DNA from: Nannochloropsis salina CCMP1776
Taxonomy: Eukaryota > Sar > Eustigmatophyceae > Eustigmatales > Monodopsidaceae
DNA length: 64,000 nucleotides
Direction of reading: 5' to 3'
Assembly: GCA_004565275.1 (NCBI GenBank)
Contig: SDOX01000010.1
Coordinates: 319,446-383,445, forward strand
Numbering within the stretch: the first letter of the stretch is position 1; each line of letters opens with the position of its first letter. Of this stretch, positions 1 through 64,000 are shown in pieces. The notes beneath the pieces are model-generated. The model was not told the origin of the DNA. It saw only the letters and a program-made list of their open reading frames with translations, and made no database searches. The position numbers and the translations under genes are program-made.

Positions 1-2140
1 ACCACGACTCCACGCAGTACCGGCGCGCCCGGACCAAGCCGTCCAAGAACTGCCCCGCCTCCTTCCCTTCCAACCTCCCCTCTGTCGCCGCCACGCCCTT
101 GAGGGTGTTCAGCACGTCCGTCGGCATCCGTTTGGCCGAACCCGCCACGAAAAAGGAGGCCAATTCTTTGTTTTTCACCGGGTCCGACCCCGGTCCCCCT
201 TCCCCCGCCAACAAGGGCCACAGCCGCGGCCCCTCTTCCTGGAGCCGGTGTGTCACATAAAGCTTGCTCCCGTCAGCCCGGTCCCGGGAGAAAGCCGTCA
301 CCAGCACAAGCCCTCCCTCCCTTCTTCCTCCCCCCCCCCCTCCCTTTCCCTCCAGGGTGTACCCCTCCAGTTCTTCCCGGTAGTAGAAATCCACTTTTTC
401 CTTCCGACACCCGTAAAACAGCCATTCGTAGGGTGGAGGCCTGTTCGAGACCACGCTTCCTTCGCCTTCCACGTTCGCTTTCCCTCCCACGTCGTGCCTC
501 CCGTTTGCTGCGGACGCCATGGCTTTCCGCTGGGCTGCTCGCTCTTCCACCATGGCCTTGAAAGGGGCCACTCCTGTGCCCGGGCCCACCATTATCAAGG
601 GAGTCTGCGGGTCGGGGGGCAGGAGGAACGACCCAGGCCTGATCCACAGGGGCACCTGCTTCCCGGGGGACAACGAAGCCAGGTAGCTCGAGCACAAGCC
701 TTGGCGATGGCGTTTGTAAGGGGTACGAAAAGCGACGACTGCGACGCAGAGATGGAGCTGGTTGGGGAAGGGACCAAGGGGGTGGGAGGAGGAGGCGATG
801 CTGAAGGCGCGAGGACGGAGGCGGGGAAGGAGGGAAAGGAGGCGGGAGAGGGAGGGACGAACGGAGGGGAAATCTTGCAGAACTTCGCCGACGGATCGTT
901 TTTCCCGGTAGCAGTACTCGTGGTAGAGATCCGCGCCCTCGGGCGAGGAGAGTTCTAGAAGCTTCTCCCTTTCTTCGGGGTTCTCGGCAAGCAAGGCCAG
1001 CTGCTCGAGCACGGCCCGCTTGGGCACCGCGTTAATGTCCAGGTAACGGCGAAAGAGGGTGGCAGCCCGGCATTCGGAGGGCACATCGCCGGGCCCTGTA
1101 AGGCCTGTCAGGGCCTTTCCCTCCGGGAGGCGGCGAATCCGAAGGATGGTCTGGGGGTGGAGGTGGCAGAGGCGCAGGAACGCAGAGACCGCGTTCGGAC
1201 GGTTTTCTGGATACAGGTAGGCCACGTCGCCCGCCTGGTAGGGTTGTCGCTCCTGCCTTGTCCCTTTGGGGCCGCCGCATTTGTCCTCGTCCCGGCCCTG
1301 TCCCGCCTCCTCAAGGAACCCTCCCAGGTCGAACTCCAGATGCCGAGTCTCTTGGAACCAGTCGTCGGGCGTCAAGCGCTTGTTGACCAGAAGTCGGGCT
1401 GGAAAAGGCCGTGGTCCGGGATTGCGGGCTCCATAAGGCCTCTGGTAAAAGGCGGGCAAGTCATCAAGGTCTTCCTCCTCCCCCTCTTGAGCATTGGGAT
1501 AGTCAGGAGCTGCGCGATGTCCAAGGGCGGCTGCGTCACCCACATCATCTCCCGCCCCCCCGGTATATATCTTTACAACTTGACAGTCATAGGTAAGGGG
1601 CTCCAACGCTGGGCGGTTCACGTCGGGAGGAAGCAAGACCCCTGGACATAAGGCGTGAAGGGCCGGCCACATGGACTGGCACCATGTATCGAAGTCTCCG
1701 AGCACTCCCCGGGGGCTTTGATCATCGCCTAATCCGATTTCAACCAACGGCTTGGCCCCTAACTGCTTGAGCCGTGTGTGGAGACGACGGGCGACTGCGT
1801 TGAATTTAGGGTAAGTGGAATCGCCAAGACCAAAAGTGCCAAAGCGTAGCCTCCCCAACGACCCAGCTGGCAAAGCCTTGCGCAACAAAAAGCGCCACGA
1901 CTTTCGCATGTTGTCTGGCTCTTCACCGTCTCCTGTCGTGCTCACAACAGCAAGCAATAGGGTCTCCTCCGGTAGACGTGTCACGTCATAATCATCCCAT
2001 GCCTGGAGTTCAACGGGACTGAAGCCTCGCCGTCTGCCCTTCCTTGCGACTTCTTCCCCTAGATCTTGCGCGGTGCCAGTCTGACTGCCGTAGAGCACTA
2101 CAAGGCGTTGTGACCGGTGATGGCACCCCTCATCTGCCAT
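1..2140 (-). CDS. NDOR1: NADPH-dependent diflavin oxidoreductase NDOR1/Tah18, C-terminal end cut by window edge
   Basis: Single open frame from an ATG at 2140 to the window edge, 713 codons with no intron needed. In the family it passes electrons from NADPH through FAD and FMN to Dre2/CIAPIN1 for cytosolic iron-sulfur protein assembly. An N-terminal flavodoxin domain (about residues 1-165) carries the FMN motif YGSQTGTAQD near residue 14. An FAD-binding motif PRAFSIAS lies near residue 443 and an NADP-binding GPGTGVAPFK near residue 517. The visible C-terminus ends RRYCVESW, matching the usual aromatic end of the family, so only a few residues should be missing. The flavodoxin-plus-reductase order with no membrane anchor favours NDOR1 over cytochrome P450 reductase. 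A Gly-rich low-complexity insert (about residues 600-610) is encoded by a G-run on the coding strand at 330-341. Family assignment is firm; function is by homology. Confidence 0.9.
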   Translation of the reverse strand, partial: MADEGCHHRSQRLVVLYGSQTGTAQDLGEEVARKGRRRGFSPVELQAWDDYDVTRLPEETLLLAVVSTTGDGEEPDNMRKSWRFLLRKALPAGSLGRLRFGTFGLGDSTYPKFNAVARRLHTRLKQLGAKPLVEIGLGDDQSPRGVLGDFDTWCQSMWPALHALCPGVLLPPDVNRPALEPLTYDCQVVKIYTGGAGDDVGDAAALGHRAAPDYPNAQEGEEEDLDDLPAFYQRPYGARNPGPRPFPARLLVNKRLTPDDWFQETRHLEFDLGGFLEEAGQGRDEDKCGGPKGTRQERQPYQAGDVAYLYPENRPNAVSAFLRLCHLHPQTILRIRRLPEGKALTGLTGPGDVPSECRAATLFRRYLDINAVPKRAVLEQLALLAENPEEREKLLELSSPEGADLYHEYCYREKRSVGEVLQDFPSVRPSLSRLLSLLPRLRPRAFSIASSSHPLGPFPNQLHLCVAVVAFRTPYKRHRQGLCSSYLASLSPGKQVPLWIRPGSFLLPPDPQTPLIMVGPGTGVAPFKAMVEERAAQRKAMASAANGRHDVGGKANVEGEGSVVSNRPPPYEWLFYGCRKEKVDFYYREELEGYTLEGKGGGGGGRREGGLVLVTAFSRDRADGSKLYVTHRLQEEGPRLWPLLAGEGGPGSDPVKNKELASFFVAGSAKRMPTDVLNTLKGVAATEGRLEGKEAGQFLDGLVRARRYCVESW

Positions 2141-2588
2141 GCTGTGTGGGAATATCGAAAGCAATTAGGCGTTCTTCGCGGGGCGTGTGCCAGATTGACT
2201 GGGTGCTGACGATGACGTTGTGGTGTTCGCTGCTTTCTCGCTCCCGGGGCGGGAGGTTCAATAAACCACATCTCTTTACCCTCCTCTCTCCCGAATTTTT
2301 GGCATTGACAACCGTGAACAAGCGCGTAAAGCGGCAAGAGACATTTAAATTTAGAAACCGGACGCGCAAGGGAAGCTGTTCATTGTTTTTGGCTAAATGG
2401 CAGTAGAAAAAAGACTTCAAAAACAGATTCATTTTTGAATGCGGTATGAGAAAGATTGAAAGGGGGTTCCGGCCAATTTTTCTCCTTCTTTGGTAGATTA
2501 AATCATCTATCGAATATCAGCTCTATAGATCGACTTTCATCAACACTTTTGCTGGCGCTTACGCCATCGTGTGTGCTGCTATCTAAAA

Positions 2589-4010
2589 TTATCTTTCCCC
2601 GTCACAAGTATTTTGACGATTCTCCTGTCTTCCGCTATCCACTTCCTCCTGTGCTCCTCCCTGAAAAAGCATCCATCCATCATCGTCCTCGCTTAAATCT
2701 CCACCAACGGCGGTCTGTTTTGCCTGTGCTGCATTAGCATCAGCCTTTTTTGTGTCCCTTTCTTCCCTTTCTCTCGCCCGGCTTCGATAAGCTCTCGGAG
2801 CGAGGGTGGGCCATCGGGACAATAAATCATTCTCACCGTACTCTGTATAGCGATAAGCTGCCATGGAGTAGATATTGGCCGGTAATGGTCTGGCAAATTG
2901 GATGAAACCGAACAAAAGATAACACAAGAGAAACCTACTGCCAGGATTTCCCGATTTTTCCTAACGAGCCCAACGACCATTAAAGGAAGGATGACAAAGA
3001 AGATGAATGCCAGCAAGGGAAGAATGATGACGGAGGTTGCATTCACAAGCGGGTAAGGATCTTCCCCCCAGCGGTGTTTGAGGTACGCGATGGCCCTGTA
3101 CCTCGAGGTAGGATAGCCCAAGCGCTCGTTGATGCCGACAGTCAAGGACATGTCCATCTGATATATAAAGAGGACAAACACAGTCAGAGATGCGAAGAAA
3201 AGCCTGACAATAGTTGGAGTGAGGCATGTTCTTCGCTTCCACTCCAGGACGCAGCCCCAGAAATCGTCCTACGCACCTGCTGTTCCCACGCCACCCCTAC
3301 TTGCCGCACCGTGCATTTTTGCACAAGTAGGGGCAAGATAATTGTGCCAAAGAAAGGTATGAGGTTGTTGCTCGTGAGGTAGAGGATGCGGACCCCGGTG
3401 GTAGCTCCCGTCAAAGAAACGATCGAGGAGAAACGCTTGTTTTGAATGAGATTTCTGCAAGCTTTTCCGAAGGAAGGGTACTTGACGTTGTCGCGAAGGC
3501 GAATAAGCATCGTCGCATTCAATAATATGCCCCAGAAATCTGTGCACACGGCCTGGAGATTTTTTAGCAGAAGAAAATGTGGGTTGGTAAGCAAGCTCTA
3601 CAACAGTACCGGTAAGGCTTGCATTCGCCAAAAAGAAACTATGTCACTACAATACTTACAACGACAGCCATAGATCCGAAGAAATATACCTTGAACGTTA
3701 TAGAAAATGGCAGGTATCCCAAGAATACTGCCCACAGCAGGGTTGAGAAGAGAAGCCAGAATATGACATGTACAGCAAGATTAATCCACACCAAGTCCCG
3801 TAGGAGAGGACTACCGAATAAAATGCTTGCATAAATGTACTTCCATAATTCAAAAGGGGTTGGGAGTTTTTCATTGGCGTGATTTCTGCAAGTAGCATCA
3901 GGAAGTGAGGTGTCGTCAGCGTCAACTTGGAATGCAGAAGCTGCATCGACTTCGGAGGTCAGGGCTGCGCTCGCATGACTTTGCACGGAGGTTGAATTCA
4001 TTGTCTCCAT
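2589..4010 (-). CDS. multi-pass membrane protein, unknown family, four exons
   Basis: I do not recognise the family. Proposed exons: 4010-3660, 3552-3277, 3157-2935 and 2857-2589, giving 372 residues with consistent reading phase. Donors read GTAAGT, GTGCGT and GTTTCT; the first three exons are well supported and the third intron is less certain. The N-terminal ~50 residues are polar. Hydrophobic segments follow, including one long double span in exon 1 (VWINLAVHVIFWLLFSTLLW and onward), others around FWGILLNATM and FFGTIILPLL, and a clear one in exon 3 (SVIILPLLAFIFFVILPLMV). That makes about five or six membrane spans. The tail is highly charged and ends in an acidic stretch (SEDDDGW). If the third intron is not spliced, the frame would instead end near 2693. 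No catalytic motif is visible; a heterokont-restricted membrane protein is a guess. Confidence 0.6.
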
Positions 4011-4767
4011 GTTGATTAGTCCTTTTTCATAGCCAAGTGAGCCCCAGGTCGGGGAGGCGGCCCCGCATCTGTTGGTGCATTGAAGAGTCGGTGGGCCAAT
4101 AGTAACAGAATCTGAGCCACAATAACATTTTTTTCATAAATTGCAATCCATTCCTTATTGACATGATGTCATCTACCGGTGACTTTGTTCGCTGCGCCAA
4201 ACGTATCATGTTGGTGTGACATGAATGCGCACGGGAGCTGCCCGACAAGGTGTGCCCCCGGGAAGGAGCGGGGAGGTTGAGATGTTCGCGCCCCTTCCTT
4301 CACAGGCACTGGGGTAAAACAATTTAAGCAAACGAGAAGCATTTCGGTACCGCAATTCATTCGCTGTTAACAATTTAAACCAGCTGAAGCACCTCCACCT
4401 TCAAGGCAGTCACTTTCGCTTGTTGCTACTTAGATTTGTAAGTGTACACTCTATCTGCCTAAGAGAATTCCTATCCAAGCACACGGCCCATTCTAGGGCC
4501 ACGCTGTCCCCTGGAAACTATCATTTTTACCCCCCAAAAAGCCATGAGAAAGCATAATCATTGAAGTTTCTCAACCGTGCCAAGAGTCAATTTGCTCGAG
4601 GTCATGCCCATCCCTTTTTTTGCGGCATGATTGATACCGACAGTGCCATGAGAAAGGTGATCGGTTAGATCTTCAAACGTTACGCGGGAAAGTAATAGCA
4701 CAGAAGGCCACTTTCATCGTGAATATGCTTTGGCATGAGAAGACTGGAAAAAGAAAAGTGGAAGGGT
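4011..4767. other. intergenic spacer, nothing recognised
   Basis: About 760 bases between the start of the four-exon membrane gene and the 3' end of the LEA2-like gene. Short open frames on both strands show no family motif or splice pattern. It should hold the upstream region of the membrane gene and the terminator of the LEA2-like gene. Confidence 0.4.
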
Positions 4768-6406
4768 CTACTGCCCTACAAGGCCTGCTGAGACCTCAAT
4801 TTCTTGGGCGGCCCCAGGTGCTTGCGCCGCTTCTATTGAGGGGCCTGGTAGGTCCAGCTCCTCACCCGTTGCAGAAGGGTCACCACCAAGATCTGCTGTG
4901 AATTCAGCAGGAGGGGTTTCAGGCTTGGCGGGAGGATCTGCTGCTGCTGCATCTTCAGCAGGAGGGGCTTCAGGCTCGGCGGGAGGATCTGCTGCGGCTG
5001 CGTCTTCAGCAGGAGGAGCTTCAGGCTCGGCGGGAGGATCTGCTGCGTCTTCAGCAGGAGGGGCTTCAGGCTCGACGGGAGGATCTGCTGCGTCTTCAGC
5101 AGGAGGGGCTTCAGGCTCGGCGGGAGGATCTGCTGCTGCTGCGTCTTCAGCAGGAGGGGCTTCAGGCTCGGCGGGAGGATCTGCTGCGTCTTCAGCAGGA
5201 GGGGCTTCAGGCTCGGCGGCATTCTCGGCCTCTTTTGGGACTTCGCCCTCCTCCGCTGGCGAAATCATATGACAGTCGATTTGTGTGGTGAAAGGACCCA
5301 CAGGCACTGGGAGGGAGATCAAGTGGGGAATAATCTGTGCGCGTAGGGACCCGTGAGCTTTGATTTGCGTGGTTAGACCATTCCCGACGCAGTCCTCCCC
5401 AATCTGAGAGATCTCCGATGCGTCCGTGTGAATCTCTGCCTTTAGCTGAAAGTTTCTGGACCTATGGGGTGGTACAGCGACAATTTTCTCGTGCGAAGCC
5501 GTGCCGACATAGTGGCCTTGAAAATCTGTGCGTGCATAGATTTGATTGAGACATGAGTGCCGGGGGAGAGTGAAGACGGACCAATCGTGCCACACAAGGC
5601 CAAAAAGAGAAAGAAACTACCTACCGGTCAACTGCATAGCTACATCGCTAAATCGGAGAGGAAAGTTGTTGGGATTATTCACCTTTACATTTATGGCCTG
5701 CGTAAGAAAGACGTGTGTCATGGATGGAGGGGTTGAGGTAAGAGATGGGTACGCGTCTGACTTTGGGCGCCCTACGCACATGGATCTTCAATTGTGTTAA
5801 AACACCACCACTTCACACGTGCAACATCTCTCTCACGCCGCTTCCACTCGATTTGATTTTCCTTTTACTTTGAGCACTAGCTTTCTCTCCATGTAAATTG
5901 TAATATGTACTTCCGATTTCAGTCCCGCTATCTGTAGCCCCCCCATTACATACCACGTTGTAGTCTGTTGCCGAGTGTGGACCATCTAACGTCGAGATGC
6001 GCAGAGAAGAGCCTTTTTCATAAGTTATTGTTGGCATTGTAAACCAAAGCACACGTTTGTATACAAGAATCCCAACTACTATGCTTGGCACGAGCAGAAT
6101 AGCCAGCGTCCAGCCCAGGCATTTGCAACAAAAAGATTTATGAAAAGGCGTCGTAGGATACGTAGAGATGTCAGAATCCCAGCTTCCTTTCGTCGTAGGT
6201 TCTGACTCTGTCCCATCGTAGAAAGACGACCCATACGAAGACGAAACCCCACTCGAGCTACTAGATTTGCCACTGCTGCTGTCGCCCGACGATGACGTCC
6301 CTGAGGACGATGATGAAGAGCTTGAAGAAGATGGCTGATGGTCAGACTGCCCTCTTTCCAATGGCGAGATCAAATCAAGGGGCATATCTGTGTAGAGTTG
6401 CGCCAT
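4768..6406 (-). CDS. LEA2/WHy-domain membrane protein with acidic Pro-Ala-Glu repeat tail
   Basis: Exons 6406-5954, 5697-5625 and 5525-4768 give 427 residues with donors GTATGT and GTAGGT. Order: short cytosolic start, Ser-rich run, transmembrane span near residues 105-130 (WTLAILLVPSIVVGILVY), then a LEA2/WHy beta-sandwich. The key motif INVKVNNPNNFPLRFSDV is split between exons 1 and 2, which is why it is not one long frame. This layout matches LEA2/NDR1-like proteins, which are anchored at membranes and linked in plants to desiccation and stress tolerance; that role is only inferred here. The C-terminal 110 residues are a repeat of EPEAPPAEDAA units. An in-frame ATG at 6493 would add 29 hydrophobic residues; I prefer 6406 because LEA2 proteins usually start with a short polar tail. 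Confidence 0.72.
4898..5222 (-). repeat. coding minisatellite, 45/51-base units
   Basis: Tandem repeat inside the last exon of the LEA2-like gene. There are six clean units encoding EPEAPPAEDAA plus ADPPA or AAADPPA, and one degenerate unit (KPETPPAEF). Unit lengths are 45 or 51 bases in the order 45, 51, 45, 45, 51, 51 along the protein. All lengths are multiples of three, so the frame is kept. Copy number is likely to vary between strains. Confidence 0.9.
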
Positions 6407-7170
6407 AATGCAGAGAAATAAGAGAAAGAACGTGCGAGGAACAAACAAGCCGTGCGCAGATTGGGGGACTACCATGGATCGGATCGGCCGCACTTTGGAT
6501 GGCTCTTTGCACTAGAACGGTCACAAAGAGCGTCGTCCAGGTTCTCCTACACACATAATTCGTGATAACAAAAGGCAATCTTTGCTCATTGTAGCGAAAT
6601 TCGTCCGTCGAGAGTAGAGAGCGTTGTCCGTGACGCCATCTGAGGGCCGTCGACCGGCCTCCGATTTGAATTTGGCGCGAATGACGCCAGAAGCCGTTAA
6701 ACGGTAACGCCTACTTCTTGCCTCCCGTGCCCAACCTCCATGGCAAGGTTCCAGCTCCCGAGGCCTTCCCTCCTCACGCCGGGTCCGTGCTCGGGTTCAA
6801 CATGGGTTAACAGCACCTATGTAACTGGTCTGCTTTCTAATTCATCACTCATCATTGCTTTATCTGTCCACGAGAGGAAATGGCGACATTGTTACGTGTC
6901 CTGATACTTGAAGCCTTCACTGTTCCATTCTCACCAGATAGCCGATAGCACAGTTATTGTCCATAGTTGATCTTCCTGCATGACTTTTTAAGACCTGGTA
7001 ATTTTTGAGCTTGTAGAGGGTTAATTGCAACCTCGTCATCCGTGCGTGGAGGAAAACTTGTCCTTTGAACACCGTCTCCCAGTAGTCTGAATTTCCCTAC
7101 CTTCCTTCCTCCACCTTCGAAGCTTCAGACGCTTTCACAACGTTTGTCACCTGAAAACAACATATCCTTC
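6407..7170. other. divergent intergenic region
   Basis: About 760 bases between the LEA2-like gene and the HMG-box gene, which point away from each other. It must contain both promoters. I see no ORF with motif support. Confidence 0.4.
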
Positions 7171-8443
7171 ATGGCTAAGCGGGCTTCATCTACTGCTTCC
7201 GAGCTGGTACAGCCCAAGGGACCGTGCAATGCGTACATGTGGTTCAGTAATGATCCGAAGACGAAGGAACGGGCCAAGGAAACGCTTCCCAAAGAACACA
7301 CGGTAAGCGGAAAAGAGGCCTCGAACCACTGTTCTCATTTGATTCGAAAAATTAGATGCATTCGTAACATGGACACGGAATGCGAGGTTCTCTTGCTTTA
7401 AAAGAGAGATATAACGAGAAGAGAGGTTCACAGATTTCATTTCAACCCTTTCATGTACTTTGCACCTCCACAGAACAAAGACATCTTATCCAAATGCGGG
7501 GAGATGTGGCGAACCATGACTGATCAGGACAAGAAAGTACGTGGGGTTGATGATCTCTGTCATGCTCTCTGCTCGCTATGATCCATCTCTGTGATCTTAT
7601 TCTGAACGAGCTTTCCTGTAACGAATAGATCCCAGCCTGTGATGCCTTTTATTTTTTCCATAAAGCCCTATGCAGCACAGGCTGAGAAGGACAAAGCTCG
7701 GTTCGAAAAAGAAATGGATGCCTTTATCAAGGCCGGCGGCTCGAAAAAAGCGCGGAAGAGTGGCAGCGGAGGCAGCAAGAGCAAGACTGCTAAGCCCTCC
7801 CTCTCTTCCCGCACCACCATTTCTGATACTAAGAAACAAGAGAAAAAGGAAGGGAGAGGGGAGGAGGCCAAGGAGAAGAAGGGAAACGGAGGCCAAGGAG
7901 CGACGAAACCGAAGGCGCTTGATTTCGCATTTGAACATTTTATGGAGGCTGAGTTGAAGGCGGAAAAGCCAGAACTGGAGGGCAAAAGTGAGAAAGAAAA
8001 ACAAATCTTTTTGAAAAAGAAATGGGACGAAATGGACGAGAGTCAAAAAAAGGGTAAGGCGGAGGGGCGATTGCGTAGATGACTGTGACGATCATTTCCT
8101 ACGTATTAGCGTACCAATGTCGCCTGACGGCGACTTCGACGACACGTCGCCACCTTGATTCTTTCACGTTCATCCTCATCCACACCTCATGTGCCTTATA
8201 CCGAAATCTGTCCTTTAATTTAAAGGTTGGACGTCTGCGGCCCCTGGAAGTGAGAACAAGGACGCCCTCGTTGCCAAAGGCGCGAAAGGCGTTCCCATGC
8301 CAGCGTCGCCCGCGACCACGGCGCAACCAGAAGGGTCCGAAGAAGAGGTGGAGAAGGAAAGAGGAAAGGAGGACGGCGAGGATGAGATAGAGATGGAAGA
8401 GGAAGCAGGAGAGGGGGCGGGGAATGAGACCAAAGATGCCTGA
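7171..8443 (+). CDS. HMG-box chromatin protein (HMGB type), four exons
   Basis: Exons 7171-7302, 7474-7536, 7666-8053 and 8226-8443 give 266 residues with correct phases. The first HMG box (about residues 13-85) starts QPKGPCNAYMWFSND and is built from exons 1-3, with the expected aromatic and basic spacing (CGEMWRTMTDQDKKPYAAQA). A second, degenerate box (about 128-180) shows FAFEHFMEAEL and IFLKKKWDEMDESQKK. A Lys-rich linker separates the boxes and the tail is strongly acidic (EEEVEKE, DEIEMEEE), as in vertebrate HMGB1. The family binds and bends DNA without strong sequence preference and acts in chromatin. The start is set by the first ATG ahead of the box. Confidence 0.85.
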
Positions 8444-9409
8444 AGACGCGCAGCACAGCGCTGTATAAGTGATATATGCGCTCTGAAGATATGTGTATGT
8501 TTCACAAGTGGGCTCAAAAAGCAAAAACATCGAATAAAAAGACGCTTGGCACCGACCGGCTATGACGAGAGCATGAATGTCACGGGGTAGGCGAAATCAA
8601 CCTTCCAGTGTCGAAGCCGATGTCCTTTAAAACAACAAGCAGCTGTGAAGCTTACAGCGAGTGGACTCGAGGAAGAATGGAGATAACGAGGACAATATAC
8701 CGACACGTAAGAAGCCAAGAATGACTACCTTACTAGTACAATACCGAACGAAAGAAGATGAATGAAAGGGGGAGTAAAACCTTGTTTTACGTCAAAGACA
8801 TCCATGTGCTGCTCCTCTTAAGTTCCCTTTTCAGGCAAAGGGAATTTTTCAGCATGCAACACACGCTAGTGAGTTGAGATACTTTATTCCCAGAGACATC
8901 TAGTATGTGAGAAGAACAGGGGCTGCCCCTGAAAATCAGAAAACTTGATGGAATCGGACGATAAATTGCATTTATTTGCACCAACAACTTATTAAAGGTC
9001 CCCCTTCACCTACATTTTGGGTTGCATGCCTCTGCATGGGCCATGGAAGGATCGGATCGAGGCGGCCCAGGAGGTCACACGGGCTGGGCTTTTTGTGCAA
9101 ACGGTATGCAGCTCTCGCTATCGATTGACAGTAATAACTAGGACGAATCTGAATGCTTACGAGTAACTTTAAATGTGACAGCCAGTGATGGTGCGTGTTG
9201 AGTCCGGTCCGAGCGGAAAAGATGAGGCTTTGACCTCCCCCGTTGTTCGCCACAGATCTACACGACGGCTTCGCGCGCCAGTGTCTCGACCTCATCCTTC
9301 GTTGTTTCTGCAAATCTCTTTTCCATTGTCGACAATTGTCATCGCCCTTCCTCAAACAACAGGAACAATTATCCCGGGAGCCGTATCACGCTGTCGAATT
9401 GAACCAAGC
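8444..9409. other. intergenic spacer, nothing recognised
   Basis: About 970 bases. An in-frame ATG at 9185 would extend the next gene by 75 residues, so the right end may be coding or 5' leader. Minus-strand open frames of 66 and 127 codons here have no family features. Confidence 0.4.
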
Positions 9410-11707
9410 ATGTCTTCCCTATGCGATTTTTACCATCGTCGTCGCCGCCGGCGGGTTACTTGGCCGTTGCTAGCGGCTGCGGCTGCAGCTTCCTCGTCCA
9501 AAGTTGTACTGGCTGCCGCTGCCACAACCACGTCTCCTCCTCTTTCATCTCTCCCATCCGCTGCCCGCCGTGGCAGTCGTCGAGTGCCGGACGCGCCAAT
9601 AAAGCCTTCGAGGACACAAGAGGAAAGAGGAAGCCATGCCCCCCAGGCCCTGGGAAGGAGGGCTTCGCGACAGGAAAGCAAGCCTTTAGGTGGTACGGAT
9701 GGTACGACACGAAGGGCTAACGATAATAATATAGACAGTACGGAAGAAAAACGGGTGCAGTCGCCGCAAGTATCGCTCCTGGACGAATACTTGCCCTTGC
9801 TCCTTGAAGACATTCAGGTCGTGGATCAAGAACTAGACCTTGAATTGCAGCAGATGTTCGAAGACTTGTACGCCTTGCCCGGCCTTCCATCCCCTCTGCG
9901 CCTCTCATCTCGAGAAGCCAAATTACAACCAAGGGGAACGGCATCTGCGTTCTCTGATGGTAAGGCGAGAAGAGGAGGCAGGGGGAAAGGGCCGGAGACC
10001 GGGGTCAGACGGGGAGGTCGGGGCCTGGGCGTGGGGCCTTCGAGCCTTGGAAATGAGGAGGAGCGGCAAGCATTGCCCCCCCTCGTCCCAGACGGTGACA
10101 TGCTAGAGGGGAAGGGGCAGCATCTGGAGGTTGGGGAGGGAGAGAGACGGCTGGAGGGTGCAAGGAGGAGGGGGGTTGCCATCTCGGCACAAGCCGTCGG
10201 GCGCGAGGAGGAAGAAGAGGAAGAGGCGGCTGCCGACGGCGGTCGAAGACGACGACCTCGGGGCAAGAAACCGACGGGAAAGAAGGCGCTCAGAGATGGG
10301 GGGGCAGGAGCAGGCCAGGGCCACGGCGGGGGAGTGAGGAAGCCAAAAAGCTCGACAACAAGGCCGACGTTTCCCTCCCGGGCTGCGACCGGCAAAGCGC
10401 TGTCATCCAAGCCCCGGGCCAAGCCGGGCCTGTCCCTCGGCCCATCCCTTGGCGCGTCTTCCCAGGGGCTCAAGGTGAAAAATGCGCGAACCAGGCAGCG
10501 ACGGCAGCTGCTTCGCCTAGACCGACCACAGCACCGGCTCGCAGGGTCCAGGGTACCGTCCCCGCCCACGGCCTGGGCCATGGCGGGCGCCTCCCTTTCC
10601 GGGCTCGGGTGGGCCTGCCTGGCCGTCCGGCAGATCCAAGGGGCGGGCCTCGCCAGCCACTACACTTACCTATTAAACCCCACGCAAGCCGTTTTCAGCC
10701 TCGTCCTTGGTCCAACCCTCCTCTTCATCCAGGCTGGGAAGGACCTTCTTTCTCCCTCGCCCTCCCAGCGCCCGCCCCTCGTCCTCCAAGTCCTCCTCCC
10801 CCTCTCCCTCCTTTTCGCTGCCACGGGCACGATCTTCTTGGCAAGGACCGGCCCCCCCGCGGTCATTGCGGTCATCCTCGCTGCCGCCTGCCTCATCCAG
10901 AACGTGCCGCATACGCAGCCACCGGTCGTGCGGCCCGTGCGGCCCGATGGGGCGAGGAGCGACCTCGACGCGGGAAAGTGGCGTCGATCCCTCCTCAGCC
11001 TGATGGCTTCGGGGGCGCTCGCCGCACTCGTGGGGGTGGGTCTGCCACTGAGCATGGCCGAGCCGGGCCGCCTCCTTCGCCTCTCGTCCCCCGTGTCTTC
11101 CTTGGGACCTGTCTGGAGCGTCCAGTTGGGGGCGTTGACGGCGGCGGTGTGGTTGAGTCAGATGGCCGTGACAACCTTCCGGGACGCCCAAGCCCGCCAG
11201 GAGGTGTGGGGGGAGGAAGAGGAGGAGGAGGAGGAGGTGGGAGGGCAGGAACGATTGACCCGCACTGGGAGGCAAGTGCGAGCGTTGGGCGCCTGCTCGG
11301 CCATGGCGCTAGTGGTGAGCGGGGTTGGACCGGGCGCGGTGCTGGGCAGCCTGCTGCACTTACTGCTCCTCTCACATCTGACGTCGGGTGAGGGGGGGCG
11401 GTCAATGGCTGGGAAAGCGTTGGCGGAGGTGCAGGGCGGGATATGGGCCGTCGTAGCCTCCGTGTTGGGCGACGTGATCGCCTTGCCGGCTTTCACGGAG
11501 GTAGGAGAGGCCGGATGGGAAGAAAAAGGCCGGGGCGCAGGGCAGGAAAGGGGGCTTACCGACGAAGAGAGGGACGGTCTGTCTACGTTGGCCGCAGCTT
11601 TGAGAGAGCAACAACAGAAGAAGCAGGAAGGGTATCTTAGGAGCCCGGATGCGGAGAGTGACGAGCAGGCGAGCGCGCTCTTTGGCCCCTCTGTTATTGA
11701 CGGTTGA
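9410..11707 (+). CDS. large hypothetical membrane protein with basic low-complexity N-terminal half
   Basis: Open frame of 765 residues from an ATG at 9410; I do not recognise the family. The start shows a short Arg run then an Ala-rich hydrophobic stretch (VTWPLLAAAAAASSSK) that could be a signal or plastid leader. Residues about 90-380 are Gly/Arg/Glu-rich low complexity. The C-terminal half has about six to eight hydrophobic segments, for example SLSGLGWACLAV, TQAVFSLVLGPTLLFI and LQVLLPLSLLFAATGTIFL, with an acidic loop. An earlier in-frame ATG at 9185 is possible; 9410 is preferred because it puts the signal-like stretch at the N-terminus. A plastid-envelope or thylakoid protein is a guess only. 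Confidence 0.6.
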   Translation: MSSLCDFYHRRRRRRVTWPLLAAAAAASSSKVVLAAAATTTSPPLSSLPSAARRGSRRVPDAPIKPSRTQEERGSHAPQALGRRASRQESKPLGGTDGTTRRANDNNIDSTEEKRVQSPQVSLLDEYLPLLLEDIQVVDQELDLELQQMFEDLYALPGLPSPLRLSSREAKLQPRGTASAFSDGKARRGGRGKGPETGVRRGGRGLGVGPSSLGNEEERQALPPLVPDGDMLEGKGQHLEVGEGERRLEGARRRGVAISAQAVGREEEEEEEAAADGGRRRRPRGKKPTGKKALRDGGAGAGQGHGGGVRKPKSSTTRPTFPSRAATGKALSSKPRAKPGLSLGPSLGASSQGLKVKNARTRQRRQLLRLDRPQHRLAGSRVPSPPTAWAMAGASLSGLGWACLAVRQIQGAGLASHYTYLLNPTQAVFSLVLGPTLLFIQAGKDLLSPSPSQRPPLVLQVLLPLSLLFAATGTIFLARTGPPAVIAVILAAACLIQNVPHTQPPVVRPVRPDGARSDLDAGKWRRSLLSLMASGALAALVGVGLPLSMAEPGRLLRLSSPVSSLGPVWSVQLGALTAAVWLSQMAVTTFRDAQARQEVWGEEEEEEEEVGGQERLTRTGRQVRALGACSAMALVVSGVGPGAVLGSLLHLLLLSHLTSGEGGRSMAGKALAEVQGGIWAVVASVLGDVIALPAFTEVGEAGWEEKGRGAGQERGLTDEERDGLSTLAAALREQQQKKQEGYLRSPDAESDEQASALFGPSVIDG

Positions 11708-12341
11708 AGGATTGCTAATGCTGCAGTCGAGGTGGATGATCAAACCGACCGGCATCCGTCATGTGGAGAAATGCCGGGGAGTCCGGTGAGGGAGTTTCGG
11801 CGTCCCGTACAGTTTTGGCATGAGAGAAGCGATCCTGTCGTGCACGCCCCTGGGACAGGGATGAAGCCAAAGAGAGGTCATCCCCATGTTATTTATTGTT
11901 GATTTTTTAGGAGACTTCATGATAGAAATGAAAGGTATGAGAGCTTTTCTCAGCCGAAATGGCACTCGAGGCGCTTTCTCATCCGGCGGCGCGTTTCATA
12001 ACTTGGTAACGACTTTAATTGCTTTCGTTTGGCAGGTTCTTTGTTATCTTTAAAGGTCCTTCCCCGGCACTTCTGTCCATTGTGGTCGAACTCTAGCGAC
12101 GACTGATTGAGCGATCAGGACTCAGAGGCTACTGCATGACTCCCGCCCACACGCATTGGCTTTTACTATGCATCATTCTGTACATTTCATCGAGTCCCCT
12201 CTGTCATGCATTCTACCAGTATCATCATGTCCAAACGACAAACATTATACCCCCACCCAGATCACTGTCCTTCCCCTGCCACCGTCATCCCAGCATCTTC
12301 CCCCCCCACCCCCACCCCCGACCATTTGATTTTAATGATTC
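11708..12341. other. convergent 3' region with a G-quadruplex-capable tract
   Basis: Two genes end toward each other here. At 12300-12319 the plus strand reads C8-A-C5-A-C5. The minus strand, sense for the MFS-like gene just upstream, therefore carries G5-T-G5-T-G8 about 25 bases past that gene's stop. Confidence 0.5.
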
Positions 12342-14647
12342 TCACGACGCACCCGTAGAGAAGGAAGCAGGCATGACTGTCGAGCACGTACTGTCCCGTT
12401 CCCTCTGTCCCACTGGCGACTCGATGATGGTGGACAGGTGGGAGGGCAAGGACCGCAAGAGGAAGCCGGACACCCGCTCACTTACAGTCTGCTCGGTATG
12501 ATCTCTCGAGTTCGCCTCCGATTCTGCACCGGAGAAAGATAGTCTACCCATTCTTGCTGCGCCCCGATTCTTCTCTTTGAGGTGCGACCACACCATGCAG
12601 AGGGCGAACAAGAGTAGGCAGAGGCCCAAGTAGAGCGACAACGTCCACGTCGCCGAGGGAAGAGCTTGTGAGGGGACAATCGAGAATAAGACAGTGGGGA
12701 GCCACTCGAGGACGACGCTCGATGCAGTCAATATCCCGCAGAAGGTGCCCACCCCTACTTGTGTCACCATTGCAGTCTGTTGTTGGGAGCTGTTTGGCCA
12801 TATTGTGCTGGCTAAGACGCCTTTTTCGTAGGTAGATATGAACCCCACGCAGAAACCAACGATGCCGGCGGTGGAGTAAAGCATCCCCTCATCCCGCGAA
12901 AAGGCGCTCAAAGGATCTGTGGAATCTGCTACGTCTGTAGGGGCGGCCGCACAAGCGACAATCAAAACCGCCAACGCGATACCTAGTGGAGGGAGTTCGG
13001 GTGCGTCCAACGGGTCAGGGCGTGCGCGGGACTCTTCAGCAAACGACGGCGTGAGGTCCTGTTCCACACGTGCCGCTGCAATCGCTGCGCCAAGCGCCGA
13101 AGCTGTCGAGGCGGAGGACGCACGACGGAGCCGAGAGACGTCCTGCTGCTTCTGTACTCGGGAGTATTGAGCGGAAAGATACCCTAGCGTCAAGCTCATA
13201 CCGAGGAGGGAGGTGGCAAAAGCTACTACAACCGCCTTGCATGCGATGTCTATTTTCAAGTCTAAGTTTTGTAGAATGTAGGTAGTGGCAAGATACGCGA
13301 GGCAGCGAATGCCTCCCTGGTAGAACATGCGCACGAACAGGAATCGCACAATGAACGGAGGGCTGAGAGAGATGACACAGGCCAGGGCGCCCGGGCGCAG
13401 GGCACGAAAACAGGCTATCATGCCGAAATTGGGCGTCCGCACATTCCCTTCCGGGGTTTCGTGACCTTCAGAGGTGCCAGCTCCAGAGCGGGGTCGACTC
13501 GAAGAGGAGGCGCTGACCACCACTTGCTGTCGTCGCTGCGTTCTTTTCATATTTATTCCATCCCACGAGAAACACAATCGCGCAAACATAATACAGAGAC
13601 TGGCAGTCAGGTTGACCAGGACAGTCGAGATGCATGCGTATCGTGTAGTAGTTTGTGGATTCGTTCCCAGCGCCATGGACAGTATCAGATTAGGAGCTCC
13701 GACAAGGAGGGTGGCGAGGCCTACGCCCACCAAGCTTGCCTTCCCGTTCAGAAGGGCAGCGGCATCACTGGAAGGTTGCGAGTGTATGTGGCTCAAATCT
13801 GCCAGAAGAAATCCCGTCAATGTTTCGGCTGCAACAATCATCCCGCCCCCCACAGCCACCACGGCGGTCCACGACACGTGCTGCCTGTTTGCAGGAGAAG
13901 GTGGCGAGAGTAGAACGAAAGCCACGATCGGGCCCACACACGAAGCCGCCAGAAAGACAAAGACCAACGCATGACTTTTGCTCCCGGCGCTCAGTACATC
14001 ATAGAGGGCCCCCCAAAAGGGGGTAAGTACAGCGATGATGACCAAGTAGCACATGTAAACTATGCTTAGGGGTTCTCGTACGAAGAGGTGACCCTGAAGC
14101 AAGCCAGGACTATCGAGGGTGGGACCTCGTTCCATGACTAAGGGCAGCAAGAAAGCAAGGATGAATATACGAGTGGTGCTCTTAAGTGTATGCGCTCTGA
14201 TATGACAAATGTGAGGGTTGAGAAGTCAGGTGAGAGGCCATCGAGATTCTTTGAAAGATACCTCACGGCCCAGCGTTTTTTGGCGGTTATGCAAACTTAC
14301 GCATATATGGGAAAATGTCGCGTTGTTCTGTTGGAGGAAGAACTATCGATCACATTTGTTTGAGAGGTTTCGAGACGGGAGCCTTTGCGCACAGTCAGAT
14401 CAACGTAAAAAAGATTTTTTTGGTTCTCCGTTTCTGGCCGTAGAGAAGGCTTTTGTACGTCGTTGCCTGAAAGCCCGCCGGTTTGCTCATAGTGTGGTCG
14501 AGAATTACTTTGTGGGCGTATTGGAGTCATCCCTTCTATAGGCTGGGAAGTATTCGACGTAATTTCATTGACCGGCATGCCACTTTGGTCTTGAGGCATG
14601 GCAGTCGATCCGGCCAATCCGGAGGGACAACCCCTTTTGTTGGGCAT
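12342..14647 (-). CDS. MFS-like multi-pass transporter, two exons
   Basis: Exons 14647-14301 and 14196-12342 join through a GTAAGT donor and an ATATCAG acceptor with matching phase, giving 733 residues. Later ATGs at 14599 or 14578 would shorten the polar N-terminal tail. The membrane part opens RIFILAFLLPLVMERG, and a loop PFWGALYDVLSAGSKSH resembles the loop between helices 2 and 3 of MFS-type carriers such as the BT1/folate-biopterin group. About ten to twelve hydrophobic segments can be counted. A central polar loop and an Ala/Ser-rich loop separate the two halves. Substrate is not readable from the sequence, and the MFS link rests on layout and one loop, so an unrelated polytopic family is possible. 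Confidence 0.6.
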
Positions 14648-15112
14648 ACAGTGCTGTTTGGGATAGTGTATCGTGTGTGAGAAACAAACACCTGCGTGTC
14701 TTGATGCTGCACTGTGCAAAGTCGTAAACCATGTTTACTAATGACAGGTCGATAAGATCTCTACCAGGCTACACAGAAATTCAGAGGGTTGGGCGTCTGG
14801 ACCCATCGGCAAATCAAAGCTAGGATCGCTATTCAACCATGCATGTAGAACTGAGACACTCGGGACTCTTATAACAAACAGGAAAATCTAGAGTTGAAGA
14901 CGACACGCAGCTTCTTTATCTAAGAGCCAGCCAGTATCTGGTTTTGCCACTCAACATAACAAGCACTCTTGCCCAGAATCTCGCCTGGATATTGAGAATC
15001 AAAACGCGGTTATGCATTCCGCTGAACAACTGAACCCAAAGCAGACAACGTTGCAAAGCGTAAAGCGGAAATATATTCCATAGAGAACAATTTAAGGCTG
15101 ATATCAGACAGA

Positions 15113-15145
15113 CCGTTTAGAACCGTTTCTTGAAACGGTTTACGG
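15113..15145. repeat. short inverted repeat with CCGTTT motifs
   Basis: The core AACCGTTTCTTGAAACGGTT (15121-15140) is a nearly perfect palindrome with nine paired bases per arm. It is flanked by another CCGTTT copy on the left and a reversed AAACGG/TACGG on the right. It could be a protein-binding palindrome or a small hairpin. Confidence 0.7.
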
Positions 15146-15820
15146 AGCAAGACGGATTGCAGGCCCGACTGCCCATCGATCAAGCATTTAAATACTCATT
15201 CTCAATGATTTTCGCCACGATCAGCACAACAAAATGTGTAAATATATGACTTTCAGCTGACATGGACGGAAAAATTTAAAAAAGACGACGTGTCTCTAAT
15301 TTTGGGTCGAGTTAGAAACAATATTCCTTACTTTTTAAAAACTTAATATGGATTCCGGCCCATTGCTTTCACAAATTCAACAAAGTGGAATTTAACTTCG
15401 ATTATCCTCCAAGCGAGGTCATATATATTAAGTCAATCAGCATCAGATTGTAATTTCTAGCGCTCAACTTACTACAAAAAGTGCGCGACAGCGAAGCGAA
15501 TGAAAAGTGAGACAAGAGGAAGCCTGGCTGTAATGAAATCAATGCCATGTATCTTACCAGATAAGAGATGCCACAAAAATAAGAGCAAATATGCAGTCGA
15601 TTGCATTAGCCATAACTGAAGCATAGAGTCCAAATATATTATTTTGCACGATCATTTTGCACGATACTCTCATACGCCACAGCCTTTACTGCTCCCGCTT
15701 GATAAATGACGGCGAAAGTGGCGTGCACATTGAGTTTTGATTAACAATTTTGTATGTGTATCGACATTAGATGGTGTAGATGGACTGCTTTCTGATGTAT
15801 GCGTCGGGAAAAATAACAAG

Positions 15821-15858
15821 GCCCTGAGAGGTACAATTTGCCCTGAGAGGTACAATTT
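15821..15858. repeat. 19-base perfect tandem duplication
   Basis: The unit GCCCTGAGAGGTACAATTT occurs twice head to tail without mismatch. A second small duplication (ATTTTGCACGAT, two copies) lies at about 15641-15665. Confidence 0.85.
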
Positions 15859-16780
15859 TATATAATCGATCTCATATTTCAGGCACGAACCTTCCCTCTG
15901 ATTGCCACCACGATATCCTGATCATGTCCATGTTAATATTTGATTTTCTCACGTTATTGATAAGTTAACATTTTCTTAAGATCTGTTTGTGTACCTGAAT
16001 CACAATAATGGAAATTCTTGATTCGTACTGGTGACCTTGACCGACACAAGGGCAGTATGCTAGAAAATCATACAAAAACAAAGTCATATTTTTTTGTTTC
16101 CAGCAAAATAATTACAAAGCACACGTCGCACGCATAATGTAATTGACTTCAGTAGCCTCCACGAGCTGTTAGAGTGGATACACGTGAAGATGGAAATAAA
16201 TAAGTCGGGTTCCCGGGTAGGCTTTCAAGCTACGAGGAAGAAGATGGAAGTACTACATTAGTAAAAGGATCGTGGACTGGGCCCCCTCTTTAATGGACGC
16301 ATGGCATTCCTAATCAGTTTCATCTACGTCTACAAATAACTAGTCCTCCGAGACAAAAAACGCTTTTGTGGGCAAATTGAACACACACATATACCGGTCT
16401 GATCGGTCTTTTTTGTTGTTATTCTTTCTTCTGCTTCCTCCTTCGCGCCTTTCTCCCTATTGCTGTGTGGTGTCGGTATGTCGTAAAAGTGGCATTCTGA
16501 ACACTGTCCAACCACGAGTTTCAAAACCAAGTCACGCTTACCGTGGTGGAATAGTTTCATGAGCTTCGTTTGAGGATGTTTTTCCAAAAAAAATGGCACA
16601 AGCCCTTCTAGATGAATCGTCCACATCAGGCAACATGATGCTGCCCGTGTTCCTCCTATGCCTTGAAGAAGGCCCTCGCTTTCAGACGGCCTGGAACATT
16701 TTCATCAGTCTCATGTGATAGGGATGTCTACACACTCAAGCTTTCCTCATGTTTGGCAGAGTAGGGCTTTGTTTTATAGC

Positions 16781-19199
16781 ATGCCTGTGACAAGTCCTGC
16801 AGCTTCCGTGGAGGGAGAAAATTTGCGAACACGGCAGGTCGCACATCAGCACATGACAAAACAGGTATGAACCGTCCGCGCCAAGATAGTCTTGAATAAG
16901 GTCACTTTGGAATGTTTTTGCCGGAGTGCTTGCTTAAACGATTGTCGTTAAGCTCACAGTGTTCATTGATGTACTTGAGTGACATAAATCCGCTTGAATG
17001 GCCTCATCAGCAACATCCTGACTATTTACTTCCGTTGTCCTCGACCACGATCTCTCACCTCATACCACCAAATTATTATTTCGACATCTATGTGTGCTTG
17101 AAATCATCTTCTCCTTCTAGGTGTAATTGACGGAGTGTTCGCTTACCTTGTGTCGGATATGTTGCAGCATAAGAGCCAGTCTATCGTGCCACCCTTCCAC
17201 CTTGACGGCCTGTCCTAATTTTTTGATCAGATTGTGCCCTTTCTAATCGAATCCTCACCACGGATACAATGGTGTGATATTGCTTCAATATCTTGGATTC
17301 CTCAGGCACACAAGCGCCAAAGTGCTCTGTTTTATGATCCACTTTCTTCCTCCCCTTGACCCCCAACTCCTACAGAGAAGTAAGGCAACTGCTGCGCAAG
17401 CCGTCGCCAACGCCTTCGTTGCCTCTACACTGACCTGGCTACTATGGAGTCTCGACGGCGTCTTGGCAGGCTCCCTCTTCGTGGACATCTTCTACCCACA
17501 GGCCTGGCACGTCTCGGAGCACCGGCTTCTTCGCACCCTCAGCTATCTGTCCCGGCCCCTGGGCGCCGTCCTCTTCGGGCACCTGGGTGACACGTGGGGT
17601 CGAACCAAGACGTTGACCGTGTGCTTGACCGTCATGGGGCTCGCCTCGGGCTGCATGGCCCTCCTCCCCACCCATCAAGTCTGGGGCTGGGCCTCCTGGT
17701 ACCTCCTTCTTGTCCTTCACGCCCTCCAAGGCCTGGCCGTGGGGGGACAGTGGGGGGGATGCCTCTTGCTCGCCTATGAATTCTGCCGGCATGACCGACA
17801 CAAGGGCTTGGTCTCCTCCCTCCCCCAAGCCGGACGAGCCCTCGGGTACATGCTCACGGCCCTCATCTCTGCGAGTCTGGACAAGGAGAAGCCCCCGACA
17901 GCGGGAACCCCCTCCGGCGGTACAGCTCTGCACTTGGCAGACAATGACCTGCGATGGCGATGGGCCCATGGCTTTGCCGCTGGGCTTCTCCTCCTCGCCC
18001 TTCACCTGCGCCTGCGTATTCCCGAGCCACGAGAGTTCCGGTATTTGAAGAAACACCGACGCCTCCGGGCTTTCCCCTTGTTCCAGGCCTTGCGGGCACA
18101 ACTGTGGAACATCATCTGGGCCCTAGGCGCGCTATGGGTGGACGGCGTGACGCAAGTCATGGTGGTCGGCTGGGGCCTGCCCGCCCTCTTAACAGCTCAC
18201 GGTATCTCCATGGAGACCCTCCTGACCTCGCTCGCAATCGCCGTGTTTGTCCAGGCCGTTTTCATCGTGGTGGGAGGGTGGCTCGGAGATCGGCTCGGGC
18301 GCCGGAAGCTCTTCTTCGTCGCCTCTATGAGCATGGCTCTGGGCACGGTCTTTTACTTTTATGCCCTTTTTCGACTCTCCTCCCCCTCGCGCGCTTACCC
18401 CATCTACCTCGCCAACATCCTCTACCTCGGCATCGCCTACGGGACCCTCCAAGGCGTCTTCCCCGCCTTGCTCGTTGAGATTTTCCCCGAAAATGTCCGT
18501 TTCTCCGGGGTCGCGGTTCTCTACCAGGTCTCCCGCCTCTACTCCTCTGTGGCGTGGCCCTACGCCTCACAGGCCTTGCTGAGGGCGTCGCGTGGAGCCA
18601 GGTTCAAGTTCTTGGCCCTGGAGAATGGGGAGAATTTGACAGGACTAGCAATATTCGTGGCTTCGGTGGCCGGTGTCTCGGCGATGAGTGTGCTCATGAT
18701 CCAAATTTACTCCAGTGGAGGCAGAGGGGAAGGAGTCTTACCATTCCCGTTGGTATCGAGGAGAAGCAAGGTGCGAGAGTATATTGGGGGAGGCATCCAG
18801 CACCAGCTGCAACAAAAAGAGGAAATAATGAACGAGTCAAGAGAGGAGGGGGGAGGAGGAGGAGTGAGACCGTCCGAGGAAGTTGAGGGCAGCGAAGAAG
18901 GGGAGGGCGTAGGGCTGGAAACATACGAGTGGAGGGGCTCAAGGAGGGGAAGACGACCTCCGGCGGATGGAGTAGAAGAAAAGCTTGAACCCGATACCTT
19001 GAGCGGGCTCGAGGGAGGGGAGGGTGAGATGATTGAGGAGGACGACTACAGTTTTGACGAGGAGGAATACGAGGAGGATGAAGAGGACTCGGCAGGATCG
19101 GTCTTCTCAGATTTCGACGAACCACATATGCACGACCATTCAAGTGATCCCACATATGGGATGGAAAATAGCACATATAGCGTCGCAAGGCATGTGTAA
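16781..19199 (+). CDS. MFS transporter, metabolite:H+ symporter (MHS) type
   Basis: Main exon 17376-19199 opens after a clear acceptor (CAACTCCTACAG). An upstream exon 16781-16864 (MPVTSPAASVEGENL..., ending TKQ before GTATGA) joins in phase 0 across a 509-base intron, giving 635 residues. Twelve hydrophobic segments are expected. Signature loops are RPLGAVLFGHLGDTWGRTK after helix 2 and GGWLGDRLGRRKLF after helix 8, the RPxG...GDxxGR pattern of the MHS family (ProP, ShiA and KgtP relatives), which moves organic acids or zwitterions with protons. An extra Glu-rich cytosolic tail of about 150 residues follows the last helix. The family is best known from bacteria, so an old bacterial origin is possible. 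The first exon is inferred from splice phase only; another leader exon could be used. Confidence 0.75.
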
Positions 19200-19842
19200 A
19201 TGTGAGGACTTAGAAAAAAAGTGTTTTAGGCGGCGTGGAGAACGACGATGAACGATGGAATGGCCGTGAAATTATTGTCATTGCTCAATTAGATTGCTTG
19301 TGACGACTAGGTATGTGAGAACGAAGCTCTCCTGATCGAAACCCAAAGTCAAGTTGATAAATAATGCCGGCTTAAAGAAACCCACCGACGTCAGTGCATG
19401 CGCTAGGGGACATATTTAAATAAAGGACTCAACACAAAGCATTTCGAGGCGTGAACTTGTCCACGTGTATGGAGCTGATGAAAGCAGTAGACCGAGGAGC
19501 AAAGTTTCGGAGGAAAAAGTGAATGTACGAGTTATTTAAAGGCAAGCTTGTGTCTGTATGATGCATAGTGCGAACATTTGTGATAGTCGTCGTCGGCAGA
19601 CGTATCTCAGTGATTGTAAATATACAGAAATATTGTGCAGGATGAGGAAAAGAGTGCCCTTTCGACAGGCAGACAGCCTCTGAGAAAAGCAGAAAAGTGG
19701 CCTGATATGAGGATGAAGTCTGTAGCGGATATAAAGCCATGCATTTGAATGTGAAAATCGGCATCGGAAAAAAGGTCAAACCTTGAATGCTGAAGTGGGA
19801 CTTCGGTAGAAAGTTTACTTTCTTTTGCAATTTGCGCCGAAG
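19200..19842. other. convergent AT-rich 3' region
   Basis: About 640 bases between the ends of the transporter gene and the dynein light chain gene. Short AT-rich frames on the minus strand show no motifs. Confidence 0.4.
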
Positions 19843-20542
19843 TCACATTTTGTAACATAACACCCCTAACGTCCCGATAAAGACATAAAGAAGATGTTGC
19901 TGCTGATAACTTATCTCGAAGCCGAAGCCTTCACCAATGATAACGTGCCAGTTGTTACCAAATTTTTTATCAAACGTATTCTAGTACAAGTTGGGGGCAT
20001 GGCAGTATGAAATGTTCGTGAGTCTTGTATCCAGCCGAGGAGATAATGAGATTATCAAAACCCACTGTCTCAGATTTATGTTTTGCATACCTTAATCATA
20101 CCGGCGGCTGCTTCGTAGTTCTTGGAGATGGAATGCTTATCTACGGCCATGGTTATAAGCTCTACCGCCTCGGAAAACATTTCAGAAGCCATGTCATGTT
20201 GCTGTATGACGCAGGAAATGAAAAGAGACGGTCAACCAAATAGCGCGCTCACTAATAAGCCTATGTGAGAACAGAAATTGACTTGTTCACCAAGAAAACA
20301 TCCTCACAAATAAACTGACGCAGAGCCATCTGCCAAAAAAAGGTTAAAAAAAAAGAAATATTTTTGCGTACGAGGTCCACCACCTATAATAAATCTTTAT
20401 AATATACCTTGATAATGGGCTGTGTCATGAGTTTCCGCAATGCATCTTGCTCGTTGTAAGAAGGCAAAATAGGAGCCGTGGCAGAGTTTGCAGTCCTGTT
20501 GTAAGTATGAGTATTACCTGACAAAAATTGTAACTGCGACAT
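19843..20542 (-). CDS. DNAL4: dynein light chain, LC8 family, DNAL4-like
   Basis: Three small exons, 20542-20408, 20201-20091 and 19980-19843, give 127 residues. All introns are phase 0, with donors GTATAT and GTATGC and acceptors ATACAG and TACTAG. Residues from about 45 match axonemal light chain 4: the helix EMFSEAVELITMAVDKH, then EAAAGMIK, then the diagnostic strand region DKKFGNNWHVIIGEGFGFEI split across exons 2 and 3, and the end LLYVFIGTLGVLCYKM. LC8 proteins are homodimeric hub proteins that bind dynein intermediate chains and other partners; DNAL4 is linked to flagellar axonemes. The first 40 residues are not conserved and the start could differ. Each exon is under 50 codons, so ordinary ORF reading misses the gene. 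Confidence 0.85.
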
Positions 20543-20867
20543 GGCCTGAGGACTATTACTGGAATAAAAAATGCAAGTTAGTGTCTCTCAAATGTGGATG
20601 CTATTCGATTCAAATTCCTTAACTAGGCTTGTTCGATGAAAAAAAAGCCGCTTCCTGGCCCATATTTGGATTTGTAACCTCCCCTCCCTGTTGTCGCCTT
20701 ATTTTGGGCACTACCATCCTGGGAGAGAAATTGGCCAGAATGAGGTTATCTCAAAAATTGCGAGTGTCGTATGTCATTTTAAAAACCATTTAAAGCATAC
20801 TTTGTAGCGTAAACTTAAGTTGTTGGTCTTCTTGTTTTCATTGCACTAGAAAAATGCACTTCACACG

Positions 20868-22801
20868 CTAGAAAGGGACTTGATCGCACAAAGAAGCAAA
20901 CTTCTCAATATAATAATCTTTTTTACACTTTTCATCATGTGCTACATGAATCTTTTGGGGAAGATGCCCAGTGTCACACTGAAAGGAGATGACAGAAAAA
21001 AAACTGATAGCATCTGTTTTCAGATGCTCTTCTCCTTTCCAACTGCATTTATGTAATTGACACGAGTGGAAAATCTGGTCTCTCTCTTCGCATGATATAA
21101 GTGTGGTGGTGGACGATACATGCCGTTCACATATACCCATAAGTACATTTTGAGGATACCCGCAAAGCAGAGAGGCGAAGGCAAAGGGAGAATGATGTGG
21201 CCATCCACGCTGGCCACCTGCTGACATCCACTGCCTCACGGTACGCTCAATCAAGCTCTTTACGATGTGAATGCTGAGCTTTAAAATTATCCTGAAAAAG
21301 CGATGTCATCATAAGTGACGACAAGGCATCTTGATCCGCGAAAAGGCAGAGCATTCGAAACCATTTTTCAACAAATGAGTCGGCAGCTTTCAATAAACAG
21401 CCTAAAGATCGTACTTTTTCTCGCTGCGCAAGATCTGCTCAATTTCGTCGAATATTTCGTAAGCATGCCACAGGAATCAGAGGGATGGGGACGACGGCGT
21501 TTTCCTGCATGTCTACTGGCTTCCCACACTCTTAAGCGCGTAACCTCTACCAATATAATTCAACATCAATCAATGGTTAATACTTCCATTGGACACTCAC
21601 TTATTGATGAAGGACCGGTTTGGGGTTTCTTTGTCGCATTTTTTGGCATACACATCGGTTGGAAGATTGACGAGCCAAACCAAAGCAAGAGCCACGAATG
21701 TCGAGAGAAGCCTCTGGCGGGTGTTTAAAATTTTGTTGCAAGCCAAATGAATTGTAGATTTAAGCCTGTTAGCTTCAAACCTCAAGTTCTTCAGCGTGAA
21801 AACTTCCGTATAATCCGGATGTTTTTAGTACAAAGCACGACATATGTGCATATCGTTGCATGAGAGAGAGAAGGGGGTGCAGCAAATAATTTCCCGAAAA
21901 GTTCTGCATGTTCACGTCGATGAAGTCAAGATTTTACGCCTCTCGTACCTCCCGACCACTGAAGAAGGCAAATAGCTTGTCAGATTTTCAATTCTTTACG
22001 ATACCCGGATAATAAGTTAAATTTTGGTATCCCAAGATGGTTTCATAGAAGCAAGCCGCGTGGAAACTTTTTTCAGCAAAAGACTTTCCATAACAAGCTA
22101 TAATTTCTGGCGCATGATTGGCAAGGTAGCTAGCTTGCTTGCTCGGTCAATGTGCGTCTTTGTTCCTACCGCTGTTCAGGTAGCGTCTGCTGACGTCGAA
22201 GCGTTCTTTAACGGCTCCGGGCATGTCGCTACTCGCCACGACAGCCCTAATTCCGTGGTCCACGGGGTTCAGGATATCGCTGCAACCGATGCGAAACTGT
22301 CTACGAATCACTCGCTTGACTGCATGTGATGTCGTAGCGAGGATATCAATGACGGGGAACATGTGAGACGGCCAAGCTCCGCAGCGGGGAGGCAAGCGGG
22401 GCTGGCTGACGTCTGACTCCGCCTTGAGGCTGACAACGTTACCACGTCTTCGCCGTTTCCCGTCCTGACTCACTGCCGCGGCCGACGTCGTCGAAACCTC
22501 CTCGTTTGCCTTTTCTCCGATGACCAAGGGTGTCAGCAGCCTCCCATGCGTTTTTCTTGACTTTTTAAGTGGCGGGACTGGTAGAAAGAGCTTTTGAGTC
22601 GGGATTCTTATTTTGATTGCATGCGGTTACCTGTGGATCTCGCGCGGGAGACACGGGGGCCACGCCTCCACGCTTACTCAGCGGAAAACTCCACGCACGA
22701 CTTTTTTCTTTTATTATTTTGACGGATTGAAAGCGGTGGCGAAGCTTTCGATCTTTGTAACTGCTTTTTTTGGCAGATGTTTCAAAGCTTTCACGACTCA
22801 A
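20868..22801 (-). CDS. unresolved multi-exon gene(s), product unknown
   Basis: Several coding-looking segments with good splice ends lie on the minus strand, but I could not join all of them. Visible parts: 22792-22631 (basic, ends DPQ before GTAACC); about 22560-22170 (VIGEKANEEVSTT, then MFPVIDILATTSHAVKRVIR, ends YLNS before GTAGGA); 22106-22005 (EIIACYGKSFAEKSFHAACF); from 21903 (ELFGKLFAAPPS); about 21764-21602 (hydrophobic LLSTFVALALVWLV, before GTGAGT); and 21291-20868 (IILKLSIHIVKSLIERTV, later Cys/His pairs HKCSWKGEEH and CDTGHLPQKIHVAHDEKC). The first four join in phase; the last two may belong to another gene. The Cys/His spacing hints at a zinc-binding module but no family is recognised. 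The N-terminal exon was not found. Confidence 0.4.
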
Positions 22802-22979
22802 TCCACGTAATTAAGAGAGCATTTCTACGTAGCCTGCTCTGCCACGCACGACGGTCGTGGCACTGAAGCTCTTTGCTGAGGTAGCGCTGCTTGCGTTTAC
22901 CCCCCAACCTCAGACCTCACTTTTTTTCGCTTTTTTCCACATATTCCCCCTCAGAACAATACAAGCATTACTAAAAACA
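22802..22979. promoter_or_regulatory. compact divergent upstream region
   Basis: Fewer than 180 bases separate the first visible exon of the unresolved minus-strand gene from the Myb-like gene start at 22980. The stretch just before that start is pyrimidine-rich. The minus gene may have a further leader exon here. Confidence 0.35.
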
Positions 22980-24795
22980 ATGTCAGCTCTCGATAGCAAT
23001 GCCCTTCGAAAGGGTAAATGGACGGTAAGTGTGCAATAGGTGTGCGCACGTAGCAGCAAGGGATAGGGTGGCCTAGTCAGCCTCCTTTAAAGGAATTGGC
23101 TACGTTAATCACTAACATATTGCGACGCGCACCCCTTCACTTTTGAATTATAGAGCGAAGAAGAAGAGTTTACACAGCGAATGATTGAGTATTTCAACAC
23201 GGGCCTTCTTCCTCTTCCGAACGGTACCACGTTGCGCGCTTATTTGGCAGAGAAATTGAAATGGTACGTCAGACAGACAGAGTGCTGTTTTCTGGTATGC
23301 AGTGCGAGAGACTACCACCGCCCTGGGACTCTTTTCCGACTGCTTTGAATGTATTACCAAGGATCTTGCATGTTGGGTTGCTTCCGCGCGAATCGGTTGT
23401 CCGCGTACACGGCGTGCAGGCGTGAGCTTGCAAGGCGACAAGAGTAGTCCGGCCCCCTGGCTTCCGCCGTCGTCAAGCGGCGCCCACCTTTTTCTGTCGC
23501 CGCTTGCTCTCACATAATTATCGAGCATAATAATCTAGCATGTTCAGAAGCCGTTATTGAATGTGCCCGCTCCGGATGAGTCTTCTCTTATCAGGCGGCA
23601 CGCGATTTCACGGCATTGCCCCCTGCATTGTCCCTCACGAAGTCCGCGCGTTTGTACCAGCCTTTCTCCCCTTGCTCCATTGAACCTCTCATCACAAGGC
23701 TTCCTCCACTCTCCCCCACCTCCCGACAGTGACCCTATGCGCATCACGAAGAAGTTCACGGGTGCCGCCTGCCTGGGAAGGCGGGTCTATCGGCCCTCCA
23801 TTTCAAGCTCAGCCACGCGCGCAGAACCTTCCCCGAGTGCCGTGGTCTCTGCTAAGAGCCACCTGATGGAATTGGAGGCACGAATGTGGCACCGACTGGA
23901 GCGCCGACGGGAGAACAAGGACTACATGGGATGCTTGGAGTATGATGCGGGCGGGTATGACAGTTCTTACCTGGTGTCCACGCCCGCCATCGACGCTTTA
24001 CTCAGGCAAAGTCGGAACGACCCGCACTTCTGGGACGAGGACGTGTCGTCGACGCACTCGTCAGCATCGGAGAGGCGGGGAGAAGAAGAAGAAGAGGGAG
24101 AAGAGGAGGAGGAGGAGGAGGAGGAGGAGGAGGAGGGCGGGGAGAACGTGGCCGCAGTTTCGTGCATGCCTGCAAATTTTCTGAAGACGTCGCGAGCGAC
24201 AAAGACTGAACGCCAGGGGCCAGGCTCTGCTTGGACCGATCAATACGAGGGAATCGACCCTCTCTTGCCCAAGTACTCCACCTCCTCGGTCTCCTCCTGC
24301 TCCTCCTCCACGACCGGGTGCAGCTCCAGCGGTAGCAGCGAGAGTGCCTGCTGTTCGTGCTCTTTCTCGGACGGTGACACAGCCGATGTCGACGTCAGCG
24401 TGTCTCTGGGCCTCGAACTTCAGGCGTGCGGTTCGGTCCGTGGAGGCAGTGGGAGTCTCTCCCGACCCATGAAGAAACGGGCACGCATGGCTGCGTCCAC
24501 GGCCTCGTTCACGGACGGAGAATACCCGGAGGAGGAGGAGGAGGCGGTGGAGGAGGGATCGCGGAGTGGGTATATGGACGGACGGCGGCCCTGTTGGGTG
24601 GTGGGGAAGGCATGGGAAGGGAGCCTGGAGGAGGGGGAAGAGGCGGATGCGGGCACATTGATGAACGTGGTGTCTCAGCTGCACAAGAGTGGGAGCCACG
24701 AGGATCTGGTACACTTCGTTTGCGGCGTGAACCAGAAGATGGAGGGGGGCGCAGAGAATGCTGGAGCGTCCACGGGCAGGGGCTTGCTCCGGTAG
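22980..24795 (+). CDS. Myb/SANT-like DNA-binding protein, heterokont type
   Basis: Exons 22980-23024, 23154-23263 and 23730-24795 give 406 residues; donors GTAAGT and GTACGT, phases consistent. The N-terminus reads LRKGKWTSEEEEFTQRMIEYF, a single Myb-like repeat with the leading Trp. It continues GLLPLPNGTTLRAYLAEKL, then CDPMRITKKFTGAACLGRR across the 466-base second intron. This W...GTTLR...DPMRI.KKF.G pattern is the one I associate with heterokont single-Myb proteins, where the third helix carries the Met-Arg-Ile-x-Lys-Lys-Phe motif. The rest is low complexity, with a long Glu run (coded by GAG repeats at 24087-24140), Ser/Cys-rich patches and no second domain. Probable nuclear transcription regulator; targets unknown. 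Confidence 0.8.
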
Positions 24796-25787
24796 AAACG
24801 AAAAGCGGGGGGGCGGTATGGTGGAGCAGGCAAGGAGAGAGGCCCTCTCTAAGCACCGGTGTTGTGGGCTCCGAGTCGCCGTGCTTGAATAAGGCTTGGT
24901 CGTAGTATGGATATGAATAGACCACATTTGACATCATGATTATTTTTTGGAAGTTTGTGCTGTACGTCGATGCGTAAGCATGCAAATGTAGAATTTTAGT
25001 AAAAACCACCTGACCAACATGCTCCTGTTCGCGAGGAGCCATAGCCGAGGGCCTGGCGCGGCCATCGATGGATACGGAGATGGGACCGCAGGCAATAAGC
25101 ATGATATCTTTTTGATGAAGTAATGAGTATTTTTTTGAGCTTCAATTTACGGACCGAGTGTAACGTAAGGGCGTGGCCGTGGTGTCAGAAAAGATCAGAG
25201 GAGAGCACGCCCAAGAGGAAAAGGCCGAGCAGACAGTTAGTGCAGCGCTCAAGGATGCGCCTGTCACAAAAATGAAGGAGGTGGTGGGAGGAGGAGAGTA
25301 CATGGAGATGGGGTGGGATCTCTCGGGAGAAGCTTGGTGAGGAGGGACTCCCCGAGTGAGTGACGGGGGGAGGAAGAAAATGTTTGTTTTCCTGTCGAGA
25401 AGTATCGAATTGACACAGGAGGGGACGACGGTAAACTAGAAAAAGAGCAGAAGGAGACAGGAGTAGTACAGTAGGTGGCTGGCGGCCCGCCTGGTCCTCA
25501 AATGGCGAGCACGGAAGAAACGACTTGGACGCTCACACGAATTTGCGGAATCCTCTTTTTCTTTTATCCCCATGATTATGCACACGGGTCTCCCTCTCAC
25601 GTCTTTCTTACACGCCTTTGCCGTCGTCCCCTCCCCACGCCCTGTACATCAGTTGGTTCCTTCCCTCGCGGCCTCCTCCCGAAAGCGTCGTAGCTTTCTG
25701 GGAGGGCCATTCCGACCGCTGCCAGTCCTTTCCCCGGCCACCGACGCCGCGCCTCCTACGCCCAGTCTTCTCCCCCCCCCTCCCTCC
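24796..25787. other. convergent intergenic region
   Basis: About 990 bases between the 3' ends of the Myb-like gene and the PSF2 gene. No supported gene is visible. The right edge is a C-rich tract (25772-25800) that overlaps the PSF2 stop codon. Confidence 0.4.
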
Positions 25788-26592
25788 CTACCCCCCCCCC
25801 TGCGCCACCACCTCCTGCCCGCTCAGGGTGTAGAACAAGCCCATGGCCTCGGTCAAGAAACCGCGGACTGTTGTGATCTCCATCGCCCCCACGTGATTCA
25901 TCTTCGTGCTCATCACACTCCGACCCCGCAAGACCGTGTCGCTCATGCCCTGCAGACCCCTTCGAATCTTTTCCATCCGCACGTTTTCGATGTCCTCCAC
26001 GAGTGAGCGGGTTCGGTCGGGCATGGGAAACTCGTCCGCTGCCGTCGCGAGCAACAGCGTGGCGATCTCCACGTAGTAGAAAGGCAAATCTTGAAAAATA
26101 CCTTCTTGTGCCCTTTCTTGCCGCAGCACCTCCGCAAGATGCTCGCTATCCAGCCATTCCGGGAGGACCAGACGGCATTTTTTTTGCTTTTTCAGGGACA
26201 GGCCTAGCCAGAGCGGTACCTTGGCACGTTGGTTTGGGTAGAAGGGACCAAAGGTACCCCGAATCAGCTTCAGAGGAGGATGATTGAAACGCGCCTCGAT
26301 TTCAATAATCATCTCTTCGGCCTGTCGCATTCATCAGGAGCAGGGGGGTGAGGAGAGCGGGGGAAGATGCAGAGAATGAAGCAGTTAAGCCCAGTGCGCA
26401 TTCGCAAAATTGGCACAAAAGGTAGCTCAACGCCACCGGTGCTGTCACGGTATAGTCTGTAGGAGACCGCTTGGAATAAAATTCGATCGGCGCAAGCCCT
26501 CACTACCGGGCAGGTGGAGATAGGATTAGAGAACAGGGAAGCAGACGACTCACCAGAAATTCCATTTCGCTCGACCGCGACTGCGCCGCCAT
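25788..26592 (-). CDS. PSF2: DNA replication complex GINS subunit PSF2
   Basis: Exons 26592-26554 (13 codons) and 26321-25788 give 190 residues, the usual PSF2 size. The tiny first exon ends MEFL before GTGAGT and joins in phase to AEEMIIEIEARF, restoring the family start ExEFLAE. Diagnostic stretches follow: GTFGPFYPNQRAKVPLWLGL, KKCRLVLPEWL, FYYVEIATLLL and the C-terminal MEITTVRGFLTEAMGLFYTL. PSF2 is one of four subunits of GINS, which with CDC45 and MCM2-7 forms the replicative CMG helicase in the nucleus. The protein ends in Gly residues coded by a G-run in which the TAG stop is embedded. Identification is firm; the short first exon is the part inferred from family match. Confidence 0.92.
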
Positions 26593-27033
26593 CCCCCCGC
26601 GGAAAAAAAACACACCGGGATCCCTGTGGCAGTGAAACCAGTGTATTATTACAAGATGAGATCGCATGTGGGGGAGAGAAAGGACGTTGAATGACCACAA
26701 AATGTGCGTCTGGCGCCCTTTCCTTCTCCTCGATGTGGCATCGCTCAGAAAGTCAATTTGTGGGCGATGGCCCGCGCTTTCCCTAAAGTCAAGGCATGCG
26801 GCCTTGGAAAAGCCCCCATTAATTGTGGTTGTGGCGGTCGTGGGCGTGAGGGGGAAGTATGTTGCGTCTGGCACCGAGTGGGACACGCATAGCGGGACTC
26901 CACGTGTGAGGGCATACATTTTGCGGCGGAAGACAAAGAGCAAGCAACGCGAGAGGAGAAATACAAGCAGCGATAACTCCTCACTTTTCATGACCTCCGG
27001 AATCCGTCCACAGTGTCGTCCTCCATTAGTGCT
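26593..27033. promoter_or_regulatory. divergent promoter region between PSF2 and HADH
   Basis: About 440 bases between two ATGs pointing apart. Both promoters must lie here. No specific motif was identified. Confidence 0.45.
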
Positions 27034-28531
27034 ATGTTATCATACGTGCGGCTGTCCTCTTTTTCCTTCTCCCCGATCTCCAAGGGGATGGGAAGGTATT
27101 ATAGAAGCCGTCATCTCTCCACCTTGGGCGCCCCTCCTCGTCTCAGCCTCAAGGCTGATGAGCCGCGACGGTGTCACGTCCAACAACGTCGGACGCTTGC
27201 TGCTACGCCACACTACGACATCAAAAAAGTGGGTGTGGTAGGTTTGGGGCTCATGGGACATGGTATTGGCCTGGTGAGCGCGCAGGCGGGCTACGAGGTG
27301 ATAGCAGTTGAAGCTCAGGCACCAGCCTTGGAGTCCGGGAAGAAACGGATTGATAAATCACTGAGCAAGATTTTGAGTAAAGCGGTGGAGAAAGGGAAAA
27401 TGACGTTGGAGGGAGCCGAGAAGGAGAAAGAAAAGGTGGAGCGACGCATCACCTACTCATTGGATTTGGCGGCCTTGAGAGACGCCGACCTCGTTGTCGA
27501 GGCGATTGTGGAAAATCTAGGTAAGGGAAGCCGAAACACGTCCCGGGCCGGACGTGCCGATGCAACACATGCAAACTGACCGCTTCACTCGACCTAGGCT
27601 CCGCATGCACACGTTGACAAGGTCCTTGGGCCCCAGCGTGGGCAACAAGCCATATCGATTCACCGCCCCTCTCGTACCTGTATTGCCCCCTTCTTCCAGA
27701 TGTAAAGATCCCCTTCTACAAGCAGCTGGGCAGCCTGGTAAAGCCCACTGCCATTTTCGGGAGCAACACTTCCTCCCTCAAAATCGGCGACTTCGCGGCC
27801 CCGTCCGGACGCCCCCAGCAGTTCGTCGGCCTCCATTTCTTCAACCCGGTGCAGCTCATGCGCTTGGTGGAGATCGTCCGCTTGCACGAGACCGAGCCTG
27901 CGGTCTTCGAGGCCGTGAGGGGGTACGTGGCGCGGATCGGAAAGACGGCGGTCACGTGCCAGGACACGCCAGGCTTCATCGTCAACCGGCTGTTGGTCCC
28001 GGCCTTGGTGCAGGCGATGCTCATGAAAGAGAGGGGGGAGGCGAGCGTGGAGGACATCGACGTGGCCATGCAGCTAGGCGCAGGACATCCCATGGGGCCT
28101 CTGCACCTGGTAAGGAGAGGGAGGGAAGGGGAGGCATGGGGGAATGGGCAGGAGGGAGGGGGGCGTTGGATGAGGGAGGGTTAGGAGAGGGGAGGACGGG
28201 CCATGTGGGCAAGGAGAGATACGCTCCAAGACGGAGGAGGACGACGGCGTCTCGCTGCACACGGGCGTTTTCTTTCCCTGTCGTTGGGGCCTCCATACTG
28301 ACATATCCCTCGTCTTTCGCTCATGGACCTTCCCTTCATCAGGCCGACTACATCGGGCTCGATACTTGCCTCTTCATTCTAGAAGGGTGGGTGAAAAAGT
28401 ACCCCAATGAGCCAGCCTTCATCGTCCCCTCCTCTCTTCGCGCGCTTGTGCAAGGTGGAAAATTGGGGCGCAAGTCGGGGGAAGGCTTTTATGTGTGGGA
28501 GGGCGATAGGAAAGTCAAGCCAGCCATGTGA
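27034..28531 (+). CDS. HADH: 3-hydroxyacyl-CoA dehydrogenase, mitochondrial
   Basis: Exons 27034-27520, 27700-28109 and 28343-28531 give 361 residues; donors are GTAAGG in both cases and phases fit. The enzyme oxidises L-3-hydroxyacyl-CoA to 3-ketoacyl-CoA with NAD in fatty-acid beta-oxidation. The Arg/Ser-rich first 50 residues look like a mitochondrial presequence. The NAD-binding Rossmann motif [20 protein letters not shown] starts near residue 67. [14 protein letters not shown] and the catalytic-His motif [17 protein letters not shown] follow, then [13 protein letters not shown], and a C-terminal dimer domain with [16 protein letters not shown] spanning exons 2 and 3 and GRKSGEGFY near the end. 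Bacterial HBD enzymes share this short single-function form. A peroxisomal site is not suggested, since no SKL-type end is present (it ends KPAM). Confidence 0.93.
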
Positions 28532-29324
28532 GGTAGGAGGCTCGGAGGGAAGAAAGCCTTGTAGCAGATACAGGCAGGGTGAGAAATCTAGTGAGCAGTC
28601 GCTAAGATGTAGGTGAGAGTAGTGGGAGCGGATTAAGTAGGCATTCCGGTTCTATCCGGGGGGTGGGAAAGGCCAGAGGAGAGCGGCGCAACGAGCAATT
28701 TTGTCACGAACAGGCGCACACATATTTCAAAAGGGAAAAGAAAAATCCAACAGCGCCCTTTTACTTCGAATGACGCGTAACACGCATCTGCATCCCTTGC
28801 CATGTACATATTCGTTAGGGTAGACCCGCCCCTCCTCTGGTCTTGCCCTACCTCCCACTCACATCTTTCCGGGACGCCTTGACTTTTACAGCCTTCCCCC
28901 TAACCGTGCGTTTCCCAGTTTTTCAGCGTGCGAAGGCAGGGCATTGCGCCTCTGCTGATGGCCCCTTTGCATCAGTCAGACAACTGGAGCACGCGCTTGC
29001 ATGTAGCGCCAAGCTTTGACCCGCAGCCTGTCTAAGTGCAGCATGGAATGGAGCACAACATTGCAACGAACAAAGTATATTTCCAATTCCGGTATACGAT
29101 TGAAAGCAGGCTACTTCCCATCCGATTAAGTTCTTTCACGCGATCGGCCAAGATGCCTCCCCTTCTCCACACCGTTGAATACTAGTGCTTGTCCTTTTGC
29201 TGCTGCTCACATACCCTCACATTTTGGTACCTTTATTGCTTATATCTACTTAAATCAGACACGTACTCACAAAAAAAATCCCATTCATCGTCAGTCTTGT
29301 TCCTCTACGTTTCCCATGACCCAT
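28532..29324. other. convergent intergenic region, nothing recognised
   Basis: About 790 bases between the 3' ends of HADH and eEF3. Only short unsupported frames were seen on both strands. Confidence 0.4.
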
Positions 29325-32300
29325 TTAAGGTGCCGTCTTCAGCTCCTCCAGCTTCAACTCCAAGTCCAAAATATCGTCCTCGCTGATTGTCTTTTTCTTC
29401 TTTCCATCCGTAATCAGCTTTTGGATACGCTTGATCTCCTTCTTCTTCTCCTTGTCTGACAATGTCGTTTGCTTGTTCACCTGTCGCGAGAAAAGTGCGG
29501 AGTGTGAGTGTGCTGCCTTAGTCCAAGCCGAAACACAAACGGACAGTCCCATCTGTCGCCCGATTCCCATGACGTACCTTGATCTCATTTCCCAACGCGT
29601 CGATTACCACCTTGTCACCCAGCTCCTCCTTCACCTCCTCCTCCTCGCGGGTGGCCACCGACTCCCCCTCCCGACGCAAGCGGCCCTTGTCCATGATCCA
29701 CTTCTCTTGACAGACCGCCCCCGCGAACTCTCGGTTGTGGGAGATGATGATGACGCCGCCCTTGTAATCGTGGATGGCCTGCACCAAGGCGCCGAGGGAG
29801 TCCCGGTCCAGGTAGTTGGTAGGCTCGTCCAGGACGATGATGTGCGGGTTTTGCCAGAAGCACGCGGCCATCACCACCTTGATCTTCTGCCCCCCCGAGA
29901 GGGACTTGATCAGGGTATGGGAGGCATCCTCCGGATCGATCCCAAAGTCGGCCAAGTGCTTCTCGATCGCGGACGTGGTCAGGGGCTTGAACTGGAGCCC
30001 CGCCTCCGCCGCCATCTTCTCGTCGAATTTCTGCACCATTTTCTCGGCGCCCATGGACAGGAGCACGTCTCGCTTGACCCACAGGTTGCAGTCGGTGGAC
30101 TTGCCCCGCCACTTCACCTCGTACTCCTTCGTCTTAGCCTTCTTGTCCTCGTGCCGGTTGATGATCGCCTCAGGCTCCACCGCCAGCTTCTCCTCCGCGG
30201 GGGAGTAGCACTGGCAGAGCGTCGTCCCTTCCCGGATGAAGAACTTGGTCACCTCCTTGTCCACCTCCTTCTTCTTGTTCAGGAGGTCTAGGGACTCCTT
30301 GTCCTCGTTCCCCGCGAACCGCCACATGATGTACTGGGCGGGCGTCTCGTTCAAGTGCTTCTCCAGATGGAAGAAGGCGTGCTGGGCCACGTAGGCCAGG
30401 CGCATGTTCGGATGCTTGGTAATGACACCCTCCGACGGCGTCAGCTCGCCGATCAAGAGCTTGATGGCCGTAGACTTACCCGCCCCGTTGGGCCCGATCA
30501 CGGCCACGCGGGAGACGCGAGAGACCTCCAGGCAGATGTCCATGACTGTCGGCTTGTTGCGCGTCGGGTACTGGAAAGTCACGCCCGTCATCTTGAGGAT
30601 GTGCTTCGAGAGGGACTTGACGCCTTCCAGGGGCCCGGGCTCGGGGAAGACGAAGCGGACCTTCTCGTTGGTGAGGATGAAGTAGCTTTTCTTCTCCGGG
30701 AACTTGGCCACGAAGTCGTTCAGGTTGCCCTTCATCGTCACCAGCTTCTTCTTCTGGAAGTCGATCACGTGCGTGCACATCTCCTGCAAGAACTCCGAGT
30801 CGTGGGAGGTGGTGATGATAGAGCCCCCCCCCGCCAAAAAGGACTTAAGCCAGTCTTTCAGCCAGGCAATGTTCTTCACGTCCAAGTGCCCCGTGGGTTC
30901 GTCCAGCATGAGCAGATCGGCGTTGATGAGCGTGGCCGCCACCAGCTGCATCTTCACCTTCCAGCCACCCGAGTACGTGGTCACGGGCATGTCGGCATCG
31001 GCCGCGCGGTCCTTCCCGAAGCCCATCTCCCCCATGGCGGCCGCCGCCGCCTCCGTGGTGATGGCGGGCAGCACCTTGACCACGTTGTTGCAGTAGTCCA
31101 CCACCCAGTCCGTTCCCGACAGATCTGTGTTGAAGATCGGGTATCCGGTCTCGTCCTCGCCCACCTCCCGCTCCTCGATCTCGTGCTCGACAAAGAGGGT
31201 CTTCAGCTCCGTCTTCTTGGGGAAGCCCTCGATCTGCTCGTGATCGATGGCGCGCATCAGCGTCGTCTTCCCGCAGTTGTTGGGGCCCAGCAGGCCGTAG
31301 AAACGGTTGCGTTTCAAGTGCAGCCGCGTCTTGCGCAGGAGGGTGAGGGTCCCGTAGGCCAGAGAGAACTCGCCCTTGTACAGGTCCTGCCCTTCCTCCG
31401 TGTCCTCGAAGATGATCGTGTTGGGGCTGGCCAAGATCTCGCAGTCGTTCAGGACTTTGGCGCACAGCTCCGCGTGCTTCTGGCCGTAGACGCGCTCCCA
31501 GTCCTTCTTCTCGAAATGGTAGGCGTCGCACAGGTTCTTGGTGCACTTGACGATGTGCTCGGTCGGCTCCCCGTGCTTCTTGATCATGGCCGTCACCTCC
31601 TCCACGCTCCACTTCCGCAAAACCAGCTTCTCGTCGTAGTGGTCGAGGATAGTCTTGAGCGCCCGGTTGGCCACCTCGCGGGCCTCGGGTTTGGAGATGT
31701 TCTCGGCGCAGTACTTGACCAAAGGCAGGATCTCCGGGATGGCGATGGAGAGCTCCTTGGGGTCGTCGACCAGGCGGCAGACGTTGTCGAGGATCACGCA
31801 GGACTTGCGCTGGATCTCCGTCTGCTTGTGGCGGAGGCCGCGGCGGATGATGGGCATGATCACGGCCAGGGCGGGGGCCTCCACGTCCTGCACGAAGACG
31901 CACGAGGCCAGGTCGTCGATGGCTTGCACCGTGTGGTTCGGGTCCTTCAGAGCCTGCACCAGGCCCGGGATGACCCTGTCCAAGTCCGAATTCCCGTTTG
32001 TCTGCACCAGGTGCTCCAGGCACTTGAGGGAGAGCTCGCGCACTTTCTTGGAGGTGTCTGTGCACATGTTAATGACGGGCTGGAGGATGTCGGGGAGCTT
32101 GCGGCGGACGAAGGCCGCATCCAGCTTGGTCAAGAGGGAGATGGCCGGCTCACGCTCCTTCCCGAAACCCGCGATCTTGGCGACCAGAAAGTCGATGATA
32201 TCGGGGACCAACCAGGGCTCCAAGGCTTCTACAGTGGCCATGAATTTCTCCTCGGACATCTCATTGGAACGGTCGCAGAGGCCCTGGAAGGCGGCCGCCA

Positions 32301-32352
32301 CGTCGAACGCGTCGGCACTGGCGGGGACGGTAAGGTCGACAGGCTTGACCAT
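29325..32352 (-). CDS. EEF3: translation elongation factor 3 (eEF3), ABC-F-like ATPase
   Basis: Exons 32352-29578 and 29480-29325 (donor GTACGT, phase 0) give 976 residues. Residues about 1-300 are alpha-helical HEAT-type repeats. ABC domain 1: Walker A GPNNCGKTTLM near 359, signature YSGGWKVKMQL near 463, Walker B LLMLDEPTGHLD. ABC domain 2: Walker A GPNGAGKSTAIKLLIG near 621, then an inserted chromodomain-like stretch (KTKEYEVKWRGKSTDCNLWV), signature LSGGQKIKVV near 815 and Walker B IIVLDEPTNYLD. The last exon is Lys-rich. This order (HEAT, ABC, ABC with chromodomain) is that of yeast eEF3 (about 1,044 residues). eEF3 helps release E-site tRNA and recycle ribosomes in the cytosol. It was once thought fungal only, but related genes are known in algae and oomycetes. 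Confidence 0.95.
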
Positions 32353-32554
32353 GGCGAGAGGATCACAGTAGGCAGGGAGTGGTTAAGTCTGTGTTTCATA
32401 CAAAATATTAAAAGAGGAGATGTGAGACGGGTTTAAAATCGTCTTCCCGAGTGGCTCCCTCTCATAAGAGAATCTCCGCGACGGAGGCCGCAAATTATGC
32501 ACGGCTGAATCACACATGTACGCCAGTTGATATAACTATAAAGTGTAGGGAAAG

Positions 32555-33290
32555 TTAGTCATCGAGTGTGCGTGACTGATGCGCACCCGTTTGAGAACTC
32601 TCAAAGTGATGAGAGCCAAGCGGATCACCACAGAATCCCGCCAGCTCGCCCGCAAGGGCGGCGTTCCCGAGCCTACCAAAAAGTAGAGGCCCAAAAAATC
32701 TTTTGACACGCAACGCCCTACAAAAAGCGAGCATACTTATGTGCAAGTGGAACTGAAGAAAGGCCCACGTCCCAAAAGAAGGCCATCAACTGCGGCACAT
32801 CACCACCACCTCCGACGAATGGCTCGTGGCCCACGAAAGCGTTTCGCGGCCATTCGGTCTCACATGTAAAAACTAGCCCGGTGACACATTCCACACGATC
32901 AGAGCGATGCAGCAGCATGTAAAATATGCTACTTGTGTGATAGGTGTCAGAAGGGCTCTATGGAAAGGCAAACCACTAAAGACGCGCGTCAAAAGAACAG
33001 ACACCTCCTGAATGGTGCAGATCCCATGGTTTGCTTCCAGGGAAACAAGAATTACTATCACACGAGGTTTTCAAGGCGAGACACACCGTCCGTAGCGCCA
33101 TACCCACGCGGCACAAGCAGATGCGGCCTAGGAATGCCCACGAAGAGGGTGCTGCCCTGCAAAAATGCCCAAACCACATTGCTTACATGGTTCCGAACAG
33201 GACGAAGAACCAACGTGCGGCGCCCGCCAAAGAAACGAGCGAGACGCCAAGGAGAACCAGTTGGAGTTGGTCAGAAGACCGTGTGTACAT
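32555..33290 (-). CDS. five-exon small membrane protein, no recognised family
   Basis: Exons 33290-33187, 33156-33108, 33007-32933, 32858-32737 and 32717-32555 join in correct phase at every junction and give 170 residues. Donors are GTAAGC, GTGGGT, GTAGCA and GTATGC. Introns are very short (30 to 100 bases), the first and last being only about 30 and 19 bases, which is below the usual limit and weakens the model. The N-terminus starts MYTRSSDQLQLVLLGVSLVS and continues as a membrane span (WFFVLFGTM). Later parts read FVGHEPFVGGGGDVPQLMA and KRFFGPLLFGRLGNAALAGE. An alternative is retained sequence or other splice sites at the two tiny introns. I do not recognise the family and propose no function. 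Confidence 0.35.
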
Positions 33291-34295
33291 GAACTAGCAA
33301 GCCCGGCACGACTGCACGTACCACCAAAACACACAAACAAGTCACCGATAAAACAAAAGGAGGACGGCAAATCACAAGAAGGAGACACGAACAGGAACGT
33401 GTTGGTGTCCAGGTGGCAGCGACGGGCGACGTCGACACTTTACCGCGGCTGGATCTGCTGCCACGTCAAAGGGCCGCTGCCGGACTCTGCGCCCGCTTTA
33501 CCCCCCGAGGCAGGGCTTACTTTGACTAGGACATGGTCGACGGCATAACATTAGACGAAACGGAGGAGGTGGTAGATAGGTTGTTGGAGGGATTGGTCGG
33601 GCTATCCCTTTGTTTGTCGTCCTCCGGTCTGTGTGCATCTCTTGAGGACACGTGTCGTTGATCTGCTGCGTGCTGCGTGTCACATCGCTTTGTAAAGTCG
33701 TCATGAAAGAAGTTTCGAGGGCAATCCCCTACAATTTAATGGTTTACGACTTCCTATGTACATTTACTTTCTTTATTTTTAGAAAAGGGCCTTTTTGGAA
33801 TGGGGGGGGTGTCGCGCTTGGAGAAATGCGCGTCCTTTTGTAAAATTACTCGAGTAGATAATGATCGACATCACCTTGTTTCCTTCACCAAATCAGCAAG
33901 GGCACATATTCCAACAGCGAAGGAATAAAAGTGCCGTACACCTATGTATGTAAACCGTACACCACACACAATCAAAACAGCCCAGCCTAAAGTAAGGTGC
34001 CAAATCGGCATCGCGGAAGTCGTCGAAGGAGCCAGTGCAAGAGTGTCCTTACCCGTGTCCGTGCCTCTTTTTGGTCAATTCTTAGTCGTCCGAGGCATAA
34101 AAAGGGCAGATGTGACTCAAAATGGTGCCATATCCCTGGTCCAGCGCCACACATATAGCTATCAGGTCAGGCCCGGCTGGAGCATCTCTAACTGCCTACC
34201 CGCTGCCTTCAAAAGAGCAATAAAAGGATGCCCCGTAGATTAGGCGGCCCTATTGCATTTATACAGAGTGTAGGACGGTATCACATACCTTATCT
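33291..34295. other. intergenic region with possible leader exons
   Basis: About 1 kb. A minus-strand frame near 33525-33450 (SPASGGKAGAESGSG, ending before GTAAAG) may be a leader exon of the preceding minus-strand gene. A plus-strand frame at 33944-34243 has no family support. Confidence 0.35.
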
Positions 34296-34937
34296 TCATC
34301 CCCACGCCTCGTCTAGGCTGTAATTAATTATCAGGGCACCACCCCTGCTGAAGCATTTCTGGAGATCTCCAAATTTATCCTCGGGCGCAGGAGCAAAGGC
34401 CGAGTTGACGAAGACGAAAAGCGCTTCGCTTTCTTTCAGCTGAAGCAAGCGACGCAGGACAGGGAACAAAGCGCGGAATGGCTCGCTTGCCTGAACGAAG
34501 AACTTGCTCTGCGTCAATCGAGGGGCGCGGCCGACAGCCATAAGTTGAAGTTTTACCCTAGCCGCATGCGCAGGTGTAGTTTGCCCAGGAGATATAGACG
34601 CTGAAGGTTGTGTCGGTTGAGCAGTAGGTGCCGAAGGGGAGGAAGCGGTGGATGCTGAAGGACGAAGAAGGTCTACCGTGCCCCCAGTGCTTGTCTCTGC
34701 GTTCATGGAGAAGTCTTCGCCTGCGGGCCCGCCAGGTCGAGATGACATGGCGGGGGTTGCCGCGGTCAATGCTGTACTTCCCGCTTGGCTTGTACGCGAG
34801 GGGATGTCGTCCTCTCTTTCAATCCTCAGTGTGGGCATGGATGGAGGCTCGTCGGAGGCCTGTGCTTGCGGCACTGACGGCGGGGAGGCTGCCGGGGCAC
34901 CTGACGATGTGGCATCCTCCTCTCTTTCCTCTTCCAT
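34296..34937 (-). CDS. ATG12: autophagy ubiquitin-like protein ATG12
   Basis: Single exon of 213 residues from the ATG at 34937; an in-frame ATG at 35036 would add 33 residues. The first ~125 residues are Ser/Pro/Ala-rich and disordered. The C-terminal ~85 residues are the ubiquitin-like fold: VKLQLMAVGRAPRLTQSKFF, then LLQLKESEALFVFVNSAFAP, then the family end CFSRGGALIINYSLDEAWG. The last residue is Gly directly before the stop, as in other ATG12 proteins, which need no proteolytic trimming. ATG7 and ATG10 attach this Gly to a Lys of ATG5, and the conjugate helps lipidate ATG8 during autophagosome growth. Head to head with LAMTOR4. Confidence 0.92.
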   Translation of the reverse strand: MEEEREEDATSSGAPAASPPSVPQAQASDEPPSMPTLRIEREDDIPSRTSQAGSTALTAATPAMSSRPGGPAGEDFSMNAETSTGGTVDLLRPSASTASSPSAPTAQPTQPSASISPGQTTPAHAARVKLQLMAVGRAPRLTQSKFFVQASEPFRALFPVLRRLLQLKESEALFVFVNSAFAPAPEDKFGDLQKCFSRGGALIINYSLDEAWG

Positions 34938-35274
34938 TTTACTGTAGTAGGCAAATAACTGATGCCGAGCAGTGTTGCTAGCAAGTTTTTCACACTGTTG
35001 TTCCTGAAAAATTTGGAAGAAAGAGCAGTAGAACATTTTGAAGGACTATGTTCCTAAAGCCTCAGTCCAGCTCAGCCGGCTTTGTTTCAAGCCGAGGTCC
35101 TTGGACACTTCTTCCGAATGTTCTCCGTTACATTTAATGCCACGTGTCTACGACGTTCAAACGTGCACTTGTGCATTCATTCGTCTTCTGATCTCTCCAC
35201 CTCGCCCTTGTCGACGTACACTCCCCCAGTCGAGTCCGACCTCCTCCCCCCACCTTACAGACCCCGTCTGGAAT
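34938..35274. promoter_or_regulatory. divergent promoter between ATG12 and LAMTOR4
   Basis: 337 bases between the two chosen ATGs. The plus-strand half ends in a pyrimidine-rich stretch and CTTACAG at 35252-35260. That could be the acceptor of a 5' UTR intron of LAMTOR4, which would move its promoter further left. Confidence 0.5.
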
Positions 35275-35568
35275 ATGCGGCCTGATTTGGAGACAGTGCC
35301 AAATCAGTTGGGCACAGCGTCACTTAGACTGGACACAGGAGCCATTCTTTCGCAAACAGGGCAAATGGATACGCCTTTGGGGTCGGAGGCTGCCCACACT
35401 CTCTATCAAATACTGCTCGACACGGGCTTAATCTTGAAAGCCCCTTTGCATCACGGGGAGGCCTTGCGTCGCATCGCGGTGCAGTTCAGGTCTTTCCAAT
35501 ACGTCATGACAGTATCGAAGGATGAGGTATTCATTGTAAAAAAGACGCCGGACGACACGCGCGGATAA
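35275..35568 (+). CDS. LAMTOR4: Ragulator complex subunit LAMTOR4
   Basis: 97 residues, the normal size. The start LETVPNQLGTASLRLDTGAILSQ is the roadblock-type beginning seen in LAMTOR4 (IPDQLG.LVL..GAVL...). The central helix ends LKAPLHHGEALRRIAVQF, and the closing strands read YVMTVSKDEVFIVKKTPDDTRG, close to the family VTVSGQRVFVVKR. LAMTOR1-5 tether Rag GTPases to the lysosome or vacuole and are needed for amino-acid activation of TORC1 in animals. A longer frame starts at 35038, but its extra N-terminus matches nothing and includes a likely intron acceptor, so the ATG at 35275 is preferred. Confidence 0.85.
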   Translation: MRPDLETVPNQLGTASLRLDTGAILSQTGQMDTPLGSEAAHTLYQILLDTGLILKAPLHHGEALRRIAVQFRSFQYVMTVSKDEVFIVKKTPDDTRG

Positions 35569-35859
35569 CAAAGTGAAAATCGGACCGTACCTCACGCGGT
35601 AGGAAAGCATGTGCCCCTGTAAGATAAGAGGCCCCTGTGCAAAACTGCACAGGTTCGACATTGCTTGTAAAATATACGCGACACGTCTCTCTATCTAGCC
35701 TTAGCGCATCCAAAAGAAATGTAAAGCAGCATCAACCTGCGCGCAACTGACGAAATCAAAGGAGGACACCTCCTGAGAGGGCATCAAGCCACACCTGCAC
35801 GTTCAGGTTGCTCAATTTCTTCGGACATCTGTTTCACTATGTACATTATTGTTGGAGTT

Positions 35860-38800
35860 TTACAAAAGTCTCCGGTCAAAATTAGCTTGGTGCGTATCGG
35901 GTAATGGCGTTGTATCATCGGCTTCCCTCCGCAAGGCCGCATCCAGTACCTCGAACAAGTGCTGTTTCTCGTACTTCCTGGTCAAAAAATCTAAACGAAA
36001 GTGTCGGATACCCATCCCTAAAAGGTCCTGCTGCCGATGCACCAACGACTGGGCGTTGGTGCTATAGACAATGGACTTACAATGCTCATGTGCCACCTCA
36101 AACTTTTCCCCTTGCTCGTTCTCGATCGACAAAGTGCGGTACCCGCACACTTTCGAGCCAGGACATTGATTTCCGTGCAATGCCGTCAAACTGCACGCTT
36201 CGGCCATGAAAAGAGGCACGTCCTTGTAGAGGATGTATTGCGGGGCGGCATGGGTCTGTCCAGAACCCGCTTGTCGACCCTCCCCCACTCCCTCATCACC
36301 GGCCGCAGGGACATCCCCGCCCACCCTTGCCATGGCCCTGGGCCATGCGCGCATGTGGGCCTCCAAATTCGCCGCGTCATCCTCGACCGAGAGGGCGATC
36401 AAGGATGCACCCAAGGACCGCGCCCACACGGCCGAGGCCTGCGAGTTGAGGGAGTACAGGGTGAAGTCCGTGGTCACGTCCACGTGGCGCCCGCTCGAAG
36501 AGGCGGGGAGGAGGCCGTATTCCTCCAAAAGACCCCAGGCGCCCAGGTTCCCCACCTCGAAACAAAGAAGGCTTCCGTCTCCCTGCCCGGCTTGCTCTTG
36601 CGCGGCCGCAAAGGCCTCCACCCACGCGCGGACAGGAGGGGCGTCCCAGGCCCGCACCACCGTCGGTAGGGCCAAGCGGACGCGCACCCGATGTCGGCGC
36701 CCGAAGGCCAACAGGCGTGCGATGCCCTCGTCCGGCTTTTTCGCGGCCAAGAACATGCGCTTGGGTTCGAAGACCACCTCTTCGACCCACGCCCGGCCTT
36801 CGCCCTCCCTTTCCCCCCAAGGGGCCAGGACTTGGTCAAGGTATTCATCGAGGAGGTCCAGGTACTCGAGCCGATCGATCTTGACGGCAAACCGCCGGTT
36901 CTCCCACCGTCCCGGGGGCAAAGGGAGCGCAGAGGGGGAGGTAGGGACGGCCAAAGCCTCCTTTTCCCCCAGACCCAACGCCCGCACTGCCCTTCCTTTC
37001 CTCTCCTCGAGGAAAGCCTCGTACGCAGGCGCCAACCTGGCCGCCACGCGGCTCTTCAGCGCCTTGAGGTCCCTCCGGGGGATGAAAGGCACCTCGAAGC
37101 CTTCTTCGCCCTCGACCCCGGCCTCCCCCAGTCCGGTCACCACCACGGTGCGCGCCCGCATCCCTAGTTCGCCATAGACGCCCAGCACCTCGCCCATGTC
37201 CCCCACCACGTCCTCCCTGCTCTTCCGCGTCGTTGATTCCCACGTGGGCCAGGCATGCGTCTCCTCCACCAGGAGATGCCCCAGCTTGCTCACCTGGACG
37301 CGCAAAGTCAACCCCCCTCGCGTGCCTTCCCCCCCCTCCTGCCCCGTCCCCTCCCTTCCTCCCTCCCTCCCTCCCTCCCTTCCTCCCTTCCTCCCCGCCC
37401 GGTCCACCTGGACATGCACGTCCACCGTCGTCCAGCTCCTTGCCTTGTAACTCTCTGGCACCACTGCCAAGGCCTGCACCCGCCGTTTCAGCCGGTTCGA
37501 GCGCGACTGAAAGACCAAATCCCCGCTTTGGATGGCGCGATGGCCGTTATGTCCTTGCTCCCACTCGCGCCGCACCTCTATCGGCACCTCCACCTCCACC
37601 GTCGCCCCCGCCATCGCCTCGAAGGCTTTGCTGCCCTGCACTTTGAACTGACGCAGGGAAAATTCCGGAAGTTCGTTCGCGTACTTCTCCTGCAGCAGGC
37701 GTTCCCGGGCGGCGTGGACGCCTCGGTCCTCAGCTCGGGCATCGCCGTGTTGGGGGGTGGTGTGAAAAGCGCGGGCAGGAGGACAGACCTTGATCCCGTC
37801 GTAACGCTCCAAATCAACCAGGGCGGAGAACTTGAAGGTCCGCCCGTCCTTGCTCACAGAGAGGACGCGGCCCGCCAAGACCCCCAAATGCCCTGCGTTG
37901 TCCAAGTCGATGACGTTTTCGTGGTACCGGCCTCGGACGAAGAAGGAGGTGGTCCGCCGGTGGAAGGAGAGGGCCAGGTCCTGTCGAAGGCCCGCGTCGG
38001 GCGTGTGCCTGGCTTGAGCAGCGGCCTGAAAGGCCTCGGGAGGGGCTTGGGATCGGAGGGTGGGGCGGGCGTAGATCTGGTCCAGGCGCCGCCGGTAAAG
38101 GGCGACCGCTGAGGCGACGTATTGGGCGTCTGTGAAAGCGAGAGGGAGTAGAGAGGAGGGAAAGGGAAAGGGGAAGCCGTGACATGCGGGCAGACGACTT
38201 GCAGCCAAGGGCGGCGGATGGACAGGGAAGCTCAGAGAGACAAGTGGGTCCACCAATGTCCGGCATGGGCCCGAGCCCCCTCACCTTTCTTCCGGCCCTC
38301 CACCTTGAGGGTGTCGATGCCCGCCTCCGCGAGCAGGTCCAAGTCGTGGCTGGTGTCCAAGTCGGCCATGGAGAACAGAAAGCCCATGCCATCCTCGCTC
38401 GTCAGCGTGTACGGCTGCCGACACGTGTAGGCGCATTCCCCGCGGTTCCCTGAGCGCGCGTCTGTCTCTCCACTGAAAAAACACAAGCCACTGTAGGAGT
38501 AACACAACGAACCGTGCACAAAAGCTTCCAACTCCGCCACTCCGGACGGCACGCCTGCTCGGATGTCTTTCATTTCCTTGGCCGTCACTTCCCGCGCAAG
38601 CACTACCCGCTGGTACCCCAATTCTGCGGCTTTGACCACGCCTTGGAGGTTGTGGACGGCCATTTGAGTGGACGCATGGATGCGCAAGGTGGGGAAGAAT
38701 TCTCTCACCAAGGCCCCGACTGCCTGGTCCTGGACGATGATGGCGTCCACCTCCAGCTCTTCCAGCGCCGAAAGAGTGTCGATGAGTGCCCCGAGCTCCT

Positions 38801-39344
38801 CTTCCTTGATGAGGACATTCACCGTGACGAGCACCTGCATGCCGAATTTGTGCGCCATGGGCACCAACTCTTTCAAGTCTTCAACACAAAAATTCTCTGC
38901 CCGTGCCCGGGCGTTGAAATTCTTCAGCCCCAGGAAAACCTGATCGGCGCCTGCATTCAAAGCTGCTAGAAACTGCTCCCGTCCGCCCGCCGGTGCCAAC
39001 ACTTGAGGGACAGGATGGTCAGGCACCGAGCGAGTGGTTGGGAGAGGTGGTTGACGGTCTGTGACAGCCTTCCCAGATAAGGCTGTCGTACCGGCTAACA
39101 AGCCAAGACGGGTAGAATGGCGTCTCTCAGAAAGAGGACGCAAGAAGGCGTGCTTGGTCCTGGCATGAATGATCCTTAAATTGCACTGTAGCAGAAGCAG
39201 TAATACGGCACAGAGACGGAAGAGGGTCGAGAAGCTCGATGGTGCTCTTGTCGCCGTAGGGCCTTGTCCACGTCCCGGCCATGGCAACATCCTGTACACC
39301 GACAAGAAAGCGAAAATGTACAGGATTTTGAGAAGGCTTGGCAT
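35860..39344 (-). CDS. peptidase U32-family protein (RlhA/YegQ-like), probably plastid-targeted
   Basis: Exons 39344-38285 and 38129-35860 (donor GTGAGG, acceptor TTTCACAG) give 1,109 residues. Residues 1-95 have an ER-signal-like hydrophobic stretch (LCAVLLLLLQCNL) followed by a basic part with AF (KHAFLRPLSER), which suits bipartite targeting to a secondary plastid. The U32 core begins VPQVLAPAGGREQFLAALNAG and has HASTQMAVHNLQG. The cysteine-bearing signature HGSLCYSYSGLCFFSGE with NRGECAYTCRQPYTL lies near residue 281. The core ends DTLKVEGRKK. The long C-terminal part fits the collagenase-like extension of large U32 proteins. In bacteria, members such as RlhA hydroxylate a 23S rRNA cytidine and others act in tRNA or ubiquinone hydroxylation; a plastid RNA-modifying role is inferred. 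A GGRE repeat interrupts residues ~610-635. Confidence 0.82.
37350..37395. repeat. CCCT/CCTT microsatellite inside the U32 coding region
   Basis: The plus strand reads repeated CCCTCCCT units. The coding (minus) strand is GGGA-rich and encodes the Gly-Gly-Arg-Glu repeat of the U32-family protein. The frame is kept. Confidence 0.85.
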
Positions 39345-39542
39345 TCTCTGCTCACGCTTAAGGCTTGTTGGCTTCACGAAATGGAACAGTTGGGTAGGGC
39401 GGCGACTTGAAGTCTGCCGGCGGACGGATCGGAACTAGGAGACCGAAGACTGGGTGAAAAGGCGCACATCGTGAGCTCAACATAACATGCTCCTTTCTCA
39501 CATTTTTTTTACGTGATAGGTATCTGTTGAAGATCTTAAGCG
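39345..39542. promoter_or_regulatory. short divergent promoter between the U32 gene and TIP41
   Basis: 198 bases between the two ATGs, so both promoters and leaders must be compact or shared. A T-rich run lies at about 39503-39511. Confidence 0.45.
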
Positions 39543-40867
39543 ATGCCAGGTGCTACTGTTGCAGAGGAAGCCGTCCTACGGGTGAGAATGTCCTCTTTCT
39601 GACCTCCTCATGGCGTTGTTCCTCGCATTTTCCCTCTTGATACTTTTCGCGACCTTATATTAACAAACCCTGCACTCTTGGACAGCGTAACGGAGCCAGT
39701 GTCAAGAAAAGTGAAGATAGTACAAGGATTGACCTAGGTGGGTGGCAAGTATGCTCGCGGGCACGGCCCATCCTGAGTGACCAAGAGAGGGAGGCGCTCA
39801 CACAGCGCATTGCGCACTTTTGGAGCGCACATTGCACGGACGCTGCTTCCATGATGATGGCGAGCCATGACACCAGTAATTACTCGGAAGTTGGCGCTGG
39901 CTGTCCCAGCACGACTGGTCAGAGCACTAGAAGTGGCATCGGTGAAGAAGGGGCCTTTGCCTCGGGCGACCACCCAGCTGGTCTGAGCAACGCAGGCCAT
40001 AATTTCATTCCACTCCCCGAAATTCTGTTTGGAAAAAGCTTTCTGGAGCTCAGACATTCTGCTATCCCAGGCAGGAGTGAGGAGGAAGTGCTTTGGGACT
40101 CGAAGGAGGAAGTGAGGAGCGGTGCCCTCCCAGCGACAACTGATTTCTGGCTCCGGTTTAACACCACGGGCGCTCTCATTTCATGGGCTGAGCGCCACGT
40201 GGACACAAATGAGAAAGGAAAGGTAGAAGTGATACGAGTGCCTGAAGCAAGTAGATGGGCGGCGGGTCATCTAGGGGCGGGTTTGCGGCAGGTCCGGTAC
40301 GACTGGGTGTTCGGGACCGACTACGAGGGAGAGCTTCTGAAGAGGGTTAGTGGGGGAAATCAGCGAGATAAGGTGGAGGCGGATCCTTGCGACACCCTAT
40401 TGGACGTGGAGGAGAGAAAGGAGCGGAGCGCAGGGCTGGAGTGGGAGGTGGCCGACGCAAGCGTCATTGACCGCTCGTTGCTGCAATGCCGGGACCAGCC
40501 GATTCTGTTCTACGACGATGTCACCTTGTACGAAGACGAACTGCACGACCACGGCGTTGTCTCGCTCAACGTCAAGGTACGCGTCATGCCCACGTGCTGG
40601 TTTGTGCTTCTGCGTTACTTTCTTCGCGTGGACGGAGTGCTCCTCCGGATCCGAGATACTAGGTATTTCCATCGCATGGGCCATGAGTGGATTGGCAAGG
40701 AAAGTAGACGGAAAGAAGTCACATTCGCACAACTTGCCGAGGAAGGATTGTCGACGAGGACATCTGAATACCGAGATGTCAATGCAGTGGTCGGTATGAT
40801 CGATTCAATCGGCCCTCCCGCCGATGTATGCTACACGCGCTTGGTCCTCCACGGTGCGCCATCATGA
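39543..40867 (+). CDS. TIP41: TIP41/TIPRL-like TOR-signalling protein
   Basis: Exons 39543-39581 (13 codons) and 39686-40867 (donor GTGAGA, phase 0) give 406 residues. Matches to TIP41/TIPRL: IDLGGWQVCSRARPIL at the start, IPLPEILFGKSFLELRH, YDWVFGTDYEGELL, and the strongest block YEDELHDHGVVSLNVKVRVM continuing FVLLRYFLRVDGVLLRIRDT near residues 293-330. The protein is longer than the human form (272) because of polar insertions near residues 60-95 and 230-260. In yeast TIP41 binds TAP42 and opposes TOR signalling; in animals TIPRL binds PP2A-family catalytic subunits. Cytosolic role by homology. The tiny first exon is inferred from phase and a clean donor. Confidence 0.92.
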
Positions 40868-41298
40868 TGTGGAAGGGAAATTGAAAGACACGTTTCACAC
40901 TGAACGAAAGTGTAAAAAAGCAAAATCTAGAGAAATTCCACGTGCTCCATGTTTTTTTGCCGCAGTTCACGCGACTTTTGGATTGTCCTGACCCCCTTTC
41001 TTGGCTTTTGACCTCGTCATAATGTAAAGGAACAAAACGCCCTGCTGCAAACACCCACAAGCACGTGACTATATCCTATTCTCTAAGCGAAACCTGCTTC
41101 ATTCAACTCAGCCAGTGCCTTTCCCCGATCCCGTCGCGCATGCATGCAAATGCAGGCATCGACCTGTTTCCTAGTCATTCCATACTTGTGCACTGTGCGT
41201 TTCCACGGCGTGATCGACTCCTTGATCATCAGCGACAGAGCAGGCCTCCCGTGCAAGACCATCTAATGGATCATTTTCCCACCCATCCAGGCATTGCC
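40868..41298. other. upstream region of the PP2C gene
   Basis: 431 bases. An in-frame upstream ATG at 41266 would add 11 residues to the phosphatase. The rest shows no supported gene. Confidence 0.4.
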
Positions 41299-43017
41299 AT
41301 GATTATGCGGAAAGCATCGACGACTGCAATACGGCTTGCTGCGCCGGTAAGCTCGGGTACGCCTGCGACTTTTTTCCGGCCGCGCTTTGCCCGTGCTTTA
41401 ACGCCTCCGTCATATTTGTCCGCCTGCTCTTTCACACGGGTAAGTCCGCTTTTGGTGCCCGTCCTGTCGTGATCGGGTCTAAAGCGTCGATACGTGAAGA
41501 TATTTCATATCTTATTGGCTGTTTGAATCTTGATTATCTCATTTTCTGATCCTTGTCGTCATGCCTGACATATTCAATCCCCTGCCCTCTCCCAGCAGCA
41601 GCGCGCCTTGTGTTCCCCTCCGTCTTCCTCTTCTTCCGTCCCACATACTGCGCCCTCATTATCATCGAGCATTCACGACCATCACGGTCCTCACTCCAGC
41701 ACGAATGGAAACTCCTCAACAGCCATCTCCCTTGCCGGTGCCGTCGCTGCTATCCTGACTCTGACCGCCCTTACTCCCTCCCGTCAAGACGCTGGCACTT
41801 TTGATGCCCGGCCGCCTGCGCGTCCCCAACGGGTAAAGTACTCTTTGTCCACATATTCGGGCAACGAATTCATCGAGGACCGGCACGAAATTCGGGAGAT
41901 CGTGGGCGGGGACATCTTTTGCGGCGTCTTTGATGGGCATGGGGGATGGCAGGTGGCCGAGTATGCCTCCGTGCACCTGAGCAAGAACCTGGAGATCGAG
42001 TTGGCGAACATGGGCCACCGCACCGAGTCGGAGCAGGTGATTAAAGCCTTGGTTCGAGCTTTCGAACGGACAGACCGGGGCGTCATCCACAAGGTGCACC
42101 ACGCCTTCGAAATTGGCTTGGGCCATGTCGCCAAGGTCGGTGCCTGCGCGCTGGCGGTGCTGATCAAGGGCCACCACCTGTACGTGGCCAACGCGGGGGA
42201 CTGCAGGGCTGTGATTGGGAAGCGGTCGCCCCCGCCCAAGGAGAAAGCGGCTGGTGGAAAGCGGGGAAAGAAAGCGGTGCCAGGCCTGGACCCAGGCGCG
42301 TCCCCTGTCAGCGGGACTGGGCGAGGCGGAGACTACTACGCCGTGGCTCTCAGCGAGGACCACAACGCCAAACTCCCCAAGGAAGCTTCGGCATTGGCAC
42401 AAGCGCACCCCGGGGAGCCCGACATTGTCAAGTGCAAGCACGCCAACGCGTGCTACGTGAAAGGCCGGCTGCAGCCCACCAGGGCTTTGGGGGACGCTTA
42501 CCTGAAGTACTCGGAATTCAACGGTCGGCCCAACCGCTCAGACTCGAGCGCAGGCCGGTATATTCCCCCGCCCTACACGCCGCCTTACATCACAGCGACG
42601 CCGGAGGTGCGTGTATACGAAGACATTTTGGACGACCCAAGTGCGGAGTTTGTCATCCTTGCCTCGGATGGCGTCTGGGACCTGTGCTCGAACGAGGAGG
42701 CCGTGCGTTTCGTGGGACAAGCCATCGCGGACGGGGACTCCATGCACGTAAGCCAGCGCTTGATCGCGCACGCCCTTCAGTGTCGCGCCAAGGACTTGGG
42801 GATGACGGTGGAGGAACTCAGGGCCCTGCCACCGGGGAGATCGCGCCGGTCCAAGCACGACGATATGACTGCCCTGGTCGTCATGCTACAGGGTGGGGCG
42901 GCGGGGGTGGAGCCGGAATGCGCGGCAGCCAATCCACAGGACGGCAAGGTAGACACCAGCATCGATCCGACCATACCACCGGAAGAGTGGGGAGAGGGGG
43001 GAACCGCGATGGGGTAA
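41299..43017 (+). CDS. PP2C-type protein phosphatase, pyruvate dehydrogenase phosphatase-like
   Basis: Exons 41299-41439 and 41596-43017 (donor GTAAGT, acceptor CTCCCAG, phase 0) give 520 residues. The N-terminus MIMRKASTTAIRLAAP is Arg/Ser/Ala-rich like a mitochondrial presequence. PP2C metal-binding motifs are present: EDRHEI, FDGHGGWQ near residue 158, ANAGDCRAVIG, LSEDHNAKLPKEA, ASDGVWDLCSNEEA near 404 and DDMTALVV near the end. The stretch GRLQPTRALGDAYLKYSEF with PPYTPPYITATPEVRVYE is the pattern of PDP-type phosphatases, which reactivate mitochondrial pyruvate dehydrogenase by dephosphorylating its E1 alpha subunit. PP2C membership is firm; the PDP link is likely but not certain, since plant-type PP2Cs can share part of it. 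Confidence 0.88.
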
Positions 43018-44371
43018 GAGGGAACATCAGGAGTCAAGAAGTTAGGGGAGCACGTGTCAACGCCCGGATAAAGTATGTGCGGAATTTTGGGCGAAAGTTG
43101 ACGCAGGCATGTTGAGGCCTAACGACGCCTTGAGGATGGCACCATTATGTGAAAGGCAAGTGCAGAGATACCCACAAAAAGCAAACTCGTTAAGTAAATT
43201 GATACTCTGCTTCTTTTTTGGCAAGCTGATTTTTGTTGTCCAAGAAAGCAGCCATGCCATATCTGTTGAAAATGATGAAGCTGATTCGCCAACAATCATG
43301 TGGACCTGCCACCTTTCCACGCAAGACTCGAATTATCTCGCCCTAGCCGGTGAACACCATGTAGATGCCAACAGGATTTACAAAAACTCGCGTGACCCTA
43401 GAAGACTGTTTATGTCATGAGCAAATGACAAGTGATATATCGAAAAGGAAAGGGGTCATAGGAAAAGAAGAGGTCATTTCCCGTATGCATCATGTTGGCG
43501 CACGTGCGTTACTTTAACAGGTTGTCATGCGATTGTGATGGGGAAGCAAAAATAAAAAAAAAATTGACATAGTTTTTGAAAGAAGGATGTTTTGGTCTCT
43601 CCAGCTCGCATAATGGTAAGGCTAGACTATGGCGGCGTTCTGATAACATGTATGCAAAAATCATGGCCATCTACTCAGAATGAAACCAGAAGCGTGCTCT
43701 TTGAAGGGAGGGGTATATTCGTGGGGAGGTTTGGTCTCTCCTGATGATTTAATAAGTATAGTTCGAAGGGGATGAAGCTTGAAACACAAAAGAGCAAGAA
43801 TCGGTGCAACATGATCCACTTATGATTGAATTTTGAACTATGTCTCGCGCATCCAAAGCGGCTACTGAGTATTGGAGTCCGATGGCGAGGCATGATTTCT
43901 ACCCTCACGTGCAACCTGTGCCACTTACGGCAATGGCATTCCCCTTACTGGTACGCAAAAGGATTAAAGAGTACAGAAGCTGCCGTGTAGGGTGAAAGAA
44001 TCCAGGGACACTTTCCTGCAAAGCGAAAAGGTGATTATTTCCCTTTGGTTCGCCGGGTGGCCCATCGCCTTTTGCTCGGCGGGGTGTAGCGGCGTTCTTC
44101 CCAGTAGTGATACACACACTCATACATTATGTTCCGTTCATGGGCCGCAAGCCCAGAATTTTGCCAGACAGCGCCCCAACTTTTTGAATGTCCTGGAAGC
44201 ACGTGGTCGTCACTCAAAAACAATAAACCTTTAGGATTCCCATTTAATTTTTACTCATTGCGAAGATGAAAAAAGCAGCGAGTTTAAGTTTGAAAGCTAA
44301 TATTCCTCACTTTTCCCCTGCCGGCATGCACTTCCAACACATTTGGGATGTAATTCACACCAAGGAAAAGT
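43018..44371. other. intergenic region, no firm gene
   Basis: About 1.35 kb, AT-rich in its middle. A plus-strand frame at 43109-43420 and minus-strand frames near 43700-44230 lack motifs. A possible two-exon 45-residue minus-strand frame (44382 downward) overlaps the start of the next gene and is not accepted. Confidence 0.4.
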
Positions 44372-46045
44372 ATGCTTATCATGGAAGGCGCTGACTCTAC
44401 GTATTGCGAAGAGCAGAATGTTGAAGGCGAAGGGCAGGGGAAGGAACGTACGCAGAATTTGCAGAGGGAAAGGATAAATAGCTTCCATTCAGGACCAACA
44501 TCTACCTCAGAAACTTTGGAAATGGTTTTTATGTTGAGCCCTAGAGATCTGCAAATACCTTATTCGCACTACGAGTCGTTGAAGAGTCGCAATAGGCTGT
44601 ATAGTCGGCCTCCACACTCGGGAATTTATGCTATAGATGAGGGCATGCAAGGCATGGTTGAATTCAACGATCACGAGACCAGTAAAAAAGATGATCCTCC
44701 GCGGGAAAGCTATAATAATCGACCATTTAAATTGTCATGGCTTGAGCACATTCAGCTTGTTGCAAACGCATGGGCATTTCCCCTAAAGCAGGAGCACGAG
44801 CGAACCAAAAAAATGCTACAAAACTCCCAGCAGCGTGTGATAAGCCTCTGCGATCAGCTCGAATTTCACACGCAGGAGCAGGAGCGGCTGGTAAGAGAAG
44901 CTTCAAGGCAGCAAGCTGAATTTTCCTCTGTAAAAGAAGAGCTGGAACATGCCCGAGCCAGACTTCAAGATCAAGAAGGGAGGGTAAAACTTCACGATGA
45001 TCTCGTTACACGAATGCACACGGCGGAAACAAAAGCTGCCGACCGCGCACAGGGATGCCACCTGCAAAATAAGATGGTGGAAAACACGAGGGCCGAGAAT
45101 GAGACACTCAAACGACAAACCGAGGAGGCCATGCACGGACAGCACATGCTTTCGCTTGATAAAGCCTTCTTGATGAAGGAGCTTGAGGAAAGAAAAGCGA
45201 AGCACGTCGCGACACAGCACGCCCTCACCGTTGCGGAGGAAAGAATCCAACGACTGCTTGCGTTCCGAGAGGATTGCACTCGACAGCTTCAGGAAGTCAA
45301 GGATGAGGCGGAAGCGGCCATCCAAAGGCGGGTGGACGAGGAGCGAAGTAGAGCGGCGGCGGAGGAAAAGACAGCGAAAGTGGCTGTGCAGGAGCTATGG
45401 GAGCGCGAAAGGGGCTTGCTTCGGGAAGAACGACAGGCAGCCTGTAAAGAGGCGGAACGCGTGAGGCAAGAGCTCCAAGCTTTGCGGTACACATACGACG
45501 ACCTGGTGCTGCGATGCGCCAAACAGGATTCGACGGCGCAAGCCACCATATCAACGCTCAAGGCGGACGCGACATACAAAGCCTTGGAACTGGTCCGCGT
45601 CGAGACTCAGCTTGAAGGCACCACGCAAGATTTAAGAGCTGCACAAAGGTCCGTGATGTCCCTCCAGGCGCAAGCCCAGACGGCGCCACGGACGCTAGAG
45701 GCGCGTTTCGCTCCTGAAAAAGGAGTTGGACCGGCACCGGCTGTTGCAGATGTGGCTGCGTTCAAGCGGTCTCCTACACGAAGAGAGTGCGATGGTCGTA
45801 AAGGGCCCGAGGGCGAAGAGCCGTTTCATCTGATGGCAACTTTGCAGGACGCACAGCTGCAGATACAGCAATTACTCACCTCGTGGAGAGGCAGGGGGCA
45901 GGGACATGGTCCCGCAGGAGACCCGCGTAAGGGGGGAGCTGGTGAATGGTTGGGCAAGCGGGGAATCGATCGGCAGCTCTCCCATCTCATGTTCCGGATG
46001 TCCTCGCATCCAAGAAAGGCGCCAAAATGGCATATGAAGATATGA
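44372..46045 (+). CDS. long coiled-coil protein, family unknown
   Basis: Single exon of 557 residues. The first ~145 residues are polar with a possible folded part (FKLSWLEHIQLVANAWAF). From about 147 to 440 it is almost continuous alpha-helical coiled coil rich in Glu, Arg, Gln and Lys (EQERLVREASRQQAEFSSV, LWERERGLLREERQAACKEA), then a basic tail ending HPRKAPKWHMKI. This looks like centrosomal or cytoskeletal scaffold proteins, but coiled coils match many families and no specific one can be named. Codon use is like its neighbours. Confidence 0.7.
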   Translation: MLIMEGADSTYCEEQNVEGEGQGKERTQNLQRERINSFHSGPTSTSETLEMVFMLSPRDLQIPYSHYESLKSRNRLYSRPPHSGIYAIDEGMQGMVEFNDHETSKKDDPPRESYNNRPFKLSWLEHIQLVANAWAFPLKQEHERTKKMLQNSQQRVISLCDQLEFHTQEQERLVREASRQQAEFSSVKEELEHARARLQDQEGRVKLHDDLVTRMHTAETKAADRAQGCHLQNKMVENTRAENETLKRQTEEAMHGQHMLSLDKAFLMKELEERKAKHVATQHALTVAEERIQRLLAFREDCTRQLQEVKDEAEAAIQRRVDEERSRAAAEEKTAKVAVQELWERERGLLREERQAACKEAERVRQELQALRYTYDDLVLRCAKQDSTAQATISTLKADATYKALELVRVETQLEGTTQDLRAAQRSVMSLQAQAQTAPRTLEARFAPEKGVGPAPAVADVAAFKRSPTRRECDGRKGPEGEEPFHLMATLQDAQLQIQQLLTSWRGRGQGHGPAGDPRKGGAGEWLGKRGIDRQLSHLMFRMSSHPRKAPKWHMKI

Positions 46046-46413
46046 CCATGGTCATTACCGCAGGAATCTACCAATCCATACGTACATCCTAGGAAGGAAG
46101 TAACGATTAAAAAGAAACAGGGTAATACTCATCGACAGGCGCGAAAGGAGGCTGGTGCACGCTCTGAGGATCGTACTTCGCTTGTCGGGGCGGGCATAGG
46201 ATCCCCTTGCTTGTTGGCGGCGAATCCCTCACGCAATACACCACGATCACACGTATGCTTTCGCGGAGCATCAGGTTCAAGATTCTTGTGTGCATCTCGG
46301 GCAAAAGGGCTCGAGGCCTGCGGCTACCTAGCCCCCCCACGTCCATGCCGCCTCTCCCTCTCGCTTAGTTGTGCTTCCCGTAGGCCGGGTGCATGCCCGA
46401 CTGAATCTTCTCC
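46046..46413. other. convergent 3' region
   Basis: 368 bases between the stops of the coiled-coil gene and U2AF35. No supported feature beyond presumed terminators. Confidence 0.4.
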
Positions 46414-47630
46414 CTACATACCCTCCGCGCCCCCCGCTCCTTCCTCCTCGTGCACCTGCCCTCCCGCCCCCTCCCCATTCCTCCCCCCCGCCTCCCCCTC
46501 CCTCTCTTCCTCCTCCCTCCCGTCCCTCTCCCTTTCCTCCTTCCCTGCCCTGTCCTCCTTCGGCAAGTCGTCATCCTCCCCCCTGTCCTCCTCCTCCTCC
46601 CCCTCCCGCCCATGCTCCCTCTCTGAGCTCCTACTCCTCCGGTCCTCCGACCGGCTCCGCTTACGTTCCCGCCGACGCCGCGCTTGCCGTTCAAGGTCTC
46701 GACGCAGCGCCCTTGATATGGTCTTTACGTGCAAAAAGTTGCAATAGGGCCCGTACGTGCACTGCCCCTCGTCGTACTGGCGGCAGCGCGCCTCTCGAAA
46801 GTCCGTCACGGGCGAGAACTCCACCTCCAGGACCCGGCCGGCGTAAAACCGCCCATTCAAGGCTTGTCGGGCCTCGTCTGCCTCTTCCTCGTCTGCGTAC
46901 TTGGCGTACACGTTTCCGATCATGTGCTCGCCCAGATTGTCGCAGACATGCATCCCTTCCACCTCCCCGAACTTTGCCAGCTCCTCGTACACTTCTTCAA
47001 AAAAATCTTCAAAGTCATCCAGGCCCGCTTGGTTCGTCGCATCATTCGCACCTTGGGGGGCGGCCCTTTCTCCCCGCGCTGGAGCCGTGAAGAGTGCTGA
47101 GGCCGGATTCTTGTACATATGCTTCAACAACAAAGTCTGAGAGAAGGGAGGCTTGTTGTGCTTCCGCGAGCACCGCTCTCCGTGCCGACATGCCCCAATT
47201 TTGAAGTAAAAAGGGCAATTCACTTTGTCCTCTTCTGTGCCATGAATCCGGGCCAAATGCTCTGCCCCCCCCTTGGAATTTCCTAGGTGGCGGTCGCGCC
47301 AATTGCGCCCGCCATCCTCGCGAGGGCCTAGGTTTGTGGGCGATTTAGGAGCAATATCCGATGAGGAAACTACAGATGATGGAGGAGCATGGCGACTTTC
47401 GGCAGATTTTTCGATTTAACGACTCATTTCGTACGGACAAACATCTACACATCGCACACCCCATATGATTCCTCCGCCCGCCTACAGTACTTACCGCGCC
47501 GATCATTGCGTCTGTCTCCACCTCGACGGTCTTCATAGTAGCCTCCTCGGTCACCACGATCACGTCCACCTCGGTACCCGCGATCACGACCATAATCGTC
47601 GCCGCTCCCTCCGCGCCCGTAGTAGCTCAT
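46414..47630 (-). CDS. U2AF1: splicing factor U2AF small subunit (U2AF35) with RGG-rich N-terminus
   Basis: Exons 47630-47495 and 47369-46414 (donor GTAAGT, acceptor CTGTAG) give 363 residues. The conserved part starts near residue 80 with [20 protein letters not shown]. The first CCCH zinc finger is [20 protein letters not shown], then a UHM/RRM domain ([35 protein letters not shown]), then the second zinc finger [19 protein letters not shown], then [17 protein letters not shown] and an RS/acidic tail. U2AF35 recognises the AG at 3' splice sites with U2AF65. Unlike human U2AF35, which begins near the zinc finger, this one has a separate N-terminal exon rich in RGG/RDRG ([20 protein letters not shown]). 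The acidic tail (residues ~280-363) also differs from the usual RS domain. Confidence 0.92.
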
Positions 47631-48182
47631 GTTTTTAGCTTGTGAGTGACCTTTGTGGATATGGTATGCCTGATAATCACAGGCAAAGTTTGCGTGAGAC
47701 GCGCGCGTGTGGGGGCTCCGTGAAGACAACGGCTGAGGTATCCATACAGTAGACCAGGCAATAAATTTGACAGGTGTGAAGAAGAGGTTGGCAAGAAAAG
47801 TTCTTGTACGAAAAGAGGACACGTCAGCTTGCGACACGAGGAAACACTCGTGGGAGATCTCGAAATGATTGAGCACTTCCTTCTCTCTCAGCTTGTCAAG
47901 TTCTCTGAACGACAGCCCTCTTCTGCCCTCGGCTGTAGTTCGTCGGTGATGATGACGATGGGGATGTGATGCTTTAGGTACCTCCTGTATCGTAAAAAAG
48001 ACGACTCAAAACAAAGCCAAACAAACCACTCCTTCTTTTACATAATCGATAATGTCACGTACAATTTAATCACCCGGACAGGACCAATCAATCACTGCGC
48101 TCGTGTTGGCGCTGTTATCTTCAATATATTGCGCTCGGCAGTACTCACGCGCCCTGCGTACCCTCCACCCAGCTTTGCGGTT
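47631..48182. other. divergent region between U2AF35 and the UQCC5-like gene
   Basis: 552 bases. The plus-strand frame leading into the UQCC5-like gene is open for about 200 bases without an ATG, and an ATG frame at 47864 ends quickly. Probably promoters and leaders. Confidence 0.4.
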
Positions 48183-48611
48183 ATGCGCCCTTTTCTCGAA
48201 ATAGTGGTACGCCTCGTCCCCGCATGCATGGTCGTAGGGGCAAGCATGGAACTGTTCATGCTTAATACTGGCTTTTGTAAGTGATTTTGCTGGACACTTT
48301 CCCTCAACCTCCCCGCGCCCCACCATTTTCTCTTCAGCCCTGACGTGTCTTAGGTCCCCACCTCATCCCGACTGCCATTGTCCCTCAAAAAAGTAATCCT
48401 GTACATTTAAATCTAGTCCCAAGTCTTCTCACTACGCACGGAGTAACTCGCATGAACGTCGACCTCATTCCCCGCCTCGAACCCCTTTTTTCCCTGGACA
48501 ACAGATGATGTGGCCTTGCGGAAAGAGGCCGAACGCCGGGTTGAGCAAGCACGTGAGCGAGAAGAGTTGAGTCGAAAGATGGAGAGCACCAAGCGTAGGC
48601 AGCTTGAATGA
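48183..48611 (+). CDS. UQCC5/SMIM4-like mitochondrial complex III assembly protein
   Basis: Two exons, 48183-48276 and 48505-48611, join across GTAAGT and GACAACAG in phase 1 to give 66 residues. A membrane span (LVPACMVVGASMELFML) is followed by the diagnostic FYDVALRKEAERR, formed exactly at the exon junction, and a Glu/Arg-rich helix to the end. Human UQCC5 (SMIM4, 70 residues) has the same layout: membrane span with G-x-M-E-W-x-M, then FYDVYRRKASER. In humans it helps cytochrome b assembly into respiratory complex III in the inner mitochondrial membrane; that role is inferred here. The gene is too short and too split to show as an ORF; a minus-strand frame over the same bases is a shadow. 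Confidence 0.75.
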
Positions 48612-49004
48612 GGTTGTGAAGAGTGAAGGGTTTGCTCTTTCAGAGGCGTGTACAAAAATAATGTACTTACCTGTCTTGCACGCAAGTACCTGCAAAAAAT
48701 GAGAAAGCAAATATACATACAGACACCCTATGATTTTTCTTTTCAATTGTCAAACAAATTCACTGAAGCATTCTTGCTTGCCGTTCCGACCACTCATACT
48801 CCACTAGTGTGTTACAGGGGCTACAAGCCCCCGCTTGGGGCCGCCTGGATCATCACTTATGTACTCATTTGGTTCGATCCGTCGCATTCATAGTCCAAAA
48901 CAGACGTATGCCTAAAGTGTGTCAATAATCTACTTCCCATCCCAAATTCAAATTCAAAGTCACTCGCGCTCGACCCTTCCTGGTTTCCTTTTTCCCGCAG
49001 CCTC
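48612..49004. other. convergent 3' region
   Basis: 393 bases between the UQCC5-like stop and the villin stop. A minus-strand frame near 48746 begins with a signal-like stretch before a GTAAGT, but no partner exon was found. Confidence 0.35.
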
Positions 49005-52000
49005 TCAAAACAAGCCCGCCTGCTTCTTCAAAGCCACCTGCTTCCATTTCGGTAACGCGTAGAACTCCACTTTACTTCTCCCTTTAAAAGTGGCTGCAAA
49101 CTCTTCGTCAGAGAGCATGGCTTCGCGCCTCGTGGGATCGCCCGCCGCCTCCTGAGGGGTAGGGACTGTTGTCACGGTGGCAGCCGACGGCGTAGAGGGT
49201 GGCAAAGAGGCAGGAGGGTTCGAGGACACGGGGAGCACAGGCGGAGGAGGGCTTGGAGCAACCGAGGCATGTGAAGACGTTGCGGACGTCAGAGAGGAGA
49301 ACTGACAGGGGGCAGCCTTGTTGGCTTGACCCTGCGTCTCCGAGTTGTGCGAGGCTCCCTCTGGGACCACGGCGGTCTGGGCGGTTAAGGAGGTAGGACG
49401 GTGCATGTCGTAAGGGCTTGCCTCTGAGGCCTCGTCTGGCACCAGCATGGCAGTGGCGGCTGCCACAGGCTTATCCACACTCTCCACGACGTTTTTGTCT
49501 GTTTCGTTCTCCCCCTCCTCCACCACGGCTGCCACGGCCTCCACCGCCCCATGGGCCTCTACCCTTTCCGCCAGCACCCGCGCCAACCTTTCCTCATACG
49601 CGTCCCCACGCGCCAACGTCGCCGCCCTTGTCACGTCCCAGTCCGGGAAGTACTGTGTGAACAGGGACGGTTCGCAGCCGGCGCTCACTCGCACCAGGGG
49701 GGTGCCAGGGTCCCGCCCGTCCATCGCCTGATCGAGATAATCTTGGCCCATTTTCCAGGCTTCCTTCCTCTCCTTCTCCTGCGCCTGATCGCCCACCCAC
49801 ACAAAGACGTGCCGGTACGTGTCCAAAAGGCAAAATTTTGACCCATATAAGTCTGCCTGCACGAAGCCCGCCATCTCCTCCATCCGCGAGCTCCCTGTGG
49901 CGTCGCTAAGAGCGAACAGGCGAGGCTCGCGAGGCACCTGCGCCTCCCCGGCTTGCCGCTTCGGATAAGTGGCTAATCCACCCACACTCGTCCAGAACTC
50001 GTCGGGCTCCTCCCCCTCTTCCACCGCGACCATCTCCACCGCCCCTTCGCCCGCGCCCCTTCCCGACTCCTGTTGCTCCTGCCAGCGATAGAGCACATCG
50101 CCCAGGTGCATGGCTGCGTCTCGCTCTGCGGGAGTGGCCCCATTGCCCCACCACACAAACAGCAAGCTGTCGCCCGGTTCGGAGAGGATGAAGCAATTCT
50201 GCGAGTTCAGGCTCTGGGCGGTGACTGGGACCTCCACCGCACAGGTGTCCTCAGGCGCCAGCCCCTTGGCGCGAAACAAGGCGGGAATGCGCGCGGCCCC
50301 CAGGCTCGCGTCGGACTCCCGCTTCTTTTCATGGCCGCATCCACCCCCGACACCCCCCGCGAAGAGGACCAGGCGGCCTTGGAACAGGCGCCGGAAATGG
50401 GCCGGCTCGTGTCCTTGCAGGACCCGGACCCCCACCGACCGGCTCCCTTCGTCCTCCTCGGTCTCCTCTCCCAGTAGGGCCCACGCCTCTTCCTCGTCCA
50501 CCTTCGACGCCGCCCCTTGCCACAAGTACAGGCTATGTGCCTCCGTCTCCGTGTCTCCCCGGGAGCAGGAGTGGAGGACCAGGTAGGAGCTCCCGCCCTC
50601 GAACAGCCCGTGCTCCTCCAGGGGGACCTCGACCTTGTGCGTTTTCTCGATGCGCCATATCCGCAGGGTACCAGGCCCGTCGCCTTCCTCCGTCAGCGGT
50701 CTTTCCTCCTGGCGGAGGCGCTCGGCGAGCGTGGTCCTGGTCTCGTCCTGCTCTTCCCCCTCCTGGGACGGGGCTCCGTCGGTCCCGCCGCCCTCACCCG
50801 TAAACCTCGCTATCGCATCAAATTTCAAGGCATAGGGGGCGTCCCACTCGGCGAAATGGCTAAAGAAGGAACATAAGAAAGGAAAATTCAAGGAAATCAG
50901 GAAACGATGGTGGAGGGATTAGCGCAGGCAAACTCATCGAGGCATGACACTCCTCGTCCCAAAACACAACGTCCTGGCATGACATACACGTACCTGATGA
51001 AGGCGGCCGTCTCGCTCCCCTCCATGACTCGAACCACCGGCACCTCCATCGAAGAGCGGTGCGTCTTTTCGACGAAGCTAACTGCCAGGGCCAGGCCCTC
51101 CCTTTTCTCCGTCTCGGTCGCCGCCTTTCCCACCCAGGCCCAGACGCCGTGGGATGCCCCAGCGTCCAGCACAAAGACAGCCTCGCTCGCCAACATAGAG
51201 CGTTTGAGGCCTTTGTGCGTCGCTGAGATTGGGGTCACCGTCAGTTCCCCCGTGGGCTCGGACGTGATCCGGGCGAGCACGACTTCCTTCGCCTCCTTTG
51301 ATGCGTGGGATCCCCAGGAAACAGTTACTGGTGCCGTGTCCCCCCCTAATGCGTCCCAAAAGCTCGCACAAGTTCCTTCATCTTCCTTGTCAAGTTCGTT
51401 CACAGCCAAAATCTCAGCCCGGCCTCCACGTTCCCCGTCTCTTATGCGCATTGCCAGCTCTAAAGCTTTGGCCTTCTCGAAACAATTGGCGCCGGGCCCG
51501 TTCCAGAGAAAAAGTTTCAGACCTGTGTCGAGGAGAAAGCAGCCCCCTGCGTTCAGACTACTGCGTTGGGTTGGAACCTCAGTCGCACGGACGACCCCCA
51601 GGCCTTCGACGTGCAACAAGCGGCTCAGCATGCCGTCACGTTCCACCGGAACGAGTCCATCCGCACCCGCTAGGTACCTTAGGCTCCCAAAAATTTTAAA
51701 ATACGACAAAAATAAAGCAGACTCGTGTCCCCCAATTTCTCGGTAATGTACATGCGCTCCACCCACAGCATCGTCCAGTTCGACAGTTTTTCTGGCCGCC
51801 GCTGCCACTTCGTCCTGACTGGCCTCGCTACCCCACCAAACATGGATAGCATGCTCAAAAGTTGTGTCCCCGATTTTCTTAAAAGTGCTTAACAATATGT
51901 AAGCATTACCTTTGTGGAAATGACCATTTATGATAGTCTGTTTTACGGGCGTAAGGTCCTGAATGCGCCACAACTCAAGCCCCGGCATATGGCCCGCATC

Positions 52001-52018
52001 TCGGAAGGCGGGCTCCAT
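49005..52018 (-). CDS. villin, actin-binding gelsolin-family protein with headpiece
   Basis: Exons 52018-50994 and 50859-49005 (donor GTACGT, acceptor TTCTTTAG, phase 2) give 959 residues, the size of plant villins. Gelsolin repeats begin LELWRIQDLTPVKQT and KGNAYILLSTFKK, HVWWGSEASQDE, and continue with ALFLSYFKIFGSLRYL and NAGGCFLLDTGLKLFLWNG. The repeat junction AFISHFAEWDAPY is restored by splicing. The C-terminal headpiece starts near 895 and ends YALPKWKQVALKKQAGLF, the family actin-binding end with KKxxGLF. A Pro/Ser/Ala-rich linker separates repeats and headpiece. Villins bundle and sever actin filaments, often under calcium control. The first ATG at 52018 is chosen because it opens just ahead of the first repeat; a further exon upstream cannot be excluded. 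Confidence 0.92.
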
Positions 52019-52301
52019 CGTAATGGCACTGCTTATGCGTACAAAATGGAAAGATTGATAAGAAGCTGCAGCAATGACATCATTTATACAATGAACGTCG
52101 TGCACTATCAAATGGACGTCATGCACGGGGCGAGAAAGGACGCAGCCCACAGTTTTGGCAGTAAATAACGCACGTCCTTGCTTGCTTCAACTCCGAGTCG
52201 TCGGACGCTTTTCAGCCGGTAGCCGGAGAAGCAGCCCCCCAGAGGAGGTCGGAATGCTGACATAATCACCCATCACGTACGTAGAATAGGGCGCGCAGGC
52301 C
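52019..52301. promoter_or_regulatory. divergent promoter between villin and TRM7
   Basis: 283 bases between two ATGs pointing apart. No motif could be singled out. Confidence 0.45.
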
Positions 52302-53303
52302 ATGGGTAAGGTTGTAAGGGACCTTTACTATCGAAAGGCGAAGGAGGTCGGCTTTCGGGCCCGCAGCGCGTTCAAACTCCTGCAGCTGGATGAGGAGTTT
52401 GGTCTTTTCAGGAATGTGCAGAAGGCCGTCGATCTGTGTGCCGCACCCGGGAGTTGGAGTCAAGTTTTAGCCACGCGTTTGTATCCTGACGGCGCCTTCA
52501 CTGATGAAAAAGGAGGTGAAAGAGAGCGAGTAATTGCTGTGGATCTGCAAGAAATGGCGCCGATCCCAGGTGTGCGTCAATTGCAGGGAGACATTACGTC
52601 TCAGGTGAGAAGCTAGTTGCTAGTTGGAGGGGGAAAGATCTTGAACTTTTCTATGAATACACTCCTGGGAAGTTTCGATGCATCCACACTGTGTTGTGTT
52701 CACACCATTTTTTTTGTATGTATGCTTACTGTTATTACGGATTAATTGATCCCTCTGCAGGCCACAGCCGACACAATCATCGGGCACTTTGAGGGGCAAA
52801 GGGTCGATTTAGTTGTCTGCGACGGTGCCCCTGACGTGACGGGTTTGCATGATATGGATGAATTTTTACAAGCCCAGCTAATATTCGGAGCGCTTGCCAT
52901 TACGACGCACGTCCTTGCATCGGGGGGGAAGTTCGTCGCGAAGGTCTTCCGGGGCCGCGACTTGACCTTGTTGGCGGCTCAGCTGCGTCTCTTCTTTGAA
53001 AGCATAACGGTTGCCAAGCCAGCGAGTAGTCGTGTCAACTCTAGTGAATGTTTTGTCGTGTGCGAGGGGTTCCAGGGGCCTATACCTGCGCATGGTTACA
53101 TCCCTGAGATGGTCACTCCCACACTGGGACAAGGCAGTCGAGACCAGGCGGCTCAGACGGAAACGGATGTGCAAAGGGACGAAGAGGAAGATTCTGGGGA
53201 GAATCGAGCACTGAAAATTGCGGTCAGGTGTTACGTGGAACAGGGGGACTTGTCCGGTTTCCCAATGCCTGGTATACCGGCTGATGGGTCTAAAGATAGA
53301 TAG
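52302..53303 (+). CDS. TRM7: tRNA 2'-O-ribose methyltransferase TRM7/FTSJ1
   Basis: Exons 52302-52604 and 52761-53303 (donor GTGAGA, acceptor CTCTGCAG, phase 0) give 281 residues. It starts [20 protein letters not shown] and [15 protein letters not shown], with the first catalytic Lys in AFK. The SAM-binding motif [15 protein letters not shown] follows. The remaining residues of the K-D-K-E tetrad are in [22 protein letters not shown] and [16 protein letters not shown]7 methylates riboses at positions 32 and 34 of the tRNA anticodon loop in the cytosol, with partner subunits. The cytosolic FTSJ1 type is favoured over nucleolar SPB1 because the long SPB1 C-terminal domain is absent. Head to head with villin. 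Confidence 0.93.
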
Positions 53304-54069
53304 ATGCGCATTGAAAAGGAATACACTTGGTGTGTACACGTGCAAACGGCTGTCTTTTTGGGCAGAGAGAGTAGATGCTCATTACTTTATGGTCTTCTGG
53401 GTCCAGCAAAGGGGCAACTTCTCTGTGCCCCTAGCTTTTTCCTCTTTTCATCATCTACATTAACTGTGAAGATAGCTCTAGAAATCGACCCAACGCCGCA
53501 AGCTGTGTAAACATCCTGTCAACGTAGAAGAGCAAGACTTCATGGAAAATACTTTAATAGTAGAGAGCATGCCGGCCGATCTCTGGCCGGGGCTTGTGAG
53601 ATTACGGTAGGAGTCGCCTATTAATCAATCTCCTGTCCTTGGCTATCGCACGAATAAGGCGATTGCAACCTGTTGTGTCTTCTCTTTTCATACTATATTG
53701 AATGACAACCATATAAACAAGGATCAAGCTTGAAACGAACAAAGCTGGCTTGCTATTGCCGGGCACAGACCTCCTGGGTCGATGCATGGAAGGACATGCA
53801 TGGGCCGCGAATTTTTTTTTCCATACGTCACGTATGAGAACTGCTAGTCTGCTGGAGCTGCAATTTCGGAAGCACCCGCTATGACAAGGGGCGTTTGATT
53901 AACTTCGGGACTATCAGTAGAGTAGTTTCTTGGTCATTAGTGGGTTTTACAAACAATTGCTTTTAGTGGAAGCAAATACGAGATTTTAAGCGTTGGCGGT
54001 TAAGTTTCGGCCCATGTTGCTGTCAAAGATTTAAGTTGAACCCCATTTCTCCAAAACGCAAATTGAAAA
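53304..54069. other. intergenic region, one short candidate ORF
   Basis: About 770 bases. On the minus strand, 53787-53602 encodes 61 residues with a hydrophobic span (LFVSSLILVYMVVIQYS) and a basic end. It has no family match, so it is not called as a gene. Confidence 0.4.
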
Positions 54070-55542
54070 ATGGTCCCACCCATCATTCTACAGGGAAATA
54101 AAAGCTGCATAGTACTCCACGCTGATGGTGGGAAAGAGATCATGTCTTCTCCTTCTTTAAGCTGCTCCAGAAAGATTCCATCCTGCACAGGTGTCGGCAT
54201 ACACCCCACGCTCCCCTCTATACGTGGTCGGATCACCGCCTTGAAGACCCGCCAGCCACGCGTCATGCCTCCAGAGACATTATTCCCGATGGGATGCCAT
54301 CACACAGGGTCGATGCACCGAAGTTTTGCTCGTGCACCTTTAAATGCGGCGGGTGAAATGTGTGACGCCAGCGACCGCCCACTCCTCTGCTTGAGCTTAT
54401 CAAAAGATGAAGAGGAATTGGTGGTAGGTAGTGCGGACCATGCCCTGTATGCATATAATCTCAAGACATGCAAGCCTACGCGTAAGCTGTACTCTAAGGC
54501 TCATGGGCACATCGATTGGGTCACCTGCGTGGTGCATATGGACAATGGCCAAGTGCTGTCCGGCGGGGGTGACGGGAAAATATGCGTGTGGCCTCCTTCT
54601 CGCTTGTCGCCTTCATCTTTTCCGCTGAAACATAACGAGCGCGGCGCCTATAAGCGACCTGCTATCCCAAATAGGCTCACCCATTGTCAGGATTTGGACG
54701 GACACGCGAGTTCAGTCAGTAAAATATTGCCAGTGCCGGACTCGGACATGGCTTTCTCCGGGAGTTATGACGGCTTGATCAAGTTGTGGAATCTAACCTC
54801 CAAGCAAGCCTTAACATTCGATGCGGAAGGTAGGTCTGCTAAAAGCAATTGCAGCTTTGGTAAAAATGAGGTCGCCAGTGACCACAGCCTGAGTAGATGT
54901 GGGACCTTGGATTCCGTTCTCGACTTTGCCTTTGACACTGAACAGAAGCAGCTGATGAGCGGCACGCGGAAGGGAAATTGTAAGGTATGGGATTTGCATA
55001 CAGCCAAGCAAATTGGGACTGTGAGAGCTGCCCACCGCGGTCCTGTAACGTGTCTGACCCGGTGGTCGGCCTCGATAATGGTCACGGGGGGACAGGACGG
55101 CGTGGTCAAGGTCTGGGATACACGGCGGGGGATGCCTCTGGTCACACAAGCTGTCTACTGCCACGTCAATCCTGTGCAAGGCACTGCAAGCGCAGTGTCG
55201 TGCTTGGAAAAGACGGGTGGTCTGTTGGCGACGGGCGGGGCAGACAAGCGTGTGTGCCTTTTGGATCCTCGGAGAAATTTTCAGACCCTTCATGTCTTTG
55301 ATCATCATCAGGCTCCAATTTATACCTTAAGATACGCACTTTCGGCGGAAAGCCCCGTTCTATTCAGCGGCGCAGGCGACGGGACCGTCCACTGTGTGAA
55401 TTTGCTTTCGAATGCTGTGCTCTACGGTCTGCATCCGACAAGGGGGCCTGTCCGGGCTCTGGCCACTACAACCCACCTGCAGGCAGACAAGAAGCTCGTG
55501 GCGGCCGGGGAGGACGGTAAGGTCGTGATATTTAGATTCTAA
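54070..55542 (+). CDS. WD40-repeat protein
   Basis: Single exon of 490 residues. The first ~95 residues are not repeat-like. From there about seven WD40 blades follow, visible as LLCLSLSKDEEELVVGSADH, GHIDWVTCVVHMDNGQVLSG with KICVWPP, SKILPVPDSDMAFSGSYDGL with IKLWNL, QLMSGTRKGNCKVWDLHT, HRGPVTCLTRWSASIMVTGG with VVKVWDTR, GLLATGGADKRVCLLDPR, and the closing LVAAGEDGKVVIFRF. WD40 propellers act as protein-binding platforms in many pathways. The first 64 residues may be non-coding if a later ATG (54262 or 54313) is used. No specific family can be named from the sequence. Confidence 0.75.
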   Translation: MVPPIILQGNKSCIVLHADGGKEIMSSPSLSCSRKIPSCTGVGIHPTLPSIRGRITALKTRQPRVMPPETLFPMGCHHTGSMHRSFARAPLNAAGEMCDASDRPLLCLSLSKDEEELVVGSADHALYAYNLKTCKPTRKLYSKAHGHIDWVTCVVHMDNGQVLSGGGDGKICVWPPSRLSPSSFPLKHNERGAYKRPAIPNRLTHCQDLDGHASSVSKILPVPDSDMAFSGSYDGLIKLWNLTSKQALTFDAEGRSAKSNCSFGKNEVASDHSLSRCGTLDSVLDFAFDTEQKQLMSGTRKGNCKVWDLHTAKQIGTVRAAHRGPVTCLTRWSASIMVTGGQDGVVKVWDTRRGMPLVTQAVYCHVNPVQGTASAVSCLEKTGGLLATGGADKRVCLLDPRRNFQTLHVFDHHQAPIYTLRYALSAESPVLFSGAGDGTVHCVNLLSNAVLYGLHPTRGPVRALATTTHLQADKKLVAAGEDGKVVIFRF

Positions 55543-55889
55543 TCCATTCCTATCTAGATACTGGTAAAGGAAGAATTGCACTTGTGCAGATTAATTTTGT
55601 GCAGGAAACGCAGAAAGTTTGTGAAAAATTACAGCACGATGACTGCAAGTGTGAATACCTCAGCATGTAAATATATAGAGAATTCACCACTGATCCTCTG
55701 GAGACATAACAACATTGACAATCAATGATGCATAATTTATTTGCTTTTGCTTTTGCTTTTGTAGTATGGTACACGTACTTTCCTCCAACAGCCTATTCAG
55801 AGTGCCTGGTAACCCACTCCCGTCTTATATTTTTATTTTCACGACAAATGGACATCAATTTCTACCGATTCACCTTCCAAATTTATCGT

Positions 55890-58800
55890 CTATCCCAGGT
55901 TTTCAGATTTTGACATTGCTGTGTCAATTCCGCGTGTCTCCCGGACCATCTCCGCAAACACCGAACCGCTAGTCGCCAAGAGATGTTGAGGAGAACCTTG
56001 TTCGATACACTTGCCGTCAGCAAACACTAAGATAAGGTCGGATTCGATCACGGTATTAATCCGATGCGCGATAGTCACGAGAGTGCAGTCTCTAAATACA
56101 GGAGCTGTTCGCAGTGTGTTCTGAATGCGTTGATCCTCAACAAAACTGACGCTGGCTGTCGCCTCATCCATGAGCAACACTTTCCGCCGAAGCAAGACAG
56201 CGCGTGCGAGAGAAAGCAATTGCCGCGTCCCTGTGGATAAATTGCCCCCCCCTTCCCCCACGGGCATGTCCAAGTCCAGAGACAGGTTCACGTCCCTCAA
56301 TGCCGCGTGCAGCTCGGCATCACCGTGCCGCATGAACGGATCAAGATTAAAGCGCAAAGTACCGGCAAAGAGATCTGGTTGCTGAGGGATCCACGCCACA
56401 GATCGACGCGCGTCGTGGCGGGAAAGGTGGAGGATACTCACTCCGTCTAGCACGACGTCGCCGCCCACAATTTGGTTCAGGCGCAGCAATGCGGACAAGA
56501 AGGAACTTTTCCCCGACCCAGTACGACCGACAATGCCCACCTTCTGGCCCCCGCGAATGCGGATATCCACCCCATTGAGGACTATAGGCAGGTCTTCTCG
56601 GTAGCGGACTTGGAGATTTTTAACAAGAAGTTCGCCGCAATGAGGCCAATTGGGAGACAATTGCCCGAAGGTCTTCTCATTTCCCGTGACCAAACGTGTC
56701 TTCATTTCTTTGTCTTCGTCTTCCTCCGACGACAAGCGCGTGTAGTAATTCAGTCGTTCCACAGATGTCAGCAGCGTTTCAGCTTGAGCACTCTGCCGGA
56801 TGGCCCATTGGAACGTCCCCGACAGTACCAAGGCGTACGTGAGGGATAAGCCCAGGAGCCCGGGATCTAGGGTCGCATGGAGAGCGACGGCCAAGACGCA
56901 GAGGAATGTCAGGAAGGTTGCGCACAACATGTCCAGTCGAAAACCCAAATAACGAGATAGAATGATGAAGAGAAAGGCACACTTTCCGTTCTCATCCAAG
57001 CGCCTCAGGAAGCGTTCTTCCATCATACTCTCTGCTCGAAAAGCTCGGATCACCTTCCCTCCCTGCAAAGATGACGAAACTTCCGCGTACAGAGGGCTTC
57101 GAGTGATGGCATCCAGGCGCTTAACCTCCCGGGCCGTCGTTACGAATTGCCGTCGGTACTTACTAAAGAGATACAGGAGTGGGGCGACAATCAGGGGTAG
57201 ATATGGCACTGCGATGCACCCCACTACCACCGCCGCCACGCACAAGCCCGCCGATTGCAAGAAGTCGAAGAGAGTGTACGGCAACAAATCATCCGCGGAG
57301 TCCAGATCTTTAGAAAATTTGTTCAGTATTCGTCCTCGAGGGTTCGAATGAAAAAAAGAGAGTGGCGCCGCCAGAACCGCTTGCAGGGCCTTGTCGTGGA
57401 GGGAAGTGCTCGCGCGCAAGGCAAAGCGGAAGAAAAGATCAGCCCGCAGCAAACCCAGTACCACGCACACTGCAATTATGTAGGCGTATGTACGCGGGTA
57501 ATAAGCACCAGTCCGGGCATGATCCTGATCTGAAGCCCACATCTTGAGCCAAAAGTCCGCGAAGGTAAGGACACCCTGACTGATCAAGAGCAGTAGCATA
57601 ATCCATACACCGGAAGCCAATCCCCCGCTGCGCAAATAACTCGCATAAGTGTCTCCATGGACCTCGCCCAAGATACGGTCCTCGGCCGCAATAAAAGCAG
57701 CGGTCTCGCGGCCCGTGGCTTGACCGACAGCGGGCGTTTGGGCGAGGAAACCAGAAGGACGGAGCGCCTCGCTGCCGTCAGGGTAACTAACATCCATGTC
57801 TGCGGCCTTCGGCCCTCCCTCTCCTTCCTCCGCCTCCTCTGCCTCATCGCAAACCTCTCCTTCATCTCTTTCCACATTCGTGGTCTCCCAGTCCGCCCCT
57901 GTTACCGTGGCTGGTTCCGGCAAATCCTGTACCAAGCCCCTCCAGCCCGACACCGAGGTCCGTATTTCTTCCCAGGGCGCACACGGCGCCACCATGTGGC
58001 CCTGAGCATCCAAGAGGCATACCCGGGTCGCCAACGGAAGGTATTGAACCTGATGTGTCACCAGCACCACGCCCTTTCCAGCCTTGACCAACGTGTCCAA
58101 GATGCATGCGTGGAAGAGGTGCTTGGAGACCCTTGGGTCCACGGCGGAGAGCACGTCATCCAGCAGAACCAAGTCGGCATCGGCATACACGGCCCGTGCC
58201 AACGCCACACGGGCCCGCTGCCCTCCGCTCAAGTTCACCCCGAGCTCGCCGATTTCTGTCAGGTCTCCGTGAGGTAGGCGCGCCAAATCGTGGTCGAGGG
58301 CACATGCCTGCAGAATATTTGAGTATCGAGCCTCATCCACCAGCCGGGCTGGCGAGTCGTTGCTGCGGATGCACCCATCTTCCTCAGGCAAGAGCGGGGT
58401 CGAGACACCCGCATTCCCCGGCGGGGCTGCCGTTTCCTGTTGCCGCTGGGGCACGCCCGCAAATGTGATATTCTCGCGGATGGAGCCTGCTTGAATCCAC
58501 GGTTGCTGCGAGCAGTAGGCCATCCGGAGGTCCGATCGCAAACGCACTCCGCTCCCGTACACGCATGTTACCTCCCCCAATATGGCATCCAGGAGGGTAG
58601 ACTTCCCGCTTCTGACTGGACCTGTGACGATCAGCAATTCTCCACGTCTCACACGCAGGCTGAGATGTTTCAGACTGAGCTGGAACTCGGCACGGGCCTG
58701 CCAGTCGATCCCCTGCCCCTTGACATTTCCTATCGCCCAACTGAAGCCACTGTCTTCGATCTCGACGAGTATATCTCCCCTACTTCCGAACGATGGCTGC

Positions 58801-60290
58801 ATTGGGGGCGCCGTAAGAGTCGGAAGCGGGGGGATTGAGGGAGGCAACGCAGGAGGGGGAGGGAGGAGGCGTGCGCCCAGCTCTTTGCCGTGAGGGTCGC
58901 GGCTGCCCAGTAGCAAGGACGACTTGTTGCTGGAAACTTCGACAGAAGCTCTTGTCGCGGATGGTCTCCGGCCCCACTGAGCCTTCTTTCCCTTGGCGCC
59001 GCCACCTTCCTTTTTGCCCCCGCTACTGCCTGCCTCCGTGCAATTCTGTGTGCTCGGCCCCGCTTCAGCCATCAAAAGCAAGGGTTGAATACGCCGACTG
59101 GCAACCAGGGCCTCTGAAACCTGCTCGATGCTCCGAGGTACCCAGCGTGCGCACTCCCTCAACGTCTGCAGCAGCGTCATCACCGCGAAGACCGTCGGGA
59201 GCTCCAGGTGGTTGCCCAACGCCCAATAGGTCAAAAACGTCACGAAGGCCGCCAAGGAGGGGGCCACGAAAAAGAGGCCCAGCGTGATCGCCCGCATTCT
59301 GGCGGCCCAGGCTAGGGATTTCCGCTCCGAGGCCCGGACCTGGGAGATGGTGGCGAGGAAGGGCGCCTCCCACACAAAGGCCTTGACGGTCTGGATCCCA
59401 GAGAGCACCTCGGCCATCAGCTTCACGCGCGTGTCCGTGCGGCCCGCCGTGACGCGACGGGCGTGGCCCACTTGCCTTCCGCACCAAACTTGGAGGGGGA
59501 TCACGCCCACCGTGGCAACGCAGCCGACCGCGGCGGACACCACCCCTACATACATGACCAAGAGCCCAAAGCCAGCCAGTGCCATGAGCGGCGCCACCCA
59601 CACAAAGTGCAGGCTGGTCGCACATTCTTCGTACCGTTGACAGTCGTTCGCTAGGGTCGAGACGATTTGGCCCGTGCTCGCCGTGGATTGCCACCGGCTG
59701 TCCAGAGAAAGGACTTTTTTGTACAGGAGGGCCTGCACTGCCGTGCGCAAGCGCCACCCCGTGCGAATCGTCAAATAAAATGCGCGATGGTGGACCAGGG
59801 TTTGCATGAAGTCTAGTCCTGCAAGTGCTAGGGCGACGCCAAAACCATAGCCCCAATGCAAGTACACACCCACGTCCGCTTCGGTATATGTTGTGCCCTT
59901 CAGCCAAGCGAGCAAGTAGCGCAAGACGACAGGCTTGGTCAACATGATAGCGTATTCTGTGAAAAGTAGCGCACCGCAGAGGTAGAAAACCCTACGATGA
60001 GTGCGATATAATGCTCTATTGAGACTTGAATGTTTGTAGGCACGAATTTCCATATCCCATTCCCCCTCCAGACACGTCAAAAGGCGGGCGGCCCGGTCTC
60101 GTTTCGCAACGGGGAGGAGGTCTACTTGTTGCAAAGGCTTGTAAGTCCCGTATCGTACTATGGGAAATACAAAAGTGAAAGTCAACAGCTGCCATGGAGT
60201 CAAACGCTCATAAAGGTCCACAGGTGGTGATGGCGGCGGCGGCGGCGCTGGAGGAGGGGTCAGTGCAGCATCAGCCTCTGCTTGCGGCAT
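55890..60290 (-). CDS. ABC transporter, ABCC (MRP) subfamily, full-length
   Basis: Single exon; the ATG at 60290 gives 1,466 residues. The frame is open to 60530 without an upstream ATG that fits better. Layout is TMD1-NBD1-TMD2-NBD2 with no extra N-terminal TMD0. Near the start, ERLTPWQLLTFTFVFPIV is the typical ABCC opening before the first membrane domain. NBD1: Walker A TGPVRSGKSTLLDA near 560, signature LSGGQRARVALARA near 685, Walker B LVLLDDVLSAVD with Asp in place of the catalytic Glu, usual for ABCC. NBD2: Walker A GRTGSGKSSFLSALL near 1257, signature LSTGTRQLLSLARA near 1357, Walker B VLLMDEATASVS. Such proteins export glutathione or glucuronide conjugates, organic anions or phytate-like compounds at the plasma or vacuole membrane; the substrate is not readable. 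Confidence 0.9.
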   Translation of the reverse strand: MPQAEADAALTPPPAPPPPPSPPVDLYERLTPWQLLTFTFVFPIVRYGTYKPLQQVDLLPVAKRDRAARLLTCLEGEWDMEIRAYKHSSLNRALYRTHRRVFYLCGALLFTEYAIMLTKPVVLRYLLAWLKGTTYTEADVGVYLHWGYGFGVALALAGLDFMQTLVHHRAFYLTIRTGWRLRTAVQALLYKKVLSLDSRWQSTASTGQIVSTLANDCQRYEECATSLHFVWVAPLMALAGFGLLVMYVGVVSAAVGCVATVGVIPLQVWCGRQVGHARRVTAGRTDTRVKLMAEVLSGIQTVKAFVWEAPFLATISQVRASERKSLAWAARMRAITLGLFFVAPSLAAFVTFLTYWALGNHLELPTVFAVMTLLQTLRECARWVPRSIEQVSEALVASRRIQPLLLMAEAGPSTQNCTEAGSSGGKKEGGGAKGKKAQWGRRPSATRASVEVSSNKSSLLLGSRDPHGKELGARLLPPPPALPPSIPPLPTLTAPPMQPSFGSRGDILVEIEDSGFSWAIGNVKGQGIDWQARAEFQLSLKHLSLRVRRGELLIVTGPVRSGKSTLLDAILGEVTCVYGSGVRLRSDLRMAYCSQQPWIQAGSIRENITFAGVPQRQQETAAPPGNAGVSTPLLPEEDGCIRSNDSPARLVDEARYSNILQACALDHDLARLPHGDLTEIGELGVNLSGGQRARVALARAVYADADLVLLDDVLSAVDPRVSKHLFHACILDTLVKAGKGVVLVTHQVQYLPLATRVCLLDAQGHMVAPCAPWEEIRTSVSGWRGLVQDLPEPATVTGADWETTNVERDEGEVCDEAEEAEEGEGGPKAADMDVSYPDGSEALRPSGFLAQTPAVGQATGRETAAFIAAEDRILGEVHGDTYASYLRSGGLASGVWIMLLLLISQGVLTFADFWLKMWASDQDHARTGAYYPRTYAYIIAVCVVLGLLRADLFFRFALRASTSLHDKALQAVLAAPLSFFHSNPRGRILNKFSKDLDSADDLLPYTLFDFLQSAGLCVAAVVVGCIAVPYLPLIVAPLLYLFSKYRRQFVTTAREVKRLDAITRSPLYAEVSSSLQGGKVIRAFRAESMMEERFLRRLDENGKCAFLFIILSRYLGFRLDMLCATFLTFLCVLAVALHATLDPGLLGLSLTYALVLSGTFQWAIRQSAQAETLLTSVERLNYYTRLSSEEDEDKEMKTRLVTGNEKTFGQLSPNWPHCGELLVKNLQVRYREDLPIVLNGVDIRIRGGQKVGIVGRTGSGKSSFLSALLRLNQIVGGDVVLDGVSILHLSRHDARRSVAWIPQQPDLFAGTLRFNLDPFMRHGDAELHAALRDVNLSLDLDMPVGEGGGNLSTGTRQLLSLARAVLLRRKVLLMDEATASVSFVEDQRIQNTLRTAPVFRDCTLVTIAHRINTVIESDLILVFADGKCIEQGSPQHLLATSGSVFAEMVRETRGIDTAMSKSENLG

Positions 60291-60575
60291 AGCTGTGGGA
60301 TGACGATACAAGGAATGTAAGTGCAACTTGTGATTAAAGCGGTCACTACCCATCCTGAGTAGCATTCGCCATACATTACTATTGTTAAAAAGACCACTCA
60401 GAATACACCCGGGTGGGAAAAAAAGGCAGAGGGCATGTCCGGGTTGCAGATCATCGGCTGCTAGCAAGGTCTCAGGAAGCGGGGGCGTTGAGGGGGTGGG
60501 GAGGTTAAACCTCGCAACAAAACCTGCCAACTAATTGACGATTGAGGAGTCCAAGAGGCTTCGTTGTCAGAAACT

Positions 60576-60864
60576 ATGCCATCTTCTTCGGTTAATGGCA
60601 GAAACTGCGTCTCGATTAAATACGAGCAATATGAGGGGAATCCGTGCAATTTTTGTCGTACGAATATTGAAGTCCCTTTGGTTTACACCCCTACACCTTT
60701 CGAACCTGGAATGCTAATGGTGTTATCCCTAGCCTTGGAAACGACTGCCCTGAGCTCACACGTACGATAGTGTGGGAGAAATACAACTTTATGGTGCAAT
60801 TTGCCAGCCACCAGAGGGCGAACTTGCATTGACGGCGCTCGGTGGACTCCCGCAGGAAGCCTGA
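60576..60864 (+). CDS. possible small CxxC protein, two exons
   Basis: Exon 60576-60719 opens MPSSSVNGRNCVSIKYEQYE and contains NPCNFCRTN. It would join in phase 0 across a weak GTGTTA donor to 60808-60864 (PPEGELALTALGGLPQEA), giving 66 residues. Without splicing the first frame ends at 60770 with 65 residues from this ATG. A different frame through 60680-60836 also looks protein-like, so the true structure is open. A zinc-binding CxxC pair is all that can be said. The gene would diverge from the ABCC gene across about 285 bases. Confidence 0.3.
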
Positions 60865-61823
60865 AGGGGTGGAGGATTCCCGCTTGGTATGTGATTCATT
60901 GGCGGGTTTTGAAGGCTATCGTATTCAGTAGCTAATATCTAGAAAGTGGGCCGACGACCATGCTTAAGTCCTTGTTGGTCGGGGAGATCGTTCCTGCGCA
61001 TGTTCGGTCAACTCATTCGGGCAAAGGCAAAGACATGGAGGAGACCATAGAGAGGGTATTTGAGCTGACGCGAAATGAGAAAATGGAGGAGGGTAAGAGT
61101 ATAGGCACGAGGGAGCTTGATAAGGACTGCTTAGGCTGGAAGGGCCCGAGGGGCTCGGGGCCGCTTGAGGGGCCGCTCCAGTGGATGGAGGTTGCCATCC
61201 CCCTGGGCGGGGTGAGATGCCTGGCGACGAGGGGGGAGGACACTGAAGAATTCTAGGACAGAAGAATAGGATTCGGACATGGATTCAAGACAGCGGGGAT
61301 GACTGTCCGAGAAGAGAGGGCAATCGCATGGAGGGGCGGCCAGCGCCCGAAGGGTCCTCGGACGGGAGGATACTGGTGTTGACCACGGTCTCCGGGCAAG
61401 TCACGTTTGAGAGAGACCGATTGTGCTCATGCAAGCGAAACCAGAGTAAGCGCAAAGGTACTTATGACGAAAGAATCTAGCAAACGTGATATGCGACGGA
61501 AGAGGTATCCGCTCCCCTGGCCCACTGACGCGAACGCAAAGGAGGGGTTCCTTCCCTCCGGCTCGTCCACGTTTCAAGTGTCGCTCATTGCTTTCCCAGG
61601 GTGGGCAGGCACGTTTCAGGACATGCAGCCTTTCATTAGTGGGTCGCTTTTGTTTATGTGCAATGGTTGGGTATGTACATTGTCAAACCACACGCACAAG
61701 CACGATTCTCGTCCGGCTCTCTCACTCAACTCAAGCTTTGGACACTCACACACGTATTTCACTCATCTCCATTTCAGTCACACCACACACATGTAGCTAT
61801 TGTAACCTCATACAATCCTATCT
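60865..61823. other. intergenic region, nothing firm
   Basis: About 960 bases. A plus-strand frame at 60960-61256 (98 codons, charged, no motif) has no independent support. Confidence 0.35.
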
Positions 61824-63374
61824 TTACGCGACGGACGCGACGCTGGAGGGACCCCCCTCCGGCTCTTCCTGTGATGGCTTCTCGTCTTTTTCCTCCTCCG
61901 CCGCCGCTTCCGTGTCTCTCTCCATTTCTTCCCAACATATTCTTCCCAGCGTGGGATGAGCCTCCTCCCCTGCCCCCTCGGCCTGCGACCGCTCGTTCGA
62001 CACGCCATGACCCCGTTTTTTGGGGTCCACACCACGCCGGTCGTCACCCTCCGCCCTCTTTGAGCCCCCCTCCTCGGCCCGCGTCAACGAATCCTGCTCT
62101 CCTTTCCCATCGCCTGCTCTTTCTGCTCCTGTCCCCAACCCGTCGGCCTCTTCGGCTTCGATCACCGCGGCGTAACGCTGTGTGTAGCGTCGCAAGATGA
62201 AGATCAGCACCATCAAGAGCGCGAGGCCTACCACCAACAAGCCCAATTCTTGTGCAAATATTCCATGCCTCTTCATCGCTGCGCCCCCACCATTGAGGGC
62301 CTCCAGGAGATTTTTGGTAGATTCTCCCAAATTCACCCAAATCAACGTGAAAGGGATCGAGGCTACGAACGTGCAAAGGAAGAACACGTGTGTGGGGCAG
62401 GGCAAGAAGGCCATGCCGTAATTTTTTATGGAAATGGGAATGGGCAGAAAGCGGAGCAGGAAGGTTATTTTCCAAGGGTGGTACTCCATGGCAATAAACA
62501 TGGCCCGGATCGTGCGCTTCCTCTTGGACATAGGTTTGGACGGCCTGGCTGCCGCAGGGAGCCTTGAGTGTCTCAGGCTCGGGGCATCGCCTCCCTCCTG
62601 GTCGTTGTTCTCCACCACGCTCTCGTTAGGCTCTTTCCCTCGTGCGGGAGAGTGTGAGGAATGACCCAGGGCATCCCGCAGGGTCGGAGATGCGAAGACC
62701 TTGGCGAGGAGAAATGCCAGCATGCATCCCAATTGCTTGCCGACAGTCAAGGTGAGGAGGGCCACAGGGTAGGAGAAGATGGCCCCCCCCAAGAGCTCGA
62801 TGATGGTGGAAGGCAGACAGAGAATGATCCACAAGGCAGTGATCAAAGCGTAGTAGACGGCAGATTGGGGGGCGTGCGCGCGAATCCACTCGGATCCCTC
62901 CAAGACTTCGTCACGATACCGCACGCACAAGTAGCTGCCCGCGACCGCGCATATCAACACAACAGAGAGCACTAACAGCATAGATCGCAGCCTTCTCAGC
63001 GTCTTGTATGCCCGTCTACAAAATCCTTGCCTGGATGATGGGAGCGCTGTTGGACCGACGCTCTGATTACCCTCCTTTTCACCCGCGCCACTCACTGTGT
63101 CATTCATTTGGAGGCACACATGCCGGGGTGACCGATCATCATAAAAATTATCAATTTTTCTTTCATTTTCCTGGGTGATAATTTCAACATTCTCACGCGT
63201 TGGCAAATTCAGGGAGGGGGGTCTAATTGCGGCTGCAGATGCCATCATTTCGATCATGTCTTCCGTGAATCCGATGCTCGACTCATCACGGGATGTCAGA
63301 GACTGCGGTGATGGAGCTGATGGTAATGGTGAATTGAGCAGTTCTCCTGCTGATAAACAACTTGGCGTCCCCAT
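61824..63374 (-). CDS. VTT-domain (TVP38/TMEM64, DedA-like) membrane protein
   Basis: Single exon of 516 residues from the first ATG at 63374. The first ~135 residues are polar. A membrane span MLLVLSVVLICAVAGSYLCV is followed by the VTT core: ALITALWIILCLPSTIIELLGG, then AIFSYPVALLTLTVGKQLGC. A polar insert (about residues 235-285) precedes FLLRFLPIPISIKNYGMAFL, the hallmark F-R-x-x-P-x-x-x-x-N-Y motif, and IPFTLIWVNLGESTKNLLEA. One more membrane span and a long acidic tail close the protein. Relatives (yeast Tvp38, human TMEM64, TMEM41B and VMP1) act in Golgi or ER membranes; some are lipid scramblases. The polar insert inside the core is unusual for the family. Confidence 0.85.
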   Translation of the reverse strand: MGTPSCLSAGELLNSPLPSAPSPQSLTSRDESSIGFTEDMIEMMASAAAIRPPSLNLPTRENVEIITQENERKIDNFYDDRSPRHVCLQMNDTVSGAGEKEGNQSVGPTALPSSRQGFCRRAYKTLRRLRSMLLVLSVVLICAVAGSYLCVRYRDEVLEGSEWIRAHAPQSAVYYALITALWIILCLPSTIIELLGGAIFSYPVALLTLTVGKQLGCMLAFLLAKVFASPTLRDALGHSSHSPARGKEPNESVVENNDQEGGDAPSLRHSRLPAAARPSKPMSKRKRTIRAMFIAMEYHPWKITFLLRFLPIPISIKNYGMAFLPCPTHVFFLCTFVASIPFTLIWVNLGESTKNLLEALNGGGAAMKRHGIFAQELGLLVVGLALLMVLIFILRRYTQRYAAVIEAEEADGLGTGAERAGDGKGEQDSLTRAEEGGSKRAEGDDRRGVDPKKRGHGVSNERSQAEGAGEEAHPTLGRICWEEMERDTEAAAEEEKDEKPSQEEPEGGPSSVASVA

Positions 63375-63858
63375 TTTCCTGTGGCGCGGGTGTATATTGG
63401 AGCACGTGAGCCGATAATGGGATCGAGGCCCTATCAGTCTCGCGCATGGGCGAGGAATGGGCACCGGGGAAAAAATGACAGAGAAAACAAATACATGATT
63501 CCTGTATGCACATCACGATACGTAAATAGCCATGTTGAGCTGTGTGCTGTCTGTGTTAGGACATCGCGAGCACAGGTAAGCGCATCCACCGAATGTCAAG
63601 TGTGCATCTCGGATGCGTCGCGTTGTATCGTTTCAACGGTCGACAAGAAACGGTTTGCGTGCCACGGGGGCGGGGGAAATGACCCTCCCGCCCATCCGTC
63701 TGTCCGGTAAGCAGGGACTCAGAAAAACAAGGGCACATTCGTATAATATTTGTTTGTTTTCTTTATGTTTGCGGTTGCGTGTGTCGTTGTGTTTACGCAC
63801 ACTGCGTGCACTGGTTGGGATTCAGCAACCTCCTCACCCCTTTCGTCTTGAGGCCGCC
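63375..63858. other. intergenic region, nothing recognised
   Basis: 484 bases between the VTT-domain gene start and the end of the TerC-like gene on the same strand. It should contain the promoter of the VTT-domain gene. Confidence 0.4.
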
Positions 63859-64000
63859 TCATCTGCCTTCCCGATCAGGCTTGAGGTACAAACTGGCCCA
63901 CACACCCGATCCAAGCAATGATGTAATCACTCCCAGTGATACAGCGTTCGAGACTTCGAAGCCAAAATATTCAGCTCCGAGTTTCAACCCCACGAGTCCT
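63859..64000 (-). CDS. C-terminal fragment of a TerC-like membrane protein, start beyond window
   Basis: The last 46 codons before a TGA stop: LVGLKLGAEYFGFEVSNAVS, then SLGVITSLLGSGVWASLYL and a short polar end PDREGR. The order (hydrophobic helix ending FxGxKL, short loop, helix with SLGVI...SLLGSG) resembles the end of plant plastid TerC proteins, which are needed for inserting thylakoid membrane proteins. Only one and a half helices are visible, so the family call is tentative. Confidence 0.5.
   Translation of the reverse strand, partial: GLVGLKLGAEYFGFEVSNAVSLGVITSLLGSGVWASLYLKPDREGR

Follow-up and report, generated by a model that had tools for sequence, protein, structure and literature searches.

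ATG12, LAMTOR4 and TIP41 are genuine genes that all lie inside 6.6 kb of the compact, gene-dense nuclear genome of Nannochloropsis salina CCMP1776, and their closeness is probably a case of chance clustering around an ordinary divergent ATG12–LAMTOR4 pair, with promoter DNA possibly common to both of its genes. The original prediction, made for a 64,000-nucleotide stretch of one contig (the window), had described a TOR–autophagy neighbourhood. The three claimed identities were borne out by Pfam and/or PDB-chain matches, the claimed closeness of the genes within 6.6 kb by their coordinates, and the claimed head-to-head arrangement of ATG12 and LAMTOR4 over about 340 bases by a distance of 337 bp between the likely start codons. 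The three-gene TOR–autophagy cluster, in contrast, was not supported, as the TIP41 start faces a U32-family gene, the other located genes of the axis are scattered, and a coincidence of this kind is within expectation when the gene set is chosen post hoc.

Gene layout

The stretch consists of two divergent pairs side by side, ATG12/LAMTOR4 and U32/TIP41, with the following features (window coordinates):

34296–34937, minus strand: ATG12, 213 aa; matches Pfam APG12 and PDB ATG12 chains
34938–35274: ATG12–LAMTOR4 gap, 337 bp between likely starts, GC 48%; candidate shared promoter region
35275–35568, plus strand: LAMTOR4 (Ragulator subunit), 97 aa, single exon; identified by phmmer against PDB
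35860–39344, minus strand: U32-family protein gene, matches Pfam Peptidase_U32; probably at least two exons
39345–39542: U32–TIP41 gap, 198 bp from the U32 start to the inferred TIP41 start
39543–39581, plus strand: inferred exon 1 of TIP41, 13 codons, joined in frame; a prediction only
39686–40867, plus strand: main exon of the TIP41-like protein; matches Pfam TIP41 and PDB TIP41-like chains

The U32-family gene is tail to tail with LAMTOR4 and intervenes head to head with TIP41, and thus the layout does not suggest a single regulatory unit. This second head-to-head arrangement was absent from the original prediction.

ATG12 and LAMTOR4

ATG12 is a ubiquitin-like modifier whose conjugation to ATG5 is assisted by ATG7 and ATG10. 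The gene reported here is the only match genome-wide, and the full Pfam APG12 profile (1–87 of 87) aligns to residues 127–213 of 213 with an E-value of 6.8e-23. Among PDB chains, the top matches are ATG12 proteins (1wz3 and 4gdk; 1.5e-15 and 2.2e-15), which share the ubiquitin-like domain and the terminal Trp-Gly, the alignment reaching the terminal AWG; unlike these structures, the algal protein carries approximately 126 low-complexity N-terminal residues before the domain. The frame ends in DEAWG followed by the stop codon, leaving the C-terminal glycine exposed without processing. A point against is the codon score of the whole protein, −4.7, although the ubiquitin-like part scores +5.5. 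The likely start is at 34937; the frame stays open further, to an alternative in-frame ATG at 35036, and the resulting N-terminal extension has an ambiguous codon score (+2.8).

LAMTOR4 pairs with LAMTOR5 in Ragulator, which anchors RagA/RagC heterodimers. In a phmmer search against PDB chains, nine of the ten listed matches are LAMTOR4, representing nine distinct LAMTOR4 sequences at E-values of 1.7e-4 to 1.4e-3, and the tenth and last is unrelated, at 0.38. The best alignment, to LAMTOR4 of Ragulator (PDB 5x6u and others), spans residues 4–90 of 97, although the likeness is distant (25 bits). The Pfam search returned no match for LAMTOR4, of which Pfam may not include a model, and a single-sequence structure model (mean pLDDT 58.7) was too poor for fold comparison. 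The likely start is at 35275, with the frame open further to an alternative in-frame ATG at 35137; the codon score is +13.1 for LAMTOR4 and −7.6, i.e., non-coding, for the N-terminal extension. The missing Pfam match and the poor model would fit a wrong LAMTOR4 call, with the small frame on the plus strand encoding a different roadblock-type protein or being no gene at all. However, the only significant PDB matches are LAMTOR4 chains, the frame has a coding score, and RagA-like and RagC-like genes accompany a match to LAMTOR5 in the genome, which makes such a misassignment very improbable.

The gap between ATG12 and LAMTOR4

The divergent ATG12–LAMTOR4 pair may share promoter DNA. The promoters of both genes would lie inside the 337-bp gap; if the gap does hold both, a weak co-regulation of ATG12 and LAMTOR4 is plausible, as in any close divergent pair. 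Divergent neighbours less than 1 kb apart are common in this genome: in 20 sampled 10-kb stretches they account for 11 of 19 at a threshold of 12, 13 of 21 at 10 and 8 of 16 at 15. The 337-bp gap is short among the sampled divergent gaps, of which 2/19, 5/21 and 1/16 are no longer than 350 bp at the same thresholds.

No specific motif was recognised in the gap. A CACGTG at 35141, a core that resembles the CLEAR/E-box core, is one of 27 copies in the window, and it was rejected as a regulatory motif, with 26 of the 27 lying outside the gap.

A stronger proposal limits functional pairing to ATG12 and LAMTOR4, which would share a working bidirectional promoter, with TIP41 incidental; through it, nutrient signals would adjust the autophagy conjugation factor jointly with the TORC1-activating scaffold subunit. 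The head-to-head layout across 337 bp is consistent with it, and precedents come from Nannochloropsis oceanica, where co-expressed divergent pairs are known and have served as promoters; Ribi and VCP2 are examples of divergent pairs with bidirectional promoters (available portion of PMC5785352). These pairs likewise consist of opposite-direction genes with a promoter region between them, and co-expression or promoter use is reported for them, whereas ATG12/LAMTOR4 is known by its layout alone. The lack of a recognised motif and the frequency of CACGTG in the window argue against the proposal, as does a probability of about 8% that, under random order, two members of a set of 60 genes end up as divergent neighbours, and LAMTOR5, the partner most in need of matched dose, is on another contig. 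We regard a functional pair of this kind as unlikely, and as more doubtful still the claim that the gap acts as a genuine nutrient-responsive promoter in both directions, coupling ATG12 dose to LAMTOR4 dose in this algal lineage.

The U32-family gene and TIP41

The U32-family gene is covered by two frames, 38232–39434 and 35860–38280, with splice sites not fixed and the first in-frame ATG at 39344. Peptidase_U32 matches the first frame at 2.8e-52 and the second at only 0.1. The NCBIfam TrhP model also matches the first frame at 1.9e-48, where the 165 bits compare with a cut-off of 534.

TIP41 regulates PP2A-type phosphatases. The gene is the only match genome-wide (Pfam E-value 4.8e-42; TIP41-like PDB chains from 4.2e-26), and it shares the TIP41 domain with the TIP41-like proteins of PDB 5w0w and 5d9g. 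Those chains have 246–251 residues; the algal protein, counting the inferred exon 1, is longer (407 residues), and additional stretches separate the matched parts. The first in-frame ATG of the main frame is at 39851, and an earlier in-frame start is predicted from the sequence, via the exon at 39543–39581 and a 104-nt GT–AG intron. The distance to the U32 start is 198 bp with this exon and about 506 bp when measured from the ATG at 39851.

Other TOR–autophagy genes in the genome

Genes of the axis were sought across the 26.5-Mb genome, in which the ATG12–LAMTOR4–TIP41 stretch lies on contig C2. All eight of the other located axis genes are on other contigs:

RagC-like, contig C56 (1.1e-82)
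RagA-like, contig C57 (1.4e-50, first exon)
TOR, contig C19, by its FRB domain
TAP42, contig C52
Raptor, contig C70
LAMTOR5, contig C70 (Pfam 5.1e-9)
ATG3, contig C13, an Autophagy_act_C gene
ATG10 candidate, contig C56, an Autophagy_act_C gene

Contig C56 carries the closest two of the eight, separated by about 47.6 kb. The Pfam value for LAMTOR5 was obtained genome-wide by reading through one stop; exon 1 alone gives 1e-9, and phmmer of this exon against PDB finds LAMTOR5 chains at 0.24–0.72 only. There are two Autophagy_act_C genes, one taken as ATG3 and the other as the ATG10 candidate, whose three PDB matches are all ATG3 (best 0.0012). The family searches of the genome (10 families) gave no match for LAMTOR1, ATG8 or ATG5, the ATG5 search being also without a match in control genomes, and that for Robl_LC7 gave sub-threshold matches only. 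A WD40 gene at 54067–55539 was considered as LST8, and none of its six PDB matches at 1e-20 was named LST8. Judged by these sequence matches, this genome has retained RagA- and RagC-like GTPases, together with at least some of Ragulator (LAMTOR4, LAMTOR5).

Chance or cluster

In a random-order model with gene sets of 40–80 among 10,000 genes, where a triple is three members within four consecutive genes, a pre-named set yields a triple with a probability of 0.15% (40 genes) or 0.6% (60 genes), and of 0.15–1.5% over 40–80 genes. Post hoc, the probability of at least one such triple is 0.22–0.67 for 50–200 pathways of 60 genes and 0.26–0.34 for 100–200 pathways of 40 genes (200 repeats each). 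Only for a gene set named in advance does the closeness exceed chance; with the pathway freely chosen, the coincidence is within expectation.

The low pre-specified probability is what speaks for a selected three-gene TOR–autophagy cluster with common chromatin or regulation. Such a cluster is nevertheless very improbable, given the U32 gene that sits within the stretch with its start towards TIP41, the scatter of the eight other located axis genes and the ample post hoc chance. The products of ATG12, LAMTOR4 and TIP41 each act in trans, independent of gene position. The preferred reading is that of an ordinary stretch of compact nuclear genome, in which the two divergent pairs would merely happen to adjoin and the nearness of TIP41 would be chance. 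Against this reading stand the improbability of the triple for a set fixed in advance, the shortish 337-bp gap and the four families (LAMTOR1, ATG5, ATG8 and Robl_LC7) for which the genome searches placed no gene.

Scans for TIP41 in genome_contigs and viral_contigs and for ATG12 in viral_contigs found no relative; these collections comprise prokaryotes and viruses, so the nulls are uninformative on algae.

Relation to the literature and implications

No literature was found that joins ATG12, LAMTOR4 and TIP41, or Ragulator, LAMTOR4 and algae, and the accessible parts of the Nannochloropsis TOR/autophagy literature did not yield a gene order for the three genes. A 2022 review states, in its available text, that RAGs are present in stramenopiles and that the presence of Ragulator is irregular in some microalgae; Nannochloropsis is absent from its main text (PMC9664231). 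The available part of a 2017 survey has Nannochloropsis gaditana among its species (PMC5745459), and thus the Rag part may already be published.

If the promoter is truly common to ATG12 and LAMTOR4, it would provide a simple genetic link from TORC1 activation to autophagy. The more durable point is that RagA- and RagC-like GTPases are kept alongside LAMTOR4 and LAMTOR5 in this genome.

Gene identities and layout

Three proteins of the TOR–autophagy axis, ATG12, LAMTOR4 and TIP41, had been placed together in one 6.6-kb part of the window (64 kb of contig C2, in a genome of 26.5 Mb on 103 contigs), and these identities and positions were upheld by Pfam and PDB matches and by coordinates.

Genes of the neighbourhood (coordinates, strand, product)
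29518-32382 (frame), minus, elongation-factor-3-like ABC protein (HEAT repeats of the EF3 type; chromodomain)
34296-34937, minus, ATG12 (Pfam APG12)
35275-35568, plus, LAMTOR4 (PDB chain matches)
35860-39344, minus, U32-family gene, probably of at least two exons
ending at 40867, plus, TIP41 (Pfam TIP41)
41569-43017 (frame), plus, PP2C phosphatase

ATG12 covers the entire APG12 profile (6.8e-23), is the single match genome-wide and ends in Ala-Trp-Gly-stop; this C-terminus aligns with those of 1wz3 and 4gdk, both ATG12 chains. Its codon score is −4.7 as a whole and +5.5 over the ubiquitin-like part, and an extension to an upstream in-frame ATG at 35036 scores an ambiguous +2.8. LAMTOR4 (codon score +13.1) gave no match in the Pfam search; of the ten PDB matches listed, nine are LAMTOR4, from E 1.7e-4, and the last, at 0.38, is unrelated. 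Its structure predicted from sequence alone is poor (mean pLDDT 58.7), and extension to an upstream in-frame ATG at 35137 is disfavoured by a codon score of −7.6. TIP41, also a single match genome-wide, is identified by Pfam (4.8e-42) and TIP41-like PDB chains (4.2e-26). Scans of prokaryote and virus sequence collections only, with TIP41 as query in both and ATG12 in the virus collection, found no relatives of this genome.

Frames and domain matches confirm TIP41 as the next plus-strand gene beyond the U32 gene. ATG12/LAMTOR4 and U32/TIP41 are each head to head, with LAMTOR4 and U32 meeting tail to tail, so that the layout consists of two neighbouring divergent pairs and the region upstream of TIP41 faces the U32 gene, not the ATG12/LAMTOR4 pair. 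The TIP41 start is uncertain: a predicted 13-codon exon with a 104-nt GT–AG intron would, if real, place it at 39543, 198 bp from the U32 start (first in-frame ATG, 39344); the alternative, the first in-frame ATG at 39851, gives 506 bp. The best NCBIfam match of the U32 gene, under the cut-off, is the tRNA hydroxylase TrhP, and an organelle-targeted tRNA hydroxylase is our guess for its product. Its first exon opens with hydrophobic stretches.

Elsewhere in the window, a VTT-domain protein (61827-63512, minus; Pfam 1.1e-15), left at family level, had no PDB match up to E 1; the VTT family includes the autophagy factors VMP1/TMEM41B. The motif CACGTG occurs 27 times in the window, against 12.7 expected from dinucleotide shuffles (maximum 20 among 100).

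Other axis genes and chance expectation

A search of the same genome for 10 families located eight further axis genes, none of them on C2.

Further axis genes (contig and position, product, evidence)
C56:271 kb, RagC-like, family search and PDB match
C57:1024 kb, RagA-like, family search and PDB match
C19:502 kb, TOR, FRB domain
C52:49 kb, TAP42, family search
C70:1326 kb (positions 1468-1697 of the extracted stretch L014), LAMTOR5, family search
C70:380 kb, Raptor, family search
C13:38 kb, Autophagy_act_C gene taken as ATG3, family search
C56:223 kb, Autophagy_act_C gene, ATG10 candidate, family search

The nearest two lie about 47.6 kb apart. Two marginal matches off C2 were left out of the count: the Rag search gave one on C14 (23.2 bits against a cut-off of 22), and the FRB search a 26-residue one on C69 (24.8 bits against 24.7). 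The ATG10 assignment is tentative, its three PDB matches all being ATG3 (best 0.0012). For LAMTOR5, exon 1 has a Pfam match at 1e-9; against PDB an unrelated chain ranks first (0.2), with LAMTOR5 chains at 0.24-0.72. The Robl_LC7 search gave three matches, all under the family cut-off. Searches for LAMTOR1, ATG5 and ATG8 had no match here or in any of 14 control genomes, and thus do not establish absence. As judged from these matches, LAMTOR4, LAMTOR5 and the RagC-like and RagA-like proteins constitute at least part of Rag–Ragulator; a review describes irregular presence of Ragulator in some microalgae (PMC9664231).

Random gene order was simulated with 10,000 genes, a triple being three set members within four consecutive genes. 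The gene number derives from 77-90 codon-score blocks in a 200-kb sample (about 10,200-11,900 genome-wide), a rough count that at threshold 12 misses ATG12 itself; set sizes and pathway numbers were assumed. For one pre-named set, the probability of at least one triple is 0.0015, 0.006, 0.015 and 0.048 for 40, 60, 80 and 120 genes. Since the gene set was not named beforehand, the multi-pathway figures (200 repeats each) apply: the chance of at least one triple anywhere is 0.22, 0.45 and 0.67 among 50, 100 and 200 pathways of 60 genes, and 0.26 and 0.34 among 100 and 200 pathways of 40 genes. With post hoc probabilities of 0.22-0.67 for 60-gene pathways and the eight further axis genes that were located dispersed, a functional cluster is not borne out; the trio is most likely due to chance, for which the original prediction had allowed, in keeping with these odds.

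The divergent ATG12/LAMTOR4 gap

The likely start codons of ATG12 and LAMTOR4 are separated by 337 bp, in agreement with the predicted head-to-head spacing of about 340 bases. Divergent neighbours were sampled in 20 stretches of 10 kb at three codon-score thresholds.

Divergent neighbours by threshold (total; gaps up to 350, 500 and 1000 bp)
Threshold 10: 21; 5, 6, 13
Threshold 12: 19; 2, 4, 11
Threshold 15: 16; 1, 2, 8

These sampled gaps are rough, being lengthened where scored blocks end before start codons and possibly shortened by false blocks at low threshold. The 337-bp gap lies on the short side of the range but is not exceptional. At least one adjacent divergent pair is expected with probability 0.08 for a pre-named 60-gene set, assuming one in four neighbours to be divergent. 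The pair is ordinary as a divergent pair. A promoter shared by ATG12 and LAMTOR4 is plausible by analogy with Nannochloropsis oceanica, for which two reports document bidirectional promoters between divergent genes, and their use (PMC5785352), and ATG8 lipidation in nitrogen starvation as well as up-regulated ATG genes (PMC11449223).
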